NCBI RefSeq assembly: GCF_016863035.1
Contig: NZ_BOOC01000002.1
Span: 248,001 to 312,000 of the forward strand
Length of the DNA: 64,000 bases
Direction of reading: 5' to 3'
Source: Microbispora corallina
GTDB taxonomy: Bacteria; Actinomycetota; Actinomycetes; Streptosporangiales; Streptosporangiaceae
Shown: positions 1-64,000 of the stretch, piece after piece
Layout of the letters: every line of letters starts with the position of its first letter
How positions within the stretch are numbered: position 1 is the first letter of the stretch
Translations under genes and position numbers: made by a program
Notes under the pieces: model-generated
Databases searched by the model: none
What the model was told of the DNA's origin: nothing
Seen by the model: the letters and a program-made list of their open reading frames with translations, nothing else

Positions 1-165
1 GGCATCGGCGCCGGGTCGGCCGGGCTGCGGGACCGCGTGGACGAGGCGCTGCGGCACATGTTCGACGACGGCACCTGGAAGCAGGCGGTCATCGACAATC
101 TCGGCGTGCTCGCCACCCGGTACACGGTCCCGCCGCCGCTCACCCGTCCCGCCCCCGGCCGCTGA
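1..165 (+). CDS. C-terminal end of an amino-acid-type ABC transporter substrate-binding protein (partial)
   Basis: Only the last 54 residues are in the window; the frame is open from base 1 to the TGA at 163-165. The visible stretch has an LRDRVDEALRHMFDDGTW pattern followed by a hydrophobic helix. This resembles the C-terminal helix of family 3 extracellular solute-binding proteins (glutamate/glutamine type), where the sequence reads roughly 'L...vn.al..l..dGt..kl..kw'. That family delivers polar amino acids to an ABC importer outside the membrane. A proline-rich tail follows. The assignment rests on a short segment and the rest of the gene lies to the left. Confidence 0.45.
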   Translation, partial: GIGAGSAGLRDRVDEALRHMFDDGTWKQAVIDNLGVLATRYTVPPPLTRPAPGR

Positions 166-256
166 CCACTCGTCCCGGCCCGGTGGCCCCTGGGTTCCGG
201 CGTCCGTTGGCGGGAATCGGCCCCGCGCGGACGCGGTCTTCGGGCAGGATGCCGTC

Positions 257-2134
257 ATGTCCCCCACGCACGGCCCGACGCCGTGGTCTCCGTGGCCCTC
301 GCCGATCTCCACGGCGGACGTGGCGCGCTCGGGGCTGGACCTGGGCTTCCCGACCGTCCTGGGCGAGGAGGTCTGGTGGGAGGAGAGCCGGCCCGCGGAG
401 GGCGGCCGGCGGACCGTCGTCCACCGGGCCCCCGACGGCGTGCGGCGCGAGGTGATCGCCGCGCCGTGGGACGCCCGGAGCCGGGTGCACGAGTACGGCG
501 GGCGGTCGTACGTCGTCATCCCCGGCCACGGCCTCGTCTTCGCCGACTTCGCCGACCAGCGGCTGTACCTCGCCGAGCCGGGCGCCGAGCCCCGGCCCCT
601 CACCCCCGAGCCCGACCGCCCCTGCGGCCTGCGCTACGCCGACCTGCTGCCGTACCGGGGCCCGGACGGCCCGCAGGTGTGGTGCGTGCAGGAACGCCAT
701 CACGACGGCGGCAAGGTGAGCCGGTCGATCGTCTCCGTCTCCCTCGCCGGGGAGGTCGTCGAGCGGGTGTCCGGAGCCGACTTCTACGCCTCGCCCGCCG
801 TCTCGCCGGACGGCGAGCACGTGGCGTACGTCTGCTGGAACCATCCCCGCATGCCCTGGACGGGCTCCGAGGTGCGGATCACGAAGATCTCCGACGGCGC
901 GTCCTGGACGATCAAGGGCGGCACGTCGGAGTCGGTCCTCGCCCCGTCCTGGCGTGACGACCGCCACCTCTACCTGGTCTCCGACTGGTCGGGCTGGTGG
1001 AACCTCTACCACATCGGGATCTTCGGCACCGCCTCCCAGGCTCTCTTCCCCGCCGAGCAGGAGTTCGCCGGGCCGCTGTGGCAGCTCGGCGGCCGGCCGT
1101 ACACGGTGCTGGAGGACGGGCGGCTGGCGGTCCTGCACGGCCGGGGCGACCTGCGCCTGGGCGTCCTCGACCCAGAGGCGGGCACCCTCACCGACCTCGA
1201 CGTGCCGTACGAGGGCTGGCTGACCGCGCTCGACACGGACGGGACGACGCTCGTGGGCGTCGGGTACGGCCCGGACGTGCCGCGGTCGCTGGTCCGGGTC
1301 GACGTCGTCACCGGGCGGGTCGAGGGGCTGCGGCGTGAGGTGCCGGAGCTTCCCGACGTCGGGTACCTGCCCGTCCCCCGGGCCGTCGAGATCGAGGGCG
1401 CGCTCGGCCGCCGGGTCCACGCGTACGTGTACCCACCGCGGGCGCCTGGGGCGCCGGCGGAGGGCCCCGCGCCGTACGTCGTCTTCGCGCACGGCGGGCC
1501 GACCGCACACGCGACGACCGAGCTGAGCCTGGAGAAGGCGTTCTTCACCAGCCGGGGCATCGGCGTGATCGACGTGAACTACGGCGGGTCCACCGGGTTC
1601 GGCCGCGCCTACCGCGAGCGGCTGCGCGGCCAGTGGGGCGTGGCCGACGTCGAGGACGTGGTCGCCGCCGCCGGATGGCTCGTCGCGGAGGGGCTGGCCG
1701 ACCCCCGCCGCGTCGCCGTGCGGGGTGCCAGCGCGGGCGGCTGGACCGTCATGGCCGCCTGCGCGGCGTCGGACGTGTTCGCCGGAGGGGTGTCGATCTC
1801 CGGGATCAGCGCGCTCGCGCCTCTCGTGGCGGTGACGCACGACTTCGAGTCGCGGTACGTGGACTGGCTGGTCGGCACCGAGTCCCTGTACAGCTCCCGC
1901 GAGCCGCTGGCCGCGGCCGACCGGATCTCCTGCCCGATGCTGCTGCTCCAGGGGCTCGCCGACCCCGTGGTCCCGCCCGCCCAGGCCGAGGCGTTCGCCG
2001 ACCGGCTGTCGGCCCGGGGCGTGCCGTGCACGTACCTGGCGTTCGAGGGCGAGGGGCACGCGTTCCGGCGGGTCGAGACGAAGACCGCCGCTCTCGCCGC
2101 CGAGCTCGCCTTCTACCTGCAGCTGTTCCAGTAG
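257..2134 (+). CDS. S9-family prolyl oligopeptidase / dipeptidyl aminopeptidase
   Basis: This 625-residue protein has the layout of family S9 serine peptidases: an N-terminal beta-propeller of about 350 residues and a C-terminal alpha/beta-hydrolase. The nucleophile is in GASAGG (Ser492), the acid is Asp569 in LLLQGLADPVVPP and the base is His601 in EGEGHAF. The 32-residue Asp-His spacing is usual for the family. An HGGP oxyanion-hole motif precedes the catalytic domain. Propeller segments such as SPDGEHVAYVCWN and SDWSGWWNLY are typical WD/TolB-like blades. No signal peptide is seen, so it should be cytoplasmic and hydrolyse short peptides; the exact substrate cannot be inferred. The ATG at 257 gives the family-like N terminus. 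It converges on rny with about 185 bases between them. Confidence 0.85.
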   Translation: MSPTHGPTPWSPWPSPISTADVARSGLDLGFPTVLGEEVWWEESRPAEGGRRTVVHRAPDGVRREVIAAPWDARSRVHEYGGRSYVVIPGHGLVFADFADQRLYLAEPGAEPRPLTPEPDRPCGLRYADLLPYRGPDGPQVWCVQERHHDGGKVSRSIVSVSLAGEVVERVSGADFYASPAVSPDGEHVAYVCWNHPRMPWTGSEVRITKISDGASWTIKGGTSESVLAPSWRDDRHLYLVSDWSGWWNLYHIGIFGTASQALFPAEQEFAGPLWQLGGRPYTVLEDGRLAVLHGRGDLRLGVLDPEAGTLTDLDVPYEGWLTALDTDGTTLVGVGYGPDVPRSLVRVDVVTGRVEGLRREVPELPDVGYLPVPRAVEIEGALGRRVHAYVYPPRAPGAPAEGPAPYVVFAHGGPTAHATTELSLEKAFFTSRGIGVIDVNYGGSTGFGRAYRERLRGQWGVADVEDVVAAAGWLVAEGLADPRRVAVRGASAGGWTVMAACAASDVFAGGVSISGISALAPLVAVTHDFESRYVDWLVGTESLYSSREPLAAADRISCPMLLLQGLADPVVPPAQAEAFADRLSARGVPCTYLAFEGEGHAFRRVETKTAALAAELAFYLQLFQ

Positions 2135-2174
2135 CCTCCCGCCGCGCCGCGGGCCCGGCCGGTGGGACGCAGGA

Positions 2175-2191
2175 CGCGGGCCACGCCCGCG
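2175..2191. terminator. GC hairpin downstream of the S9 peptidase
   Basis: A perfect 7-bp inverted repeat (cgcgggc/gcccgcg) with a 3-base loop lies 40 bases after the peptidase stop, between convergent genes. There is no U-tract, which is common for actinobacterial terminators. Confidence 0.4.
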
Positions 2192-2280
2192 GCACAGACC
2201 GGCAGGGGGACGACCGTGCGGGGGCGGCGCACCGCCGCGCGACGCGGGGCGCTGGGACGCGGGGTCGGCCCGGCAGGGGG

Positions 2281-2316
2281 CCCGGCAGGGGCGCCGCAGG
2301 GGCGCGGCCTGCCGGG
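2281..2316 (-). terminator. Probable rny terminator
   Basis: A perfect 9-bp inverted repeat (cccggcagg/cctgccggg) begins 3 bases past the rny stop codon when read on the minus strand. The loop is GC-rich. The position fits an intrinsic terminator for rny and it could also act on read-through from the convergent peptidase gene. Confidence 0.45.
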
Positions 2317-2319
2317 CGG

Positions 2320-3945
2320 TCAGCGGGCGAACTCGGTGGCCCGCGACTCCCTGACCACGGTGATCCTGATCTGGCCGGGATAGGTGAGCTCCTCCTCGAC
2401 CTGCTTGGCCACGTCACGGGCGATGACCTGCGCCTGGATGTCGTCCACCGAGTCGGGACGGACCATGACGCGGATCTCGCGGCCGGCCTGCATCGCGAAG
2501 ACCTTGTCGACCCCGTCGTACGACTGGGCGATCTCCTCCAGCCGCTCCAGCCGCTTCACGTACGCCTCGAGCGACTCGCGCCGGGCGCCCGGACGGCTGC
2601 CGCTGATGGCGTCGGCGGCCTGGGTGAGGACGGCCTCGACCGTCCGGACCTCGACCTCGTTGTGGTGGGCCTCGATGGCGTGGACGACGTCCTCGTGCTC
2701 GCCGTACCGGCGGGCGATCTCCGCGCCGATCATGGCGTGGCTGCCCTCCACCTCGTGGGTGAGCGCCTTGCCGATGTCGTGCAGCAGCGCGCACCGCTTC
2801 ACGAGGTCGCGGTCGAGCCGCAGCTCGGAGGCCATGATCCCGGCGATGTGGGCGGACTCGATGAGGTGCTTGAGCACGTTCTGCCCGTAAGAGGTGCGGT
2901 AGCGGAGCTGGCCCAGCAATGTCACCAGCTCGGGGTGCATCTCCGTGATCCCCAGCTCGACCAGGGCGTCCTCGCCCGCGCGCACGCACAGGTCGCGCAC
3001 CTCGGCCTTGCTCCGCTCGTACGCCTCCTCGATGCGCTGGGGGTGGATCCGGCCGTCGAGGACGAGCTTCTCCAGCGTGAGCCGGGCCGTCTCCCGTCGT
3101 ACCGGATCGAAGCAGGACAGCAGCACCGCCTCGGGCGTGTCGTCGATGATGAGGTTGACGCCGGTCGTGGACTCGAAGGCGCGGATGTTGCGGCCCTCGC
3201 GGCCGATGATCCGGCCCTTCATCTCGTCGCCCGGCAGGTGGAGCACGCTGACCACCGACTCGGCCGTCTGCTCCGTCGCGACCCGCTGGACGGCCAGGGT
3301 GACGATCTTGCAGGCGCGCTTCTCGCCCTCCTTGCGGGCCTCGCTCTCGATCTCGCGGACGATCAGCGCGGCCTCGCGCTTGGCCTGGTTCTCGATCTCC
3401 TTGACCAGCTCGCCCTTCGCCTGCTCGGCGGTGAGACCGGCGACCCGCTGGAGGATCTCCTGGCGCCGCTCGGCGACCCGTTCGAGCTCCTCACGCCGGT
3501 CGGCGAGCTCGGTCTCCGTCTCGGCGAGCTTGCGGGCGCGTTCGGCCTGCCTGCGGGCTTCCTCGTCGAGCCGCTGCTCGCGCTCGGCTAAGCGGTTCTC
3601 GCGGCGTTCGAGGTCGGACCTGAGCTCCTTGAGCTCGCTCTTGAGGATGCGGGACTCCTCCTCGACCTCCTTGCGCATCAGCGCGGCGCCCTCGGCCAGA
3701 CCCTCCGACTTCTTGAGGAGCTCCCCCGCGTCGTGCTCCGCCTTGGTCCGGATCTCCTCGGCCTCGCGCCGGGCCCGCTCCAGCTCCTCGTTGACTCCGG
3801 CCTTGACCTCGGCCAGCTGCTCGGGTGAGGGGCCGGCGGGCATGGTCATGCCGCCGGTGCGGCGGACCACTATCACAAGGGCGGCGATCGCCACGAGAGC
3901 CAGCAGCACCACCGCAACCGCCAGAACGATCACGATCGTGTTCAT
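2320..3945 (-). CDS. rny: Ribonuclease Y
   Basis: RNase Y is a membrane-anchored endoribonuclease that starts decay of many mRNAs. The 541-residue protein shows all expected parts in order: one N-terminal transmembrane segment (about residues 4-28), a long charged coiled coil (about 40-215), a KH RNA-binding domain with GRIIGREGRNIR at 244-255, and an HD metal-dependent hydrolase domain with the HD pair at His389-Asp390 (LLHDIGKA). The final residues match the conserved YPGQIRITVVRE end. The ATG at 3945 follows a GGAG Shine-Dalgarno sequence. It lies downstream of recX on the same strand, separated by about 320 bases, so it probably has its own promoter. Confidence 0.96.
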   Translation of the reverse strand: MNTIVIVLAVAVVLLALVAIAALVIVVRRTGGMTMPAGPSPEQLAEVKAGVNEELERARREAEEIRTKAEHDAGELLKKSEGLAEGAALMRKEVEEESRILKSELKELRSDLERRENRLAEREQRLDEEARRQAERARKLAETETELADRREELERVAERRQEILQRVAGLTAEQAKGELVKEIENQAKREAALIVREIESEARKEGEKRACKIVTLAVQRVATEQTAESVVSVLHLPGDEMKGRIIGREGRNIRAFESTTGVNLIIDDTPEAVLLSCFDPVRRETARLTLEKLVLDGRIHPQRIEEAYERSKAEVRDLCVRAGEDALVELGITEMHPELVTLLGQLRYRTSYGQNVLKHLIESAHIAGIMASELRLDRDLVKRCALLHDIGKALTHEVEGSHAMIGAEIARRYGEHEDVVHAIEAHHNEVEVRTVEAVLTQAADAISGSRPGARRESLEAYVKRLERLEEIAQSYDGVDKVFAMQAGREIRVMVRPDSVDDIQAQVIARDVAKQVEEELTYPGQIRITVVRESRATEFAR

Positions 3946-4265
3946 GCTCGCTCCACCCCTCTCGCCTCAGACACATCTCCAGACGAGGGGTCACGCGCGC
4001 AGCACGGCACCACCCGGTGGCGTCACCAGGACAAATATCGCCCAAATCCCCGGCCGCCCTCAGAGGCGACCGATCCGGCCCGGAGGCCGATCAAGATCTT
4101 TCGTCCGTCGTTCACCGTTATGGGAAACCGCGCTGCGCGGAGTAACTCCTCACTGCGGTCGAGATTAAGCGTCAGAGAGGTAACGAGCAAGCAAAGATGG
4201 TCTGTCAAGCGACTTTTGCCAGGGTGGGGTCTCCGGATCCCTCGCCCGCTCCGGCGCTCTCGCGG
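3946..4265 (-). promoter_or_regulatory. rny leader and promoter region (gene-free stretch)
   Basis: No convincing gene lies here; a 61-codon frame on the minus strand overlaps the promoter candidate and has no recognisable features. On the minus strand a TTGCTC element (4190-4185) is followed after 17 bases by TAATCT (4167-4162), a plausible sigma-70-type promoter for rny with a leader of about 210 nt. A perfect TTGACA also occurs at 4208-4203, but nothing well spaced follows it. Confidence 0.35.
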
Positions 4266-5618
4266 TCATCCGAAGTCGTCGGGAAGGTCATCCGATTCGA
4301 CGCCCTCGGCCTCCAGCGCCTCGCGGACCACGCGGAACGCCAGGCCCGGCGAGTAGCCCTTGCGGGCGAGCATGCCGACCAGCTTCCGGGTGCGGGCCCG
4401 GGGGTCGGCGCCCCGGGTCGAGGCGAGCTTCTTGGCCACGAGCGCGCGGGCGGTCTCGACCTCCTGCTCGGGGTCGAGCTGTCCGACCGCGTCCTTGACC
4501 GTCTCCTCGTCCACCCCGCGATGCCGCAACTCCTGGGCGAGCGCGCGGCGGGCCAGGCCACGACCGGCGTGGCGTGAGCTGACCCAGGCGGCGGCGAACG
4601 CCTCGTCGTCGATGAGCCCTACTTCGGAGAACCTCTCCAGCACGGCCTGGGCGGCCTCCTCGGGGACCTCCCGCTTGCGCAGGGCGTCGGCGAGCTGGGC
4701 CCGGGTCCTGGGGGCCATCGTCAGCAGCCTGAGGCAGATCGCCCGGGCAACCGACTCGGGGTCGGCGTCCTGCCCCTGCGCCGCCGGAGACCCCTCCTGA
4801 GGCCCGTCCGGCAGCCACCCTGACCGCCGCCCGCGACGTCTCCGGCCGCGACCAGCCTCCGGATCTCCCGACGACTCCGGATCTCCCGAAAAGTCCGGTG
4901 ACCACCCGGACCGGCCGCCTCGCCACCCTCGGTCCGTCCCCGGATCTCCCGGGGAGTCCGGCGACCATTCCGGCCGTCGGCCGCGACGTCTCCGGCCGCG
5001 ACCAGCCTCCGGATCCGGATCCTTGCCGAGCAGGGCCTCGGGCAGCGCCTCATCATGCGACCAGCCGGGCCGCCCGCCCGCGCCTGGGCTCTCTCCCGGG
5101 CCGCCGGTGAACCATGTGGGGTCCGCGCCCTCGGGAGGGCCGGCGGGATCGCGGTCGCCGGTGTACCCGTCCTGCGGCCACCGCCGGGTGCGTGCGGAGG
5201 AGTCCCTCCGACGCCGGCTCGAGCGGGCGCCGGTCCCGGATTCCCCACCGGCGCCCGGGGCGGTCGCCCGGCCGGCCGAGCCGGAGACGTCGGCTCCAGA
5301 GACGTCGGCTCCAGAGCCGGCTTCGCCCCTCTCATGCCTGCGGATCTGCTCCCGGAGCGCGTCGAGGGTGGGCCGGGCCTCGTCCCGGCCCGGTGGGGGC
5401 GGGCCGGCATCAGGCCGTGGCCATTCCGTATTAGGCCGTGGCCATGCCGCGTCGGGCCGACGCCGTGCCGCATCGGCGTGACTGTCGCGCTCAGGGGAGG
5501 AGGGCTCGCCGTCCCACGGGGAAAGAGCGGGGTCCGGGTCAGCCGGACCCCAGGGGCCTGACGTCCAGTCCCCCGATCCCGGCTCGTCGCCGGGAGCGGA
5601 GGTGTCGTCGCGCCTCAT
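4266..5618 (-). CDS. recX: RecX regulatory protein with a long disordered N-terminal extension
   Basis: RecX binds RecA filaments and damps their activity. The RecX domain occupies residues 291-450 (three-helix repeats, with motifs like RFSEVGLIDDEAFAAAWV and GYSPGLAFRVVREAL). The first 290 residues are low complexity, rich in Gly, Pro, Ser, Asp and Arg, with repeated SPDxxGDP and GRRRRGRR blocks. RecX proteins are usually 150-270 residues, so this extension is unusual. The ATG at 5618 lies 8 bases after the recA stop, which supports the full-length start and co-transcription with recA. An internal start nearer the domain cannot be excluded. Imperfect DNA repeats underlie the extension. Confidence 0.88.
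   Translation of the reverse strand: MRRDDTSAPGDEPGSGDWTSGPWGPADPDPALSPWDGEPSSPERDSHADAARRRPDAAWPRPNTEWPRPDAGPPPPGRDEARPTLDALREQIRRHERGEAGSGADVSGADVSGSAGRATAPGAGGESGTGARSSRRRRDSSARTRRWPQDGYTGDRDPAGPPEGADPTWFTGGPGESPGAGGRPGWSHDEALPEALLGKDPDPEAGRGRRRRGRRPEWSPDSPGDPGTDRGWRGGRSGWSPDFSGDPESSGDPEAGRGRRRRGRRSGWLPDGPQEGSPAAQGQDADPESVARAICLRLLTMAPRTRAQLADALRKREVPEEAAQAVLERFSEVGLIDDEAFAAAWVSSRHAGRGLARRALAQELRHRGVDEETVKDAVGQLDPEQEVETARALVAKKLASTRGADPRARTRKLVGMLARKGYSPGLAFRVVREALEAEGVESDDLPDDFG
4831..5014. repeat. In-frame direct repeat inside recX
   Basis: A 34-base sequence at 4831-4864 recurs exactly at 4981-5014, 150 bases (50 codons) apart, so it is in frame. It encodes the Arg-rich GRRRRGRR-type block of the RecX extension. 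A second short repeat (15-base unit) at about 5281-5315 encodes GADVS twice. Confidence 0.75.
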
Positions 5619-5626
5619 TGCAGCGA

Positions 5627-6730
5627 TCAGACGTCACCGGGCTTGGGCGCGGCGGCGGCCTTCGAGCCACGGCCGGAGGCCGGTGCGGCGGGCGCGGCCG
5701 GGGCGGCGGCCGGCGGCTCGCTGGGAGCGTCGAGCCGCGGCCCGACCCCCAGCTTCTCCTTGATCTTCTTCTCGATCTCGTTGGCGATGTCGGGGTTGTT
5801 CTTGAGGAAGGTGCGGGCGTTCTCCTTGCCCTGCCCGAGCTGGTCGCCCTCGTACGTGTACCAGGCGCCGGCCTTGCGGACGAAGCCGTGCTCGACGCCC
5901 ATGTCGATCAGGCCGCCCTCGCGGGAGATGCCGATGCCGTACAGGATGTCGAAGTCGGCCTGGCGGAAGGGCGGGGCCATCTTGTTCTTGACGACCTTCA
6001 CCCGGGTGCGGTTGCCGACCGGCTCGGTGCCGTCCTTGAGTGTCTCGATCCTGCGCGCGTCCAGCCGCACCGACGCGTAGAACTTCAGCGCCTTGCCACC
6101 CGTGGTGGTCTCGGGGCTTCCGAACATGACGCCGATCTTCTCGCGGAGCTGGTTGATGAAGATGGCGGTGGTCCGGGTCTGGTTCAGTGCGCCGGCGATC
6201 TTGCGCAGCGCCTGCGACATGAGGCGGGCCTGGAGACCGACGTGGCTGTCGCCCATCTCGCCCTCGATCTCGGCCTTCGGCACGAGGGCCGCCACCGAGT
6301 CGATCACGATGATGTCGACGGCGCCGGAGCGGATCAGCATGTCCGCGATCTCGAGCGCCTGCTCACCGGTGTCCGGCTGGGAGACGAGCAACGCGTCGAC
6401 GTCGACGCCCAGCTTCTTGGCGTACTCGGGGTCGAGGGCGTGCTCGGCGTCGATGAACGCGGCGATGCCGCCGCCCTTCTGGGCGTTGGCCACGGCGTGC
6501 AGGGCGACCGTCGTCTTACCGGAGGACTCGGGGCCGTACACCTCGACGATCCTGCCGCGGGGATAGCCGCCGATGCCCAGGGCGACGTCGAGAGCGATCG
6601 AACCGGTGGGGATGACCTCGATCGGGGCACGCGCGTCGTCTCCGAGGCGCATGACGGAGCCCTTGCCGAACTGCCGCTCGATCTGTGCGAGGGCGGTCTC
6701 AAGGGCCTTCTCGCGGTCGTTGATTGCCAT
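5627..6730 (-). CDS. recA: Recombinase RecA
   Basis: RecA forms ATP-dependent filaments on single-stranded DNA, performs strand exchange and triggers LexA autocleavage. The 367-residue protein has the Walker A motif GPESSGKTT at 66-74, the Walker B region [15 protein letters not shown], the L2 loop region after [22 protein letters not shown], and a C-terminal domain followed by an Ala/Pro-rich tail. No intein is present, unlike in some mycobacteria. The ATG at 6730 follows an AGGGGG ribosome site. recX follows 8 bases downstream, so the two form an operon. Control is by an SOS box about 145 bases upstream. Confidence 0.98.
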
Positions 6731-6863
6731 TGGGTGCCCCCTGGAGGGTCGTCGTCTTCTCGGTCACCGAAAAGCTACGGGGTGCCACCGACATTTTCCC
6801 GGGCTTTCGCGTCGCTGTGGACGAGGGCGACCGGGAACGGCCGCACCCCGGCGGCGACCACTC

Positions 6864-6869
6864 CAATAT
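6864..6869 (-). promoter_or_regulatory. Candidate recA -10 element
   Basis: Read on the minus strand this is TATATT, starting three bases after the SOS box. LexA bound at the box would cover the -35/-10 spacer, consistent with SOS repression. Confidence 0.5.
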
Positions 6870-6872
6870 AGC

Positions 6873-6886
6873 CGAACGACTGTTCG
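6873..6886. promoter_or_regulatory. LexA (SOS) box of recA
   Basis: The perfect palindrome CGAAC-gact-GTTCG matches the Gram-positive/actinobacterial LexA operator core GAACN4GTTC. It sits immediately upstream of the TATATT element and about 145 bases before the recA start, the expected arrangement for a LexA-repressed recA. Confidence 0.9.
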
Positions 6887-7046
6887 ATCACACCTCGAAA
6901 GCCCCATTCGCCACGCGGGTGGCGCCGCCGGAAGGCGGACCGCACCCCGGCGTTACATTCCCGGGCCTTACCCGGACATGGTTGTCAGCCCGTTGACCTG
7001 CGGCGATCCTTGTACCAAAGCCGGATCTCCACGTGAAGGCGGCTAC

Positions 7047-7322
7047 GTGACGGGGACCAGCGCGTACGGCCGCGAGCGCCGCGCATACCTCGAAGCCCTC
7101 GCGGCGCGGCTCCCCGAGCGCGGGCTCGCGGGCCGCCTCGTGGGCGGTGACGAGCCCGTCCTGTGGGTCTGGCACCCGCGCACGAGGAGGCAGACGATCG
7201 TCTTCGCGTCGCCGTCGCGCGAGGGCTGGACCTTCCTGTGGTCGCCCGACGGGCAGGAGAGCGTCGAGGAGCCCGGGCTCACCGCCGAGACGATCCGCAA
7301 TCAACTCTCCCAGCCCGCCTGA
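7047..7322 (+). CDS. Small conserved-looking hypothetical protein
   Basis: This 91-residue protein is not assigned to a family. It starts with a basic helix (YGRERRAYLEALAARLPERG) followed by a beta-rich half (EPVLWVWHPRTRRQTIVFASPSREGWTFLWSP). The GTG at 7047 is chosen because a GAAGG ribosome site lies 7 bases upstream; an ATG at 6978 would add a segment that overlaps the promoter region. It is divergent from recA. The stop codon falls in the first unit of a 13-bp tandem repeat. It may be a small cytoplasmic actinobacterial protein; no role can be given. Confidence 0.6.
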   Translation: MTGTSAYGRERRAYLEALAARLPERGLAGRLVGGDEPVLWVWHPRTRRQTIVFASPSREGWTFLWSPDGQESVEEPGLTAETIRNQLSQPA

Positions 7323-7388
7323 CACGCCCGCCTGACACGCCCGCCTGACACGCCCGCCCGACACGCCCGCCCGACACGCCCGCCCGAC
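7313..7388. repeat. 13-bp tandem repeat
   Basis: The unit gcccgcctgacac (later units have gcccgcccgacac) is repeated nearly six times directly after the small hypothetical gene and includes its TGA. The copies are almost identical, which points to recent slippage. Confidence 0.9.
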
Positions 7389-7435
7389 CGAGCCCGCCGG
7401 ACACATCCCGCCCGGTCGCCCTCCCGGGGTGCCCC

Positions 7436-7681
7436 TCAGCGGATGGCGTCGGCCAACCGCACCCTCGCCCCCGTGCGCAGGACGGCCCGCTCGTACACGC
7501 GGACGTAGCCGGCTTCCTCAAGGGTGAGGATGTGCTTGGACAGCAGGGAGTCGCTGACCTCGATCGTGTCGCGCAGGAAGCGGAAGCCGGCCTTCTCGGA
7601 CGCCGCCAGTGCGGCCATGATCGACAGACGGACCGGCGCGTGGATCAGGTCGTCGAGCTCGTGCCGGGGATGGGTGGTCAT
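7436..7681 (-). CDS. Small winged-helix DNA-binding regulator
   Basis: The 81-residue protein is almost entirely one winged-helix domain: an Arg-rich first helix (APVRLSIMAALAAS), the recognition region DSLLSKHILTLEEAGYV and the wing. It resembles the HTH_27/MarR-like single-domain regulators found beside small membrane proteins in actinobacteria. Its ATG overlaps the stop of the upstream membrane protein gene (ATGA), which implies translational coupling. It probably controls its own two-gene operon. The effector and targets are unknown. Confidence 0.75.
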   Translation of the reverse strand: MTTHPRHELDDLIHAPVRLSIMAALAASEKAGFRFLRDTIEVSDSLLSKHILTLEEAGYVRVYERAVLRTGARVRLADAIR

Positions 7682-7920
7682 CGGCTCGCCAGCAGCCGCC
7701 ACGCGCCCCACACCAGGGGAAGCCCCGCCACCACGGACACCGCGACCAGCGCGGTCACCCACACGGGGGCCGGGTGGTCGGGCAGGAGGAACACCCCGAA
7801 CGCGAACGCGGCCATCGTGATCGTGTACGCCGCGGTCAGCGGGCCGTTCAGGCGCGCCACGAGCCGGTCGTGGACGCGGCGCCGGTACCAGTAGACGGTG
7901 ATCAGGATCGTGAGCAGCAC
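7678..7920 (-). CDS. Small membrane protein coupled to a winged-helix regulator
   Basis: The 80-residue product begins with a short hydrophobic segment (LLTILITVYWY), has a basic stretch and then two hydrophobic segments (about 29-47 and 52-75), so two or three membrane passes are likely. The GTG at 7920 has a GGAGG ribosome site 7 bases upstream. The stop codon overlaps the start of the regulator gene. Pairs of a small integral membrane protein and a one-domain winged-helix regulator recur in actinobacteria, but the function of the pair is not known. Confidence 0.65.
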   Translation of the reverse strand: MLLTILITVYWYRRRVHDRLVARLNGPLTAAYTITMAAFAFGVFLLPDHPAPVWVTALVAVSVVAGLPLVWGAWRLLASR

Positions 7921-7990
7921 GCACGCGCCTCCGGCGATCGCCGGGACCGGCTGACGGCGCGCGGAAGCGGCCCGGAGAGGGGGTGGGGGT

Positions 7991-8185
7991 TCAGCGGAGG
8001 CGGGGATCCACGTCGACCTCCTGGCAGACGGCCTGCCAGACCTGCTTGGCCGCCACGCCCTCGGCGAGGGCCTGCTCGACGGTCCGGCCGCCGAGACCGG
8101 CGATGACGTAGTCCTTCGCCCACGACTCCGCGTACGCCTCGCCGAAGTGGCGGCGCATCCGGTTCCAGAAGTCGGTCAGGCGCAT
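7991..8185 (-). CDS. DUF3046 family protein
   Basis: The 64-residue protein (MRLTDFWNRMRRHFG..., ...AKDYVIAGLGGRTVEQALAEG..., ...VWQAVCQEVDVDPRLR) matches DUF3046, a small actinobacterial family normally encoded next to recA (as Rv2738c is in Mycobacterium tuberculosis). Its biochemical role is unknown. Here two genes of the winged-helix pair and one plus-strand gene lie between it and recA. Confidence 0.85.
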   Translation of the reverse strand: MRLTDFWNRMRRHFGEAYAESWAKDYVIAGLGGRTVEQALAEGVAAKQVWQAVCQEVDVDPRLR

Positions 8186-8199
8186 GCGTCAAGTATGGC

Positions 8200-8229
8200 C
8201 TCGCCCCGGAGCGGTCCGTCCGGGGCGAG
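8200..8229 (-). terminator. Terminator hairpin after the VOC gene
   Basis: A perfect 11-bp inverted repeat (ctcgccccgga/tccggggcgag) with an 8-base loop lies 13 bases beyond the VOC stop on the minus strand. It separates that gene from DUF3046. Confidence 0.65.
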
Positions 8230-8242
8230 AACCGGCACGAGC

Positions 8243-8731
8243 TCACATGACGCGGGTGCCGTACATCTCCCCGAGGGGGTCGGCGAGCAGTTCGAGGCGC
8301 GCGCCGTCGGGGTCGCGGAAGTAGACGGAGGCCCCGCTCTCCTCCTGGTACGGCACGCCCGCGGCGTCGAGCTTGCCCCGCAGCCGCTCCCACGTCGGCC
8401 GGTCGACCGAGATCGCGATGTGGTGGAGCCCGCCCAGGACCTCCTTGTACGGCTCCAGATCGAGGCCGGGGAGATCGAAGAACGCCAGCAGGTTGCCGTT
8501 CCCGATGTCGAAGAAGAAGTGGTTGGAGCCCCGGTAGTCGCGGTTCTCGAAGATCTCGGTCAGGGGGAACTCGAGGAGCTCGTGGTAGAAGCGGATGGTG
8601 CGCTCGACGTCCGACGAGATCAGCGCGAAGTGGTGCAGACCCCTCGCGCTGCTCTCGGCACGGCGCTCGCTCAGATAGCGCTCGCGGATGCGCGCGCGCT
8701 CCGACTCGATGGCCGCGTAATCAATTTCCAT
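8243..8731 (-). CDS. VOC-superfamily (glyoxalase/extradiol dioxygenase-like) protein
   Basis: The 162-residue protein has the paired beta-alpha-beta-beta-beta modules of the vicinal oxygen chelate fold. Metal-ligand-like positions are His in RGLHHFALISSD, His in GGLHHIAISVDRP and Glu in GARLELLADP. Members are metal-dependent lyases, isomerases or dioxygenases acting on small molecules; the substrate is not evident. I prefer the ATG at 8731 (MEIDYAAIESERARIR); an ATG at 8770 would add 13 residues without a ribosome site. An N-terminal charged helix precedes the fold. Confidence 0.75.
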   Translation of the reverse strand: MEIDYAAIESERARIRERYLSERRAESSARGLHHFALISSDVERTIRFYHELLEFPLTEIFENRDYRGSNHFFFDIGNGNLLAFFDLPGLDLEPYKEVLGGLHHIAISVDRPTWERLRGKLDAAGVPYQEESGASVYFRDPDGARLELLADPLGEMYGTRVM

Positions 8732-8777
8732 ACTTCGCAAGCTTGTCCCATCACCCCCGGATCGAGCCATGGGGGGC

Positions 8778-10112
8778 TCACATGGTGGCCAGGATCTCTT
8801 CGACGATCCCGATCGTCGTGCCGGGATGGAGGAAGGCGAACCGGGCCACCGTCTCCCCCTCCCAGCCCGTTGGCGTGACGAATCCGATCTGTCCCGCCAG
8901 CAGCCGCCGCGACCAGCGGTGGTAGTCGTCCGCCTGCCAGCCTTTCCGCCGGAACAGGACGACCGAGAGCGTGGGCTCCACGACCAGTTCGAGGTGGTCG
9001 CTGCTCCTGACGAGGCCGGCGGCGCGCCGCGCCAGCTCGATCCCCTTCTCGATCGCCTCGGCGTACGCGTCGACGCCGTGGACGGCGAGCGAGAACCACA
9101 GCGGCAGCCCGCGCGCCCGCCTCGTCAGGTGGTACGCGTAGTCGGTGGGGTTCCACTCGTCCTCCTCCGTATGGAGGACGTCGAGGTAGGAGGCGTCCTG
9201 GGTGTGGACGGCCCTGGCCAGGCGGGGCTCGCGGTACAGCAGCGCGGCGCAGTCGAAGGGCGCGAACAGCCACTTGTGCGGGTCGACCACGAACGAGTCC
9301 GCGTGCTCGATCCCGGCGTACAGGTCCCGTACGGAGGGGGCGAACAGCCCGGCCCCGCCGTACGCGCCGTCGACGTGGAACCACAGGCCGCGCTCGCGGG
9401 CGACCTCGGCGACGCCCGCCAGGTCGTCGACGATCCCCGCGTTGGTGGTGCCGCAGGTCGCCACGACGGCGATCACGTCGCGGCCGCCGTCGGCCTCCAG
9501 CGCGGCCCGCAGCGCCTCCCCGGTCAGCCGGTGGCCGGTCGTGGGCACGACGAGGGCCTCCGCGCCGATGATGTTCAGCGTGTTGATGATCGAGGAGTGC
9601 GCCTGGTCGCTGACGGCGATCCGCGGGACGCCGAGCCCGGGCCGCGTGCGGCGGGCGGTGTCGCGGGCGACGACGAGGGCGGACAGGTTGGCGGCGCTGC
9701 CACCCGAGACGAAGCAGCCGCCGGCCGAGGCCGGCATGCCCGCCTTATCGGCGATCAGGCGTAGCACCTGGTTCTCCGCCGCGATGGCTCCGGACGCCTC
9801 CAGCCAGGAGATGCCCTGCAGTGAGGCGCAGGAGACCACCATGTCGAACAGCAGCGCCGCCTTGGTCGGGGCCGCCGGGATGAACGACAGGAAGCGGGGG
9901 CTGTCCGCCGAGATCACGGCCGGGGCGAGCTGGTCGGCGTAGACCTCCAGGACCTTCGCGGGGTCGTGGCCCTGCGCGGTGATGAGCCCCGCCAGCGCCG
10001 CGTCGAGCTTGTCCTTGACGCCGGGGTGGTCCAGGGGGACGGGATCCATGGCCAGGCGGTCCCTCATGTACGAGAAGACCAGGTCCGTCAGCCGCTCGTC
10101 ATAGTAGTGCAC
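8778..10112 (-). CDS. Group II PLP-dependent amino-acid decarboxylase
   Basis: The 444-residue protein belongs to the aromatic amino acid/glutamate decarboxylase family. The cofactor lysine is Lys280 in SFVVDPHKWLF, the Asp of the PLP pocket is in HVDGAYGG, and the N-terminal substrate region includes PRFLSFIPAAPT and SWLEASGAIAAENQVLR. It is closest in layout to aromatic-L-amino-acid (DOPA/tyrosine/tryptophan) decarboxylases and would make an amine from an amino acid in the cytoplasm. The GTG at 10112 is taken as the start; a CATACT -10 element six bases upstream suggests a leaderless message. Whether it feeds the nearby biosynthetic locus is unknown, since lhr lies between. Confidence 0.85.
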   Translation of the reverse strand: MHYYDERLTDLVFSYMRDRLAMDPVPLDHPGVKDKLDAALAGLITAQGHDPAKVLEVYADQLAPAVISADSPRFLSFIPAAPTKAALLFDMVVSCASLQGISWLEASGAIAAENQVLRLIADKAGMPASAGGCFVSGGSAANLSALVVARDTARRTRPGLGVPRIAVSDQAHSSIINTLNIIGAEALVVPTTGHRLTGEALRAALEADGGRDVIAVVATCGTTNAGIVDDLAGVAEVARERGLWFHVDGAYGGAGLFAPSVRDLYAGIEHADSFVVDPHKWLFAPFDCAALLYREPRLARAVHTQDASYLDVLHTEEDEWNPTDYAYHLTRRARGLPLWFSLAVHGVDAYAEAIEKGIELARRAAGLVRSSDHLELVVEPTLSVVLFRRKGWQADDYHRWSRRLLAGQIGFVTPTGWEGETVARFAFLHPGTTIGIVEEILATM

Positions 10113-10175
10113 CGGGCAAGTATGAGGATAAATCGGGTAAACCCGGTAAACGGCAGCAAAAGTCCCTCGGCTCAG
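10113..10175 (-). promoter_or_regulatory. Candidate leaderless promoter with inverted repeat, decarboxylase gene
   Basis: On the minus strand CATACT ends six bases before the GTG start, a spacing that would place transcription initiation at the start codon. Just upstream is CGGGT-aa-ACCCG (plus strand) together with a second GGTAAAC copy, an operator-like inverted repeat. The -35 element is weak. Confidence 0.35.
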
Positions 10176-10229
10176 TGACGCCCGCACCGGACCCCCGACG
10201 GCGGGCGGGGCGTTTCTGTCGGTGGGCGG

Positions 10230-13200
10230 ATGCATTATGGGCGGGTGGGCGCGCTCGAGGGATTCAGCCCGGTGACCAGGGAGTGGTTCGCCGGCGCGTT
10301 CGCCGCGCCCACGGCGGCCCAGGAGGGCGCCTGGTCGGCGATCGCCCGCAGGGAGAACACGCTGGTCGTGGCGCCCACGGGCTCCGGCAAGACGCTGGCC
10401 GCGTTCCTGTGGGCCATCGACAGGCTCGCGGTCGAGCACGCTGCCGCCGCGGCGGTGCCGGACGACGAGGTCGACCGGCCGCGCCGCCGTCGCGGCGAGA
10501 AGGCCCCCGAGCGGCTGTGCCGGGTGGTGTACGTCTCGCCGCTCAAGGCGCTCGCGGTCGACGTCGAGCGGAACCTGCGCGCCCCGCTCACCGGCATCCG
10601 GCAGACGGCCCTGCGCATGAGCCTGCCGGCTCCGGACATCTCGGTGGCGATCCGCTCGGGCGACACGGCGGCCGAGGAGCGGCGCCGCTTCGCCGCCAGG
10701 CCGTCCGACATCCTGATCACCACGCCCGAGTCGCTGTTCCTCATCCTCACCTCGCAGGCCAGGGAGGCGCTGCGCGGCGTCGAGACGGTGATCGTCGACG
10801 AGGTCCACGCGGTGGCCGCCACCAAACGGGGGGCGCACCTCGCGCTCACCTTGGAGCGGCTCGACGCGATGCTGCCCGAGCCCGCCCAGCGCATCGGCCT
10901 GTCGGCCACCGTGCGCCCGGTCGCGGAGGTTGCCGCGTTCCTCGGCGGCCCGCGGCCGGCGACCGTGGTCCAGCCGCCCTCGGAGAAGGTCATCGAGGTC
11001 GATGTCGTGGTCCCGGTCGAGGACATGACCGAGTTGGCCCCGCCGCCCGGCGAGGGCGGCGAGCCGTCGGAGCACCGGCGGAGCATCTGGCCCCACGTCG
11101 AGGAGCACCTGCTCGACCTCATCGAGGCGCACCGCTCGACCATCGTGTTCGCCAACTCGCGGCGGCTGTCGGAGCGGCTGTGCACCCGCCTCAATGAGCT
11201 GGCCTGGGAGCGGCGCGCCGCCCCGCCGCCCGGGGACGGCCCGTCCACGGGCGAGCCGGCGCAGTGGTCGGCCGCGTTCGAGGAGCTCCACGCCCAGTGG
11301 TCGGCCCAGCGGGAGAGCGGGGCCGCTCCCATGCCGGCCGAGCTGATGGCCCAGGCGGGCGCGTCCGGGGGCGCCCTCCCCGAGGTGGTGCGGGCCCATC
11401 ACGGCTCGGTGTCGAAGGAGGAGCGGTCGCAGATCGAGGAGGCGCTGAAGTCCGGGCGCCTGCCCGCGGTGGTCGCCACCTCCAGCCTCGAGCTGGGCAT
11501 CGACATGGGTTCGGTCGACCTGGTGGCCTGCGTGGAGGCGCCGCCCAGCGTCGCCAGCGGGCTGCAGCGCATCGGCCGCGCCGGGCACCAGGTGGGCGCG
11601 GTCTCCCGGGGCGTGATCTTCCCCAAGTACCGCGGCGACCTCGTGCAGACCGCCGTCGTCGCCGAGCGCATGCGCTCGGGGCAGATCGAGGAGCTGCGCT
11701 ATCCCCGCAACCCCCTCGACGTGCTGGCCCAGCAGATCGTCGCGATGACGGCCCTCGACGAGTGGACGGTCGACGCGCTGGAGGAGGTGGTCCGCCGGGC
11801 CGCGCCGTACGCCACGCTGCCGCGCAGCGCCCTGGAGGCGACCCTCGACATGCTGGCCGGCCGCTATCCGAGCGAGGAGTTCGCCGAGCTGCGGCCGCGC
11901 GTCGTGTGGGACCGGGTCACGGGCACGCTGCGTGGACGGCCGGGCGCCCAGCGGCTTGCGGTGACCAACGGCGGCACGATTCCCGACCGCGGCCTGTTCG
12001 GGGTGTTCCTGGTCGGCGAGAAGTCCTCCCGGGTGGGCGAGCTCGACGAGGAGATGGTCTACGAGTCCCGGGTCGGCGACGTGTTCGTGCTGGGCGCGAC
12101 CTCCTGGCGGATCGAGGACATCACGGCCGACCGGGTGCTCGTCTCCCCCGCTCCCGGGCAGCCGGGCAAGCTGCCGTTCTGGCACGGCGACAGTGTCGGC
12201 CGCCCGGCCGAGCTGGGCCGGGCCATCGGCGCCTTCCTGCGTGAGCTGTCGGCCGCGGGCGCCGGCGGCCGGGGCGACGGGGAGGCCGCCCGGTCGCGGG
12301 TACGGGCCGCCGGGCTCGACGAGTTCGCAACCGGCAACCTGCTGTCCTACCTGGCGGAGCAGCGCGAGGCGACCGGATACGTCCCCGACGACCGCACGCT
12401 CGTGGTCGAGCGCTTCCACGACGAGCTGGGCGACTGGCGGGTGGTCATCCACTCGCCGTACGGGGGACGGGTGCACGCGCCGTGGGCCCTCGCCATCGGG
12501 CGGCGGCTGCGCGAGCGGTACGGCGTCGACGTGCAGGCGATCCACTCCGACGACGGGATCGTGCTGCGCATCCCCGACACCCTGGAGGACGCGCCGACCG
12601 ACGTGGCGGCCTTCGACGCCGAGGAGATCGAGCAGATCGTCACCGAGGAGCTGGGCGGCTCGGCGCTGTTCGCGGCCCGGTTCCGCGAGTGCGCCGGCCG
12701 GGCGCTGCTGCTGCCGCGCCGCAACCCCGGCAGGCGCACCCCGCTGTGGCAGCAGCGCCAGCGGGCAGCGCACCTGCTCGGCGTCGCCAGCGGCTACGGC
12801 GGGTTCCCGGTCGTGCTGGAGACCATGCGGGAGTGCCTGCAGGACGTGTTCGACGTCCCGGGGCTGGTCCGGCTCATGCGCGACGTGGCCGCCCGGCGGG
12901 TGCGGGTGGTCGAGGTGGAGACCTCGCAGCCCTCGCCGTTCGCGGCCTCGCTGTTGTTCTCCTACATCGGCGCGTTCATGTACGAGGGCGACGCGCCCCT
13001 CGCCGAGCGCCGGGCGCAGGCCCTCGCCCTCGACACCGCGCTCCTCGCGGAGCTGCTCGGCCAGGCCGACCTGCGCGAGCTGCTCGATCCCGACGTGATC
13101 GCCGAGGCCGAGCGGGAGCTGGCCCGCCTGGACCGGCCGCTGCGCGACGCCGAGGACCTGGCCGACCTGCTGCGTTCCCACGGCCCGCTGCTCGCGGAGG

Positions 13201-15173
13201 ACGTCTCGATCCGCGAGGGCGACCCGGCCTGGCTGGCCGGCCTGGAACGGGCCCGCAGAGCCGTCCGGGTGCGGATCGCCGGGCACGAGCAGTGGGCGGC
13301 GGTCGAGGACGCCTGGCGGCTGCGCGACGCGCTCGGCGTCCCGCTGCCGGTGGGCGTGCCGCAGGAGTTCCTGGAGTCCCCGGCGGCCGGCGCCTCCGGG
13401 CGGCGTCCCGTCGCCGCCGATCCCCTGGGCGACCTGGTCGCCCGCCACGCGCGCACCCGGGGGCCGTTCTCCCCGGGTGGCGCGGCCGCGCGGTTCGGCG
13501 TGGGCGTGTCCGTCGTGGAGGACGCCCTGCGGCGCCTGGCGTCGGCGGGCCGCGTCGTCTCCGGCGAGTTCCGGCCCGGCGGGCGGGGCGAGGAGTGGTG
13601 CGACGCCGGTGTGCTGCGGATGTTGCGGCGCAGGTCGCTGGCCCGGCTCCGCAAGGAGGTCGAGCCGGTCCCGCACGAGACGCTGGCCGCGTTCCTGCCC
13701 GCCTGGCACGGCGTCACGCCCACGACCGTCACGGGCGAGTCCCCCACGGCCCGGGCGTCCGGCCCCACCGGTCAGGGCGGCCCGGCCGCACACGGGTCCG
13801 CGGGGACCGGCCGGTCGATGGACGCGCTGATCAGCGCCATCGAGCGCCTGCAGGGCGCCGCCGTCCCGGCCTCGGCCCTGGAGTCGCTCGTGCTGCCGAG
13901 CCGGGTCCCTGGCTACACTCCCGCGCTGCTCGACGAGCTGACCTCCTCGGGCGAGGTCCTCTGGGCCGGGCAGGGCTCGCTGCCGGGCGGCGACGGCTGG
14001 GTGTCCCTGCTGTTCGCCGACACCGCCCCCCTGCTGATGCCCACGCCGTCCGAGATCACCATGACGCCCCTGCACGAGCAGGTGCTGGAGATCCTGGGCG
14101 GCGGCGGCGCGCTCTTCTTCCGCGAGCTGTCCAACCGCGTCGCTGCGCTCGCCGTCCGCGACGACCGCCTCGGTACCGAAGGCGGCCCTGACGACCGTCG
14201 TGGCGACGCAGACGGCGCAGCCCCTCCCAGCGCCTCTCTGGCCCGCCGTGCCCGGATCCTCGGCTCGGCCGCCCCGTCGCCGGTGCCCGGGGTGCCGTCC
14301 GCGGTCCCGGACGACACCGTGCTGGCCGCCGCGGTGTGGGATCTGGTCTGGGCCGGCCGCGTCACCGGCGACACGCTCGCGCCCCTGCGATCGATCCTCG
14401 GCACGGGGCGGCCCGCCCACCGTCCGCCCACGACCCGCCGCCGCCGTGCCGTCCTGCCCACGCGGAGCGGTCCGCCCACGGTCAGCGGCCGCTGGTGGCT
14501 GCTGCCCGCCCCCTCGCCGGACGGAACACAGCGGGCCCACGCCCAGGCCGAGGTCCTGCTCGAACGGCACGGCGTGCTGACCAGGGGCGGGATCACCTCC
14601 GAACGCATCCCGGGCGGCTTCTCCTCGGTCTACCAGGTGCTCCGCGCGTTCGAGGAGAGCGGCCGGTGCCGGCGCGGCTACTTCGTCGAAGGGCTCGGCG
14701 GCGCCCAGTTCGCCCTGCCTGGCGCGGTGGACCGCATGCGGGCGATGGCGCCGGGCGGCGCGCCCCCGCAGGAGGACATCTGGGCCATGCCTGCGGCCGC
14801 CCCACCCAAGCGGACCGTCGTCCTCGCGGCGACCGACCCCGCCAACCCCTACGGCGCGGCCCTCCCGTGGCCCGACCGGGACGACGACGTGACGCACAAG
14901 CCGGGGCGTAAGGCCGGCGCCCTGGTGGTCCTGGTCGAGGGACGGCTCGTGCTCTATGTCGAGCGCGGCGGCAAGACCCTGCTGTCGTTCGGGGAGGAGG
15001 ACGACCTGCGTCCCGCGGTCGAGTCGCTGGCCGTCGCCGTCCGGCGGGGCGCCCTCGGCAAGCTCACGGTCGAGCGCGCCGACGGCGCGGCCATCACCGA
15101 GTCGCCGCTCGCCGCCGCCCTGGAGGCCGCCGGGTTCCACCCCACTCCCCGCGGCCTCCGCATCCGCGGCTGA
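10230..15173 (+). CDS. lhr: Large ATP-dependent DNA helicase Lhr
   Basis: Lhr is a superfamily 2 3'-5' DNA translocase/RNA:DNA helicase linked to repair of crosslink damage in mycobacteria. The protein has 1647 residues. Walker A APTGSGKT is at 48-55, the DEVH box at 190-193, SAT (motif III) at 225-227, and the motif IV-VI region (HHGSVSKEERSQIEEALKSG, SSLELGIDMGSVD, QRIGRAGHQ) follows. A winged-helix and an Lhr-specific middle region come next, then a long C-terminal region as in the actinobacterial long form. Linkers are Ala/Gly/Pro-rich. The ATG at 10230 was taken; a GTG at 10245 gives a family-like start too. In many actinobacteria a Nei-type glycosylase gene is adjacent; here the only one is 23 kb away. 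Confidence 0.93.
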   Translation: MHYGRVGALEGFSPVTREWFAGAFAAPTAAQEGAWSAIARRENTLVVAPTGSGKTLAAFLWAIDRLAVEHAAAAAVPDDEVDRPRRRRGEKAPERLCRVVYVSPLKALAVDVERNLRAPLTGIRQTALRMSLPAPDISVAIRSGDTAAEERRRFAARPSDILITTPESLFLILTSQAREALRGVETVIVDEVHAVAATKRGAHLALTLERLDAMLPEPAQRIGLSATVRPVAEVAAFLGGPRPATVVQPPSEKVIEVDVVVPVEDMTELAPPPGEGGEPSEHRRSIWPHVEEHLLDLIEAHRSTIVFANSRRLSERLCTRLNELAWERRAAPPPGDGPSTGEPAQWSAAFEELHAQWSAQRESGAAPMPAELMAQAGASGGALPEVVRAHHGSVSKEERSQIEEALKSGRLPAVVATSSLELGIDMGSVDLVACVEAPPSVASGLQRIGRAGHQVGAVSRGVIFPKYRGDLVQTAVVAERMRSGQIEELRYPRNPLDVLAQQIVAMTALDEWTVDALEEVVRRAAPYATLPRSALEATLDMLAGRYPSEEFAELRPRVVWDRVTGTLRGRPGAQRLAVTNGGTIPDRGLFGVFLVGEKSSRVGELDEEMVYESRVGDVFVLGATSWRIEDITADRVLVSPAPGQPGKLPFWHGDSVGRPAELGRAIGAFLRELSAAGAGGRGDGEAARSRVRAAGLDEFATGNLLSYLAEQREATGYVPDDRTLVVERFHDELGDWRVVIHSPYGGRVHAPWALAIGRRLRERYGVDVQAIHSDDGIVLRIPDTLEDAPTDVAAFDAEEIEQIVTEELGGSALFAARFRECAGRALLLPRRNPGRRTPLWQQRQRAAHLLGVASGYGGFPVVLETMRECLQDVFDVPGLVRLMRDVAARRVRVVEVETSQPSPFAASLLFSYIGAFMYEGDAPLAERRAQALALDTALLAELLGQADLRELLDPDVIAEAERELARLDRPLRDAEDLADLLRSHGPLLAEDVSIREGDPAWLAGLERARRAVRVRIAGHEQWAAVEDAWRLRDALGVPLPVGVPQEFLESPAAGASGRRPVAADPLGDLVARHARTRGPFSPGGAAARFGVGVSVVEDALRRLASAGRVVSGEFRPGGRGEEWCDAGVLRMLRRRSLARLRKEVEPVPHETLAAFLPAWHGVTPTTVTGESPTARASGPTGQGGPAAHGSAGTGRSMDALISAIERLQGAAVPASALESLVLPSRVPGYTPALLDELTSSGEVLWAGQGSLPGGDGWVSLLFADTAPLLMPTPSEITMTPLHEQVLEILGGGGALFFRELSNRVAALAVRDDRLGTEGGPDDRRGDADGAAPPSASLARRARILGSAAPSPVPGVPSAVPDDTVLAAAVWDLVWAGRVTGDTLAPLRSILGTGRPAHRPPTTRRRRAVLPTRSGPPTVSGRWWLLPAPSPDGTQRAHAQAEVLLERHGVLTRGGITSERIPGGFSSVYQVLRAFEESGRCRRGYFVEGLGGAQFALPGAVDRMRAMAPGGAPPQEDIWAMPAAAPPKRTVVLAATDPANPYGAALPWPDRDDDVTHKPGRKAGALVVLVEGRLVLYVERGGKTLLSFGEEDDLRPAVESLAVAVRRGALGKLTVERADGAAITESPLAAALEAAGFHPTPRGLRIRG

Positions 15174-15189
15174 GCCTCCGCCGTTCCCC

Positions 15190-15206
15190 GTGACCGCTGC
15201 GGTCAC
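15190..15206. terminator. Bidirectional hairpin between lhr and the E2 gene
   Basis: A perfect 7-bp stem (gtgaccg/cggtcac) with a CTG loop lies in the 103 bases between the convergent stop codons. A 12-bp GC palindrome follows at 15211-15222. Confidence 0.5.
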
Positions 15207-15276
15207 CCATGGCCCGCGGGCCGAGCCGGTTACGGCTTGGGCGCCACGGTCGGTCCGGACGAGCGCCGGGGGCGGG

Positions 15277-16662
15277 TCAGGCGAACGTGCTCTCGGGGTC
15301 CTCAAGGAGGTCCTTGAGGGCCCGGAGGTAGAGGGCGGCGTCCCGTCCGTTGACGAGGCGGTGGTCGTAGGCGAGGCCGATGTTCGCGTACGTCCGGCTG
15401 ACGACCTCGCCGCTGCGCAATTGGAGCACCTCCTGCGGGGAGGCGACGGCCAGGGCGCAGGCGTGGCCCGGGAAGATCAACGGGATCGCGAGCGTGACGT
15501 CGCCGTCGTGGTGCAGGGTGACGACGATGTTGGCCCCCGCCAGGTCGTCCTCCCGGAAGTCGCCGGTGGCGGCGGCGAGGCGGTACTCCATGAGCCGCGC
15601 CGCCACCTCCTTCAGCGACCGGCGGCCGGCGTCATGGATGACCGGCACGAACAGCCCGGCGCCGGCGTCCATCGTGACCCCGATGTGCGGGGCGTCGGGA
15701 AGCAGCGCCGTCCGCTCGTCCGCGAGCGTGGCGTACAGCAGGGGGAAGGCCGCGTGCAGGCGGGCGACCGCGCAGGTCACCAGCTCGGGCAGGCCGACCG
15801 GCCGCCTGACCTCGCGGGTCAGCCGGGCCGCCAGCGCGAGCGCGTCCCCGACGTCGATCCGCATGACCGTGTACGCCGCCGGGATCGTCTCATGCGAGGC
15901 GCGCACGGCCCGCGCCACCGCCCGCTGCACCCGGGACAGCTCGTAGGACGTACCGCTCGCGCCGCCGGAGGACGGCCGCCACCCGGCGCCGCCGGGCCGC
16001 CCGTCGTCGTCGCCGCGCCCGGCGTCCCCCGCCTGTCCGGCCCGGGCCGCCTCCCCCACCTGTCCGGCCCGGCCACCCTCTCCCGCCGGGGCGAGGCGGG
16101 CCGCGGCCAGGCGCTCGACATCGGTCCGGCGGACCACGGGGACGCCGAGCGCGCGCAGCTCGGCGGGGTCGACGCCCAGTTCCTCGATCAGGGCGCGCGC
16201 GGGAGCCGTGATCACCGGTTCCCGCGCGTCCACGGGCGCCGCGCCCGTCGTCTCCGGCGCGCCCGCGCCGGTCACGGCGTGCCCAGGCCGAGTGACTGCG
16301 GTCGCGGCGTCGACGGGCGAACGAGAGCCGGTCGCGGCGTGCGCAGGCGGAGTGGCGCCGGTCGCGGCGTCCACAGGCGAGCCGGAGCCGGTCGCGGCAT
16401 CCGTGGACGGGGCGTCGGCGGGCGGGGTGGCGTCGGCGGTGAGGCGGGCGATCAGGTCGCCGGGGGCGCAGTCGGCGTTGAGGGGCAGCACCCGCCAAAG
16501 GTACCCGTCCTCCTCAGCGACCAGTTCCTCGGTGGCCTTGGAGGTCTCCAGGACCGCGACCGGGTCGCCGGAGGCGACCGCCCCGCCGTCCTCGGCCACC
16601 CATTCGACCAGGACGTACGAGGTGTCGTTGTTGTTGAGCTTCGGCACCCGGATGTCAGTCAC
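15277..16662 (-). CDS. Dihydrolipoamide acyltransferase (E2)-like component of a 2-oxoacid dehydrogenase complex
   Basis: The 461-residue protein has an N-terminal lipoyl domain with the lipoyl-lysine Lys42 in LETSKATEE, a repetitive Ala/Thr/Pro linker (about 85-140), an E1/E3-binding segment (PARALIEELGVDPAELRALG), a second flexible linker, and a C-terminal acyltransferase domain ending in DHRLVNGRD with the catalytic His434. E2 passes an acyl group from lipoamide to CoA or another thiol. The GTG start overlaps the E1-beta stop by 8 bases, so it is the last gene of a coupled five-gene arm. No dihydrolipoamide dehydrogenase (E3) gene is in the window. The linker is encoded by 30-bp tandem repeats. 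Context suggests a dedicated biosynthetic role, not housekeeping. Confidence 0.85.
   Translation of the reverse strand: MTDIRVPKLNNNDTSYVLVEWVAEDGGAVASGDPVAVLETSKATEELVAEEDGYLWRVLPLNADCAPGDLIARLTADATPPADAPSTDAATGSGSPVDAATGATPPAHAATGSRSPVDAATAVTRPGHAVTGAGAPETTGAAPVDAREPVITAPARALIEELGVDPAELRALGVPVVRRTDVERLAAARLAPAGEGGRAGQVGEAARAGQAGDAGRGDDDGRPGGAGWRPSSGGASGTSYELSRVQRAVARAVRASHETIPAAYTVMRIDVGDALALAARLTREVRRPVGLPELVTCAVARLHAAFPLLYATLADERTALLPDAPHIGVTMDAGAGLFVPVIHDAGRRSLKEVAARLMEYRLAAATGDFREDDLAGANIVVTLHHDGDVTLAIPLIFPGHACALAVASPQEVLQLRSGEVVSRTYANIGLAYDHRLVNGRDAALYLRALKDLLEDPESTFA
16262..16405. repeat. 30-bp tandem repeats in the E2 linker
   Basis: The core cggtcgcggc recurs at 16299, 16329, 16359 and 16389, with a one-base variant at 16269: five units of 30 bp in frame. 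They encode a ten-residue AATGxxxPxx repeat in the flexible linker between lipoyl and binding domains. Confidence 0.85.
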
Positions 16663-17668
16663 GCAGGGCCTCCAGCACCGCGTCGTGGATCGTGGACTCC
16701 TGCACGAGGACGCTCCGCTCCAGGTGGAGGGCGGTGGGGATCACGCTGTCGGCCGAGTGGACGAGCGTCACCGGCCGCCGCAGGTCCCGCCACAGGTGGG
16801 CGTGGATCCGGTGGGCGACCTCGCTCCCCCACGTGCCGCCCGCCGTGCTCTCTTCGGCGACGAGCACGGCCCGCGCCCGGCGCAGCGACGGCAGCAGCGG
16901 CTCGACGTCGAAGGGGTGGAGCCGGGACGGCACGACGAGTGTGCAGCTCACCTCCTGCTCCAGCAGCAGCCGGCGCATCGCGCCCACCGCGCGCTCCACC
17001 ATCCCGCCGGGGGCGATGATCACGCAGTCCGCGGCCTCCGGGTCCTCGAGGAACACCCGGGCCGCGCCCGCCGTCCCGCCGGACCCCGCCAGGTGGTCGT
17101 GGAGGAACAGGTCCCCCACGTCGTGCATCCGCCGCGTGTAGAGGACCTTGTCCTCGAAGAACACCGCCGGCCGGCCGGCGGCCAGCATCTCCTCCAGCAC
17201 GACGCGGTTGTCGTGCAGGGGCGACATCTCGTACACCGACAGCCCGGGCACGCCGACGAAGTGCTTCTGCAGGCTCTGGCTGTGCGTCGGACCGTATCCG
17301 CGGCCGCCCCCGGACGGGCACCGCACGACCATCCGCATGGGCACGTGAGAGCCGTACATCGAGACGGACTTGGCGGCGAAGTTGACGATCTGGTCGAACG
17401 CGAGCGCCACGAAGTCGCCGAACATGATCTCGACGATCGCGGCGTCGCCGCACAGGGCGAGCCCCGCGGCCAGCCCGGTGATGCCCGACTCGCTGATCGG
17501 CGTCCCCAGCACCCGGTCGGGGAACCGGCTCGACAGCCCTTTGGTGATCTTGAAGGCACCGCCGTACGGATCGGTGATGTCCTCCCCGATCACGTACGCC
17601 GAAGGGTCGGCCTCGAGCACCGCGTGCAGGGCGGCGTTGAGGTTCTCCGCTACGCGCACGGGTCCCAC
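16655..17668 (-). CDS. Thiamine-diphosphate-dependent 2-oxoacid dehydrogenase E1 beta subunit
   Basis: The 337-residue protein has the transketolase pyrimidine-binding domain and C-terminal domain of E1 beta. Visible family features are the cofactor-activating Glu in VIGEDITDPYGGAF, TPISESGITGLAAGLAL, FGDFVALAFDQIVNFAAK, and the C-terminal LVAEESTAGGTWGSEVAHRI. With E1 alpha it decarboxylates a 2-oxoacid and transfers the acyl group to the E2 lipoyl arm. A GTG at 17668 overlaps the E1-alpha stop by 19 bases; a GTG at 17659 would overlap by 10. Both imply coupling. The substrate (pyruvate, branched-chain or other) cannot be read from the sequence. Confidence 0.88.
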   Translation of the reverse strand: MGPVRVAENLNAALHAVLEADPSAYVIGEDITDPYGGAFKITKGLSSRFPDRVLGTPISESGITGLAAGLALCGDAAIVEIMFGDFVALAFDQIVNFAAKSVSMYGSHVPMRMVVRCPSGGGRGYGPTHSQSLQKHFVGVPGLSVYEMSPLHDNRVVLEEMLAAGRPAVFFEDKVLYTRRMHDVGDLFLHDHLAGSGGTAGAARVFLEDPEAADCVIIAPGGMVERAVGAMRRLLLEQEVSCTLVVPSRLHPFDVEPLLPSLRRARAVLVAEESTAGGTWGSEVAHRIHAHLWRDLRRPVTLVHSADSVIPTALHLERSVLVQESTIHDAVLEALRD

Positions 17669-18576
17669 CCCGCCGGGGGCCGGGCGGCGACCTCGGCGAC
17701 GACGGCCGCCACCCGCTCGCGCTGGGCCCGGTCGGCCGCGCCGAACCGGGCGGGGTCCGCCTCGGCGTACCGCCGGTACCAGTCGTTCGCCTCGGCCTGC
17801 CGCACGACCTCGGGGGGCCGGGTGTCGTCGCCCTTGCTGTGCGGGCCGAGCCGGTGGGTGGCGAACTCGACGACCAGCGGCCGTCCCTCGAACCGGACCT
17901 CGGAGACCAGCGGGGCGAGCTCGCGGCGGATGGCCGCCACGTCCGAGGTCTCCACCCCGTGGTGGCGGGCCCCGAACGCCTGGGCCCGGGCCCGTACGGT
18001 GCCGGACATCTGGCGGGTGGTCGGGGTGGACTGGGCGATCCCGTTGTGCTCCACGACCACCAGCAGGGGCAGCCGCCAGAGCGCCGCGAGGTTCAGCGCC
18101 TCGTAGACCGCGCCCTCACCCCAGGTGCCGTCGCCGATGAACACGCAGGCCAGGGCCCCCGGGGAGGTCCGCTTGAGGTGCAGCGCGACCCCCGTCGCGA
18201 CCGGAAGGCTCTCGCCCTGCACGCCGGTGGAGACGTAGCGGTCGCGCAGGATGTGCTGGCTGCCCCCGACCCCCCGGCAGACCGCCCCCTCGCGGCCCAT
18301 GATCTCGGCGAGCAGCCCGGCCGGGTCCTGGAAACGGGCGAGGTAGTGGCCGTGCCCCCGGTGGTTGCTGAAGACGTGGTCGGCCTCGCCGAGCAGCCCC
18401 CGCAGCGCCACCGGCACGTACTCCTGGCCCAGGCACGTGTGCGTCGTCCCGTTGAGCTCGCCGCGCCCGAACAGGTCGAGCAGCGCCAGCTCGAAGTGCC
18501 TGATGAGCAGCAGCAGGTCGAGGTCGTCGCCGGCCGGCAGCGTGGAGCCGGCCAGGGCGACCGACGGCTCGGTCAC
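17650..18576 (-). CDS. Thiamine-diphosphate-dependent 2-oxoacid dehydrogenase E1 alpha subunit
   Basis: The 308-residue protein carries the ThDP-binding motif GDG (148-150) ... N178, and other E1-alpha features: HTCLGQEYVPVALRG, SNHRGHGHYLA, GREGAVCRGVGGSQH and the QSTPTTRQMSG loop region. It is short for an E1 alpha (most are 320-400 residues) and resembles acetoin/pyruvate dehydrogenase-type subunits. The GTG at 18576 overlaps the stop of the condensation-carrier gene (GTGA). That coupling places a 2-oxoacid dehydrogenase complex directly inside an NRPS-like operon, which argues for a specialised acyl supply or transfer role. Confidence 0.87.
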   Translation of the reverse strand: MTEPSVALAGSTLPAGDDLDLLLLIRHFELALLDLFGRGELNGTTHTCLGQEYVPVALRGLLGEADHVFSNHRGHGHYLARFQDPAGLLAEIMGREGAVCRGVGGSQHILRDRYVSTGVQGESLPVATGVALHLKRTSPGALACVFIGDGTWGEGAVYEALNLAALWRLPLLVVVEHNGIAQSTPTTRQMSGTVRARAQAFGARHHGVETSDVAAIRRELAPLVSEVRFEGRPLVVEFATHRLGPHSKGDDTRPPEVVRQAEANDWYRRYAEADPARFGAADRAQRERVAAVVAEVAARPPAGWDPCA

Positions 18577-20165
18577 CGGCCGCTGCCCGCGGCCGAGCCG
18601 GCCGGGTCCCCGGCCTCCGCCGCGTGCACGGATCCGGACGTGTGAGCCGGCGCGGGCCGGTGGCCGGCCTCCGCCGCGTGAGCCGGCGCGGGCCCGTCCC
18701 CGGCCTCCGCCCCGTGAGCCGGCGCGGCCGGGTCCGCGCCGATGGACTCCAGGACGCCGCTGATCGTCGGCGTGTCGAAGAACACGTCGAGCGGCACCTC
18801 GATGCCCAGCCGCTTGCGCATGCGGGCGATGATCTGCGTGATGGTCAGGGAGTGGCCGCCGAGATCGAACAGGTCCTCGTCGTCGCCGACCTCGTCGATG
18901 CCGAGCACCTCCTGCCAGATCGCCCTGATCTCGTCGGCGAGGGTCGCCGGCCCGGCGCCGCCCGTCGAGATCTCCCCGAGAACAATGTCTGGATTCGTCA
19001 TGATGGCTTTGAGGTCCTCCGCTATCTGGGTGACACCCGAGAGGGCGTGGGAGCTGTACTGCATGACCACGGTCAGGCCCTCTGGGCCGTCGACCGCCTG
19101 GAGGTGCAGCGCGCTGCGGACGGCGTGGTTGAACACCGCCCAGTCGACCTTCGCGCGCAGATCGGCGAATGCGGGCTCGGACTCCTCCCGCCGCCTCCGG
19201 TAGCTCACCGAGACCGGCGCGAGGGCCGTGCGGGGCCGCAGCCCCCTGACGGCCCGGGCTAGCGGCACCGGCCGGAACCGGTACAGCTCCCGCAGGTCGT
19301 CGTGGAGCCGGACCGCGAGCCCGGCCACCGTCGTCTCCGGGGACGGCGACGACCAGACCGGGAGCTCGTTGACGAACAGGCCGATGTGGTCCCGGAACTC
19401 GGGTGTGCGGGTCGAGACGTCGACGGCGCACACCGGGGCCTCGTTGCCGTACGCGAACAGCAGGGCGTGCACGGACGCGAGGAACACCTCGAACCGGGAG
19501 GCGCCCGGCACGTCGGGCATCCGCCCGGCGAACGTGTGGACCGCGCCCTCGCCCGCACCCCGTGTGAGCGCGGACGGGTCGAGACCGGGGATCCTCACCT
19601 CGCCGGGCTCCCGCCAGCGGGCGCTCCAGTAGGCGCGCGCCGCGCCGAGGTCGGCCGCGACCCGCTCGCGCTCGGCCGCCGCGTGGTCGGCGTACGACCG
19701 GTCGAGCCGCCGCAGGGCCCGGCCGTTGTACAGGGCGGCGAGGTCGCGGACGAGGACGTCCTTCGACTCGCCGTCGAAGACCAGGTGGTGGGCCACGACG
19801 ACGAGCGCGTGCCGGGTGGCCGACAGCCGGGCCAGCCGGAACCGGGCCAGCGGGCCCCGCTCGACGTCGAACGGCCGCAGGGTCTCCTCCCGGACCAGCG
19901 CGTCGAGGTCGTCGGCGGCGGTGGCCCTGATGGCGGGGCGGGCGCCGGGCACCTCGACCGGGATGCCGTCGCGCTCCTGGATCGCGGTGGACAGCACGGG
20001 GTGCCGCCGGAGAAGCGCCTCGCACGCCTGGATGAGCCCGCACGCGTCCAGCGCGCCGTCGAGTGTGATCACCAGCGGCATGTGGTACGCCGAGCCGGCC
20101 CGGCCCATGCGCTCGGTGATCCACATGCCGACCTGGGCGAACGACGCCGGAGAGGGGTCGGTCAC
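18573..20165 (-). CDS. NRPS-type condensation domain fused to a carrier (thiolation) domain
   Basis: The 530-residue protein has a condensation domain (about 1-395) with the intact active-site motif HHLVFDG (His126, catalytic His127, Asp131, Gly132). A carrier domain follows (about 405-475) with the phosphopantetheine attachment Ser439 in LFDLGGHSLT. The last 55 residues are a low-complexity tail of Pro/Ala/His/Glu/Gly repeats. Condensation domains form amide or ester bonds between carrier- or CoA-bound acyl groups and a nucleophile. The GTG at 20165 overlaps the stop of the adenylation gene by four bases. There is no thioesterase or reductase domain, so release must occur by another route. 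Confidence 0.87.
   Translation of the reverse strand: MTDPSPASFAQVGMWITERMGRAGSAYHMPLVITLDGALDACGLIQACEALLRRHPVLSTAIQERDGIPVEVPGARPAIRATAADDLDALVREETLRPFDVERGPLARFRLARLSATRHALVVVAHHLVFDGESKDVLVRDLAALYNGRALRRLDRSYADHAAAERERVAADLGAARAYWSARWREPGEVRIPGLDPSALTRGAGEGAVHTFAGRMPDVPGASRFEVFLASVHALLFAYGNEAPVCAVDVSTRTPEFRDHIGLFVNELPVWSSPSPETTVAGLAVRLHDDLRELYRFRPVPLARAVRGLRPRTALAPVSVSYRRRREESEPAFADLRAKVDWAVFNHAVRSALHLQAVDGPEGLTVVMQYSSHALSGVTQIAEDLKAIMTNPDIVLGEISTGGAGPATLADEIRAIWQEVLGIDEVGDDEDLFDLGGHSLTITQIIARMRKRLGIEVPLDVFFDTPTISGVLESIGADPAAPAHGAEAGDGPAPAHAAEAGHRPAPAHTSGSVHAAEAGDPAGSAAGSGR
18664..18735. repeat. 36-bp repeats in the carrier-protein tail
   Basis: Two near-identical 36-bp units begin at 18664 and 18700 (ccggcctccgccgcgtg... 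and a one-base variant), with a partial third copy at about 18610. They are in frame and encode PAPAHAAEAG-like repeats after the carrier domain. Confidence 0.75.
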
Positions 20166-21580
20166 GCGCGCCCCCGCAGGGCCCGTTTGTCCACCTTGCC
20201 GCCCCGGTTGCGCGGCAGGGCGTCGAGCGTCACGACGTCGGCCGGGATCTCGTGCGGGGCGAGCCGCCCGGACAGGAACGCCCGCAGGTCGGCGGCGGAG
20301 GCCTCCTCCCGCAGGACGACGGCCGCGGTGACGGTCATGCCGAGCACGGGGTGGGGCACGCCGTACGCCGCGGCCTCGACCACGGCGGGGTGGGCGTGCA
20401 GCGCGTCCTCCACCTTGAGCGTGGACACCTTGAACGCCCCCGACTTGATCACGTCGCTCTCGCGGTCGACGAGGTAGAGGTAGCCCTCCTCGTCGAGGTA
20501 GCCGAGGTCGCCCATCCTGATCCAGCCGTCGCGGAAGACGGCCGGGCCCTCGCGGGAGTCGTTGTAGTACGAGCGGGGCGCCGCGGGCGAGCGCATCCAC
20601 ACCTCGCCCGTCTCCCCCGGTGGGAGCGCCTCACCCGTGGGCGAGGCGACCCGGACGTCGCCGCCCGCCGCCGCCCTGCCGACCGAGCCGGGACGCTCCG
20701 GGTCGAAGATCATGATCGTCTGGGCCGGGGCGGCCTCGGTCGAGGTGTAGTAGTTCGTGATCGTGGCGTTGGGGAAGAGCCCGCCGAGCCCGACGGCCAC
20801 CGGCGAGGGCAGCGGGGCGGCGGCCGAGCCGAGCAGCAGCACACTGGACAGGTCGTGGGCGCCCCGGTCGTTCAGCAGCTCGATGCCCATCGCGGGCACC
20901 AGGAACACCGTGCCGGCCCGGTACCGCTCGATGAGCCGGGCGAACCTCCCGGGCGTGAACCGCGGCAGGGTCACCACGGCCGGGTGCGCGGTGAGCGCGT
21001 TCACCAGCATCAGCTGCCCGGCGTTGGTCCCGATCGGGAACGCGTGGACGAGGTGGCGGGAGTGCGCGAACGCCCGGTGCCGCGGCCGAAGGCGGGTCCC
21101 ATAGGCCAGGTTGGCGTGGCTCGCCGCGACGCCCTTGGCCGTCCCCGTGGTGCCCGAGGTGTAGAGGATCTGGGCGAGCGCGCCGGGCCCCGGGGGCGCG
21201 GGCGGCGGCTGGGACCCGGGCGGGAGCGCCGCGGGGTCGGTCAGCACGATCGAGGCGCCGCAGTGGGCCACGATCCGTCCGATCTCGGCGTCGGGTGTGC
21301 GGTCCGACAGCGGGACCGCCACCGCCCCCGCTCTGAGGACGCCTGCGAACGTGACCGCGTAGTCGATCCACTCCGACGCCGGGAACACCAGCACGACCCG
21401 ATCTCCGGGCCCGACCCCCGCGGCGAGCAGCGAGGACGCCACCGCGGCCGACCGCTTCTCCCACTCCCCGAAGGTGAGCTCGCCGACACCGTCGACGATC
21501 ATCGCGACGCCCGCCGGCTCGTCGGCGGCGCGGGCGGCCAGGAGGCCGGGAAGCGTCGGAACCTCCAGCGCGGTCCTCAT
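20162..21580 (-). CDS. AMP-forming acyl/adenylation enzyme (ANL superfamily)
   Basis: The 472-residue enzyme has the P-loop YTSGTTGTAKG (140-150), the NYYTSTEAAP region (motif A5), GWIRMGDLGYLDEEG (A7/A8 hinge) and the C-terminal lysine Lys462 in NRGGKVDKR. It activates a carboxylate as acyl-AMP, presumably for loading on the carrier domain encoded next. The A4 region reads HAFPIGTNAGQ and lacks the Asp that binds the alpha-amino group in amino-acid-activating domains, so a non-amino acid substrate is more likely. The ATG at 21580 has GGAG five bases upstream; ATG 21583 and GTG 21586 are in frame. It is the first gene of the left arm. Confidence 0.85.
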   Translation of the reverse strand: MRTALEVPTLPGLLAARAADEPAGVAMIVDGVGELTFGEWEKRSAAVASSLLAAGVGPGDRVVLVFPASEWIDYAVTFAGVLRAGAVAVPLSDRTPDAEIGRIVAHCGASIVLTDPAALPPGSQPPPAPPGPGALAQILYTSGTTGTAKGVAASHANLAYGTRLRPRHRAFAHSRHLVHAFPIGTNAGQLMLVNALTAHPAVVTLPRFTPGRFARLIERYRAGTVFLVPAMGIELLNDRGAHDLSSVLLLGSAAAPLPSPVAVGLGGLFPNATITNYYTSTEAAPAQTIMIFDPERPGSVGRAAAGGDVRVASPTGEALPPGETGEVWMRSPAAPRSYYNDSREGPAVFRDGWIRMGDLGYLDEEGYLYLVDRESDVIKSGAFKVSTLKVEDALHAHPAVVEAAAYGVPHPVLGMTVTAAVVLREEASAADLRAFLSGRLAPHEIPADVVTLDALPRNRGGKVDKRALRGRA

Positions 21581-21630
21581 CATCACTCCGAATAGATCGG
21601 ATGAATATCACATACCGAAATAGGGAGGAA

Positions 21631-21658
21631 ACTTTAATACTGAAAGGAATGTTTCCAA
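21631..21658 (-). promoter_or_regulatory. Candidate promoter of the adenylation-to-E2 arm
   Basis: On the minus strand TTGGAA (21658-21653) is followed after 16 bases by TAAAGT (21636-21631). It overlaps the GGAAAC...GTTTCC inverted repeat (21627-21632 and 21651-21656). Confidence 0.45.
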
Positions 21659-21778
21659 TAATTGCGGGCTAAGTCTGGCATGTCGCAATGACGAGTCACA
21701 AGGGGGTCGCGGCGTCGAGAGGGCCGTCCGCGCCGGGCATTCCGGGCGACCGGAGGGGTTGTGAGCGGCCCGGCGCCG

Positions 21779-21828
21779 TGCCAGACTGACCCCGTCGGGT
21801 AACTGCAAACAACCTTTCCAATTACTGT
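21779..21828 (+). promoter_or_regulatory. Candidate promoter of the carrier/condensation/amidohydrolase-like arm
   Basis: TGCCAGACT at 21779-21787 and a TACTGT -10 element at 21823-21828 mirror the left-arm promoter. The -35 (TAACTG, 17 bases upstream) is weak, suggesting activator dependence. Confidence 0.4.
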
Positions 21829-22183
21829 GCGCCGGGGGCGCTCACCTCGGCCTTCGAGCTGCATTCATCCGAGCACAGGGGGCTACGCGGGGATGCTTGC
21901 GACCTCGGGCGTTCCATTCTTCCGGGACGACGGCGACCGCCGCTCCCGCACGTGCGCGTCGCGCACCGCGCCTGCCGGATCCTGCCCCGGCGCCCAGCCG
22001 TACGGCCCGATGACCCCACGTCCCGTGGCACGCGCGGGGATCACCATGGCCCTGCCGGACTCCTCGTCGGGGAAACCCGGGCCGGAACACGGGCGGGAGA
22101 GGTCCGTAAAGCGGTCGAGACACGGCCCGGGGAGCGGCCAGTATCGGAACCGGTGGATCAGGAACCCGGCAGGGAGGCAGGAG

Positions 22184-22417
22184 ATGAAGGAGAGACTGGC
22201 GGAGCTGGTGTCGGAGTCGTGCGACGGACAGGTCAGCGCCGCCGAGGTCATGGCGGCGACGGTCCCGCTGTCGTACCTCGGGGTCACCTCGCTCGCGCAG
22301 ATGCGGCTCATCGACGCGCTGGAACGGGAGTACGGCGTGGAGATCGACCTCGGCGGCGACGTCTCGTTCCTCGACAGCCTGGACGGCCTGGCGGCCTGGG
22401 TGTCGGCGGCCCGATGA
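22184..22417 (+). CDS. Free-standing acyl/peptidyl carrier protein
   Basis: The 77-residue protein is a single four-helix carrier domain with the phosphopantetheine site Ser36 in YLGVTSLAQMRLID, which matches the LGx(D/T)SL consensus. It would carry an acyl or aminoacyl thioester for the condensation enzyme that follows. The ATG at 22184 has a GGGAGG-rich ribosome site about 8 bases upstream. Its stop overlaps the next start (ATGA). The locus therefore has two carrier domains, one fused to a condensation domain in the left arm and this free one. Confidence 0.85.
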   Translation: MKERLAELVSESCDGQVSAAEVMAATVPLSYLGVTSLAQMRLIDALEREYGVEIDLGGDVSFLDSLDGLAAWVSAAR

Positions 22418-23700
22418 TCGCATTCTCCGGCGCGCGCTCCGGCACGGCCCCGCTCACGTGGGGCCAGCGGGCGATCTGGGACGCCATCGGGCGGACCGCC
22501 CCCGACGACCGCTACTTCAACTTCGGGCGTGTGCTGGAGGTGCCGCGGGGGGCGCGGCCCGCGTCGGTGGCCCACGTGTCGCGGGCCGTCGGCCTGCTGG
22601 TCGAGCGGCACGAGGCGCTGCGGACGCTGGTCGCGCCCGGCCCCCGCCAGGACCTGCGCGACCGGGGCGCCGTCGAGGTCGCGATCGCGCCGGAGCGGGA
22701 CCCGGAGGCCGTGCTGGCGGAGCTGTGCGGCACGGCCTTCGACTACGAGAGGGAGTGGCCGCTGCGCGTGGCGCTGGTGACGGAGGGCTCCGCCGCCGGC
22801 GAGGAGGTCACGCATATCGTCCTCGCGTTCTGCCACATGGCCGCCGACGGGCTCGGGGCCGAGCGCGTCCTGCGCGACCTGCGGCTCATCCTGCTGCGCG
22901 GCGGCCTCCGCGAGGGGCCGCCGCCGCAGCCGCTCGACCTCGCCCAGTGGCAGGGCTCGGCGGCCGGCCGCCGGCAGGCCGCGGGCGCGGCCGCCCACTG
23001 GGAGCGCGAGCACCGCAGGATCCCGCCCACGATGTTCCACGTGGCCTCGGGCGCGGCCGAGCGGCCGCCGATCCGGCGGGCCCTGCTCACCTCGCCGGCC
23101 GCGGACATGGCCGCCCAGCGCCTGGCCGTCCGGCACGGCGCGAGCACCTCGACCGTGCTGCTGACGGCCGTGAGCGCGATGGTGGCGGAGCTGACCGGCC
23201 ACGAGACCGTCGCCGTGCTGCCGATCGTGGGCAACCGCTTCCGCCACGACACCCGCGCGGCAGTCACCACGCTGTCCCAGGAGGGCCTTTTCGTCCTGGA
23301 CGTGGCGGAGGAGGGCTTCGCCGACCTGCTCGCGCGGGCCCGGCCCGCCGTCCTGCGGGCCTACCGGAGCGGCTACCACGACCCGGGCGACCGCGAACGG
23401 GTGGTGGCCGAGGCGAGCCGCGACCGCGGCGTCCCCGTCCACCCGTACTGCTGCTTCAACGACATGCGCTTCGCGGAGCGGGCCGTCTACCGCGACGAGG
23501 CGCCGATCAAGGAGGCGCTGGACGCGACGCGGATCGCCTGGCCGCTCAGCCAGGACCGGCTCAACTGCCGCTTCTGCGTGCACGTCAACGAGGGCGGGCG
23601 GATCTCGCTGACGGCCGACACGCGGTGGCTGGCGACGGCGGACATGGAGCGGTTCCTCGTCGAGCTGGAACGGCTGCTGGTCGAGGCGGCGCTGCGATGA
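22414..23700 (+). CDS. Free-standing condensation-domain enzyme with CHxxxDG motif
   Basis: The 428-residue protein is recognisable as a condensation-superfamily acyltransferase by LTWGQRAIWDAIGR (C1-like), VERHEALRT (C2-like) and LAFCHMAADGLGAERV (C3). The C3 motif reads Cys140-His141-Met-Ala-Ala-Asp145-Gly146, so the catalytic second His and the structural Asp are kept while the first His is Cys. Later motifs include LPIVGNRFRHD and PYCCFNDMRF. Such stand-alone enzymes join a carrier-bound acyl group to an amine or alcohol. Its ends overlap both neighbours by four bases, so it is translationally coupled to the carrier and to the dimethylformamidase-like gene. Confidence 0.82.
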   Translation: MIAFSGARSGTAPLTWGQRAIWDAIGRTAPDDRYFNFGRVLEVPRGARPASVAHVSRAVGLLVERHEALRTLVAPGPRQDLRDRGAVEVAIAPERDPEAVLAELCGTAFDYEREWPLRVALVTEGSAAGEEVTHIVLAFCHMAADGLGAERVLRDLRLILLRGGLREGPPPQPLDLAQWQGSAAGRRQAAGAAAHWEREHRRIPPTMFHVASGAAERPPIRRALLTSPAADMAAQRLAVRHGASTSTVLLTAVSAMVAELTGHETVAVLPIVGNRFRHDTRAAVTTLSQEGLFVLDVAEEGFADLLARARPAVLRAYRSGYHDPGDRERVVAEASRDRGVPVHPYCCFNDMRFAERAVYRDEAPIKEALDATRIAWPLSQDRLNCRFCVHVNEGGRISLTADTRWLATADMERFLVELERLLVEAALR

Positions 23701-25619
23701 CCCCCTCCGGCGTCCGCCACCCCCGTGAGCCCGTCGTCCGCGCGTACGCGGCCGCCACGTCGTGCGCGCAGGGCGAGACGCTGGAGTTCCGGCTGGACAC
23801 CTCGGCGACGGTGGGGGTCACCGTCCACGACGTGACGAGCGACCGGCTCGTCCTGGCCGACTCGGTGCGGGGGCCCGAGTGGACGCTGCGGGTGCCGGAG
23901 ACGTGGCCGAGCTCGCTCTACCGGGCCCGGTTCACGCCCGGGCCGCCCGAGACCGGGATGCCCGTCCCCCGGGCGACCGGCGACCTGCCCGGGACCGGGA
24001 CGAGCGCCGACGACGAGGTCTACTTCGTCGTACGGCAGGCCGTCCCGGGCTCGGCGTCGCCGATCCTCGTGTCGATCCCGTTCACCACGTGGCAGGCGTA
24101 CAACCGGGCCGGCGTGCCCGGCGAGAGCGTCTACTGGACCGAGCAGCCCGACCGGGCGGCCCGGGTGACGTTCGACCGCCCCGGCGGCGGCCCGCCTCCC
24201 GAGCGGTGGGAGGACGGCCTGCTGCGCTGGCTCGGCCCGGCCGGCTACACGGTGGAGTACTGCTCAGGGCTCGACCTCGAGCCGGGACTCCTATCGGCCT
24301 ACCGGCTGCTGGTGGTGAACGGGCACGACGAGTACTGGTCGGCCCCCATGCGCGACGCCTGCGAGGACTTCGCCCGGCGCGGCGGCAACATCGCGTTCTT
24401 CTCCGGCAACACCTGCTGGTGGCAGATCCGGATGGAGGGCCGGACCATGGTCTGCCACCGCGACCCGCTGGCCGACCCCGTGGACGACCCCGCGCTGACC
24501 ACCGTCGAGTGGTCGAGCGCCCCCGTCGACCGCCCGGAGAACGCGCTGACCGGCGTGAGCTTCCGCAACGGCGCCGGCGTCTGGGGGCCGTCGATGGCCC
24601 TCATGCGGGAGGAGTCGTACACGGTCCGCTTCGCGGGGCACTGGGTCTTCGAGGGCACCGGCCTGACCGACGGCGACAAGTTCGGCCAGGGCGCGCTCGG
24701 CTACGAGACCGACGCGGCCGAGTTCGAGGAGGTCCTCGGCGTGCCCCGGGTCACCTGCCGGGACGGCACGCCCTCGTCGTTCGTCGTGCTCGCCACCGCC
24801 GACCTGCGGCACTGGAGCGCGTACGGCCAGGGCGGCTGGGCGACCATGGGCCTGTTCACCCGGGGCCGGGGCACGGTGTTCAACGCCGCGACCGTCAACT
24901 GGGGCAACACCCTGCACGACCCGGTCGTCGACCGGATCACCCGCAACGTCCTCGACCGGCTCTCCCGGCCCGCCCGCACGGAGTGGGAGGTCGTCGGGCC
25001 CGTCGCGGACCTGCGCGCGCTGGCCGCCTCCGGCCGGACCCTGTACGCCGTCAGCACCGACGGCGTGCTGCTCACCCGCGAGCTGTGCGGGCAGAACCTG
25101 CGCTGGCGGCCGATCGGCTCCGGCGGCGGGGTGCTCTGCCTCGACGCGCCCCGCGAGGCGGCCGGCGGGCTCGCCACCGGCCTGTACGGCGTGACCCCCG
25201 CGGGGGTGCTCCGCCATCGGCCGGACACGCAGGAGCCGGCCGACTGGGCGGACGTCGGGCGGGTCCCCCCGGACACCGTCGCCCTGGCCGTCAACGACTC
25301 CACGTTCTTCGCGGCGACGTCCCGGGGCCGCCTGTGGGCGCTGCCCTTCGGCGACCTCGCCAGGACCGGCCCCTCCCCCTGGCGGGACGCCGGCGACTCG
25401 GGTGGCGCCGTCGCCCTCAGCGGGAGCAACGGGAGCCTCTACGCGCTCGGCGCCGGCCACCGCGTCCGCACCCGGCCGGCCGCCGCCGCGCCCGCCGCCT
25501 GGACGGACCTGGGCGAGGCCCCGGGGGCGACCGTCCTCGCCGCCCACGCCGGACGGCTGGTGTCGGCGGGCGCCGGCCGGTCGCTGCGCTGGCGGCCCGC
25601 CGCCGGCCCCTGGATCTGA
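23697..25619 (+). CDS. N,N-dimethylformamidase large-subunit-like enzyme with propeller-like C-terminal tail
   Basis: Residues about 100-425 match the DMFase beta-subunit-like fold: SPILVSIPFTTWQAYN, the GHDEYWS motif (Gly209-Ser215), GGNIAFFSGNTCWWQIR, GYETDAAEFEE and TVFNAATVNWGNTL. In Paracoccus DMFase this subunit holds a mononuclear iron bound by two Tyr and one Glu and hydrolyses an amide. From about 428 to 640 there are four or five Trp-containing repeats (LRWRPIGSGGGV, ADWADVGRVP, SPWRDAGDSGG, AAWTDLGEAP) resembling tectonin-like propeller blades. The small DMFase subunit is absent. Coupled by overlap to the condensation gene, it is probably a tailoring or product-releasing step; the substrate is unknown. 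Confidence 0.72.
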   Translation: MTPSGVRHPREPVVRAYAAATSCAQGETLEFRLDTSATVGVTVHDVTSDRLVLADSVRGPEWTLRVPETWPSSLYRARFTPGPPETGMPVPRATGDLPGTGTSADDEVYFVVRQAVPGSASPILVSIPFTTWQAYNRAGVPGESVYWTEQPDRAARVTFDRPGGGPPPERWEDGLLRWLGPAGYTVEYCSGLDLEPGLLSAYRLLVVNGHDEYWSAPMRDACEDFARRGGNIAFFSGNTCWWQIRMEGRTMVCHRDPLADPVDDPALTTVEWSSAPVDRPENALTGVSFRNGAGVWGPSMALMREESYTVRFAGHWVFEGTGLTDGDKFGQGALGYETDAAEFEEVLGVPRVTCRDGTPSSFVVLATADLRHWSAYGQGGWATMGLFTRGRGTVFNAATVNWGNTLHDPVVDRITRNVLDRLSRPARTEWEVVGPVADLRALAASGRTLYAVSTDGVLLTRELCGQNLRWRPIGSGGGVLCLDAPREAAGGLATGLYGVTPAGVLRHRPDTQEPADWADVGRVPPDTVALAVNDSTFFAATSRGRLWALPFGDLARTGPSPWRDAGDSGGAVALSGSNGSLYALGAGHRVRTRPAAAAPAAWTDLGEAPGATVLAAHAGRLVSAGAGRSLRWRPAAGPWI

Positions 25620-25650
25620 ACGGACGCGCCGGATGCGGGACGGGAGGAGG

Positions 25651-26346
25651 TCAGAGGTCGACCGGGCCGTACCGGGCGGCCGGGACCCCGCAGGTCATCG
25701 CCCAGTACCGGTCGCCGTACGACCAGTGCCACCACTCCGTCGGGTAGTTGACGAGACCGGCCGCCTCCAGCGCCCCGCCGAGGATCTCCCGGTGCCGCCG
25801 GGCCTGCCGTCCGATGGTGGCGGCCGCCGTGTAGCAGGCGCCGTCGCTCTGCTCGGGATTGGCGTTGACCGCCGTGCCCATGTCGAGCTCGCGTCCGTCA
25901 TCGTCGCACAGCGTGAGGTCCACGGCCGCGCCCGCCGTGTGGGGGGCGACCTCGATGGGCGAGACGTACCGGCTGGCGGCCACGTGCAGCTCCGCCTCCG
26001 ACAGACCGGGGTAGGCGGACCTGAGGTCCTCCTTGTACTCCTCGAAGTACCGCGTCTGCAGCGCCGGCGGCCGATAGCCCTCGACGACCAGGATGTTGCA
26101 CCCGGCGGGCAGGAGGCGCTGCGCCTCCTCCAGGCGGGTCAGCAGCCCCTCACGCAGATGGGCGTAGGCGCCGGCCGGGTCCGCCAGCCGGCCGTCCACC
26201 CGCAGCCTCCCCCGCACGTCGCCCAGAGCCTCTCCGCACTCCTCCACCGGGATGGAGGTCACGCGGGGATCCGAGATCAGCACCACCTCGGCGGTGCCAA
26301 GGGCGATCGGGGACACGGCGAGGCAGTCGCGGGAAGCATCAGGCAT
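25651..26346 (-). CDS. D-alanyl-D-alanine dipeptidase (VanX-type, M15D)
   Basis: The 231-residue zinc peptidase has the VanX signatures: SPIEVAPHTAGAAVDLTL with zinc ligands His136 and Asp143, and EWWHWSYGDRYWA with catalytic Glu204 and ligand His207. Arg92 in EGYRPP corresponds to the substrate Arg of VanX. The spacings match VanX closely. The enzyme splits D-Ala-D-Ala or similar dipeptides in the cytoplasm; in this context a role in cell-wall peptide salvage is plausible, since no vanH or vanA is nearby. I use the ATG at 26346; a TTG at 26355 is possible. It converges on the biosynthetic arm with 31 bases between stops. Confidence 0.88.
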   Translation of the reverse strand: MPDASRDCLAVSPIALGTAEVVLISDPRVTSIPVEECGEALGDVRGRLRVDGRLADPAGAYAHLREGLLTRLEEAQRLLPAGCNILVVEGYRPPALQTRYFEEYKEDLRSAYPGLSEAELHVAASRYVSPIEVAPHTAGAAVDLTLCDDDGRELDMGTAVNANPEQSDGACYTAAATIGRQARRHREILGGALEAAGLVNYPTEWWHWSYGDRYWAMTCGVPAARYGPVDL

Positions 26347-26442
26347 GCGCAGCAACCTATCGCCCGCCGGATCTCCGCCACGCGGGAGGAGGCCCGCCGG
26401 CGGTCGCCACGGCGGTCGCGCAACGCCGCCGCACCGCGCGAG

Positions 26443-26502
26443 TCACCCGCCGTCTCACCCGGTGTCTCACGCTGTGACTCACCCGGTGTCTTATACAGTG
26501 TC
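26443..26502. repeat. 12-bp imperfect tandem repeat at the 3' end of the first ROK gene
   Basis: Five consecutive 12-bp units (tcacccgccgtc, tcacccggtgtc, tcacgctgtgac, tcacccggtgtc, ttatacagtgtc) run through the stop codon of the ROK gene. The last unit encodes the C-terminal SDTV and stop. Confidence 0.75.
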
Positions 26503-27654
26503 GGAGAAGACTTCGTCCCTGGCCCGGCCGAGGGCGGCGACGATCGCGCCGCGCAGCACGGGGTTGCCCTCGACGCCGGTCACGGCGACGCTCGGCCGGC
26601 TCGGGCACACCCGGGCCACGGCCTCCTCCACGCGGGCGGCCAGCGCGTCGCCGCCGGCCCTGCCGATGTCGCCGCTCAGCACCACCAGGCCCGGGTCGAG
26701 CACCACCGCCACGGCCGCGACGCCGACCGCCAGCCGGCCCGCCAGGTCCTCGATGAAGCCGTGGTTCCCGGTGGCCAGGGCCGTGCGGACCAGGCCGGCG
26801 ACCCCCGCCTCGTCCTGGATGCCGTGCTCGCGCGCCAGACCCCCCAGTGCCTCTCCTCCGACGAGACGCTGGAACGACCCGGTCTGCGGCGCCCTCACGT
26901 CGCTCGGCAGCGGCTCGCCGGGAACGGGGAGCCAGCCGATCTCGCCCGCGCCGCCGGTGATGCCGCGGTGCAGCCGCCCGCCCAGCATCACCCCGAGTCC
27001 CTGGCCGACGCCGGCCCACAGGATCGCGAAGTCCTCCACCCCGCGCGCCGCGCCGTACGTCTGCTCGGCGAGCGCGGCCAGGTTCACGTCGTTCTCGATG
27101 ATCACGCAGTCGCCCAGCAGGTCGCGCAGCCCGGCCAGGATGCCGACGTGCCAGGCCGGCAGGTCGAAGGAGTACCGGACGTCGCCGCTGACCGGGTCGA
27201 CGACGCCGCGGGTGCCGATCACGAAGCAGCGCAGCCGCCCCAGCTCCACGCTCGCCGTCTCGCACGCCCGCAGCACGGCCTCGTGGACCACCCGGACCGG
27301 GTCCCCCGCGTCGCTCGGGTCCACCGTCACCTCCGCGACGATCGTCCCGGTGATGTCGGCCACGCCTGCCGTCACACTGTCGGGGAGGACCTCCAGGCCC
27401 GCGACGTACGCGCTGGACGGGTTGACGCCGTACAGGGCGGCGTTGGGGCCGCGCCCTCCGGGCCGCTCGCCCGCCGCCGTGACCAGGCCGCGGGTCTCCA
27501 GACGGGACAGGAGCTGGCCCGACGTCACCTTGGAGAGCCCGGTAAGCTCTCCCAACTCGGCCCTGGTCAGCGGGCCCTTCGAGAGGAGCAGCTCCAATGC
27601 CGCCCGGTCGTTGATCTGACGCAGCAGCCGTGGTGTTCCCGGTCGTTGAGGCAC
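26491..27654 (-). CDS. ROK-family transcriptional regulator (copy 1)
   Basis: The 387-residue protein has an N-terminal winged helix (LTRAELGELTGLSKVTSGQLLSRLETRGLV) and a ROK sugar-kinase-like domain with VGVGQGLGVMLGG-type phosphate loop and LHRGITGGAGEIGWLPV. The CxCGxxGCxE zinc motif of classical ROK kinases is absent, as in many actinobacterial ROK repressors. It is divergent from a sugar ABC operon and is paralogous to the ROK protein at 32788-33966; both begin with nearly the same 50 residues. It probably represses the importer in the absence of a sugar inducer. Its own -10-like TAAACT lies in the shared operator-like site. Confidence 0.88.
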   Translation of the reverse strand: MPQRPGTPRLLRQINDRAALELLLSKGPLTRAELGELTGLSKVTSGQLLSRLETRGLVTAAGERPGGRGPNAALYGVNPSSAYVAGLEVLPDSVTAGVADITGTIVAEVTVDPSDAGDPVRVVHEAVLRACETASVELGRLRCFVIGTRGVVDPVSGDVRYSFDLPAWHVGILAGLRDLLGDCVIIENDVNLAALAEQTYGAARGVEDFAILWAGVGQGLGVMLGGRLHRGITGGAGEIGWLPVPGEPLPSDVRAPQTGSFQRLVGGEALGGLAREHGIQDEAGVAGLVRTALATGNHGFIEDLAGRLAVGVAAVAVVLDPGLVVLSGDIGRAGGDALAARVEEAVARVCPSRPSVAVTGVEGNPVLRGAIVAALGRARDEVFSDTV

Positions 27655-27700
27655 CGGCTGGTTCCCCTCTCGTCACGATCCGCTAACGCGGGTTTTTTTT

Positions 27701-27724
27701 AAGAAAGTTTCTTGTTAGTTTAGC
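27701..27724. promoter_or_regulatory. ROK operator candidate, site 1
   Basis: The site contains the palindrome AAGAAA-G-TTTCTT followed by GTTAGTTTAGC. It shares 19 of 24 positions with a site upstream of the second ROK gene. On the minus strand TAAACT inside it is a plausible -10 of ROK copy 1, and TAGTTT is a plausible -10 for the ABC operon. Confidence 0.6.
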
Positions 27725-27870
27725 CGCAGCCACCCCGGAGGCAACCGATCGAGCCTCGGGACGCCATGAGCGCCGACCGAAAGGAGAGCGCCTTCACCAG
27801 GTGAGCGGCCCGCCGACACCCCCCTAGAGGCGCACCCCCGACGCGAAGCCGGGAAGGGAGAGAACCACCC

Positions 27871-29202
27871 GTGAAGATCGTGAAGATCGTGGCCGCGAGC
27901 ACCGCGACCGCTGCCCTGGCCCTGGGACTCGCCGCCTGCGGAAGCAGCGACGACTCGGGCAAGACGACGCCGACCAACGCCGCCTCGGCCAACGGTCCCA
28001 AGTTCGCCGGCCAGACCCTTACCGTGTGGCGTCTTGGTGCCCCCACAGACGTCTTCACCAAGTACATGGACGACCTGAACGCGGCGTTCAAGCAGAAGAC
28101 GGGGGCCGACGTCAAGGTCCAGTGGGTCCCCTGGCCCGACGCGCAGAAGAAGTGGACGGCGGCACTCGCCGGCGGCGAGGGCCCCGACGTCACCGAGTTC
28201 GGCAACGACCAGGTGGCCGCCTGGGTCGCCCAGGACGCGCTCACCGACGTCACCGACATCGTCAAGAGCGACCCCGAGCTCCAGCAGATCCCGCAGAACC
28301 TGTGGAGCTACGAGACGATCGACGGCAAGGTCTACGCGGCGCCGTGGGGCGGCGGCACCCGGGCCGTCCTGTACCGCAAGGACTGGTTCGACAAGCTCGG
28401 CATCGAGGTGCCGAAGACCTGGGACGACCTGGTCGCGGCGGCCAAGAAGATCGTCGACAAGGAGGGCAAGGACGTCGACGGCTTCGCCTTCAACGGCGGC
28501 TCCGACGCCAACATGTCCCTGTCCCCGTTCGTCTGGTCCGCCGGCGGCGACTTCGCGAAGTTCGAGAGCGGCAAGTGGGTCGGCGAGCTGACCCAGCCGG
28601 GCTTCAAGGAAGGCTTCCAGTTCTACACGGACCTGGTGTCCAAGGACGCCGTCTCCGGCAAGGGCCGCCTCACCCAGAACAGCGTCGACATCGCCCAGCG
28701 CTTCGCCGCCGGCAAGGTCGGCATGTACGTCACCGGCGGCTGGGACATCGCCGCGATCAAGGAGCAGAGCAAGGGCAAGATCGACGAGTCGAAGATGGCC
28801 TTCTTCTCGCTCCCGTCCAAGGACGGCAGCGGCCCGGCCCCGGCCTTCCAGGGCGGCAACGACATCGCCATCTGGAAGGACACCAAGAACCCCGAGCTCG
28901 CCGCCGAGTACCTGAAGCTGGCCGCGGGCAAGGAGTTCGGCGTGCGGTACGCCAAGGAGGGCGGCCTGCTCCCGCTCTACCCCGACGCGCTGGAGCAGCT
29001 GGGCAGCGACCCCACCCAGAAGCCGTTCACGGACACCTTCAAGGTGGCCAAGGGCTTCCCCGCCAGCCCCAACTGGGCGGAGGCCAACGACACCAAGGCC
29101 GTGCTGCAGAACGCGGCCCGGTCGGTGATCGAGGGCAAGAAGAGCGTCGACCAGGCTCTGACGGACGCGAACTCCGAGCTTGAGACGATCCTCAACCAGT
29201 AG
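27871..29202 (+). CDS. Carbohydrate ABC transporter substrate-binding lipoprotein
   Basis: The 443-residue protein has a lipoprotein signal peptide with lipobox LAAC (Cys23) and the family 1 solute-binding fold (TLTVWRLGAP..., PDVTEFGNDQVAAWV, YAAPWGGGTRAVLYRKDWFDKLGIEVPKTWDDL). It captures an oligosaccharide outside the membrane and hands it to the two permeases encoded next. The GTG at 27871 is preceded by GGGAGAG. No ATPase gene is present, so a shared MsiK-type ATPase probably energises the system, as usual in actinomycetes. The NagZ-like GH3 gene downstream suggests an amino-sugar substrate such as chitobiose or a muropeptide sugar. Confidence 0.92.
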   Translation: MKIVKIVAASTATAALALGLAACGSSDDSGKTTPTNAASANGPKFAGQTLTVWRLGAPTDVFTKYMDDLNAAFKQKTGADVKVQWVPWPDAQKKWTAALAGGEGPDVTEFGNDQVAAWVAQDALTDVTDIVKSDPELQQIPQNLWSYETIDGKVYAAPWGGGTRAVLYRKDWFDKLGIEVPKTWDDLVAAAKKIVDKEGKDVDGFAFNGGSDANMSLSPFVWSAGGDFAKFESGKWVGELTQPGFKEGFQFYTDLVSKDAVSGKGRLTQNSVDIAQRFAAGKVGMYVTGGWDIAAIKEQSKGKIDESKMAFFSLPSKDGSGPAPAFQGGNDIAIWKDTKNPELAAEYLKLAAGKEFGVRYAKEGGLLPLYPDALEQLGSDPTQKPFTDTFKVAKGFPASPNWAEANDTKAVLQNAARSVIEGKKSVDQALTDANSELETILNQ

Positions 29203-29207
29203 GGATC

Positions 29208-30221
29208 ATGACCCAGACGTCACTGGTCGCCCGGGGCGGAGCCGACAACTCCGCCCCGTCGCGGCGTACGCCACCGAGGGCGCGCAGGTCCGGCCTCTCC
29301 GACAAGGCGGTCCCGTACGTCCTCCTCCTGCCCGGCCTTCTGGTCATCGCGGTGCTGCTGCTCTACCCGCTCTACCAGATGGTCGACATGTCGTTCCACA
29401 AGGTCGGGCTGCGCCAGATCAAGGTGACGAATCCGGCGCCGGCCGAGTTCGTGGGGACCGACAACTACCAGCAGATCCTCAGCTCCGACCTGTTCTGGTC
29501 GTCGCTGCGCAACACGGTCGTGTTCGCCGTCCTCGCCGTGGCGTTCACGCTGATCCTCGGCACGCTGGTCGGCCTCCTGCTCAACAGGCTGGGGAAGAAG
29601 ATGTCGACGTTCGTGATCATCGGCATCATGTCGGCCTGGGCGACGCCGCCCACCGCGCAGGCCATCGTGTGGAAGTGGCTCTTCGACTCCGACTCCGGCG
29701 TGGTCAACTGGACGTTGAACCTGCTGCCCGACTGGCTGTCGAGCCTGGTCTTCGGCCGGTCCGACTGGAGCGGGCAGCCGTGGTTCAACGACACCAGCAC
29801 GCTCTACTTCGTGCTGATCGTCGCCGTGGTCTGGGCGTCGTTCCCGTTCATCGCCGTGTCGGTCCTCGCCGGGCTCAAGAGCATCTCGGCCGAGCTGTAC
29901 GAGGCGGCGCGAATGGACGGCTCGGGCGCGTTCACGACGTTCAGGAAGATCACCTTCCCGCTGCTCAAGCCGGTCTTCGCCGTGCTGGTCGTGCTGTCGA
30001 TCATCTGGGACTTCAAGGTCTTCACGCAGCTCTACCTGCTGGCGGGCGGCACGGTGAACCGCGACGCCTTCAACCTCTCGCTGTGGAGCTACGCGGAGGC
30101 GTTCAGCAGCCCGCCCAAGATGGGCCTGGGCGCGGCCATCGCCGTCGTCCTGACGGGCATCCTGCTGGTGATCACCTTCGTGTACGTCCGGCAGATCGTG
30201 AAGACGGAGGACGTCCGATGA
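29208..30221 (+). CDS. Carbohydrate ABC transporter permease (MalF-type)
   Basis: The 337-residue membrane protein has a basic cytoplasmic N terminus and about six transmembrane segments. The EAA loop that contacts the ATPase is visible as ELYEAARMDGSGAFTTFRKITFPLLKP. It starts 5 bases after the binding-protein stop. With the following permease it forms the transmembrane channel of the importer. Confidence 0.93.
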   Translation: MTQTSLVARGGADNSAPSRRTPPRARRSGLSDKAVPYVLLLPGLLVIAVLLLYPLYQMVDMSFHKVGLRQIKVTNPAPAEFVGTDNYQQILSSDLFWSSLRNTVVFAVLAVAFTLILGTLVGLLLNRLGKKMSTFVIIGIMSAWATPPTAQAIVWKWLFDSDSGVVNWTLNLLPDWLSSLVFGRSDWSGQPWFNDTSTLYFVLIVAVVWASFPFIAVSVLAGLKSISAELYEAARMDGSGAFTTFRKITFPLLKPVFAVLVVLSIIWDFKVFTQLYLLAGGTVNRDAFNLSLWSYAEAFSSPPKMGLGAAIAVVLTGILLVITFVYVRQIVKTEDVR

Positions 30222-31069
30222 GCCCGCTCGCCCGCAAGAGGCTCGGCGCCGCCGCGCTCAACGCCGCCGGCGTCGCGGTGTTCCTCTTCGCGGTCTTCCC
30301 CGTGTACTGGATGGTCACGACGGCCTTCAAGCCCAACGACCAGATCTTCACCACGGCCTTCATCCCGTTCCCGAGCCCGCCCTCGCTCGACCACGTCTCA
30401 CGGGTCTTCACCAAGGGCGTCGCCGGTCACTCCATCTGGCAGTACCTGCTCAACAGCACGTTCGTGGCGGTCAGCGCCGTGGTGATCGGCGCGGTCTTCG
30501 CCCTGCTCGCGGCGACCGCGGTGGCGCGCTTCCGCTTCCGCTTCCGCACCTCGTTCCTGATCCTGCTGCTGATCGTGCAGATGGTCCCGGCCGAGGCGCT
30601 GCTCATCCCGCTGTTCACCATGGTCAAGCGCCTCGGCCTGTACGACCAGCTGCTCGGCCTGATCATCATCAACGTCGGCCTGACGCTCCCGTTCTCCGTC
30701 TGGATGCTCCGCACGTTCGTCGCGGCCGTCCCGAAGGAGCTGGAGGAGGCGTCCTGGATCGACGGCGCCAGCCGGTTCACCACGTTCTGGCGCGTGCTGT
30801 TCCCCCTCGTCGCGCCCGGCCTGGTGGCCACCAGCATCTTCTCGTTCATCACCACGTGGAACGAGTTCGTCTACGCCCTCACCCTCATCGGAGACCAGGG
30901 CAAGTACACGATGCCGGTCGCGCTGCAGTTCTTCGTCGGCCAGCGGTCGACCGACTGGGGCGGCATCATGGCGGCCTCGACCCTGATGACCATCCCGGTC
31001 CTCGCCTTCTTCCTTCTGGTCCAGCGGCGCATGGTCTCCGGCCTGGTCGCGGGCGCAGTCAAGGGTTGA
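30218..31069 (+). CDS. Carbohydrate ABC transporter permease (MalG-type)
   Basis: The 283-residue membrane protein has about six transmembrane segments and the EAA loop ELEEASWIDGASRFTTFWRVLFPLVAPG. Its ATG overlaps the previous stop (ATGA), so the two permeases are translationally coupled and probably made in equal amounts. The TTAFKPNDQIF segment after the first membrane helix is typical of the MalG side. Confidence 0.93.
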   Translation: MSPLARKRLGAAALNAAGVAVFLFAVFPVYWMVTTAFKPNDQIFTTAFIPFPSPPSLDHVSRVFTKGVAGHSIWQYLLNSTFVAVSAVVIGAVFALLAATAVARFRFRFRTSFLILLLIVQMVPAEALLIPLFTMVKRLGLYDQLLGLIIINVGLTLPFSVWMLRTFVAAVPKELEEASWIDGASRFTTFWRVLFPLVAPGLVATSIFSFITTWNEFVYALTLIGDQGKYTMPVALQFFVGQRSTDWGGIMAASTLMTIPVLAFFLLVQRRMVSGLVAGAVKG

Positions 31070-31088
31070 CCCCCCTTTTCCGGGCATC

Positions 31089-31122
31089 CTACGGCCACGG
31101 CCCCACGAGGGCCTGGCCGTAG
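31089..31122 (+). terminator. Intra-operon hairpin between permease and GH3 genes
   Basis: ctacggcca and tggccgtag pair over 9 bp and, after one bulged base, ggcc pairs with ggcc, leaving a 7-base loop. There is no U-tract. It may be a partial terminator or a 3' stability element that lowers expression of the GH3 gene relative to the transporter. Confidence 0.45.
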
Positions 31123-31178
31123 CCGGCCTGCCCGTCCACCGAGTAAGCACACACACCCACCTAAGGAGTCGAGACACC

Positions 31179-32738
31179 ATGTCTGCGACCCGCGATCCCC
31201 TGCCGACAGGGATCGCCAAGTCCCGCGACCCCCTCCCGGACCCCGGGACCGACGGCGCCCGCGACAGCGGGCCGCGCGGGGGGATCGCCGACTTGATCGC
31301 TAACGCCGGCGATCGGGGACTCGTCCGCCTCGCGGCGGGCACGCTGCTCGCCGCCTTCCGGGGCACCGCCGCGCCCGACTGGGTGCTTCGCGGCCTGGAG
31401 GACGGCCTGGGCGGCGTCACGCTCTTCGGCTTCAACGTCGAAGGGCCCGAGCAGATGGCGGCGCTCACCGCCCAGCTCAAGGGGGCAGGGCGGCCCGTCA
31501 TCTCGCTCGACGAGGAGGGGGGCGACGTCACCCGCCTCGCCTACCACACCGGAAGCCCCTACCCGGGCAACGCCGCCCTCGGCGCCGTCGACGATGTGGA
31601 GCTCACCGAGCGGGTCTACCGCTCGATGGCCGCCGGCCTCGCCCACTGCGGGGTGAACCTCGACATGGGCCCGGTGGCCGACGTCAACACCGTCGACGAC
31701 AACCCGATCATCGGCACGCGGTCCTTCGGCTCGTCGCCGGAGCTCGTGGCGCGCCACACGGTCGCCGCCGTACGAGGGCTGCAGGCCCTCGGGATCGCCG
31801 CCTGCGTCAAGCACTTCCCCGGCCACGGCGCCACCCGGCAGGACTCCCACCTGGAGATCCCCCTGGTGGACGCCTCCCTCGACCTGCTGCGTGAGCGCGA
31901 GCTGGTGCCCTTCCGGGCCGCGATCGAGGCGGGCACGAAGTCGATCATGACTGCGCACGTGGCGGTGCCCGGCCTGACGGGAGGCCTGCCCGCCACGCTC
32001 AGCGCCGAGACGCTCACGGCCCTGCTGCGCCGGGAGATGGGCTACGACGGCGTGGTGATCACCGACGCGCTCGACATGCACGCGATCTCCCGCGGCGTCG
32101 GCCTCGGCGGCGGGGCGGTCATGTCCCTGGCGGCGGGCGCCGATCTGCTGTGCCTGGGCCCGCTGCCGACACCCGAGGAGATCACGCTGCTGCTGGCCGC
32201 GATCGTGGACGCGGTCGCCGACGGGCGGCTGCCCCTTGAGCGGCTGGAGGAGGCGAACGAGCGGACCGACCGGCTACGTGACTGGTTCGCCGCCCCGCAC
32301 CGGGACGCCGGCGAGAGCACGGTCGTCGGCCTGGACGCCGCCCGCCGCGCCGTGTCCCTGACCGGGTCGGCCGCGCCGCTGGTGGAGCCGTTCGTGGTGG
32401 AGGTCGACACTCCGCCGACCATCGCCGTCGGCGACGTGCCGTGGGGCGTGTCCCCCTGGCTGCCGGACGCGGAGGTGGTCCGCGTGAAGCCGGACGAGGC
32501 GGACACGGCCGCGCTGCTCGGCCGGGCCGGGGGCCGCTCGCTGATCGTCGTGGTGAAGGACGCCCACCGCCACCCGCGCACCAGGGCGCTCGTGTCCGCG
32601 CTGGTCGCCGGACGCCCCGACGCGGTCGTCGTGGAGATGGGCCTGCCGATCTGGCGTCCCGCGGCCGGCGCCTACATTGCGACGTACGGCGCGGCCCGGG
32701 CGAACACGCAGGCCGCCGTCGAGTTGCTGACGGCCTGA
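31179..32738 (+). CDS. Glycoside hydrolase family 3 beta-N-acetylhexosaminidase (NagZ-like)
   Basis: The 519-residue protein carries the NagZ-type loop KHFPGHGATRQDSH (Lys211-His224) that supplies the Asp/His catalytic dyad specific for N-acetylglucosaminidases of GH3. The nucleophile is Asp296 in VVITDALDMHA. A C-terminal second domain (about 380-519) is present, which NagZ from Gram-negatives lacks. No signal peptide is seen, so it acts on imported sugars in the cytoplasm, releasing GlcNAc from chitobiose-like or muropeptide substrates. The ATG at 31179 follows an AAGGAG site. It belongs to the ABC operon and converges on the second ROK gene. Confidence 0.9.
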   Translation: MSATRDPLPTGIAKSRDPLPDPGTDGARDSGPRGGIADLIANAGDRGLVRLAAGTLLAAFRGTAAPDWVLRGLEDGLGGVTLFGFNVEGPEQMAALTAQLKGAGRPVISLDEEGGDVTRLAYHTGSPYPGNAALGAVDDVELTERVYRSMAAGLAHCGVNLDMGPVADVNTVDDNPIIGTRSFGSSPELVARHTVAAVRGLQALGIAACVKHFPGHGATRQDSHLEIPLVDASLDLLRERELVPFRAAIEAGTKSIMTAHVAVPGLTGGLPATLSAETLTALLRREMGYDGVVITDALDMHAISRGVGLGGGAVMSLAAGADLLCLGPLPTPEEITLLLAAIVDAVADGRLPLERLEEANERTDRLRDWFAAPHRDAGESTVVGLDAARRAVSLTGSAAPLVEPFVVEVDTPPTIAVGDVPWGVSPWLPDAEVVRVKPDEADTAALLGRAGGRSLIVVVKDAHRHPRTRALVSALVAGRPDAVVVEMGLPIWRPAAGAYIATYGAARANTQAAVELLTA

Positions 32739-32752
32739 ACGGCCACGTGACC

Positions 32753-32780
32753 ACGGCCCGGGACAGGCGTCCCGGGCCGT
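32753..32780. terminator. Bidirectional terminator between GH3 and second ROK gene
   Basis: A perfect 12-bp inverted repeat (acggcccgggac/gtcccgggccgt) with an AGGC loop lies between the convergent stop codons. Confidence 0.8.
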
Positions 32781-32787
32781 ACGCGCG

Positions 32788-33966
32788 TCAGGAGGCGAAG
32801 ATCTCCTCGCGGGCCTGGTCCAGCGCGGCGAGGACCGCGCCGCGCAGCACCGCGTTGCCCTCGACGCCGGTGACCACCACCTCGGGGCGTATCGGGCAGA
32901 TTCGGGCCACCGCCTCCTCCACGCGGGAGGTCAGCGCGGCGCCGCCCGCCTGGCCCACCTCGCCGGCCAGCACCACCAGGCCCGGGTCGAGCACCACGCA
33001 CACCGAGGCCACGCCGAGCGCGAGCCGGGAGGCGATCTCGTCGAGCAGGCGGTCGCCGGCGTCGCCGGCCGCCACGGCGGCCGTGACGCAGCCGGCCGCG
33101 CCGTCCGCGCTGAAGCCGTACTCGCGGGCCAATTCCGTCACCGCCTCCGAGCTGACGAGCGACTGGAGGCCGCCGGCCAGGGACGGCAGGCGGCCGGGCG
33201 TGGCCTTGACGTCCTCGGCGAGAGGGACGCCGGGCACGGGCAGGTAGCCGATCTCGCCCGCGCTCCCCGACCTGCCTCGGTGCAGCCGCCCGCCGAGGAC
33301 GACGGCGAGGCCGAGGCCGCGGCCCACCCAGACCAGGACGAAGTCGTCCACCCCCTGGGCCGCCCCCTTCGCCCGCTCCGCGATGGCCGCGAGGTTCACG
33401 TCGTTCTCGATCGTGACGTCGCGGCGCAGGTCGCGGGCCAGCGCCTCGTGGATGCCCTCGTGCCAGTGGGGCAGGTCGAACGAGAACCGCACGTCGCCCG
33501 TGCGCGGGTCGACGACGCCCGGCGTGCCGATCACGACGCCGCGCAGCCGCGACAGCGCCACCTTCCCGGACCGGCAGGCCCGCATCACGGCGTTGTGGAC
33601 GATCGAGACCGGGTCGTCGTGGCCGTTCGGCGAGGCCGTCGCCTCGCCGACGATGTCGCCGTTGATGTCCGCGATCGCGGCCGTCACCGAGTCGGGCCCG
33701 ACGTCGAGCCCCGCGACGTACGCGCACGAGGCGATCACGCCGTACAGGGCGGCGTTGGGGCCGCGGTTGCCCGCCTGCTCCCCCACGACCTCGACCAGCC
33801 CGCGCTCCTCGAGGCGGGCCAGCGTCTGGGACGCGGTGACCTTGGACAGGCCGGTCATCTCGCCGATCTGGCCGCGCGTCAGGGGCCCCGAGGCGAGCAG
33901 CAGCTCCAGGGCGGCCCGGTCATTGATCTCCCGGAGCAGCCTGGGCACGCCAGGGCGTCGCTCCAT
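32788..33966 (-). CDS. ROK-family transcriptional regulator (copy 2)
   Basis: This 392-residue paralogue of the regulator at 26491 shares the N terminus (RPGVPRLLREINDRAALELLL), the winged helix (GLSKVTASQTLARLEERGLV) and the ROK domain (VGRGLGLAVVLGG, LHRGRSGSAGEIGYLPVPG). It also lacks the ROK zinc cysteines. The ATG at 33966 has a GGAG site five bases upstream; longer in-frame starts add an unconserved segment. Together the two ROK genes bracket the ABC/GH3 operon. It probably senses a related sugar and represses itself, and possibly the operon, through the conserved site at 34025. Confidence 0.88.
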   Translation of the reverse strand: MERRPGVPRLLREINDRAALELLLASGPLTRGQIGEMTGLSKVTASQTLARLEERGLVEVVGEQAGNRGPNAALYGVIASCAYVAGLDVGPDSVTAAIADINGDIVGEATASPNGHDDPVSIVHNAVMRACRSGKVALSRLRGVVIGTPGVVDPRTGDVRFSFDLPHWHEGIHEALARDLRRDVTIENDVNLAAIAERAKGAAQGVDDFVLVWVGRGLGLAVVLGGRLHRGRSGSAGEIGYLPVPGVPLAEDVKATPGRLPSLAGGLQSLVSSEAVTELAREYGFSADGAAGCVTAAVAAGDAGDRLLDEIASRLALGVASVCVVLDPGLVVLAGEVGQAGGAALTSRVEEAVARICPIRPEVVVTGVEGNAVLRGAVLAALDQAREEIFAS

Positions 33967-34024
33967 GCTCCTGCTTTCTATGGTCGCCCCCGTCGCGGTG
34001 ACACGATCGCTCCCGCGAATCGTC

Positions 34025-34048
34025 AACAAAGTTTCCAGCAAGTTTAGC
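34025..34048. promoter_or_regulatory. ROK operator candidate, site 2
   Basis: AACAAAGTTTCC followed by AGCAAGTTTAGC, matching site 1 (27701-27724) at 19 of 24 positions, including the terminal AGTTTAGC. On the minus strand it contains TAAACT, a plausible -10 for ROK copy 2, which would allow autorepression. Confidence 0.6.
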
Positions 34049-34141
34049 GAGCCCACAAGGGCGCGGACCGGTCCGGGCCGCCCTCTTGATACCGCTCCCA
34101 CGGGACGTGAGGATCACTCATGTCGCCTGTGAGGAGCGCCC

Positions 34142-36067
34142 ATGACCGGCACGACCGCCGAGCCCCGCCCCGGCTCCCGCCCCGGCCCGCCCGCGGACGC
34201 CCCCGCGCCGTGGCCGCTCGTCGCGCTCGCCGGCGGCGTGCTGCTCCTGTTCGACACATTACGCGTGTTCCTGCCGTCACTCATCACCCTGTACGGCCGG
34301 GCGGGCGAGACCCCTCCCGAGCGCATGGGCCTGTTCGCCGCGCTGTGGTTCGCGCTGCCGTTCGCGGCGGTCCCGCTGTCGCGCGTCGTGCCGCCGCGCC
34401 TCCTCCGGGTCGCCGGCGCGACACTGCTGGCGGCCGCGCGGATCGCCCTGCAGGCGACCGACGGCGGCACCCCGCAGCTCCTCGTCGCCGCCGCGGGCGT
34501 CACGGCCGGCCTGGTGTTCCTGTACGGCGCGGCCCGGACGACGGCCGCGGCCTGGGTGCCCGCCGGGCTGACGGGTGGCCTGGCGGCCTCGGTCGCCGTC
34601 CACTTCGCGCTCGGCCAGATGGACCTCGCGTGGCGGGACGGCCCGCTCCCCTGGCTCGCCGTCCTCGCCCTCTGCGCCGCCTTCCTGTGGTCCGTACGGC
34701 TCTCGCAGGCGCCGGCCGATCCCGCTCCCGCGGCCGTCTGGTTCCTGTTCGGCCCGATGCTGCTGCTGACGGGGATGTACTTCGGCCAGGCCGGGCTGCT
34801 GTCCGTGGAGGACCACCAGATCGCGGCGCCGCTCGCCGCCCTCGGCGTCGCCGTACGGGTGGCCGCGATGATCGGGGCGGCCCTGTGCGCGTGGACCGTT
34901 GTCTGGGGACCGATGGCGGGGATCTTCCTCGTGCTCGGGATCGCGATCGAGCAGGCGGGCTCGTTCCCCGTCCTGCCGGTCCTCGTCGCGACGGTCGCCC
35001 TCGGCGCCTGCGCCGGCCTCGCGGGGCTGCCCCACGGGGAGGCGGACGGTCCGCGCCGGACCTCACGGGCGGGCGGCGCCGTCCTCGCCGGGATGCTGGT
35101 GTTCCTGGTGGCGGTGTTCCTCTACTACGCGGCCTACGACGCCGACCTCGGCTTCCCCAACGGCCTGGTGCCGGTGGCCGTCGCCGTGCTCGTCGCCGGG
35201 GCCGCCTGGGCGGGAGGGTCCCGGGGACGGTGGCGCGGCGCCGGCCCCCTGCGGGCGGCGCCCCGCCGGTGGAAGCGGGCCACCCTGGCGGCCGCCCTCC
35301 TCACGGGCCTGCTCACCTGGCAGCCGCTCCCGGCCGAGCGGCCGGTCCCCGGGCCGGAGTTCACGCTGATCGCGTACAACATCCGGATGGGGTACGGGCT
35401 CGGCGGGCGCCTCGACCTCGACCGGATCGCCGCCTGGGCCCGCACGCGGCACCCCGACGTGGTGCTGCTGAGCGAGGTCGACCGCGGCTGGCTGCTCAAC
35501 GGCGGCCACGACGACCTGGCCAGGATCGCCCGGGGCCTCGGCATGGGCTACCACTTCGCCTGGGCGGCCGACCGGTTGTGGGGCGACGCCGTGCTCACCG
35601 ATCTGCCCGTCGCGCGGGTGGAGTCGGCGCGCCTGGGGCGGCACGGGTACCCGACCGGCGCCCAGGCCCAGTCGATCGTGCTCGACGTGGGCGGCCGCCG
35701 GGTGGGCATCGTGAACACCCACCTCCAGTCGCCCCCGGGGCAGGCGCCCGAGGTCGCGGCGATCGTCCGCCGGCTGCGGGCCGGCGCACCGCCGTCCGAG
35801 GTCGGGGTGGGCGACCCGATCCCCGTGGTCCTGGCGGGCGACCTCAACACGACGCCGGACGAGCCGGCGATGCGGGTGCTGGAGGCGGCCGGGCTGACCG
35901 ATCCGCTGCGCGCGCTCGGCGACCCCCCGACCTCCCCGGCCGACCGTCCGGTGAGGCGGATCGACCACGTGCTGATCAGCCCGGGGCTGACCGCGGTGTC
36001 GGCCGACGCCCCCCGCGTGCCGTATTCCGACCACCTGCCACTGGTGGTGCGCCTGCGCGTCGCGTGA
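34142..36067 (+). CDS. Multi-pass membrane protein with C-terminal endonuclease/exonuclease/phosphatase domain
   Basis: The 641-residue protein has about ten hydrophobic membrane segments in residues 25-395, then an EEP-superfamily domain (about 405-641). EEP motifs are AYNIRMG, Glu in LLSEVDRG, NTHLQS, the metal-site AGDLNTTPDE, IDHVLISP and the catalytic His in SDHLPLVV. This superfamily contains phosphodiesterases, sphingomyelinases, inositol phosphatases and nucleases. The domain probably faces outside or the membrane surface, suggesting cleavage of a phospholipid or other phosphodiester. The substrate is unknown. It starts at ATG 34142, about 175 bases divergent from ROK copy 2, and ends 21 bases from the convergent photolyase gene. 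Confidence 0.78.
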   Translation: MTGTTAEPRPGSRPGPPADAPAPWPLVALAGGVLLLFDTLRVFLPSLITLYGRAGETPPERMGLFAALWFALPFAAVPLSRVVPPRLLRVAGATLLAAARIALQATDGGTPQLLVAAAGVTAGLVFLYGAARTTAAAWVPAGLTGGLAASVAVHFALGQMDLAWRDGPLPWLAVLALCAAFLWSVRLSQAPADPAPAAVWFLFGPMLLLTGMYFGQAGLLSVEDHQIAAPLAALGVAVRVAAMIGAALCAWTVVWGPMAGIFLVLGIAIEQAGSFPVLPVLVATVALGACAGLAGLPHGEADGPRRTSRAGGAVLAGMLVFLVAVFLYYAAYDADLGFPNGLVPVAVAVLVAGAAWAGGSRGRWRGAGPLRAAPRRWKRATLAAALLTGLLTWQPLPAERPVPGPEFTLIAYNIRMGYGLGGRLDLDRIAAWARTRHPDVVLLSEVDRGWLLNGGHDDLARIARGLGMGYHFAWAADRLWGDAVLTDLPVARVESARLGRHGYPTGAQAQSIVLDVGGRRVGIVNTHLQSPPGQAPEVAAIVRRLRAGAPPSEVGVGDPIPVVLAGDLNTTPDEPAMRVLEAAGLTDPLRALGDPPTSPADRPVRRIDHVLISPGLTAVSADAPRVPYSDHLPLVVRLRVA

Positions 36068-36088
36068 GCGCCGCCGGCTCCGGGTGCG

Positions 36089-37585
36089 TCAGGGAGGCGC
36101 GTCGCCGCGCCGAGCCTCGCGCGCGCGGACCTCGTCGATGTCCGCGAGCCGGCGCATGCCCCTGGCGGCCCGCGCGGTGCGCGGGTTGGCCAGCAACAGT
36201 TCCTCGTTGCGGGCCACGAACGCCCAGTAGCCCGCGGTGAAGGGGCAGGCGTCGTCGCCGGTTCTCCGGTCGGGGCGGTAGCGGCAGCCGCCGCAGAAGT
36301 CGCTCATGCGGTCGATGTACGCCCCGCCCGCGGCATAGGGCTTGGTCGCGAGGCGCCCCCCGTCGGCGTGCTGGGACATCCCGACGACGTTGGGGATCAT
36401 CACCCAGTCGTACCCGTCCACGAACGACCGGTGGAACCAGCCGGCCAGCGCCTCGGGGTCGAACCCCCGCTGGAGGGCGTAGTTGCCGAGCACCATCAGC
36501 CGGACGATGTGGTGGGTGAAGCCGTGGTCGCGGACCTGCGCGAGCGCCCACGACAGGCAGCGGGCCCCCACGGCGTCCGCGTCCAGGTCGTCGAACCAGC
36601 GCGGCAGCGGGGTGCGGGCCCCGAGCGCGTTCGAGCGCCGGTAGTCCGGGCCGAAGTGCCAGTAGAGATGCCACATGTAGTCGCGCCAGCCGATCAGCTG
36701 CCGGACGTACCCCTCCACGCTCGCCAGCGGCGCCCGTCCGTCCCGGTAAGCCGCCTCGGCCGCCCGTACGCACTCCATGGGGTCGAGCAGCCCGAGGTTG
36801 AGAGCGGGCGACAGCGTGCTGTGCGCCATGACGGGGTCGGCCGCGAGCATGGCGTCCTGGTGGGGCCCGAAGAACGGCAGCCGGTGCCGTACGAAGTCCC
36901 GCAGGGCCGCCACCGCCTCGTCCCGGGTCGCGGGGTGGGCCCGCGGGGCGTCCCGTCCGGCGAACGCCATCTCGCCCGCGCGCTCCCACCGGTCGAGGTC
37001 CCGGCGGACCCCCTCGTCGATCTCGTCCTCCTCGGGCCGCCAGGGCGGCGGCAGGCCGAGACCGGCCTCACGCGGCGCCGGCCGCCGGTTCTCGCGGTCG
37101 AAGTTCCACCGCCCGCCCGCCGGCTCGTCACCGTCCATGAGCACGTCGAGCCGCCGCCGGGCGTCGCGGTAGAAGTCCTCCATCAGCAGCCGGCGACGGC
37201 CGCGCCCGGCTGCCCACGCCGCGAACTCCTCCTCGGTGCTGGCGAACCCCCGGGGCGGGAGCACGGTCACCCCGGGCAGCCCCGCGACGAAGGCGGCCGC
37301 CGCGTGGCTGGTCGGCCGGCACACGGTCACCGGGCCCGGGGCCAGGGCCAGCCCCTCCCGGTAGGTCCGCACCCGCGCGAAGATCGCCCGGTCGCCCAGC
37401 TCGGCCGCCCGGTGCCGCAGCGCGGACAGCACGAGGTGGGCCTTCTGCCTGTGGAAGCGCCGCCTCCGCAGCACCGAGGTGGCCTCGACCAGCAGCACCG
37501 GCTGGCCGGGCGCGTCGAGGAAGTGTCCGCCGAGCTGGTCGGCGAACAGCCACCGCCTGCCGCCGTCGTTCCCGATGTCCCCCAT
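36089..37585 (-). CDS. Iron-sulfur (6-4) photolyase of the FeS-BCP group
   Basis: The 498-residue protein matches the prokaryotic (6-4) photolyase/cryptochrome group (PhrB-like). The four [4Fe-4S] cysteines are Cys343 (GARCLSW), Cys431 and Cys434 (FCGGC) and Cys447 (DDACPF); each is seven residues before the PhrB ligand positions (350, 438, 441, 454). The active-site histidine pair is His358-His359 in GFTHHIVRL, also offset by seven from PhrB. It repairs UV (6-4) photoproducts using FAD and light. The ATG at 37585 (MGDIGND) is used; a GTG at 37615 is also in frame. It is divergent from an Rrf2 regulator. Confidence 0.9.
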   Translation of the reverse strand: MGDIGNDGGRRWLFADQLGGHFLDAPGQPVLLVEATSVLRRRRFHRQKAHLVLSALRHRAAELGDRAIFARVRTYREGLALAPGPVTVCRPTSHAAAAFVAGLPGVTVLPPRGFASTEEEFAAWAAGRGRRRLLMEDFYRDARRRLDVLMDGDEPAGGRWNFDRENRRPAPREAGLGLPPPWRPEEDEIDEGVRRDLDRWERAGEMAFAGRDAPRAHPATRDEAVAALRDFVRHRLPFFGPHQDAMLAADPVMAHSTLSPALNLGLLDPMECVRAAEAAYRDGRAPLASVEGYVRQLIGWRDYMWHLYWHFGPDYRRSNALGARTPLPRWFDDLDADAVGARCLSWALAQVRDHGFTHHIVRLMVLGNYALQRGFDPEALAGWFHRSFVDGYDWVMIPNVVGMSQHADGGRLATKPYAAGGAYIDRMSDFCGGCRYRPDRRTGDDACPFTAGYWAFVARNEELLLANPRTARAARGMRRLADIDEVRAREARRGDAPP

Positions 37586-37637
37586 ACCGCATTGTCGGAC
37601 GACGCGACGCCTCACCCGCGAGCGGGGCGAGTTGACA

Positions 37638-37674
37638 GGTTGGCGTCATACCAATGCCAACCAGGCGGGATAAT
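37638..37674 (+). promoter_or_regulatory. Leaderless promoter with 7-bp inverted repeat, Rrf2 gene
   Basis: The perfect inverted repeat GGTTGGC (37638-37644) / GCCAACC (37656-37662) lies over the -35/spacer region. A strong -10, GATAAT (37669-37674), ends seven bases before the ATG at 37682, so transcription probably starts at the A of the start codon. The repeat is a likely regulator operator between divergent genes. Confidence 0.65.
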
Positions 37675-37681
37675 CGACTAC

Positions 37682-38146
37682 ATGCGACTTTCTGCCCGCG
37701 TCGACTACGCCCTCCGTGCCGCCGCCGAGCTCGCCGCGGCCGGCGAGGGACCCACCACGGTGGGCGAGCTGGCCAAGGGGCAGGAGATGCCCCCCAAATA
37801 CCTGGAGAACATCCTCCTGCAGATGCGGCGCGCCGGCCTGGTGCGCGGCCAGCGGGGTCCCGAGGGCGGCTACGTCCTGGCCCGCCCGGCCAGCCAGATC
37901 TCGCTGGCCGACGTGATCAGGGCCGTGGACGGCCCGCTGGCCAACGTCCGGGGCGAGCGCCCCGAGCACGTCGGCTACCTGGGCGCCGCGCAGGCCCTCC
38001 AGCAGGTGTGGATCGCGCTGCGGGCCAGCGAGCGGGCCATCCTGGAGGAGGTCAACCTGGAGCAGATCGCCAAGGGCGAGCTCCCGGCGAGGGTGACCGA
38101 GCTGGCCTCCGACCCCTCGGCGTGGGACTCCCACATGCCGGTCTGA
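37682..38146 (+). CDS. Rrf2-family transcriptional regulator without iron-sulfur cysteines
   Basis: The 154-residue protein has the Rrf2 winged-helix start MRLSARVDYALRAAAELA, MPPKYLENILLQMRRAGLVRGQRGPEGGY and the central dimer helix. The three-cysteine [Fe-S] motif of IscR/NsrR/RsrR is absent; the protein has no cysteine at all. It therefore probably senses something other than redox through a cluster. There is no ribosome site, consistent with a leaderless message. It overlooks divergent photolyase and downstream Nei-type genes, seven bases away, and may control them. Confidence 0.88.
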   Translation: MRLSARVDYALRAAAELAAAGEGPTTVGELAKGQEMPPKYLENILLQMRRAGLVRGQRGPEGGYVLARPASQISLADVIRAVDGPLANVRGERPEHVGYLGAAQALQQVWIALRASERAILEEVNLEQIAKGELPARVTELASDPSAWDSHMPV

Positions 38147-38153
38147 GCCGGCC

Positions 38154-38981
38154 GTGCCCGAGGGTGACGCCGTCTACCGGACGGCGAAGCGGCTACGGGA
38201 GGCCCTCGACGGCCGGATGCTGACCCGCAGCGACTTCCGGGTGCCCCGCTACGCCACGGCCGACCTGCGCGGGCGGACGGTGCTGACCACGATCTCCCGG
38301 GGCAAGCACCTGCTGACCCGCGTCGAGGGCGGCCTGACGGTCCACACGCACCTGCGGATGGACGGGACATGGCGGGTGAGCCCCGCGGGGCAGGCCGGGC
38401 AGGCCTACGGCCGGCCGGGCGGGCGGGGCCGCTCCGGCGTGCCTGGCGGCGACGTCGTGCGGCTCATCCTGGCCAACGCGCGCTGGCAGGCCGTGGGGAT
38501 CAAGCTGGGAATGGTGGACCTCGTGCCAACCGACAGGGAGGACCGGGTGGTCGGCCACCTCGGGCCCGACCTGCTGGGCCCGGACTGGGACGCGGCGCTG
38601 GCCGCGCGGAACCTGCGGAGGGACCCGGGCCGCACGATCGGCGAGGCCCTGCTGGACCAGCGGGATCTGGCGGGGATCGGCACGATCTGGCGCGCCGAGA
38701 CGTTGTGGGCCGCGCGGCTGTCGCCCTGGCGCACCGTGGGGTCGATCACGCCGGACGAGCTGGAGGCGCTGGCCGGGCTCGCCCACGAGCTGATGGAGGC
38801 GAGCAAGGACGCACCGCTGCCGGTCACGACGGGCGATGCCCGGCCCGGGCGCTCACTACTGGTGTACGGCAGGGCACACCGCCCCTGCCGTCGTTGCGGG
38901 TCTGAGATCAGTAGTGGGGATATCGGGGCACAGCCGTACGAACGGCTGATCTACTGGTGCCGCGCCTGCCAGGCGGACTAG
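38154..38981 (+). CDS. Fpg/Nei-family DNA glycosylase (Nei2-like)
   Basis: The 275-residue enzyme removes oxidised bases and nicks the strand. It begins VPEGD (catalytic Pro2 and Glu3 after the initiator), has the RGKHLL lysine region, a helix-two-turn-helix ([22 protein letters not shown]) and a C-terminal zinc finger (PCRRCG ... IYWCRACQ). The GTG at 38154 is fixed by the obligatory Pro-Glu. It follows the Rrf2 gene by seven bases, probably in one operon. Its TAG overlaps the clgR stop tail to tail. In related genomes this glycosylase is often next to lhr. Confidence 0.9.
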
Positions 38982-39343
38982 GCGGCGACCATGTCCTTGA
39001 CCTCGGGGAAACCGTCGAACTCGGGACCGGTGATGCCGCCGGGGACGGTCTCCGGGATGCCCAGGCGCTCGTGCTCCGGCACCTCTGCCAGAACGGGGGC
39101 GGCCTGCAGTTCGGCGAGCGCGAACTGGTCGGAGACCTCGCGCAGCACCTGAGACAACGGCACGCCGAGCGCGCCGCATATCGAGGCGAGCAACTCCGAG
39201 GACGCTTCCTTCTGGCCGCGCTCGACCTCGGACAGGTAACCGAGTGAGACACGCGCCAACGTGGAAACCTCGCGAAGGGTGCGATTCTGCCGCACCCTCA
39301 GCCGCCGCAGCACGTCACCGAGCAGCTGACGCAGCAGGATCAT
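38978..39343 (-). CDS. clgR: ClgR-type helix-turn-helix regulator
   Basis: The 121-residue protein has an XRE/Cro-type HTH ([40 protein letters not shown]) and a short C-terminal half. ClgR activates clp protease and lon-type genes in actinobacteria and is itself degraded by ClpP; the Ala-Ala at its C terminus here fits that known degradation signal. The ATG at 39343 has GGGAGG upstream. A GTTCGCT half-site resembling known ClgR motifs lies at 39572-39578. Position next to cinA and pgsA matches the conserved neighbourhood. The 253-base gap to cinA holds its promoter. Confidence 0.87.
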
Positions 39344-39596
39344 GTGTCGCTCCCTCCCCAGGGGGGGCGCCTTTACGACGCCTCGCGCGGTGGGCTCATG
39401 TCGCCCCTTCTTCGAACGCCCTTCGTACATACTCCTCGCCGTCATCATTGATTCGCTCGGCCCCTTCGCCGGGCGTGCGCCTGACTTGCTCCTCGCCAAT
39501 GGCTCACGGACCTCACTCACAGCTCCACCGTACCTGTAGAGGGCGACACCGCGGCAGACCGTGGCGAGCATGTTCGCTGGGGACGTAACGCGGTAA

Positions 39597-40091
39597 TCAC
39601 CCGGAATGTTCCCCCAAATTTGCCTCCAGCACACCTCTCAGCAGGCCCAAAGCCTCCTGACAGGTCGCCAGACGGATCCCGTCACGGTCCCCGGTAAGCA
39701 GGAGGTCGCGGCGCCAGAGCCGCTCCTCCGGGCCGCACAGGGCCACGTGGACCGTCCCGACCGGCCGGCCGTCCTGCGGGTCGGGACCCGCCACGCCGGT
39801 CACGGCCAGCCCGTAGTCCGACTTGGTGAGGGCCCGCACCCCGCGCGCCATCGCCGCCGCGACCTCCGGGTGGACGGCGCCCTCCCGGTCGAGCAGGTCG
39901 GACGGCACGTCGAGCAGGCTCGCCTTGAGGTCGGTGGCGTAGGCGATCACGCCGCCCCGGAAGGCGGCGGAGGCCCCCATCGGGCCCGTCATGGTCGCGC
40001 CGATCAGGCCGCCGGTGAGCGACTCGGCCACCGACACCGTCGCGCCCCGGCGGACGAGCAGCGACAGGACCTGGGCCGCCTCGCCCATCAT
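39597..40091 (-). CDS. cinA: CinA C-terminal-domain protein (nicotinamide-nucleotide amidohydrolase, PncC)
   Basis: The 164-residue protein is the single-domain form of CinA, homologous to PncC, which deamidates nicotinamide mononucleotide for NAD recycling. Family features are [34 protein letters not shown] and [24 protein letters not shown]. The N-terminal competence-damage domain of full-length CinA is absent, as usual in actinobacteria. The ATG at 40091 overlaps the pgsA stop by four bases. Confidence 0.92.
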
Positions 40092-40807
40092 GCGGCTCGC
40101 GCCCTCTTCGCCACCTGCCGCAGCCGGACCGCCCTGACCACGTAGTCGAGGCCGGTGCCGACCGTGACCACCAGCGCGGCGCCGAGCGGCACCCACCGGA
40201 CGAGCCCGGGGACGCCCGGCACGATGTACAGCGCGATGGCCACGATCTGCAGGACCGTCTTGACCTTCCCGCCGTAGCTCGCCGGGATGACCCCGTGCCT
40301 GATCACCAAGAAGCGCAGCAGCGTCACCCCGGCCTCCCTGGCGATGATGACCACGGTCACCCACCACGGGATGTCGCCCAGGTATGACAGGCAGACCAGG
40401 GCCGCGCCGATCAGGGCCTTGTCCGCGATCGGGTCGGCGATCTTGCCGAAGTCGGTGATCAGGCCGTACTTGCGGGCCAGCCAGCCGTCGAGCTGGTCGG
40501 TCAGCGAGGCCAGCAGGAAGACGCCGAGGGCGGCGTACCGCCAGCCCGTGCCCTCCAGGAAGAGGAAGACGGCGAAGACCGGGACGATGACCAGCCGGGC
40601 GATCGTCAGCGCGTTCGCGATGTTCCACGTGCTCACCGCCGACGGCGCGCGCGCGGCCTCGGCGGGGGCGGGACCGCCCGCAGGCTCGGACGCAGCGGAT
40701 CCGGCCGGAGACGGCGCGGGCACGGCCGCGACCTGCGGGGCCGGCGGCCCCGGCACGGCCCCGGGCGGGCCCGCCGCCTCCAGCGGCGGTTCGCTGCGCT
40801 CCGTCAT
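40088..40807 (-). CDS. pgsA: CDP-diacylglycerol-glycerol-3-phosphate 3-phosphatidyltransferase
   Basis: PgsA makes phosphatidylglycerol phosphate, the first step to phosphatidylglycerol and cardiolipin. The 239-residue membrane protein has the CDP-alcohol phosphotransferase signature DxxDGxxARxxxxxxxxGxxxDxxxD starting at [11 protein letters not shown]. An Ala/Pro-rich N-terminal stretch of about 55 residues precedes the membrane core. Overlapping ATGA junctions join it to rimO upstream and to cinA downstream. Confidence 0.94.
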
Positions 40808-42222
40808 GTGCCTGCCTTGATCCGGGCGATCAGGTCGACCCCCTCGGAGTCGACGGCGACCGCCTGGACGATCTGGCCGGGCACCAGGCCGATGCCCTGG
40901 ACGGTGACGGCGCCGTCCACCTCGGGGCCCTGGTGGGCGGCGCGGCCCTCGTAGCCGCCGTCCCCGAGGTCCTCCTCGATGAGGACCTCCAGGTCGTCGC
41001 CGATGCGCTCCTCGGCGCGCTGGGCGGTCAGCTCCTCGGCCAGCTCGGTCAGCGCGGCCACCCGCTCGTCGATCGTGTCCTGGTCGAGCTTGCCGTCGAA
41101 ATCGTAGGCCTCGGTGCCCTCCTCGTCGGAGTAGCCGAAGACGCCCACGACGTCGAGCCTGGCCTCCTCGAGGAAGCCGACGAGCTCCTCGAACTGCCCG
41201 TGGGTCTCCCCGGGGAAGCCGACGATGAAGTTGGACCGGACGCCCGCCTCGGGAGCGCGCTCCCGGATGCGGGCCAGCAGGTCGAGGAAGCGGACCGGGT
41301 CGCCGAAGCGCCGCATCCGCCGCAGCACCGGACCGCTGGCGTGCTGGAAGGACAGGTCGAAGTACGGCGCGACGCCCTCGGTCGCGGCGATCACGTCGAG
41401 CAGGCCGGGACGCAGCTCGGCCGGCTGCAGGTAGCTGACCCGCACCCGCTCGACCCCGTCGACCCCGGCGAGCCTCGGCAGGAGCTTCTCCAGCGCCCGC
41501 AGGTCGCCCATGTCCTTGCCGTACGACGTGGAGTTCTCGCTGACGAGGACGAGCTCCCTGACCCCCTGCTCCGCCAGCCAGCGGGCCTCGGCCACCAGGT
41601 CGTCCGGGTGGCGCGAGACGTACGACCCGCGGAAGGCGGGGATCGCGCAGAACGTGCAGCGGCGGTCGCACCCGGACGCGAGCTTGAGCGAGGCCACCGG
41701 GCCCCCGCTCAGCCGCTTGCGCAGGGTCCGGGGGCCGCTCGCCGGCGCCACGCCCTCCGGCAGGGCGTCGTCGGCGCCGGCGCCGTGCCCGGGGATGTGC
41801 GCGTGCGCCGCGGAGCGCTCCACCGGGCTGATCGGCAGCAGCGTGCGCCGGTCGCGCGGCGAGTGCGGCACGAGCGGCCGGCCGGCGAGCACGTCGTCGA
41901 GCCGCGCCCCGATCTCCGTGTAGTCGTCGAAGGAGATCACGGCGGCCTCGGGCAGCGCGCCGGCGAGCTGATCGCCGTACCGCTCGGCCATGCAGCCCGC
42001 CGCCACGACCTTGGCGCCGGAGTCGGCCGCCGCGAGCAGCGTGTCGATGGAGTCCTTCTTCGCCGAGTCGATGAAGCCGCACGTGTTGACGACGACGACG
42101 TCGGGGTCGTCGTCGCCCATCCGCCAGCCGGCGGCCTCGAGCCGCGCGGCCAGCTCCTCCGAGTCGACCTCGTTGCGGGCGCAGCCCAGCGTGATCAGCG
42201 ATACGGTTCGGCGAGAAGACAT
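40804..42222 (-). CDS. rimO: Ribosomal protein uS12 methylthiotransferase
   Basis: RimO adds a methylthio group to an aspartate of ribosomal protein S12. The 472-residue protein has the N-terminal MTTase domain with three cluster cysteines (Cys14 in [12 protein letters not shown], Cys48 in VVNTCGF, Cys77 in AAGCMAE), the radical-SAM motif [11 protein letters not shown], and a C-terminal TRAM domain. The [11 protein letters not shown] start distinguishes RimO from MiaB. Confidence 0.95.
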
Positions 42223-42252
42223 GATGCTGACTACGGTATCGGCAGTCGGCGG

Positions 42253-42996
42253 TCAGCGGGGACCCGGGCCGCCCGCCGCGAACGTCCGCCGGACCGTCTG
42301 GCCGTCCTTGCCCGGGGTGCCCAGGTCCTTGCCGTTCACCTCGAGACGCACGGCCCCCGCGTCCCCGATCACGACCTTCAGCTTGTCCTTGCCGGTCCAC
42401 GTGGAGGCGGCCCCCTCGGGCAGCGTCCCCTGGAACATCGCGTGGCCCTTGGCGTCCTTCACCGTGATCCAGGACGGCTTGCGCGCGTAGACCTTGAGGA
42501 CCACGGTCCCGTTCGGGACCCGGGCGGCGGCCGGCTCCTGCGCCCGTGCGTGGTGGGCGCCCGCGTTGGGGTGCACCACCGGGAGCTCGACGGCCGTCTG
42601 GCCCGCCTTCTCCCCCGAGCCCGACAGCAGCCGGACCAGGACCACCACGACGATCAACGCGACGGCCACGGCCGCCAGCATCGTCCAGTTGGGCATGCGG
42701 TGGCTCCGCTGGTGCAGCAGGTTGTCCACCTTGAACAACGTCGACGCCCGGATGTTCGGCCGGGAGCCGCCGTGCTCCTGCTCGTACTCCCGCACGAGGG
42801 CGTCGGGGTCGAGCCCCAGCGTGGAGGCGATGGCACGGATGTGGCCGCGCGTGTAGAAGTCGCCCCCGCACGCGGAGAAGTCGTCCCGCTCGATCCCCTC
42901 GATGATCGTCTCACGGATGAAGGTGCGGGAGCTGAGCTGACCCACGGTCAGCTCAGCCCGCTGTCGCGCCTCCGCCAAAGCAGCGCCAACGCTCAT
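42253..42996 (-). CDS. RodZ-like helix-turn-helix membrane protein with DUF4115
   Basis: The 247-residue protein has a cytoplasmic HTH_25-type domain (about 1-75: VGAALAEARQRAELTVGQLSSRTFIRETII), one transmembrane helix (about 105-124) and an extracytoplasmic DUF4115 domain (SWITVKDAKGHAMFQGTLPEGA). The layout matches RodZ, an MreB-binding morphogenesis protein, and the homologue encoded between ftsK and rimO in actinobacteria. It probably links envelope assembly to the cytoplasm. The ATG at 42996 was used. Confidence 0.88.
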   Translation of the reverse strand: MSVGAALAEARQRAELTVGQLSSRTFIRETIIEGIERDDFSACGGDFYTRGHIRAIASTLGLDPDALVREYEQEHGGSRPNIRASTLFKVDNLLHQRSHRMPNWTMLAAVAVALIVVVVLVRLLSGSGEKAGQTAVELPVVHPNAGAHHARAQEPAAARVPNGTVVLKVYARKPSWITVKDAKGHAMFQGTLPEGAASTWTGKDKLKVVIGDAGAVRLEVNGKDLGTPGKDGQTVRRTFAAGGPGPR

Positions 42997-43120
42997 TGGT
43001 CACGCCCCCCTGTCCGAGCTTCCGCTCGCCCCACAATGCGTAGTTAGTCACATTCAAGCAGTAACCGACTACGAACGGTACCCGGGGGGTATACCGAGAG
43101 CGACATCGGGGGGGTGGAAG

Positions 43121-44509
43121 TCAGCGCCGCAGCGGCTTGAGCGCGAGGTAGACGGCCGCCGAGATGAGGAAGCCCACCTCGAACGCGATGTCGCCGACCG
43201 CCGGCACCCGCTTGGGCACGAGGCCGACGTACTGCTCCTGGTTGGAGAACAGCCAGACCGACAGCACGACGCCGACGACCATCGCGACGGGCCCGGCCCA
43301 GTTGGCGTGCCCGCGGTCGAACATGAGCGGCTCGTCATCACGGATGTCCCGGCCGCGCCGCAGGACCATGTCGGTCAGCACCACTCCCAGCCAGGGCCCG
43401 ATCCAGTACGCGATGACCAGCAGGAACGCCTCGTACTTGTGCCCGGCGTCGTCGAGCCCCGACAGCGCCACGAGGAAGCCGGCCACGCCGCACGCGAGCG
43501 CCACGATCGCCCGGCGCATCGTCAGCGGCAGCCGTACGCCGAGCGCGAGCAGCGACATCGCGCCCGAGTAGACGTTGAGCGCGTTGGCCGAGATCGCGCC
43601 GAGCGCGATCGCCAGCAGCGTGAGGTCGGCGACCACCGTCGGCAGGTGGCCGGTGAACGCCGAGGTCGGCTGCCCGAGGGCGTCGCCGCCGCCGATCGTG
43701 ACCGAGGCCGCCCCGACGATCTCCAGGATCACGCAGGAGACGAAGACCCCGAGCCCGGCGGCCAGGCCGGTGGCCCGCCTGCTCGCGCCGGCCGGAAGGT
43801 ACCGGGTGTAGTCGGCGGCGTAGGGGTTCCAGCCCGCGGCGTACCCGAACGTGGCCCCGACCGTCAGCAGGAAGCCACCGAGGCCTCCCCCGGAGCCCGC
43901 GTGGCCGGGGTGCGCCTTGGACAGAATGATCACCGACGCCACCGCGAAGATCACGGCCAGCACCGGGAAGGCGTACCGCTCGAAGGCCTGCACGAGGTTG
44001 TGCCCGAAGAAGCCGAGCGCGACCATCACCGCGACCACGATCAGCAGGCAGGCCCACGCGGGCAGGCCGGTCAGCGTGTTGAGCGCGAGCGCGCCGCTGA
44101 CGCTGTTGACCGCGAACCAGCCGATCCCGGCCGCGACCGAGTTGACCGCGGAGGGCAGGATGTTCCCGCGGTACCCGAACGGCAGCCGCCCGAGGACCAT
44201 CTGCGGCAGCCCGGCCGACGGGCCCCGGGCCGACAGCACGCCGTGCGCCGCCGCCCCGAGCCCGGTCCCCACGACGACCGCGAGCACGGCCGCCCAGAAG
44301 CCGAGCCCGAACGCCGCCACGGCGAGCACGCCGAGGAAGATCGTGGCGAACTCCATGTTCGGCGACATCCAGGTCCAGAACAGCTGGCGCGGCCTGCCGT
44401 GGCGCTCGGACAACGGGATGAACTCGACGCCGCCCGGCTCGATCGCGGCGACCTTGTCGCCGTAGCTTCCTTCGCGTACGGCGACGGCGGGGGGTTCCAG
44501 AACGGTCAT
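43121..44509 (-). CDS. NCS1-family nucleobase (cytosine/purine-type) permease
   Basis: The 462-residue membrane protein has about twelve transmembrane segments and NCS1 features: an NMEFATIFLGVLAVAAFGLGFW first helix, GRLPFGYRGNILPSAVNSVAAGIGWFAVNS and the AAGWNPYAADYTRYLP motif. NCS1 carriers import cytosine, purines, uracil, allantoin or thiamine with H+ or Na+. The start overlaps the stop of the dioxygenase gene (ATGA), placing it last in a deaminase-dioxygenase-permease operon under a divergent PucR regulator. The substrate is probably a nucleobase or related heterocycle. Confidence 0.88.
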   Translation of the reverse strand: MTVLEPPAVAVREGSYGDKVAAIEPGGVEFIPLSERHGRPRQLFWTWMSPNMEFATIFLGVLAVAAFGLGFWAAVLAVVVGTGLGAAAHGVLSARGPSAGLPQMVLGRLPFGYRGNILPSAVNSVAAGIGWFAVNSVSGALALNTLTGLPAWACLLIVVAVMVALGFFGHNLVQAFERYAFPVLAVIFAVASVIILSKAHPGHAGSGGGLGGFLLTVGATFGYAAGWNPYAADYTRYLPAGASRRATGLAAGLGVFVSCVILEIVGAASVTIGGGDALGQPTSAFTGHLPTVVADLTLLAIALGAISANALNVYSGAMSLLALGVRLPLTMRRAIVALACGVAGFLVALSGLDDAGHKYEAFLLVIAYWIGPWLGVVLTDMVLRRGRDIRDDEPLMFDRGHANWAGPVAMVVGVVLSVWLFSNQEQYVGLVPKRVPAVGDIAFEVGFLISAAVYLALKPLRR

Positions 44510-45462
44510 ATGGTGATCGCCTTCAGCTTCTCGAGGAGGTAGTCGGACGCGAGGACGGGCTCGTGGGAGACCCGCCCGATCGGAGGGCCGAGGGAGACGA
44601 CCTCGGCCAGCGGGTTGCACTCGTAGAAGTAGATGAGCGAGACGAGCTCCTCGTCCGGGGCCGACGCGTCCGGCGGGAGCACCCGGTGCCGGTTCGACCG
44701 CCAGCGGTCGCCGGTCCACCGCGCCAGCAGGTCGCCGATGTTGATCGTGAAGGAGCCGGGCACGAAGGGCGCGTCGATCCACTCGCCGTCCGGCGTGTAG
44801 ACCTGGAGGCCGCCGACGCCCGGCTGCCGGTCGAGGATCGTGACCGTGCCGAAGTCGGTGTGCGGGCCGATCCTGAACTGCCCCGGCTCCGGCGGGCCCA
44901 CCTGCGACAACGGCGGGTAGCGGTTGATGTTCATCGTGTACGACGGGTGGTCGGCCTGCGACGTGAAGAAGCCGGGCGAGACCCCGAGCGCGGTCGCGCA
45001 CAGCACGAGCAGCTCGTCGGCGAGCGCGCGCATCCGGGCGAGGTACTCGGTCAGCAGCGGCTCCATCTCGGGGACCTCCGCCGGCCACACGTTCTCCAGG
45101 AACCACTCGGCGTCGATCTCCGGACGGCCGATCGGCTGGTCGGCCCCGACGGCGAACGTCTCCTTGAGGTCGGGCGGGGTCGGCGTGCCCTCGGCGTAGC
45201 CGTTGGCCTCCACGCCGGGCGGCAGCCACCCCCGCTCCCCGACCGTGACGGCGTACCGGTCCTTCACCTCGTGCGGCAGCGCGAAGAAGCGCCTGGCCGC
45301 GGCGCGCACCCGGTCGCCCAGCTCCGGCGGGACCCCGTGACCTGTCACCAGCAGGAAGCCGATCTCACGCAGCGCCTCGTCGACCCGCTCCGCCACCCCC
45401 GCGCGGCCCTCAGGGCCGCCGTGGAACCACGGGCCGAGGTCGACGACGGGAACCGTTCTCAT
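44506..45462 (-). CDS. Isopenicillin-N-synthase-like 2-oxoglutarate/Fe(II) dioxygenase
   Basis: The 318-residue protein has the DIOX_N region (VPVVDLGPWF, IGFLLVTGHGV) and the double-stranded beta-helix with iron ligands His201 and Asp203 (IGPHTDFGTVTIL) and His259 (SNRHRVLPP). Such enzymes hydroxylate or oxidise small molecules with O2. The four-base overlaps with the deaminase upstream and the NCS1 permease downstream argue that its substrate is the imported compound or its deaminated product. That would be an oxidative nucleobase-type route; no direct evidence identifies it. Confidence 0.87.
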   Translation of the reverse strand: MRTVPVVDLGPWFHGGPEGRAGVAERVDEALREIGFLLVTGHGVPPELGDRVRAAARRFFALPHEVKDRYAVTVGERGWLPPGVEANGYAEGTPTPPDLKETFAVGADQPIGRPEIDAEWFLENVWPAEVPEMEPLLTEYLARMRALADELLVLCATALGVSPGFFTSQADHPSYTMNINRYPPLSQVGPPEPGQFRIGPHTDFGTVTILDRQPGVGGLQVYTPDGEWIDAPFVPGSFTINIGDLLARWTGDRWRSNRHRVLPPDASAPDEELVSLIYFYECNPLAEVVSLGPPIGRVSHEPVLASDYLLEKLKAITI

Positions 45463-45920
45463 GCCTCATCTCCAATGTCCTCGTTCCACAGGGCGGGTTC
45501 GGCCGCGATGAACGCGGTCATGAGCGCGGCGCACTCGGGCGAGTCGAGGACCAGCACGTCGACGCCGGCCTCGGCGAGCCACTCGTGCCGTCCCATGAAC
45601 GTCCGGCACTCGCCGACGATGAGCCGGGAGATGCCGAACTGGCGGACCAGGCCGCTGCAGTACCAGCAGGGCGACAGCGTCGTCACCATCGTGGTCCCGC
45701 GGTAGCCGGGCCGGCGGCCCGCGTCGCGGAAGGCGGCGGTCTCGGCGTGCAGCGACGGGTCGCCGTCCTGCACCCGGCGGTTGCGGCCGCGGCCGAGCAG
45801 GCGGCCGTCCGGTCCGAACAGCGCCGCGCCGATCGGGATGCCGCCCTCGGCGTACCCCTTCCCGGCCTCGTCCAGCGCGACGGCGAGCATCGCGGCCGGG
45901 CTCACAACGTTGCTGGTCAT
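45459..45920 (-). CDS. CDA-fold nucleobase/nucleoside deaminase
   Basis: The 153-residue zinc deaminase has HAE (His58-Glu60) and PCWYC (Pro84-Cys88), the standard zinc and proton-transfer residues of cytosine/guanine deaminases. It hydrolyses an exocyclic amino group to a keto group, releasing ammonia. It is the first gene of the operon that also encodes a dioxygenase and an NCS1 permease. The ATG at 45920 is preferred to a longer frame that crosses the divergent promoter. Confidence 0.88.
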   Translation of the reverse strand: MTSNVVSPAAMLAVALDEAGKGYAEGGIPIGAALFGPDGRLLGRGRNRRVQDGDPSLHAETAAFRDAGRRPGYRGTTMVTTLSPCWYCSGLVRQFGISRLIVGECRTFMGRHEWLAEAGVDVLVLDSPECAALMTAFIAAEPALWNEDIGDEA

Positions 45921-45952
45921 GCGCTCACTATCCCCCCGCACGGGGGCTTCGG

Positions 45953-46005
45953 GAACGGACAGATCGTCCGTACTATGGCCACCCTGAACGGACGATCCGT
46001 ATAGG
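45953..46005. promoter_or_regulatory. Divergent operator pair of the PucR/deaminase intergenic region
   Basis: Two related sites, GAACGGAC-a-GATCGTCCGTA (from 45953) and GAACGGAC-GATCCGTA (45986-46002), flank the space between divergent starts. The first contains GGAC-N5-GTCC. CATAGT on the minus strand and TATAGG on the plus strand next to them are candidate -10 elements. Confidence 0.5.
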
Positions 46006-46014
46006 GGTGGACCC

Positions 46015-47535
46015 ATGCCTCTGACGCTGCGCGAGCTGCTCTCCTTCGACGTGCTGCGGGAGGCCCGGCCGGAGGTGCTCGCCGGCGAGGGGGCGCTGGA
46101 CCGGGTGGTGCGCTGGGTCCACTCCAGCGAGATCTACGAGATCGGCCCGCTGCTCACGGGCGGGGAGCTCCTCCTCACGACCGGCCTCGGGCTGGCCGGC
46201 ACCGACGCGGGGGCCCGCCGCCACTACCTGCGGGAGATCGCCGCCCGCGGCGTCGCGGGGGTGGCCCTGGAGCTCGGCCGCACGTTCCCCGAGACGCCGC
46301 GCGAGCTGGTCGAGGAGGCCCGCCGCCAGGACCTGCCGTTCGTCGCCCTGCACGCGGTGGTGCCGTTCATCCGGATCACCGAGCACGTCAACACGCTGAT
46401 CGTCGACTACGCCGGCAGGCAGCTGCGGCTCGGCGACTCGGCCACCCGGGCCCTGAACGAGGCGCTGATCGCCGGAGCCGGCGTGGCGGGCGTGCTGGCG
46501 ACGGGCATGGAGGTGATCGGCGCGCCGCTCGTGCTGCTGTCGGCCGGCGGCGCGCTGGTCGCGGCGCACGGGGTGGCCGGCGACCGGGACGCCTGGCGGG
46601 CGGCCGAGCACGCCGTCTGCGCGTCCCCGGTCACCCTGCACGGGCAGCCGTGGGGACGGCTCGTCGCCGGACCCGGGTCCGCGCTGCGGGCCGACGAGCT
46701 CGCCATCGCGCTGGAGCGCACGGCCGTGGCGCTCGCGCTGGCCATGCTCCGCACCGGCAGCCCGCCGAGCGAGCGCGACCGCCAGGCCTCCGCGCTGCTG
46801 CGCGACCTGATCGAGGGCACGGCCGAGGCCGACCCCGCCGTACGGGCCGTCATCGCGGGCTTCCACCCCGGCCCCGGCCACATGCTGGTGGGGGTCGCGG
46901 TGGACGCGGTGGAGACGGCCGCGGCCGTGGCCGTGATCGACCGGGCGGCGCACATCCTGCACACGACGGCCCTGCGCGGCCGGGTCGCCCGGCTCGTGCT
47001 GGGCGCGCTGGCCGTGCCGAGGGCCGTCGCGGACGCGGTCGGGGCGGCCGCGCAGGCGCTGGAGGAGGGGCTGAAGCGGCTGGGCGCGCCGGAGCTCCGG
47101 GTCGCCGTGGGCCACCCCACCGCGGACCTCGGCGAGCTGGGCGGCTCGCTGCGCGACGCCCGGGCCGCCCTCGGGCTGCGGCGCGGCAGGAGCCTCGTCA
47201 CGGCCCGCGCGCTCGCGCTGGAGCTGGAGCTCACCCGGCATGGCGACGCGCGGCACGCCGCGGAGGTGGCCCGCCGCACGCTCGGCCCGCTGCTGGACTG
47301 GGACGCCGCCCACCGCACCGACCTCGTGGGCACGCTGGAGGTGTTCCTGCTGCACGGGTGCAGCGCGACGCGGGCCTCGGCCGTGCTGCACCTCGGGCGG
47401 CAGACGTTCTACCAGCGGCTGCAGCGCATCGAGGCGCTGCTGGGCTACCCGGTGACCGACCCCGACGCGCACGCCGCGCTGCTGCTGGCCACCGCCGCCC
47501 ACCGGACGACCGCCCGCCGCGACGCGACCCCCTGA
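46015..47535 (+). CDS. PucR-family transcriptional regulator
   Basis: The 506-residue protein has an N-terminal PucR domain (LTLRELLSFDVLREARPEVLAGEGALDRVVRWVHSSE; LLTGGELLLTTG), a GGDEF-like middle part and the C-terminal HTH_30 (LVGTLEVFLLHGCSATRASAVLHLGRQTFYQRLQRIEALLG). PucR activators control purine and related nitrogen-compound catabolism. It is divergent from the deaminase/dioxygenase/permease operon and probably activates it through the paired sites at 45953-46005. It converges on ftsK with 70 bases between. Confidence 0.92.
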   Translation: MPLTLRELLSFDVLREARPEVLAGEGALDRVVRWVHSSEIYEIGPLLTGGELLLTTGLGLAGTDAGARRHYLREIAARGVAGVALELGRTFPETPRELVEEARRQDLPFVALHAVVPFIRITEHVNTLIVDYAGRQLRLGDSATRALNEALIAGAGVAGVLATGMEVIGAPLVLLSAGGALVAAHGVAGDRDAWRAAEHAVCASPVTLHGQPWGRLVAGPGSALRADELAIALERTAVALALAMLRTGSPPSERDRQASALLRDLIEGTAEADPAVRAVIAGFHPGPGHMLVGVAVDAVETAAAVAVIDRAAHILHTTALRGRVARLVLGALAVPRAVADAVGAAAQALEEGLKRLGAPELRVAVGHPTADLGELGGSLRDARAALGLRRGRSLVTARALALELELTRHGDARHAAEVARRTLGPLLDWDAAHRTDLVGTLEVFLLHGCSATRASAVLHLGRQTFYQRLQRIEALLGYPVTDPDAHAALLLATAAHRTTARRDATP

Positions 47536-47605
47536 CCGCGCCGACATCCGCCCGGACCGCGCCGGCACCAGCCTTGACGGTGGGCCGCCTCGGTCGCGGG
47601 CGGCG

Positions 47606-50122
47606 CTACTCGCCGCCGCGCAGGTCGGCGAGCAGGCCAGGCAGTTCGTCGGGCTTCACCAGCACCTCACGGGCCTTGGAGCCCTCGCTCGGGCCGACCA
47701 CGTTGCGGCTCTCGAGCAGGTCCATCAGCCGCCCGGCCTTCGCGAAGCCCACCCGGAGCTTGCGCTGGAGCATCGAGGTCGAGCCGAACTGGGTCGACAC
47801 GATCAGCTCGGCCGCCTGCACCAGCAGGTCGAGGTCGTCGCCGATCTCCTCGTCGATCTCCCGCTTCGCCGCGGCCGGCGCGGCCACGTCGTCGCGGTAC
47901 TCGGCCTGCATCTGCGCCTTGCAGTGGGCGACGACGTCGGCGATCTCCTTCTCGGAGATGAACGCGTTCTGCAGGCGCATCGGCTTGCTGGCGCCCATCG
48001 GCAGGAACAGCGAGTCGCCCTGCCCGACCAGCTTCTCCGCGCCCGGCTGGTCGAGGATGACCCGCGAGTCGGCGAGCGAGGAGGTCGCGAACGCCAGCCG
48101 TGACGGCACGTTGGCCTTGATGAGGCCGGTGACCACGTCGACCGACGGCCGCTGGGTGGCGATGACGAGGTGGATGCCGGCGGCGCGGGCGAGCTGGGTG
48201 ATGCGGACGATCGAGTCCTCGACGTCCCGGGGGGCGACCATCATCAGGTCGGCCAGCTCGTCGACGATCACCAGCAGGTACGGGTACGGCTGGTAGACCC
48301 GCTCACTCCCGGGCGGGGGCACGAGCTTGCCCGCCCGCACGGCCTTATTGAAGTCGTCGACGTGCCGGAAGCCGCTGGCCGCCAGGTCGTCGTACCGGCG
48401 GTCCATCTCCCCCACGACCCATTCGAGGGCCTCCGCGGCCTTCTTCGGGTTGGTGATGATCGGCGTGATCAGGTGGGGGATGCCCTCGTACGTGGTGAGC
48501 TCGACCCGCTTGGGGTCGACCAGCACCATGCGCACCTCGTCGGGCGTGGCCCGCATGAGGATCGAGGAGATCAAGCCGTTGATGCAGGTCGACTTGCCCG
48601 CGCCGGTGGCGCCCGCGATCAGGATGTGCGGCATCTTGGCCAGGTTGGCCACGATCGTGCGGCCCTCGACGTCCTTGCCGAGGCCCACGATCATCGGGTG
48701 GTGGTCGGCCTGGGCGACCTGGGACCGCAGCACGTCGCCGAGCGACACCAGGTCCTTGTCCGTGTTGGGGATCTCGACGCCGATCGCCGACTTGCCGGGG
48801 ATCGGCGACAGGATCCGCACGTCGGCCGACTTCACGGCGTACGCGATGTTCTTGGTGAGCGCGGTGACCTTCTCGACCTTGACGGCCGGGCCCAGCTCGA
48901 TCTCGTACCGCGTCACGGTCGGGCCCCGGGTGAAGCCGATCACCTGGGCGTCGATGCCGAACTGCTCCAGCACGCTGGTCAGCGCGTTCACCACGACCGT
49001 GTTGGCCTTGGTCTGCGGCTTGGGCTGGCTGCCGGGGCGCAGCAGCGTCAGGTCGGGCACCGTGTAGGGGCCCTCCTGGGCGGACAGCACAAGCTGCTCC
49101 ACCTTGCGCGGCGCGGGGGTCGGCAGCGGGGGCTGCGGCGGCGTCTTCTGCGCCTCCGGCGCGGGCGGCTCGGCCTCGTCGTCGTCCACCAGGCCGGGGA
49201 CGATCTCCGGCGAGTGGTCCTTCTCCGACAGCACCGGGGTGTCGTACGGCTTGACGTTGTCGCCGACCTCGCGCCCGCCGTCCGCCTGCTTCTTCTGCCG
49301 CTTCCGCGGCGCGGCGGGCCTGCCCGGCGACTCCTCCTCCGGCCGCTGGAAGAGCATGTGCTGGATCTCGGCCAGCCGCTCCGGGATGCGGTGCACCGGG
49401 GTGGCGGTGATCACGAGCAGGCCGAACCCGGACAGCAGCAGGAGCAGCGGGATCGTGATGAACGACGGCAGGATGCTCGACGGCGGGGCCGACACGATGA
49501 AGCCGATCATGCCGCCGGCCGCCGACACCTTGTCCATGCCGTCGTTCGGCCCGCCCGACGGGTAGGGCGTGCCGTGGGCCACGTGGACGACCCCGAGGAG
49601 GCCGGCCAGCAGCGCGGTCCACCCGATGCTCATCCGGCCGGTCTCGGCGTTCTGCTCGGGGTGGCGCAGCAGCCGCCAGGCGAGCAGCGCGAGCAGCACG
49701 GGGACGGCCCACGTGAGCGACCCCACCGAGCCGCGCACGACGGCGTCGACGATCTGGGCGAGGCCGGTCTTCGTCTCCCGCCAGGTGATGGCCGCCACCA
49801 CGACGGCCCCCGCCAGCACGGCCAGCCCGGCCCCGTCGCGGCGGTGGGCCGGGTCGAGGTCCCGCGCCCCCTGCCCGAGCGCGCGGGCGGCCCCGCCGAT
49901 GCCGTGGGCGAGCAGCAGCCACAGCCCGATGACGAGCTTGCCGATCATGAGGAAGACCCAGCTGATCGGGTCCTGTCCGGTGGCGACGGGCCGCCGGGCG
50001 GCCGATCGCGGCGCGGGCCTGCCGCGGGAGCCCGCGGCGGGTCGCTTCGCGGAAGCCGTACGGGACCCGGCGCGGGGCGTGGGGCGCTTGCCGGACCCCT
50101 GTCCGGACGTACGGGTGGCCAT
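47606..50122 (-). CDS. ftsK: FtsK/SpoIIIE-type DNA translocase
   Basis: FtsK pumps chromosomal DNA at septa. The 838-residue protein has a basic, disordered N terminus, four membrane segments (about 50-240), a linker rich in Pro/Glu, the alpha/beta motor with Walker A GATGAGKST (Lys510) and RPSVDVVTGLIKANVPSRLAFATSS, and a C-terminal gamma winged helix (AAELIVSTQFGSTSMLQRKLRVGFAKAGRLMD). The ATG at 50122 is the first in frame with the basic N terminus. The expected partner rnj lies about 12 kb to the right instead of nearby. Confidence 0.96.
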   Translation of the reverse strand: MATRTSGQGSGKRPTPRAGSRTASAKRPAAGSRGRPAPRSAARRPVATGQDPISWVFLMIGKLVIGLWLLLAHGIGGAARALGQGARDLDPAHRRDGAGLAVLAGAVVVAAITWRETKTGLAQIVDAVVRGSVGSLTWAVPVLLALLAWRLLRHPEQNAETGRMSIGWTALLAGLLGVVHVAHGTPYPSGGPNDGMDKVSAAGGMIGFIVSAPPSSILPSFITIPLLLLLSGFGLLVITATPVHRIPERLAEIQHMLFQRPEEESPGRPAAPRKRQKKQADGGREVGDNVKPYDTPVLSEKDHSPEIVPGLVDDDEAEPPAPEAQKTPPQPPLPTPAPRKVEQLVLSAQEGPYTVPDLTLLRPGSQPKPQTKANTVVVNALTSVLEQFGIDAQVIGFTRGPTVTRYEIELGPAVKVEKVTALTKNIAYAVKSADVRILSPIPGKSAIGVEIPNTDKDLVSLGDVLRSQVAQADHHPMIVGLGKDVEGRTIVANLAKMPHILIAGATGAGKSTCINGLISSILMRATPDEVRMVLVDPKRVELTTYEGIPHLITPIITNPKKAAEALEWVVGEMDRRYDDLAASGFRHVDDFNKAVRAGKLVPPPGSERVYQPYPYLLVIVDELADLMMVAPRDVEDSIVRITQLARAAGIHLVIATQRPSVDVVTGLIKANVPSRLAFATSSLADSRVILDQPGAEKLVGQGDSLFLPMGASKPMRLQNAFISEKEIADVVAHCKAQMQAEYRDDVAAPAAAKREIDEEIGDDLDLLVQAAELIVSTQFGSTSMLQRKLRVGFAKAGRLMDLLESRNVVGPSEGSKAREVLVKPDELPGLLADLRGGE

Positions 50123-50244
50123 GATGCCGAAGTTACCCCGGAGGAACCGAGATGTCCGGGAGAAACGCCGTACGCCGAGGACGCGACCGGTGGAGGAGGG
50201 CCGGCCCGGCTCGGCGTCGCCAGGGCAGGGTCCGCCGGGGGACG

Positions 50245-51018
50245 TCAGTAGGCGCGGCGCTGCCGCAGGGCCGACCGTTCGATGCGCTCGCGGGCCTCAA
50301 GCAGGCAGGCCGCGATGTCCTTCTCCCGCTCGGCCGTGAGGCGAGGGATCGGCACCGAGCAGCTGATCGCGTCGCGCGGCGGGTCGGTGATGTGCAGGGC
50401 CACGCCGAAGCAGCGCAGGCCCTCGGTGTTCTCCTCGCGGTCGACGGCGTAGCCGCGCTTGCGCACCCGGCGCAGGTCGGCGAGGAGCTGGTCGGGGTCG
50501 ACGATCGTGTGCCGGGTCAGGGACGGCAGGTCGGCGGGGAGCATGCCGCGCACCTCCGCCTCGTCGCGGGAGGCGAGGATCGCCTTGCCGAGCGAGGTGG
50601 TGCTGGCGGGCAGACGGCGCCCGACGCGGGAGAACGGCCGCAGGTAGTGGCGGGAGGCCCGGGTGGCCAGGTAGACCACGTCGAAGTGGTCGAGCCTGGC
50701 CAGGTGGACGGTCTCGCCCGTGGCCTCGGCCAGCCAGTCGAGGGCGTCGCGGGCGAGCTGGACAACGGGGTCGCCGTCGATGTAGGTGGCGCCGACGAGC
50801 AGGGCCCGCATGCCGATGCGGTAGAGCGTTCCCGTCACGTCGGTCTCGATCCAGCCGAGGTCGACCAGCGTGCGCAGCAGCGCGTGCAGGCTGCTCTTCG
50901 GGTAGCCGAGCTTGCCCTGCAGGTCGGTGAGGCTGTGCAGGCCCGGATACTGCGCGAAGAAGTCGAGCAGTTCGACCGTACGCAGCGCCGACTTCACGTG
51001 CGGCACGGGTTCCGCCAT
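50245..51018 (-). CDS. IclR-family transcriptional regulator
   Basis: The 257-residue protein has an N-terminal winged helix (SALRTVELLDFFAQYPGLHSLTDLQGKLGYPKSSLHALLRTLVDLGWI) and a C-terminal effector-binding domain (TGETVHLARLDHFDVVYLATR, ASTTSLGKAILAS, GYAVDREENTEGLRCFGVAL). The ATG at 51018 has GGGAGG upstream. IclR proteins often control sugar-acid catabolism, and the uronate genes adjoin on the same strand, so it is the likely local regulator. Confidence 0.92.
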   Translation of the reverse strand: MAEPVPHVKSALRTVELLDFFAQYPGLHSLTDLQGKLGYPKSSLHALLRTLVDLGWIETDVTGTLYRIGMRALLVGATYIDGDPVVQLARDALDWLAEATGETVHLARLDHFDVVYLATRASRHYLRPFSRVGRRLPASTTSLGKAILASRDEAEVRGMLPADLPSLTRHTIVDPDQLLADLRRVRKRGYAVDREENTEGLRCFGVALHITDPPRDAISCSVPIPRLTAEREKDIAACLLEARERIERSALRQRRAY

Positions 51019-51149
51019 GTGGCACCTCCCTGACCCCCATGTCCGCCTCCTATTGTGGGCCGGTTTCCCAGCCGGCGACGCTCCGGGCGGCGATGTGATC
51101 GGGATCGAGATCACACGATCGACCGCAAGGTCTCCTGACCCCTCCGTGG

Positions 51150-51182
51150 CCGTACGGCGGGCCCGGCCGGCCCGCCGTACGG
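51150..51182 (-). terminator. Terminator after the uronate/semialdehyde dehydrogenase operon
   Basis: A perfect 14-bp inverted repeat (ccgtacggcgggcc/ggcccgccgtacgg) with a 5-base loop starts 9 bases past the aldehyde dehydrogenase stop on the minus strand. Confidence 0.85.
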
Positions 51183-51191
51183 TCCCGGCCG

Positions 51192-52625
51192 TCAGAGCAC
51201 GAGCCGGCCGTCGACGCGGCGGGGGACGCCGAGGGGGTTGTCGTCGCGCAGCTCGGGCGGGAGCAGCTCGGCCGGCCAGTCCTGGTAGGCGACCGGGGTG
51301 AGCCAGCGCCTGATGGACACGGCGCCCACCGAGGTGTGGGCCGGCGTGGTGGTGGCGGGCCACGGGCCGCCGTGGTGCATGGCCCAGCAGACGGCGACGC
51401 CGGTCGGCCAGCCGTTCCAGATGAGGCGCCCGGCCAGGCGCCGCAGGGAGGGCACCAGGTCGCGGGCCTCCTCCGCGTCCGACGCGTGCACGGTCGCGGT
51501 CAGCGACCCGGGCAGCCGGTCGAGCACGGCGGGCAGGCCGGCCGCGTCCCGGTAGCGGACGACGACGGCGGCCGGGCCGAAGCACTCCTCCCCCAGCTCG
51601 GGCAGGCCGCCGGCGAACGCGTCGAGCCCGGTGGAGAACACCCGCGGCGTCACCGCGTCCTCCTCCTCGCCCGCCGTGCCGCTCGCCAGGACGGCCAGGC
51701 CGCCCTCGCCCGTGCGGTCGTCCAGCCGTCCGACGCCACGAAGGTAGCCCTCACGGATCTTGGCCGTGAGCATCCGGCCGCCGGCGGTCGCGGCCACGGC
51801 CGCGCCGATGGCCCGGTCGAACCCGCCCTCCTCCGGCACGAACACCAGGCCGGGGTTGGTGCAGAACTGGCCGACGCCCAGCGTCAGCGAGGCGGCGAAC
51901 CCGGAGGCGACCGCGGCCGGGTCGGCCGACGGCAGCACCACCACGGGGTTCACGCTGCCCAGCTCGCCGTAGAAGGGGATGGGCACCGGGCGCTCGTCGA
52001 TCATCCGCTGGACGGCCCGGCCGCCCGCGATCGACCCGGTGAAGCCCACCGCGGTCACGAGCGGGTGCCGGACCAGCGCGCCGCCCGCCTCGAAGCCGTG
52101 CACCAGCCCGAGCAGGTCGGGGTCCGGCAGCGCCTGCCGTACGACGGCGGCGGTCAGGTCGGAGGTCTCCGGGTGGCCCTCGTGGGCCTTCACCACGACC
52201 GGGCACCCGACGGCGAGCGCCGACACCGTGTCGCCGCCGGCGACGGAGAAGGCGAACGGGAAGTTGCTCGCCGAGAAGACGCCCACGACGCCGAGGGGCT
52301 GGTTCACCCGGCGCACGTCCGGCCGTGGAGGCGTGGCGTGGGGGTCGGGGTGGTCGATGACGGCGTCGAGGTGGGCGCCGTCCCTGAGCACCTCGGCGAA
52401 CAGCCGGAACTGCGCCGCGGTGCGGGCGATCTCGCCGCGCAGCCGCACCTCGCCGAGGTGGGTCTCGGCGTGCGCCGCCGGCCACAGCTCCTCGGCGTGC
52501 TTGAGCAGCGCGTCGCCCACGCCCTCGAGCACCCGCGCCCGCTCCTCGGCGGGCGTGGCCCGCCAGCGCGCCCCGGCGGCCGCGGCCCGCTCGACGGCCT
52601 CGTTCACGTCCGCGTGGCCGGTCAT
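51192..52625 (-). CDS. 2-oxoglutarate semialdehyde (2,5-dioxovalerate) dehydrogenase
   Basis: The 477-residue aldehyde dehydrogenase has the catalytic Cys in GVGQFCTNPGLVF and the general-base Glu in YGELGSVNPVV, as in the sugar-acid-specific ketoglutarate-semialdehyde dehydrogenases; the GQFCTNPG loop is characteristic of that group. It oxidises 2,5-dioxopentanoate to 2-oxoglutarate with NAD(P)+, the last step of oxidative uronate catabolism. Its start lies one base after the uronate dehydrogenase stop, so the two are co-transcribed. The upstream steps are encoded divergently from 53735. Confidence 0.87.
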   Translation of the reverse strand: MTGHADVNEAVERAAAAGARWRATPAEERARVLEGVGDALLKHAEELWPAAHAETHLGEVRLRGEIARTAAQFRLFAEVLRDGAHLDAVIDHPDPHATPPRPDVRRVNQPLGVVGVFSASNFPFAFSVAGGDTVSALAVGCPVVVKAHEGHPETSDLTAAVVRQALPDPDLLGLVHGFEAGGALVRHPLVTAVGFTGSIAGGRAVQRMIDERPVPIPFYGELGSVNPVVVLPSADPAAVASGFAASLTLGVGQFCTNPGLVFVPEEGGFDRAIGAAVAATAGGRMLTAKIREGYLRGVGRLDDRTGEGGLAVLASGTAGEEEDAVTPRVFSTGLDAFAGGLPELGEECFGPAAVVVRYRDAAGLPAVLDRLPGSLTATVHASDAEEARDLVPSLRRLAGRLIWNGWPTGVAVCWAMHHGGPWPATTTPAHTSVGAVSIRRWLTPVAYQDWPAELLPPELRDDNPLGVPRRVDGRLVL

Positions 52626-52626
52626 C

Positions 52627-53427
52627 TCAGCGCTCCCGGGTGAGGTTGTCGACGTCGAGCTCGGGACCGCAGAACGAGCCGCCGACCAGCGTGTGGGGCG
52701 GCGCGGACAGGTCGGGCTCGCCGTGCCGGGCGATCAGGTCCCGCGCGAAGACCTCGGCGTCGTCCCGGGGCTCGTAGCCGATGGCCCGGCCCTCCTCCAG
52801 CGACCACCACCGCCGGGTGTTGGCCGACACGCCCCAGACCACGTGGTAGCCGTCCGCCGCCACGGCGGCCTCGACGAGCCGGGCGCAGTCGTCGGGGGAC
52901 AGCCAGGTGGCCAGCATCCGGGGGTCCCTCGGGCGCTCGAAGCACGAGCCGATCCGCAGGCACGTCACGGCCATGCCGTACCGGTCGTGGTACAGCGAGC
53001 CGAGGGCCTCCTTGGTGACCTTGCTGACGCCGTAGAAGGTGTCCGGGCGGGGGAACAGGTAGTCGCCCGCCTCGTCCGTCCGGGGGTGGAAGCCCACCGC
53101 GTGGTTGCTGCTCGCCAGCACCACATGCGGCACCCCGGCCCTGCGGGCCGACTCCAGGACGACGTACGTGCCGTTGATGTTGACGTCGAGGATCTCGGCC
53201 CAGGGGCGCTCGACGCTGTGCCCGCCGAGGTGCACCACCGCGTCGACGCCGTCCATGGCCTTGGCCATCGCGTCCTGGTCGGTGATGTCGGCGGTGACCG
53301 CCTCCTCGCCGGGGCCCGGCTCGACGGGCGCGACGTCGAGCAGGCGCAGGACCCGCCCTTCGCGGGCGAGCCGCGGCCGCAGCAGGGTGCCCACGCCGCC
53401 CGCGGCGCCGGTCATGAGAATTCGCAT
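52627..53427 (-). CDS. udh: Uronate dehydrogenase
   Basis: The 266-residue extended short-chain dehydrogenase has the NAD motif TGAAGGVG at the N terminus, HLGGHSVERPW, LASSNHAVGFHPRTDE, the catalytic YGVSK (Tyr132, Lys136), LRIGSC and VVWGVSANTRRWW. Length and motifs match bacterial uronate dehydrogenases of the Agrobacterium Udh type. It oxidises glucuronate or galacturonate to the aldarolactone, which opens to glucarate/galactarate. The ATG at 53427 has a GGGAG site; a longer frame from 53445 is possible. Confidence 0.88.
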   Translation of the reverse strand: MRILMTGAAGGVGTLLRPRLAREGRVLRLLDVAPVEPGPGEEAVTADITDQDAMAKAMDGVDAVVHLGGHSVERPWAEILDVNINGTYVVLESARRAGVPHVVLASSNHAVGFHPRTDEAGDYLFPRPDTFYGVSKVTKEALGSLYHDRYGMAVTCLRIGSCFERPRDPRMLATWLSPDDCARLVEAAVAADGYHVVWGVSANTRRWWSLEEGRAIGYEPRDDAEVFARDLIARHGEPDLSAPPHTLVGGSFCGPELDVDNLTRER

Positions 53428-53734
53428 GTGTCTCCCGTCAGACATCGGCCCGGGGGCCGTGTTCCGTCCGTCTTCCCGCTACCCGTCCGTGGTCACGTCC
53501 GCGTTCCCGCCGGCGCCCCAGTCACCCGCCGCCTCCGCCCGTCGCGCAGACCTTGACACCGTTCGGACCGATTCTTACAGTTGCGGCAGGCTGTTCACAA
53601 TGCTGACTCTTGTTCACATACTTGAATCCTGACAGGACGCCGCCCACCGCCCCCGACTCCGTGTTCTCCCTGCGCCCTCGTGACCGGCCCGGGCCGCCGG
53701 TGCGGCGACGGGCTAAACAAGATTGAGTGGATAC
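53428..53734. promoter_or_regulatory. Divergent control region of the uronate genes (gene-free stretch)
   Basis: On the plus strand TTGACA (53553-53558) and TACAGT (53576-53581) are separated by exactly 17 bases, a strong promoter for the dehydratase operon with a leader of about 145 nt. Two identical TGTTCACA boxes at 53592-53599 and 53611-53618, 19 bases apart, lie at or just after the predicted start of transcription and look like repressor sites. On the minus strand TTGTGA-17-TAAGAA is a weaker candidate for udh. Confidence 0.6.
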
Positions 53735-54640
53735 ATGCGTCTCGAAGGTGTTCTGTTCTTTCCGGTGACCCCGTTCAGGGCGGACGGCACGCTCGACGAG
53801 GACGCCCTGCGCGTCCACGTCGAGCGCGGCGTGAGCGCGGGGGCCGGCGGGGTGTTCGCGGCCTGCGGCACGGGTGAGTTCAACGCGCTCGGGCTCGACG
53901 AGTACGAGCGGGTGGTGCGGATCTCGGTCGAGGCGACCGCCGGCCGGGTTCCCGTCTTCTCGGGGGCGGGCGGCGCGCTGCCGTTCGCCCGCGCGTGCGC
54001 CGAGACCGCCGAGCGGGCGGGCGCGGACGGCCTGCTGCTGCTCCCGCCGTACCTGGTGACCGCCCCGCCGACCGGCCTGGTGCGCTACTTCACCGAGGTG
54101 GCCGGCGCGACCGGGCTCTCCTCGATCGTCTACCAGCGCGGCAACGCCCGGTTCACCCCCGAGGCCGCCGCCGCCCTGGCCGCGCTGCCGAACGTCATGG
54201 GGTTCAAGGACGGTCTCGGCGACCTCGACCTCCTCCAGCGGATCATCCTCGCCGTACGGGAGTCGACCGACCGGGAGTTCACGTTCTTCAACGGGCTGCC
54301 CACGGCCGAGATGACCGTGCAGGCCTACCGGGGGATCGGCGTCCAGCTGTACTCCTCGGCCGTCTTCTGCTTCGTGCCCGAGGTGGCCCTCGCCTTCCAC
54401 AAGGCCGTCACGGCGGGCGACGACGACCTGGCCCGGCGGCTGCTCGCCGGGTTCTACCGGCCGCTCGTCGAACTGCGCGACCTCGTGCCCGGGTACGCCG
54501 TGGCCCTCATCAAGGCCGGCGTGACCCTGCGCGGCCTCGACGCCGGAGTGGTGCGGCCGCCCCTGCTGGACGCCGCGCCCGAGCACGTCGAGCGGCTGCG
54601 GCAGATCATGGACCGGGGGCTGGAGATCGTCGGATGCTGA
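53735..54640 (+). CDS. 5-dehydro-4-deoxyglucarate dehydratase (DHDPS family)
   Basis: The 301-residue aldolase-fold enzyme has the Schiff-base Lys158 in NVMGFKDGLGD and the Tyr133 of the YxR motif (IVYQRGNARF). The start GVLFFPVTPF and the CGTGEFNAL motif are typical of ketodeoxyglucarate dehydratases within the dihydrodipicolinate synthase family. It decarboxylates and dehydrates 5-keto-4-deoxyglucarate to 2-oxoglutarate semialdehyde. The ATG at 53735 is favoured over a TTG at 53723. It overlaps the next gene by seven bases. Confidence 0.9.
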   Translation: MRLEGVLFFPVTPFRADGTLDEDALRVHVERGVSAGAGGVFAACGTGEFNALGLDEYERVVRISVEATAGRVPVFSGAGGALPFARACAETAERAGADGLLLLPPYLVTAPPTGLVRYFTEVAGATGLSSIVYQRGNARFTPEAAAALAALPNVMGFKDGLGDLDLLQRIILAVRESTDREFTFFNGLPTAEMTVQAYRGIGVQLYSSAVFCFVPEVALAFHKAVTAGDDDLARRLLAGFYRPLVELRDLVPGYAVALIKAGVTLRGLDAGVVRPPLLDAAPEHVERLRQIMDRGLEIVGC

Positions 54641-55893
54641 TTCGCGAGATCACCGTCACCCCGGTCGCGTTCCGGGACCCGCCGCTGCTCAACGCCGCCG
54701 GCGTCCACCAGCCCTGGGCTCTGCGCACCGTCGTCGAGGTCGTCACCGACGAGGGCCTGACCGGCCTCGGCGAGACCTACGGCGACCTCGACCACCTGGA
54801 CGAGGTGAGAAGGGCCGCCACCGCCCTCGTGGGCCTCGACGTCTACCGCCACAACGACCTGTACGCCGCGGTGGCGAGGTCGGTCGGGGACGCGGTCGTG
54901 ACCGACCGGCACGGGCTCATCGGCGCCGCCACGCGGGAGAAGACGGTCGACCGGGTGTTCTCGCCGTTCGAGGTGGCCTGCCTCGACATCAAGGGCAAGG
55001 CCGCCGGCCGTCCCGTCGTCGACCTCCTCGGCGGCAGGGTCAGGGACGCCGTCCCCTACAGCGCGTACCTCTTCTACAAGTGGGCCGGCCACCCCGGCGA
55101 GGCCGAGGACGCGTTCGGCGCTGCGCTCGACCCCGAGGGGCTGGTCGAGCAGGCCCGCCTGTTCGTCGACCGGTACGGCTTCCGCTCCATCAAGCTGAAG
55201 GGCGGGGTCCTGCCGCCGATGGAGGAGGCCGACGGCATCCGGGCGCTGCGGGACGCGTTCCCCGGCCACCCGCTGCGCCTCGACCCCAACGCGGTCTGGA
55301 GCGTGGAGACCTCGATCGAGGTGGGCCGGGCCCTCGACGGCGTCCTCGAGTACCTGGAGGACCCCACCGAGGGCATCGACGGCATGGCCCGGGTCGCGGC
55401 CGAGGCGCCGATGCCGCTGGCCACCAACATGTGCGTGGTCACCCCCGGGCACCTGGCCCCGGCGATCGAGCGCCGCGCCATCGGCGTGCTGCTGATCGAC
55501 CACCACTACTGGGGCGGGCTGCTGCGCTCCTCGCACATCGCGACGCTCTGCGCCACGTTCGGCATCGAGCTGTCGATGCACTCGAACTCGCATCTCGGGA
55601 TCAGCCTGGCGGCGATGACCCACCTCGCCGCCGCCACGCCCGCCATCACGCACGCCTGCGACACCCACACGCCGTGGCAGGCCGGGCAGGACGTGGTCGC
55701 GCCCGGCGCGCTGCGGTTCGTCGACGGCGCGGTCCCCGTGCCGGACGGCCCTGGCCTCGGCGTGGAGCTCGACCGGGACGCCCTGGCCGTCATGAACGAG
55801 CAGTACGAGAAGTGCGGCATCCGGGCGCGCGACGACGCGACGTACATGCGGGCCTTCGAGCCGTCGTTCTCCACCCGGAGGCCACGCTGGTGA
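54634..55893 (+). CDS. gudD: Glucarate dehydratase (enolase superfamily)
   Basis: The 419-residue enzyme has the mandelate racemase/GlucD active site: Lys187 and Lys189 in SIKLKGG, metal ligands Asp217 (RLDPNAVW), Glu242 (YLEDPTEG) and Asn265 (ATNMCVV), and the catalytic pair Asp289 (LLIDHHYWGG) and His316 (SMHSNSHLG). The TNMCVV sequence is characteristic of glucarate dehydratases. It converts glucarate, and possibly idarate, to 5-keto-4-deoxyglucarate for the preceding enzyme. It is slightly shorter than Escherichia coli GudD. Both ends overlap neighbours. Confidence 0.9.
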   Translation: MLIREITVTPVAFRDPPLLNAAGVHQPWALRTVVEVVTDEGLTGLGETYGDLDHLDEVRRAATALVGLDVYRHNDLYAAVARSVGDAVVTDRHGLIGAATREKTVDRVFSPFEVACLDIKGKAAGRPVVDLLGGRVRDAVPYSAYLFYKWAGHPGEAEDAFGAALDPEGLVEQARLFVDRYGFRSIKLKGGVLPPMEEADGIRALRDAFPGHPLRLDPNAVWSVETSIEVGRALDGVLEYLEDPTEGIDGMARVAAEAPMPLATNMCVVTPGHLAPAIERRAIGVLLIDHHYWGGLLRSSHIATLCATFGIELSMHSNSHLGISLAAMTHLAAATPAITHACDTHTPWQAGQDVVAPGALRFVDGAVPVPDGPGLGVELDRDALAVMNEQYEKCGIRARDDATYMRAFEPSFSTRRPRW

Positions 55894-57011
55894 ACGTCGT
55901 CTACGCCTACCCCTGGGACCTCGTCGGGGACCCGGGGGCCACCGCCCGGCTGCGGTCGCTCGGCGTGGACGCCGTGGCGCTGGCCGCGTCGTACCACACG
56001 ACGCGGGCCGCGACCCCCGCGCATCCGGCCCACCGGCTCGTGGACGCACAGCACTCCGCGTGCTACGTCCCGGTGCGGGAGGAGGCGTGGAAGGGCGCCC
56101 GGCTCGTGCCGGCCACGCCCTCCTGGATGGCGTCCGGCGATCCGTTCGGCGAGGCCGGGGACGCCCTGCGCGCCGCCGGCCTGCCGGTTCACGCGTGGAC
56201 CGTGCTCACCCACAACACCCTGCTCGGCTCGGCCTGCCCGGACCTCGTCGTCACGAACGCCTTCGGCGAGCCCTACCCGTACGCGCTGTGCCCGGCCCAC
56301 GAGGAGGTGCGCGACTACTGCCGGACGCTGGTGCGGGAGATCGTCGAGCTGGGCGAGCCGGACGGGCTGATCCTGGAGGCCTGCGGAGCGCTCGGCTTCC
56401 GGCACGGCGGCCACCACGAGAAGACCGACGGCGCCGACTGGTCTGCCGCGCAGGTCGCGCTGCTGTCGCTGTGCTTCTGCGCGGCCTGCGCGCGCCGGTA
56501 CGAGTCAGCGGATCTCGACGCGGCGGACCTGCGGGCGCGGGTGCGGGCGGGCGTCGACGGCTCCCCCGCCTCGGTGGAGGACGCGCTCGGGGAGGTCGCG
56601 GACGCCGTGCGCGACCTGCGGACCGGCCTCGCGGGCGAGCTGCGCGACCTGCTGCTGGCCCAGGCCCGCTCGTCGCGGCCCGGCATGCCGGTCGCCCTGC
56701 ACGCGAGCGCCGACCCCTGGGCCACCGGCCCGTTCGCCACCGTCCCCGCCGGGGTGGACGCCGACCTGCTCGTCGGCAACTGCTGGAACGCCCCGGAGGT
56801 GGACGAGGCCGGCCTGCGGGCGCTCGCCGCGCTCGGCCCGCGCGTCGGGGCGTACGTCCTCGCCCTGCCGCCGCGCCCGGCGGACGGGGCGGCGCTGTCG
56901 TGGCTCGCCGACGCCTACCGGGCGGCGGGGGCGGCGGAGATCCACTGGTACCACGGCGGCCTCGCGTCGGCCGCCCGGCTGGACGCCATCCGCGCGGCCG
57001 TCCTCCGGTGA
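55890..57011 (+). CDS. Unknown protein co-transcribed with glucarate dehydratase
   Basis: The 373-residue protein is not assigned to a known enzyme. Its pattern of alternating strands and helices (VVYAYPWDLVG, VDAVALAASYH, VHAWTVLTHNT, DGLILEACGALGFRHGGHHEK, VALHASADPW, VDADLLVGNCW, VGAYVLALPPRP, EIHWYHGGLA) looks like a TIM barrel with conserved acidic and His residues at strand ends, reminiscent of uncharacterised glycosidase-like proteins. A CFCAACARR segment follows the EACGALGF strand. The GTG at 55890 overlaps the gudD stop (GTGA), so it is coupled to the uronate operon and may act on the uronide or its precursor. Confidence 0.7.
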   Translation: MNVVYAYPWDLVGDPGATARLRSLGVDAVALAASYHTTRAATPAHPAHRLVDAQHSACYVPVREEAWKGARLVPATPSWMASGDPFGEAGDALRAAGLPVHAWTVLTHNTLLGSACPDLVVTNAFGEPYPYALCPAHEEVRDYCRTLVREIVELGEPDGLILEACGALGFRHGGHHEKTDGADWSAAQVALLSLCFCAACARRYESADLDAADLRARVRAGVDGSPASVEDALGEVADAVRDLRTGLAGELRDLLLAQARSSRPGMPVALHASADPWATGPFATVPAGVDADLLVGNCWNAPEVDEAGLRALAALGPRVGAYVLALPPRPADGAALSWLADAYRAAGAAEIHWYHGGLASAARLDAIRAAVLR

Positions 57012-57026
57012 GGGACAATCGGGGGC

Positions 57027-60000
57027 ATGCGTGTCGGCATCCTCGGCCCCACTGAGGCGCGTCCCGACGGCGTCCGCCCGGTCGCGGCCGGCGGCCCGGG
57101 GCTGCGGGCGCTGCTCGCCCTGCTGGCCCTCGGAGCCGGCCGGACGGTCGCGGTCGAGCGGCTGATCGACGGCCTGTACGGCGACGAGCCGCCCACCGGG
57201 GGCGTCAACGCGCTCCAGGCCCAGGTCTCGCGGCTGCGCCGGCACCTCGGCGACCTCGTGGTGCGGGAGCCCGCGGGCTACCGGCTGGCCGTGGAGCCCG
57301 ACGACGTCGACGCGTCCAGGTTCGAGCGGCTCGCCGCCGAGGGACGGCGGGCGCTGGCGGCGGGAGACCAGGCCACCGCCGCCGCCCTCCTCCGGGACGC
57401 GCTCGGCCTGTGGCGCGGGCCCGCGCTCGCCGACGTGACGGACGCGCCGTTCGCCGCCGCGCAGGCGGCCCGGCTGGAGGATCTGCGGCTCGCGGCCGCC
57501 GAGGACCTCGCCGAGGCGGGGCTCGCGCTCGGCCGCCACGCCGACCTCCTCGCGGAGCTGCGCGAGCGGGTCGCCGCCCACCCGTTGCGCGAGCGGTCCC
57601 GGGGTCAGCTCATGCGCGCGCTGTACGCCGCGGGGCACCAGGCGGAGGCGCTGGCCGTCTTCGAGGACGGACGCCGCATGCTCGCCGACGAGCTGGGCGC
57701 CGACCCCTCACCCGAGCTGGCGGCCGTCCACCTCGCCGTGCTGCGCGGCGACCCGGCCCTGTCCCCCTCCCCCGCCCGCGTCTGCCTGCCGGCGCAGCTC
57801 ACGCCCCTCGTGGGCCGCGACGCCGACCTCGACCGGATCGCGTCCCTGCTCGCCGGGTCGCGGCTGGTGACGCTGACCGGCCCGGGCGGCACGGGGAAGA
57901 CCAGGCTGGCCGCCGAGGCCGCCGCCCGCCGCCCCGGCGACGTCTTCTTCGTGGAGCTGGCGGCGCTGGGCGACGGCGCCGACGTCCCGCACGCCGTCCT
58001 CGGCGCGCTCGGCCTGCGCGAGGGCGGCCTGCCCGCCGGGCCGGGACCGGGACGGCCGGCCGTCCCCGCCGACCCGGCCGCCAGGCTGGTCGCGGCCCTG
58101 TCCGCCCGGCCCGCCCTGCTGGTGCTCGACAACTGTGAACACGTCGTCGAGGACGTCGCGCGGCTGGCCGACCGGCTGCTCGGGGCCTGCCCGTCGCTGC
58201 GGGTGCTGGCGACCAGCCGCGAGGCGCTCGGCATCACCGGGGAGCGGCTGCACCCGGTGCCGCCCCTGGATCTCCCGCCCGCCGGCGCGCCCGTGGAGGC
58301 GGCGCTCGCCTCCCCCGCCGTACAACTGTTCGCCGACCGGGCCCGCGCCGTACGGCCGGACTTCCTGCTGGACGCCGGGGACGGAGACGACGCCGTGGTC
58401 CGCGACGTGGTGAGCGTCTGCAGGGCCCTCGACGGGCTGCCGCTCGCGATCGAGCTGGCCGCCGCCCGGATGCGCTCGCTGCCCGTCGGGGAGATCGCCT
58501 CCCGCCTCGGCTCGCTGGCCGGCCCCTTCTCGGTGCTGTCGCGGGGCAGCCGCACGGCCCAGCCGCGGCACCGCACGCTGCGCGCGGTCGTGGAGTGGAG
58601 CTGGGACCTGCTCGACGAGACCGAGCGGACGCTGGCGCGGCGGCTCACCGTCTTCGCGGGCGGGGCGACGCTGGAGGCCGCGGAGGCGGTGTGCGGGCTC
58701 CCGGACACCGACGGCGTGCTCGCCTCGCTGGTCGACAAGTCCCTCGTCGAGGCGGTGGACGGCCGCTACCGGATGCTGGAGACGATCCGGGCCTTCTGCG
58801 CCGGACGGCTGGCCGAGGCGGGCGAGGAGAAGCGGTTCCGGCACGCCCACCGGGCCTACGTCCTCGACCTCGGACGGGCCGCCGACCCCCGGCTGCGCGG
58901 GCCGGAGCAGGTCGAGTGGCTGCGGCGGCTGAACGCCGAGCACGACAACCTGCACGCGGCGGTGCGCCGCGCGGCCGAGGACGGCGACGTCGAGGGCGGG
59001 CTGCGGCTGATGGCGGCCACGCTCGGCTACTGGATGCTGCGCGGCCTGCGCTCGGAGGCCGCCGGGCTCGCCGAGGCCCTGCTCGCGGTCGCCGGGCCGC
59101 GGCCGCCCGCCGGGCTGGAAGAGGAGCACGGCCTGTGCGCCTGCGTGGCCGCCTGGGGATCCAGGGGGACGGCGGTGGGGGCGTGGCTGGCGGAGGCGGT
59201 CGAGCGGCTGGACGCCGATCCGGGGATGCCGCGCCAGCCGTTCCTGCTGGTACTGCGGGCCATGGTGGCGGGCCCACCGGAGCGGGAGGCGCTGCGGGAG
59301 CTGGAGCACAGGTACGCGCTGATGACGGCCGACCCCTGGACCCGGGCGCTCAGCGCCTTCGGCCTGAGCTACCTCAAGCTGTTCGACGGCCGCCTGGTGG
59401 AGGCCGAGGACACCGTCAACGCGGCCGTGCGGGAGGCCCGGGCGGTCGGCGACCGCTGGCTGACCGCGATGATGCTGTCCGCCCTGGCGGACATCGCCGA
59501 CTGGCGCGACGACCACGCCCTGGTCGTGGCCCTGACCGACGAGGCGCTCGACCTGGTCGAGGTGCTCGGGGCGACCAGCGACGTGGCCGAGACGCTGTGC
59601 CGCCGCGGCGCCGCCCGCACGCGGATGGGCGCGGTGGCGGAGGCTCGCGCCGACTACGAGCGCGCCGCCGCCCTCGCCCGGCGGATCGGCGCCTCCGAGA
59701 TGCTCGCCGAGGCCCTGCTCGGGCTCGGCGAGCTGGCCCGGCTGCGCGGGGAGACAGCCGAGGCGCGGCGGCTGTACGAGAGCGCGCTCGCCGAGTGCAC
59801 GGCCGAGTGGTTCGCCGCCGAGGAGACCCGGTCACGGGTCTACCTCGCGCTCGGCTGGGCCGCCCAGATGTCCGGCGACGCCGGCGAGGCGCTGGCGTGG
59901 CACCGGCGCGCGCTCACCACCGGCCTCGGCGAGCGCAACCTCGCCATGGCCGCCCGGGTGGCCGAGGGGTTCGCCGGGGTCGCGCTGCTGGAGGGCGACC

Positions 60001-60245
60001 CCGGCCGGGCGGCGGGGCTGCTCGGTGTGGGCGCCGCGCTGCGCGGCTCCCCGCGCCCGGACGACCCCGACATCCGCCGTGTCGCCTCCCAGTGCCTGGA
60101 GCGGATCGGCGAGGCCGCCTACGAGCGGGCGTACGGGCGGGCGCTGACCGCGACCGGCGCGCGCATGACGGGCGCCGCCGCCGCGGACGCCGGGCCGCCG
60201 GCGCTCGCCCTCATCGAGGGCCACCTGTCCGCCTTCGACGGCTGA
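57027..60245 (+). CDS. AfsR/SARP-type transcriptional regulator with NTPase and TPR regions
   Basis: The 1072-residue protein has an N-terminal OmpR-like DNA-binding domain (about 1-90), a BTAD domain (about 95-245), an AAA/NB-ARC-type ATPase with P-loop GPGGTGKT (285-292), LLVLDNCEHVVED and the LATSREALGITGERL region, and a C-terminal TPR-rich part. Large SARPs activate secondary-metabolite genes in actinomycetes. The ATG at 57027 lies 15 bases after the previous stop, but function suggests an independent unit. The adjacent MFS exporter is the nearest candidate target; whether it also acts on the divergent biosynthetic locus at 15-26 kb is unknown. Confidence 0.9.
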   Translation: MRVGILGPTEARPDGVRPVAAGGPGLRALLALLALGAGRTVAVERLIDGLYGDEPPTGGVNALQAQVSRLRRHLGDLVVREPAGYRLAVEPDDVDASRFERLAAEGRRALAAGDQATAAALLRDALGLWRGPALADVTDAPFAAAQAARLEDLRLAAAEDLAEAGLALGRHADLLAELRERVAAHPLRERSRGQLMRALYAAGHQAEALAVFEDGRRMLADELGADPSPELAAVHLAVLRGDPALSPSPARVCLPAQLTPLVGRDADLDRIASLLAGSRLVTLTGPGGTGKTRLAAEAAARRPGDVFFVELAALGDGADVPHAVLGALGLREGGLPAGPGPGRPAVPADPAARLVAALSARPALLVLDNCEHVVEDVARLADRLLGACPSLRVLATSREALGITGERLHPVPPLDLPPAGAPVEAALASPAVQLFADRARAVRPDFLLDAGDGDDAVVRDVVSVCRALDGLPLAIELAAARMRSLPVGEIASRLGSLAGPFSVLSRGSRTAQPRHRTLRAVVEWSWDLLDETERTLARRLTVFAGGATLEAAEAVCGLPDTDGVLASLVDKSLVEAVDGRYRMLETIRAFCAGRLAEAGEEKRFRHAHRAYVLDLGRAADPRLRGPEQVEWLRRLNAEHDNLHAAVRRAAEDGDVEGGLRLMAATLGYWMLRGLRSEAAGLAEALLAVAGPRPPAGLEEEHGLCACVAAWGSRGTAVGAWLAEAVERLDADPGMPRQPFLLVLRAMVAGPPEREALRELEHRYALMTADPWTRALSAFGLSYLKLFDGRLVEAEDTVNAAVREARAVGDRWLTAMMLSALADIADWRDDHALVVALTDEALDLVEVLGATSDVAETLCRRGAARTRMGAVAEARADYERAAALARRIGASEMLAEALLGLGELARLRGETAEARRLYESALAECTAEWFAAEETRSRVYLALGWAAQMSGDAGEALAWHRRALTTGLGERNLAMAARVAEGFAGVALLEGDPGRAAGLLGVGAALRGSPRPDDPDIRRVASQCLERIGEAAYERAYGRALTATGARMTGAAAADAGPPALALIEGHLSAFDG

Positions 60246-60313
60246 CCGGCCGGGCGGGCGTACGTCAGCGGACGGTGGGCGGGCCGTCAGCGGGGCCGCC
60301 GAGGCTGTGCCGC

Positions 60314-61855
60314 ATGAACGACACCTCCCGCAAATGGAGCACCCTGGCCATCGCCTGCGTGTCCGTGCTCCTGCTGTCCGTCGACCTCACCGTGCTGCAC
60401 CTCGCCCTCCCGAAGCTGGTCGAGGACCTCGCGCCGTCCGGCACCCAGTTCCTGTGGATCGCCGACATCTACGGCTTCGCCCTGGCCGCGCTGCTGGTCA
60501 CCATGGGCAACCTGGGCGACCGGATCGGGCGCAAGCGGCTGCTGCTGGCCGGGACCGCCGCGTTCGGCGCGGCCTCCGCGCTGACGGCCTACGCCCCCAC
60601 CCCGGAGCTCCTCATCGCGGCACGGGCGCTGCTCGGCGTCGCGGGCGCCACCATCATGCCCTCGACGCTGTCGCTGGTCCGCAACGTCTTCACCGACCCC
60701 AGGGAGCGGACCACCGCGGTCGGGATCTGGAGCAGCGTCTCGGCGGTGGGGTTCGCGCTCGGGCCGATCGTGGGTGGCGCACTGCTCGACCGCTTCTGGT
60801 GGGGCTCGGTCTTCCTCGTCAACCTGCCCGTGGTGGCGGTCGTCCTCGTCGCCGGGCTCGTCGTGCTGCCCGAGTCGCGCAACCCCCGTCCCGGCCGCCT
60901 CGACCTGGTCAGCGTGCCGTTGTCGGCCGCCGGCGTGCTCGGGCTCATCTACGCGCTGAAGGAGGGGGCCCAGGGCGGACTCGCCCAGACGCCGGTCGTC
61001 GTGTCCGGCCTCGTCGGGATCGCCGCCCTGCTGGCGTTCGTCCGGCGGCAGACGCGGCTGGCCGAGCCGCTCATCGACGTGCGGCTGTTCCGGCGGCGGG
61101 CCTTCTCCGCGTCGGTCGGCGCCGAACTGATCGCGGTGTTCGCCATGCTGGCCATGTCCGTGGTGTTCGCCCAGTACTTCCAGCTCGTGCTCGGCTGGAC
61201 GCCGCTCGTCGCGGGCCTGGCCGGGATGCCGGGCGGCCTCGCCGGCGGCGCGGGCGGGGCGCTGGCCGGGACGCTCGTGCAGCGGTGGGGGCGCGCCCGC
61301 GTGGTCTCCCTGGGCCTGGCCCTCACAGCCGTCGGGTTCGTCCTGTTCAGCCGCATCGGCCTGGACACCGCGTACCCGTACATGCTGGTCGCCATGATCG
61401 TGCAGGGCGTGGGCATGGGGTTCACGTTCGCCGTCACCAACGACACGCTCCTCGCGTCCGTGCCGAAGGAGCGGGCCGGCGCGGCGGGGGCGATCTCGGA
61501 GACGGCCCATGAGATGGGCGGCGCGCTCGGCATCGCGGTCCTCGGCACGGTCCTGAACGGCGCCTACCGCGACGGCCTGCGCCTCCCTCCGGGGACGCCG
61601 GTCCCGGTGCGGGACGCCGCCCGCGACACGCTGGCCGGCGCGCTCAAGGGCGCCTCCACGCTGACCGGCGACGCCGCGGGGGCCGTCGCCACGGCCGCTC
61701 GAGAGGCGTTCGTGCACGCCCTCCACGTCACCGTGCTCACCGGGGCGGCCGTCCTGGTCTGCCTCGCGGCGGGCACGCTGGTCGCGCTGCGCGGCGTGCC
61801 GGCGGTCATCCCCGAGCGCGAGGAGCCCGCCGACGCCCCGGCCGCCGTCCGATGA
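60314..61855 (+). CDS. DHA2-family MFS multidrug-type exporter
   Basis: The 513-residue membrane protein has about fourteen transmembrane segments. Motif A-like GNLGDRIGRKRLLLAG follows helix 2, and the VDLTVLHLALP first helix and GFALGPIVGGALLD motif C are typical of EmrB/QacA-type drug/proton antiporters. It probably exports a hydrophobic or cationic compound. The gene lies 68 bases after the SARP regulator gene. Its last 12 bases fall in the first copy of a 51-bp tandem duplication shared with the convergent DUF402 gene. Confidence 0.9.
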   Translation: MNDTSRKWSTLAIACVSVLLLSVDLTVLHLALPKLVEDLAPSGTQFLWIADIYGFALAALLVTMGNLGDRIGRKRLLLAGTAAFGAASALTAYAPTPELLIAARALLGVAGATIMPSTLSLVRNVFTDPRERTTAVGIWSSVSAVGFALGPIVGGALLDRFWWGSVFLVNLPVVAVVLVAGLVVLPESRNPRPGRLDLVSVPLSAAGVLGLIYALKEGAQGGLAQTPVVVSGLVGIAALLAFVRRQTRLAEPLIDVRLFRRRAFSASVGAELIAVFAMLAMSVVFAQYFQLVLGWTPLVAGLAGMPGGLAGGAGGALAGTLVQRWGRARVVSLGLALTAVGFVLFSRIGLDTAYPYMLVAMIVQGVGMGFTFAVTNDTLLASVPKERAGAAGAISETAHEMGGALGIAVLGTVLNGAYRDGLRLPPGTPVPVRDAARDTLAGALKGASTLTGDAAGAVATAAREAFVHALHVTVLTGAAVLVCLAAGTLVALRGVPAVIPEREEPADAPAAVR

Positions 61856-61945
61856 CCGTCACGTGACGAGCGACAGCCGGCGCGCGTGGGCGCGGCCGTC
61901 CGATGACCGTCACATGACGAGCGAGAGCCAGCGCGTGTGGGCGCC
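61844..61945. repeat. 51-bp tandem duplication across the MFS/DUF402 junction
   Basis: Copy 1 (61844-61894) and copy 2 (61895-61945) match at 46 of 51 positions. Copy 1 contains the exporter stop codon; copy 2 contains the DUF402 stop and last residues on the other strand. Each copy carries stop codons for both genes. Confidence 0.85.
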
Positions 61946-62407
61946 GCCGAACGGACCGGCCGCGGCGCCCACCGCCTCCATCAGCCAGGCGGCCGACCGC
62001 TCCGCCTGGCTGACGATGTCCTCCGGGTACCCGTACTTGACCTGGTGATCGGCGAACTCGTCCTCGTCGTCCAGGTGGACCCGGCCGTCAAGGAAGCGCA
62101 GCACGTCGAGGTCCAGGTCGACCATGGTGACCTCGTCGTCCGTCCACTGCGGCACCGTGCTGACGTCGCAGTAGATCTCCGGATCGTGCGGCCGCGCGTT
62201 GAAGGCCGCCGTCCACCACGCGTCCCGGGGGAAGAGCATGACCGACGCGAACTCGAAGACCGTGGGCGGCTCGTGCCCCCGCCGCGCGAGCATCCCGGCG
62301 GGGCAGCCGATCCAGACGCCGTGCTCGTCCTCGCCGAGCAGCCGGCCGGGGTGGTTCCAGTGCAGCGATCCGCCGTACTTGCGGTACACGACCCTCATCT
62401 CGGACAC
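61910..62407 (-). CDS. DUF402 family protein
   Basis: The 165-residue protein shows the DUF402 pattern: WWTAAFNARPHDPEIYCDVSTVPQW, then VTMVDLDLDVLRFLDGRVHLDDEDEFADHQVKYGYPEDIV. The acidic DLDLD...DEDEF residues bind metal in characterised homologues that hydrolyse nucleoside di/triphosphates (Streptomyces SCO5041-like and Ntdp-type proteins). A nucleotide phosphatase role is therefore plausible but unproven. The start is GTG 62407 or ATG 62398; neither has a strong ribosome site. Its 3' end lies in a tandem duplication. Confidence 0.82.
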   Translation of the reverse strand: MSEMRVVYRKYGGSLHWNHPGRLLGEDEHGVWIGCPAGMLARRGHEPPTVFEFASVMLFPRDAWWTAAFNARPHDPEIYCDVSTVPQWTDDEVTMVDLDLDVLRFLDGRVHLDDEDEFADHQVKYGYPEDIVSQAERSAAWLMEAVGAAAGPFGGAHTRWLSLVM

Positions 62408-62455
62408 GGGCGGGACGCTATGTCACGCCCGTCTCCGAGCACAACCGGATATCCG

Positions 62456-64000
62456 CTAGACCTCGACGACCACCGGGATGATCATCGGGCGGCGGCGGTA
62501 GGTGTCGCTGACCCAGCGGCCCACCGTACGGCGGATGGTCCGGCGCAGTTGCAGGTCGTCGGCGACGCCCGCCGCGGCGACCTCCTGCAGGGCGGCCTCG
62601 ATCTGCGGGATCACGGCGTCGAACGCCTCGGGGTCGATGCCCGATCCGCGCGCCGTGATCTCCGGCCCGCCCGTGAGCTTGCCGGTCGTGGAGTCGACGA
62701 CCACGACGACCGAGATGAACCCCTCGTCGCCCAGGATCCGCCGGTCCTTGAGGGCCACGTCGGTGATGTCGCCGACCGAGGTGCCGTCCACGAACACGTA
62801 GCCGCACGGGACGGCGCCGGCGATCCGTGCCCGGCCGTCGACCAGGTCGACGACCACGCCGTCGTCGGCGATCACGATGTTCTCGTCCGGGACGCCGGTC
62901 AGCCCGGCCAGGCGGGCGTGCGCCCGCAGGTGCCGCCACTCCCCGTGCACCGGCATGAAGTTGGACGGCTTCGTGAGGTTGAGGACGTACAGCAGCTCGC
63001 CCGCGGCGGCGTGACCGGACACGTGCACCCGGGCGTTGCCCTTGTGGACGACGCGGGCGCCCCACCGGTTGAGGCCGTTGATGACCTTGTTGACCGCCGT
63101 CTCGTTGCCCGGGACCAGCGACGAGGCCAGCAGCACCGTGTCCCCGGCCGCGATGCGGATCGGGTGGTCGCGGTTGGCCATGCGCGACAGCGCCGCCATC
63201 GGCTCGCCCTGGGAGCCGGTGCAGATCAGCACCACGTCCTCCGGCGGCCACTCCTCGATCTCCCGGGAGTCGACCAGCAGGCCCGCCGGCACCTTCAGGT
63301 AGCCGAGGTCGCGCGCCACTCCCATGTTGCGCACCATCGAGCGGCCGATCAGCGCGACCTTGCGGCCGTGCTTCTCCGCCGCGTCCATGATCTGCTGCAC
63401 GCGGTGGATGTGCGAGGCGAAGCTGGCGACGATGATCCGCTTGTCGGCCGTGCGGAAGACGTCGTCGATGACCGGCGCGATCTCGCGCTCGCTCGTGACG
63501 AATCCCGGCACCTCGGCGTTGGTCGAGTCCGACATGAGCAGGTCGACGCCCTCGGACCCCAGCCGCGCGAACGCCCCGAGGTCGGTCAGCCGCCCGTCCA
63601 GCGGAAGCTGGTCCATCTTGAAGTCGCCGGTGTGCAGCACGATTCCGGCGGGCGTGCGGATCGCCACCGCCAGCGCGTCCGGGATCGAGTGGTTGACCGA
63701 GACGAACTCGCAGTCGAACGGCCCGAACGCGCGCCGCTCCCCCTCGATCACCTCGACCTTGACCGGCTGGATCCGGTGCTCCGACAGCTTGCTCTCGATC
63801 AGCCCGAGCGTGAGCCGCGAGCCCACCAGCGGGATGTCGCGCCGCTCGCGCAGCAGGTACGGCACGGCGCCGATGTGGTCCTCGTGCGCGTGCGTGAGCA
63901 CGACCGCCTCGATGTCGTCCAGCCGGCCCCGGATGTAGTCGAAGTCGGGCAGGATGAGATCGACGCCGGGCTGGTCGGGCTCGGGGAACAGCACGCCGCA
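62456..64000 (-). CDS. rnj: Ribonuclease J (5' end beyond the window)
   Basis: RNase J is a metallo-beta-lactamase-fold 5'-3' exonuclease and endonuclease of RNA decay. The visible 514 residues include the zinc motif THAHEDHIG, the beta-CASP region (SDSTNAEVPGF, VASFASHIHRVQQ, GSQGEPMAALSRMANRDH), HVSGHAAAGEL, FMPVHGEWRHL and the C-terminal domain (LRRTIRRTVGRWVSDTYRRRPMIIPVVVEV). The frame runs off the right edge before the start. In actinobacteria rnj usually lies near dapA and ftsK. Confidence 0.95.
   Translation of the reverse strand, partial: CGVLFPEPDQPGVDLILPDFDYIRGRLDDIEAVVLTHAHEDHIGAVPYLLRERRDIPLVGSRLTLGLIESKLSEHRIQPVKVEVIEGERRAFGPFDCEFVSVNHSIPDALAVAIRTPAGIVLHTGDFKMDQLPLDGRLTDLGAFARLGSEGVDLLMSDSTNAEVPGFVTSEREIAPVIDDVFRTADKRIIVASFASHIHRVQQIMDAAEKHGRKVALIGRSMVRNMGVARDLGYLKVPAGLLVDSREIEEWPPEDVVLICTGSQGEPMAALSRMANRDHPIRIAAGDTVLLASSLVPGNETAVNKVINGLNRWGARVVHKGNARVHVSGHAAAGELLYVLNLTKPSNFMPVHGEWRHLRAHARLAGLTGVPDENIVIADDGVVVDLVDGRARIAGAVPCGYVFVDGTSVGDITDVALKDRRILGDEGFISVVVVVDSTTGKLTGGPEITARGSGIDPEAFDAVIPQIEAALQEVAAAGVADDLQLRRTIRRTVGRWVSDTYRRRPMIIPVVVEV

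What the first reader, a model, noticed from the sequence alone, without database searches (positions are those of the whole stretch)
15277..25619. Compact divergent locus joining NRPS parts, a dedicated 2-oxoacid dehydrogenase complex and a dimethylformamidase-like enzyme
Seen: eight genes in two divergent arms, nearly all with 4-19 base overlaps. Left: adenylation, condensation-carrier, E1 alpha, E1 beta, E2. Right: carrier, condensation, DMFase-like protein with propeller-like tail. Known: the families named are recognisable by motifs. Inferred: an acyl unit from an oxidatively decarboxylated 2-oxoacid and an adenylated acid are joined through two condensation steps on two carriers, and an amide-cleaving or modifying enzyme finishes the product. 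No thioesterase, ketosynthase or reductase is present. I do not recall a described pathway with this set.
Basis: partly seen in the sequence, partly recalled or inferred. Interest (0 to 1): 0.8.

Follow-up and report, generated by a model that had tools for sequence, protein, structure and literature searches.

The report
Glycolyl-loading peptide gene cluster
The eight genes are a conserved core of a family of actinomycete gene clusters that probably load a two-carbon hydroxyacid onto a peptide assembly line, cap it and later trim an amide bond; the product is unknown, so it is a promising unexplored pathway rather than new biochemistry from scratch.

Summary
In detail: eight genes in two divergent arms with 4-19 base overlaps. 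It is not chance: 57 of 69 DMFase-like loci in 297 family genomes have the second condensation gene within 3.5 kb and E1 alpha within 25 kb. In 50 loci from named genomes the core recurs while the NRPS modules beside it vary: none in 11, one of four kinds in 34, and 5 keep the DMFase-like gene alone. The window has no NRPS, but its genome carries such genes on another contig, beside a decayed E2.

E1 alpha is 60-76% identical to cassettes with the architecture of NapB-NapC-NapD and SclQ1-4, published as loading GLYCOLYL onto a carrier, against 29-30% to the genome's housekeeping E1; E2 has HRxxNG, not HRxxDG. Best reading: glycolyl goes onto the carrier of C-T, the acyl ligase caps it, NRPS extends it, and the iron-amidase-like protein cleaves an amide. 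Substrates and product are untested. New variant of a known kind.

The parts
20162..21580 (-). acyl ligase (AMP-binding, acyl-CoA-ligase type, 472 aa)
   Evidence: Pfam AMP-binding and AMP-binding_C; NCBIfam long-chain-fatty-acid--CoA ligase best, below cut-off; PDB FadD5 best; no NRPS-type FDxS A4 motif
18573..20165 (-). condensation-carrier didomain (530 aa); carrier about 18747-18944
   Evidence: Condensation and PP-binding; HHLVFDG and GGHSL; PDB carrier match residues 408-473
17650..18576 (-). E1 alpha-like ThDP subunit of a probable glycolyl-carrier synthase
   Evidence: E1_dh; 60-76% identical to E1 alpha of 9 fused NapD-like and 11 unfused cassettes; ThDP motif GDG..N kept
16655..17668 (-). 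E1 beta-like subunit
   Evidence: Transket_pyr and Transketolase_C
15277..16662 (-). E2-like lipoyl acyltransferase with HRLVNG in place of HRxxDG
   Evidence: lipoyl and 2-oxoacid_dh; motif counts
21581..22183 (.). divergent intergenic region; where many relatives carry NRPS genes; no NRPS remnant found here
22184..22417 (+). stand-alone carrier (77 aa), LGVTSL site
   Evidence: PP-binding 6.8e-7
22414..23700 (+). second, free-standing condensation protein, CHMAADG site
23697..25619 (+). DMFase-like probable iron amidase with C-terminal beta-propeller
25651..26355 (-). M15 D-Ala-D-Ala dipeptidase-like neighbour; more likely chromosomal backbone than core
   Evidence: found in 31 of 54 loci, missing beside D in L028, L030, L035 where the ROK gene follows

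Best explanation
The locus is the constant core of a natural-product pathway family that uses a glycolyl (hydroxyacetyl) building block. E1 alpha/beta (ThDP) take a two-carbon hydroxyacyl unit, probably from a ketose phosphate, pass it to the lipoyl arm of E2, and E2 hands it to the phosphopantetheine of the carrier in the C-T protein encoded directly upstream. The acyl ligase activates a carboxylic acid, most likely onto the stand-alone carrier, and the C domain of C-T joins that acyl group to the hydroxyl of glycolyl. NRPS modules, beside the core in 34 of 50 relatives and on another contig in this genome, extend the chain with Gly-, basic- and Asp-like residues. The free-standing condensation protein makes or releases a further bond, and the DMFase-like iron amidase cleaves an amide, perhaps removing a protecting acyl group. 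Shown here: families, motifs, synteny, place of E1/E2 in the clade of Nap/Scl-type cassettes, variable NRPS insert. Inferred: every substrate, order of steps, acceptor carrier, and the role of the amidase.
For: E1 alpha 60-76% identical to 9 fused and 11 unfused cassettes (a 12th, L097 at 84%, is a window-type left arm), housekeeping E1 29-30%. L150 carries UvrA-like, FAD monooxygenase, E1 alpha, carrier, E1beta-lipoyl-E2 fusion and KASIII by Pfam, the gene set and B-C-D-E order tabled for Nap and Din; L151, L153-L155 look the same by size and start of sequence, L149 and L152 are cut. SclQ1-4, same unfused architecture, is needed for full scleric acid output and glycolate feeding restores it. 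HRxxNG in 30 of 31 cassette E2s, HRxxDG in 2 of 2 housekeeping E2s. A carrier gene adjoins E1 alpha in L092, L095, L096, L146 and L150-L155. In L081 a C-T-like C domain is fused to the Gly-coded module without E1/E2 in the stretch, as expected if that C domain adds the acyl cap. Iron-site H and E invariant in D.
Against: No enzyme activity or product is known. Named NapB, QncN and SclQ2 sequences could not be fetched, so membership rests on architecture-matched relatives. The window has no NRPS and no thioesterase. No carrier gene directly beside E1 alpha in L091, L094, L140, L142. Five of 50 loci keep D alone, and 65 of 122 E1 alpha loci lie away from D, so D is not tied to the glycolyl step. 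Nap-type KASIII is absent. In Scl the acyl cap is added by an ATP-grasp enzyme, not by a C domain.
Confidence: 0.55

Rival explanations
1. One reading: a dedicated 2-oxoacid dehydrogenase makes an ordinary acyl starter from a 2-oxoacid by oxidative decarboxylation, loaded directly on the carrier as proposed for pepteridine.
For: Fold families are those of 2-oxoacid dehydrogenases; the pepteridine pathway links E1, E2-T-C and alpha-ketoacids with feeding data (PMC5384830, passages).
Against: E1 alpha scores 178.2 bits against the PDH equivalog cut-off of 393.85, is 29-30% identical to the own housekeeping E1, and sits in the clade of NapB-like cassettes; E2 has Asn in HRxxDG.
Confidence: 0.15
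2. Glycolyl is made, but serves as a donor (starter) for the NRPS; the acyl ligase and the C domain of C-T act elsewhere in the chain, so there is no acyl-glycolyl ester.
For: In scleric acid glycolyl is proposed to be joined to proline by the NRPS C domain before the benzoyl cap is added.
Against: C precedes T in C-T, so its T is by normal NRPS logic the acceptor site; ligase and C-T genes lie side by side in the loci where both are held.
Confidence: 0.25
3. The window locus is a decaying remnant of a full cluster and makes nothing now.
For: NRPS missing between the arms; D-only loci exist; D is in only 4 of 15 genomes of the own genus; the sister locus on C23 has lost E1 and most of E2.
Against: All eight frames are open, with the same active-site motifs as in relatives; 11 of 50 relatives share the NRPS-free layout, so it is a stable form; NRPS genes persist elsewhere in the genome.
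Confidence: 0.15

Closest known systems
NapB/NapC/NapD (naphthyridinomycin) and DinU/DinT/DinS (dnacin) two-component transketolase with ACP
   Same: E1 alpha about 306 aa, carrier, E1beta-lipoyl-E2; window E1 alpha 60-70% identical to fused-type relatives
   Different: Here E1 beta and E2 are separate genes, the nearest carrier is the T of a C-T didomain, and no KASIII follows
SclQ1-Q4 of scleric acid, (2-(benzoyloxy)acetyl)-L-proline
   Same: Unfused ThDP, pyrimidine/TK-C and lipoyl-acyltransferase genes of 305, 338 and 386 aa; NRPS, thioesterase and MFS parts in the pathway
   Different: Cap added by ATP-grasp SclG, amino acid is proline, no DMFase-like protein and no free-standing C protein in the table passages seen
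Pepteridine locus of Photorhabdus (E1 plus E2-T-C)
   Same: E1/E2 feeding a carrier and a condensation domain
   Different: Acyl from alpha-ketoacids, acceptor is a pterin, T and C fused to E2
N,N-dimethylformamidase large subunit and N-acetyl-(R)-beta-phenylalanine acylase
   Different: 16-24% identity in the structural alignments, beta-propeller tail, no small-subunit gene in the operon
Herbidospora 'nrps-6' of Komaki et al. 2015 (PMC4599437)
   Same: Lists C/T 474 aa plus an NRPS of about 1700 aa, predicted '?-Asn'; fits the Herbidospora loci by size and content (inference; outline and passages seen)
   Different: 'dehydrogenase' occurs 0 times in that text; amidase and core not noted in the passages I saw

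Membership tests
Glycolyl-carrier synthase (NapB/D, QncN/L, SclQ2-4 type) | ThDP alpha and beta subunits plus lipoyl-acyltransferase with a carrier encoded alongside | tested here: met
   in the window the carrier is the T of C-T
Glycolyl-carrier synthase (NapB/D, QncN/L, SclQ2-4 type) | Sequence clade apart from housekeeping E1 | tested here: met
   60-85% within, 29-30% to own housekeeping E1; tree holds only one housekeeping row, on a long branch
Glycolyl-carrier synthase (NapB/D, QncN/L, SclQ2-4 type) | Direct alignment to the named NapB, QncN or SclQ2 proteins | not tested
Glycolyl-carrier synthase (NapB/D, QncN/L, SclQ2-4 type) | Transfers glycolyl to a carrier | not testable with these tools
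   needs enzyme assay
Canonical pyruvate or branched-chain 2-oxoacid dehydrogenase | E1 alpha reaches the equivalog cut-off | tested here: not met
   178.2 against 393.85 bits, TIGR03182
Canonical pyruvate or branched-chain 2-oxoacid dehydrogenase | E2 active site HRxxDG | tested here: not met
   HRLVNG; Asn in 13 of 13 window-type E2s aligned
N,N-dimethylformamidase | Fold of the large subunit's catalytic part | tested here: met
N,N-dimethylformamidase | Iron ligand E521 and catalytic H519 | tested here: met
   aligned to E212 and H210, invariant columns of the 34-row alignment
N,N-dimethylformamidase | Iron ligands Y399 and Y440 | tested here: inconclusive
   Y75 (invariant) and Y135 (90% or more) are candidates by spacing only
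N,N-dimethylformamidase | 15 kDa small subunit encoded with it | tested here: not met
   the right arm 22184-25619 is filled by the three genes named, and the next gene is the M15 peptidase; a small subunit elsewhere in the genome was not sought
NRPS amino-acid adenylation domain (gene 20162-21580) | Asp235 of the FDxS A4 motif | tested here: not met
   FPIGTNAG in its place; reference segment recalled
NRPS condensation domain | HHxxxDG | tested here: met
   C-T: HHLVFDG; free-standing protein: CHMAADG, second His and Asp kept, first His not

The most novel reading that the evidence does not exclude
A split pathway: in this genome the window supplies the only intact glycolyl loading set and the capping genes, while the NRPS (Gly-like, basic, Asp-like, thioesterase fused to an exporter) on contig C23, whose own E1 is gone and E2 is decayed, supplies the peptide. 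The two loci work in trans, and the iron amidase takes off a cryptic acyl group at the end, a role I have not seen described for a DMFase-type enzyme.
Probability: 0.2. Interest if true: 0.75.

Novelty: new variant of a known kind. Interest (0 to 1): 0.55.

Why it matters
Glycolyl-loading cassettes are described, as far as I saw, for a few products only. Here one belongs to the core of a cluster family whose DMFase-like gene occurs in 19 of 68 sampled genera of one family, often at the same chromosomal place (ROK neighbour in 33 and sugar-binding-protein neighbour in 32 of 54 loci), with a variable peptide part and an amidase of a rare iron type. That makes product discovery in many culturable strains direct, and gives the DMFase fold a possible biosynthetic role.

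Tried and rejected
Paper searches for a pathway with dimethylformamidase gave nothing: dimethylformamidase plus 'biosynthetic gene cluster' 0 papers; the four-term search returned 9 papers, none with the word dimethylformamidase; dimethylformamidase plus iron plus tyrosine gave only the structure paper. In the listings of searches I saw no paper naming this gene set; I opened only Komaki's. A search for NRPS fused to thioesterase and MFS gave 0 papers with all five terms. One search (QncN, NapB, SclQ and like terms) gave mostly unrelated NapB papers; search 93 (scleric acid) 23 papers, two opened. The library holds open-licence papers only, so absence is weak. M15 dipeptidase as a ninth core gene: rejected as core. 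NRPS remnant between the arms of the window: none at E below 1. S. fragilis (L039) suggested azaserine from memory; not followed up. The first-pass A-domain code of the ligase (NAMFLGYPA) is unreliable, as the alignment to PheA is uncertain there. Substrate names for NRPS codes (Gly, Arg/Lys-like, Asp) are from recall; Komaki's table gives Gly, Lys and Asp or Asn for modules of similar clusters. Foldseek alone ranks a PCP-C didomain (7kvw), not AmbB, first for the free-standing condensation protein, so the AmbB likeness is not pressed.
Full report
WHAT IS THERE. The right-arm frames start at 22184, 22414 and 23697. The gene called adenylation belongs to the acyl-CoA-ligase branch: the best NCBIfam matches are fatty-acid CoA ligases, below their cut-offs, the best PDB matches FadD5 and malonyl-CoA synthetase. 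The window is G000:C2:248001-312000 of an 8.36 Mb genome.

DOES IT RECUR. A scan with the DMFase-like protein D gave 52 loci, L016-L067; two (L066 Bacteroidota, L067 Pyrinomonadaceae, 31-35% identity) show no other core gene and were left out of the 50-locus counts. Of L016-L065, D is in 50, the free-standing condensation gene C2 in 45, the stand-alone carrier in 44, the ligase in 44, C-T in 43 (some of these last may be short NRPS matches), E1 alpha in 25, E1 beta in 16, E2 in 14; E1/E2 often fall outside the 10 kb flank. The loci come mainly from Streptosporangiaceae genera, plus two Streptomyces and a Catelliglobosispora (D only). In a sample of 297 family genomes D occurs in 68 (69 loci, 19 of 68 genera), E1 alpha in 91, C2 in 78, at the thresholds. 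57 of 69 D loci have C2 within 3.5 kb and E1 alpha within 25 kb; 2 have C2 only, 10 neither, at least two of these ten at a contig end. 64 of 68 D genomes also hold an E1 alpha of this family. In the own genus D is in 4 of 15 genomes, so it is patchy at that level.

WHAT VARIES. Beside the core lie, in L016-L065: no NRPS in 11 (window type), a C-A-T-thioesterase-MFS protein in 18, a Gly-coded module in 5, Gly plus a basic code in 9 (in L057 on the left arm, otherwise between the arms), Gly-coded and Asp-TE-MFS proteins both in 2, and D alone in 5 (tally by me; L060 is a 3.3 kb contig counted among the 11). Domain make-up was checked by Pfam for four proteins only. The window genome carries such NRPS genes on contig C23 (C-A-T-C-A-T, C-A-T-TE-MFS, MbtH, carrier, a C2-like gene) and similar parts on C69 and C6. 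I searched the genomes of 9 of the 11 NRPS-free relatives: eight hold the thioesterase-MFS part elsewhere at 54% identity or more; L042's genome has only weak matches. Such proteins are common in the family, so this does not prove cooperation.

WHAT E1/E2 ARE. The own genome's next best E1 alpha is 29-30% identical; a third match covers about 105 residues. In 394 class-level genomes only 17 reach E 1e-50, and 19 of 392 in genus g85, which I take to be Streptomyces (inference). Sixteen of the 20 matches in that genus were read; in L147 my caller did not recover the E1 alpha gene, so it drops out. L150 was checked by Pfam: UvrA-like, FAD monooxygenase, E1_dh, carrier, E1beta-lipoyl-E2 fusion, KASIII; L151 and L153-L155 look the same by size and start of sequence, L149 is cut before the end of E1 beta and L152 before E1 alpha. 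The dnacin paper's table and one passage give similar sizes for DinX, DinU, DinT, DinS and DinQ and their Nap homologues, and say that napB/napD-like enzymes relate to a hydroxyethyl unit from xylulose 5-phosphate (PMC7570522, passages). The scleric acid paper assigns SclQ1-4 to glycolyl loading by homology to QncN/L/M; deletion lowers but does not abolish product, glycolate restores it (PMC6335953, passages; follow-up PMC13307308, passages). The biochemistry of NapB/D and QncN/L (Peng 2012) I know from recall and these citations only. In the E2 active site the cassette proteins have Asn where housekeeping E2 has Asp: 30 of 31 against 0 of 2; in L096 my pattern found nothing. In a 32-row tree (L157, a partial match, left out) the one housekeeping row hangs on a branch of about 10 and the NapD-fused rows form one group with 95/87 support. 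The backbone of the cassette clade is unresolved, so I do not claim which product type is nearest.

CARRIER AND CAP. In sister cassettes a small carrier gene adjoins E1 alpha (L092, L095, L096; L146, L150-L155). Pfam finds PP-binding above cut-off in L092 and L150 and below cut-off in L095 and L096; the others are judged by start of sequence. In L091, L094, L140 and L142 I saw no carrier gene directly beside E1 alpha. In the window the domain in that place is the T of C-T. In L081 a C-T-like C domain (49% over 423 residues) is joined straight to a Gly-coded module, next to a ligase 59% identical to the window's, with no E1/E2 in the 12 kb stretch. I read this as: that C domain adds the ligase's acyl group, to glycolyl in one case and to Gly in the other. 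Ligase plus free carrier plus specialised C domain resembles daptomycin-type initiation (PMC9113097, start of abstract).

THE SISTER LOCUS ON C23. Beside its NRPS lies a 137-residue frame whose ends match the ends of E2 (50% over 44 residues; 35% over 40), the middle missing; E1 alpha and E1 beta gave no match below E 0.09. G009 has the intact set at what looks like the matching place, judged by neighbouring genes' starts (L091). So the window holds the only intact E1/E2 of this type found in the assembly.

LIMITS. No activity, product, expression or substrate was tested. E-values and thresholds differ between searches. Genomes sampled are unnamed, and the own assembly has 121 contigs.

Noticed in passing
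L078 and L082 (G000:C23:110001-150000): Second NRPS locus in the same genome with a decayed E2 and no E1; candidate partner in trans.
   Followed up: partly
L081 (G000:C69:1-12000): Variant cluster: related acyl ligase, C-T-like C domain fused to Gly- and basic-coded modules, MbtH, distant C2, no E1/E2 or D in the stretch.
   Followed up: partly
L089 (G000:C6:10001-30000): A further C-A-T-TE-MFS-like synthetase beside an FkbH-domain protein, which suggests a glyceryl unit.
   Followed up: no
L016:3054-8432: NRPS with thioesterase and MFS exporter fused in one chain; more than one such protein in several of the genomes searched.
   Followed up: partly
L023, L048, L052, L055, L058: D gene without any other core gene in the stretch; in L052, L055 and L058 near recA and Lhr, as in the window.
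   Followed up: partly
L093 (G018:C11:100001-120000): Carrier, ligase, C-T and E1/E2 present but no C2 and no D in the stretch: the reverse loss.
   Followed up: no
L094, L095: Nap/Scl-type cassettes next to NRPS-like genes and, by start of sequence only, FkbH-like proteins.
   Followed up: no
window 25651-26355: VanX-like M15 dipeptidase next to the cluster; found in 31 of 54 loci; role unknown.
   Followed up: partly
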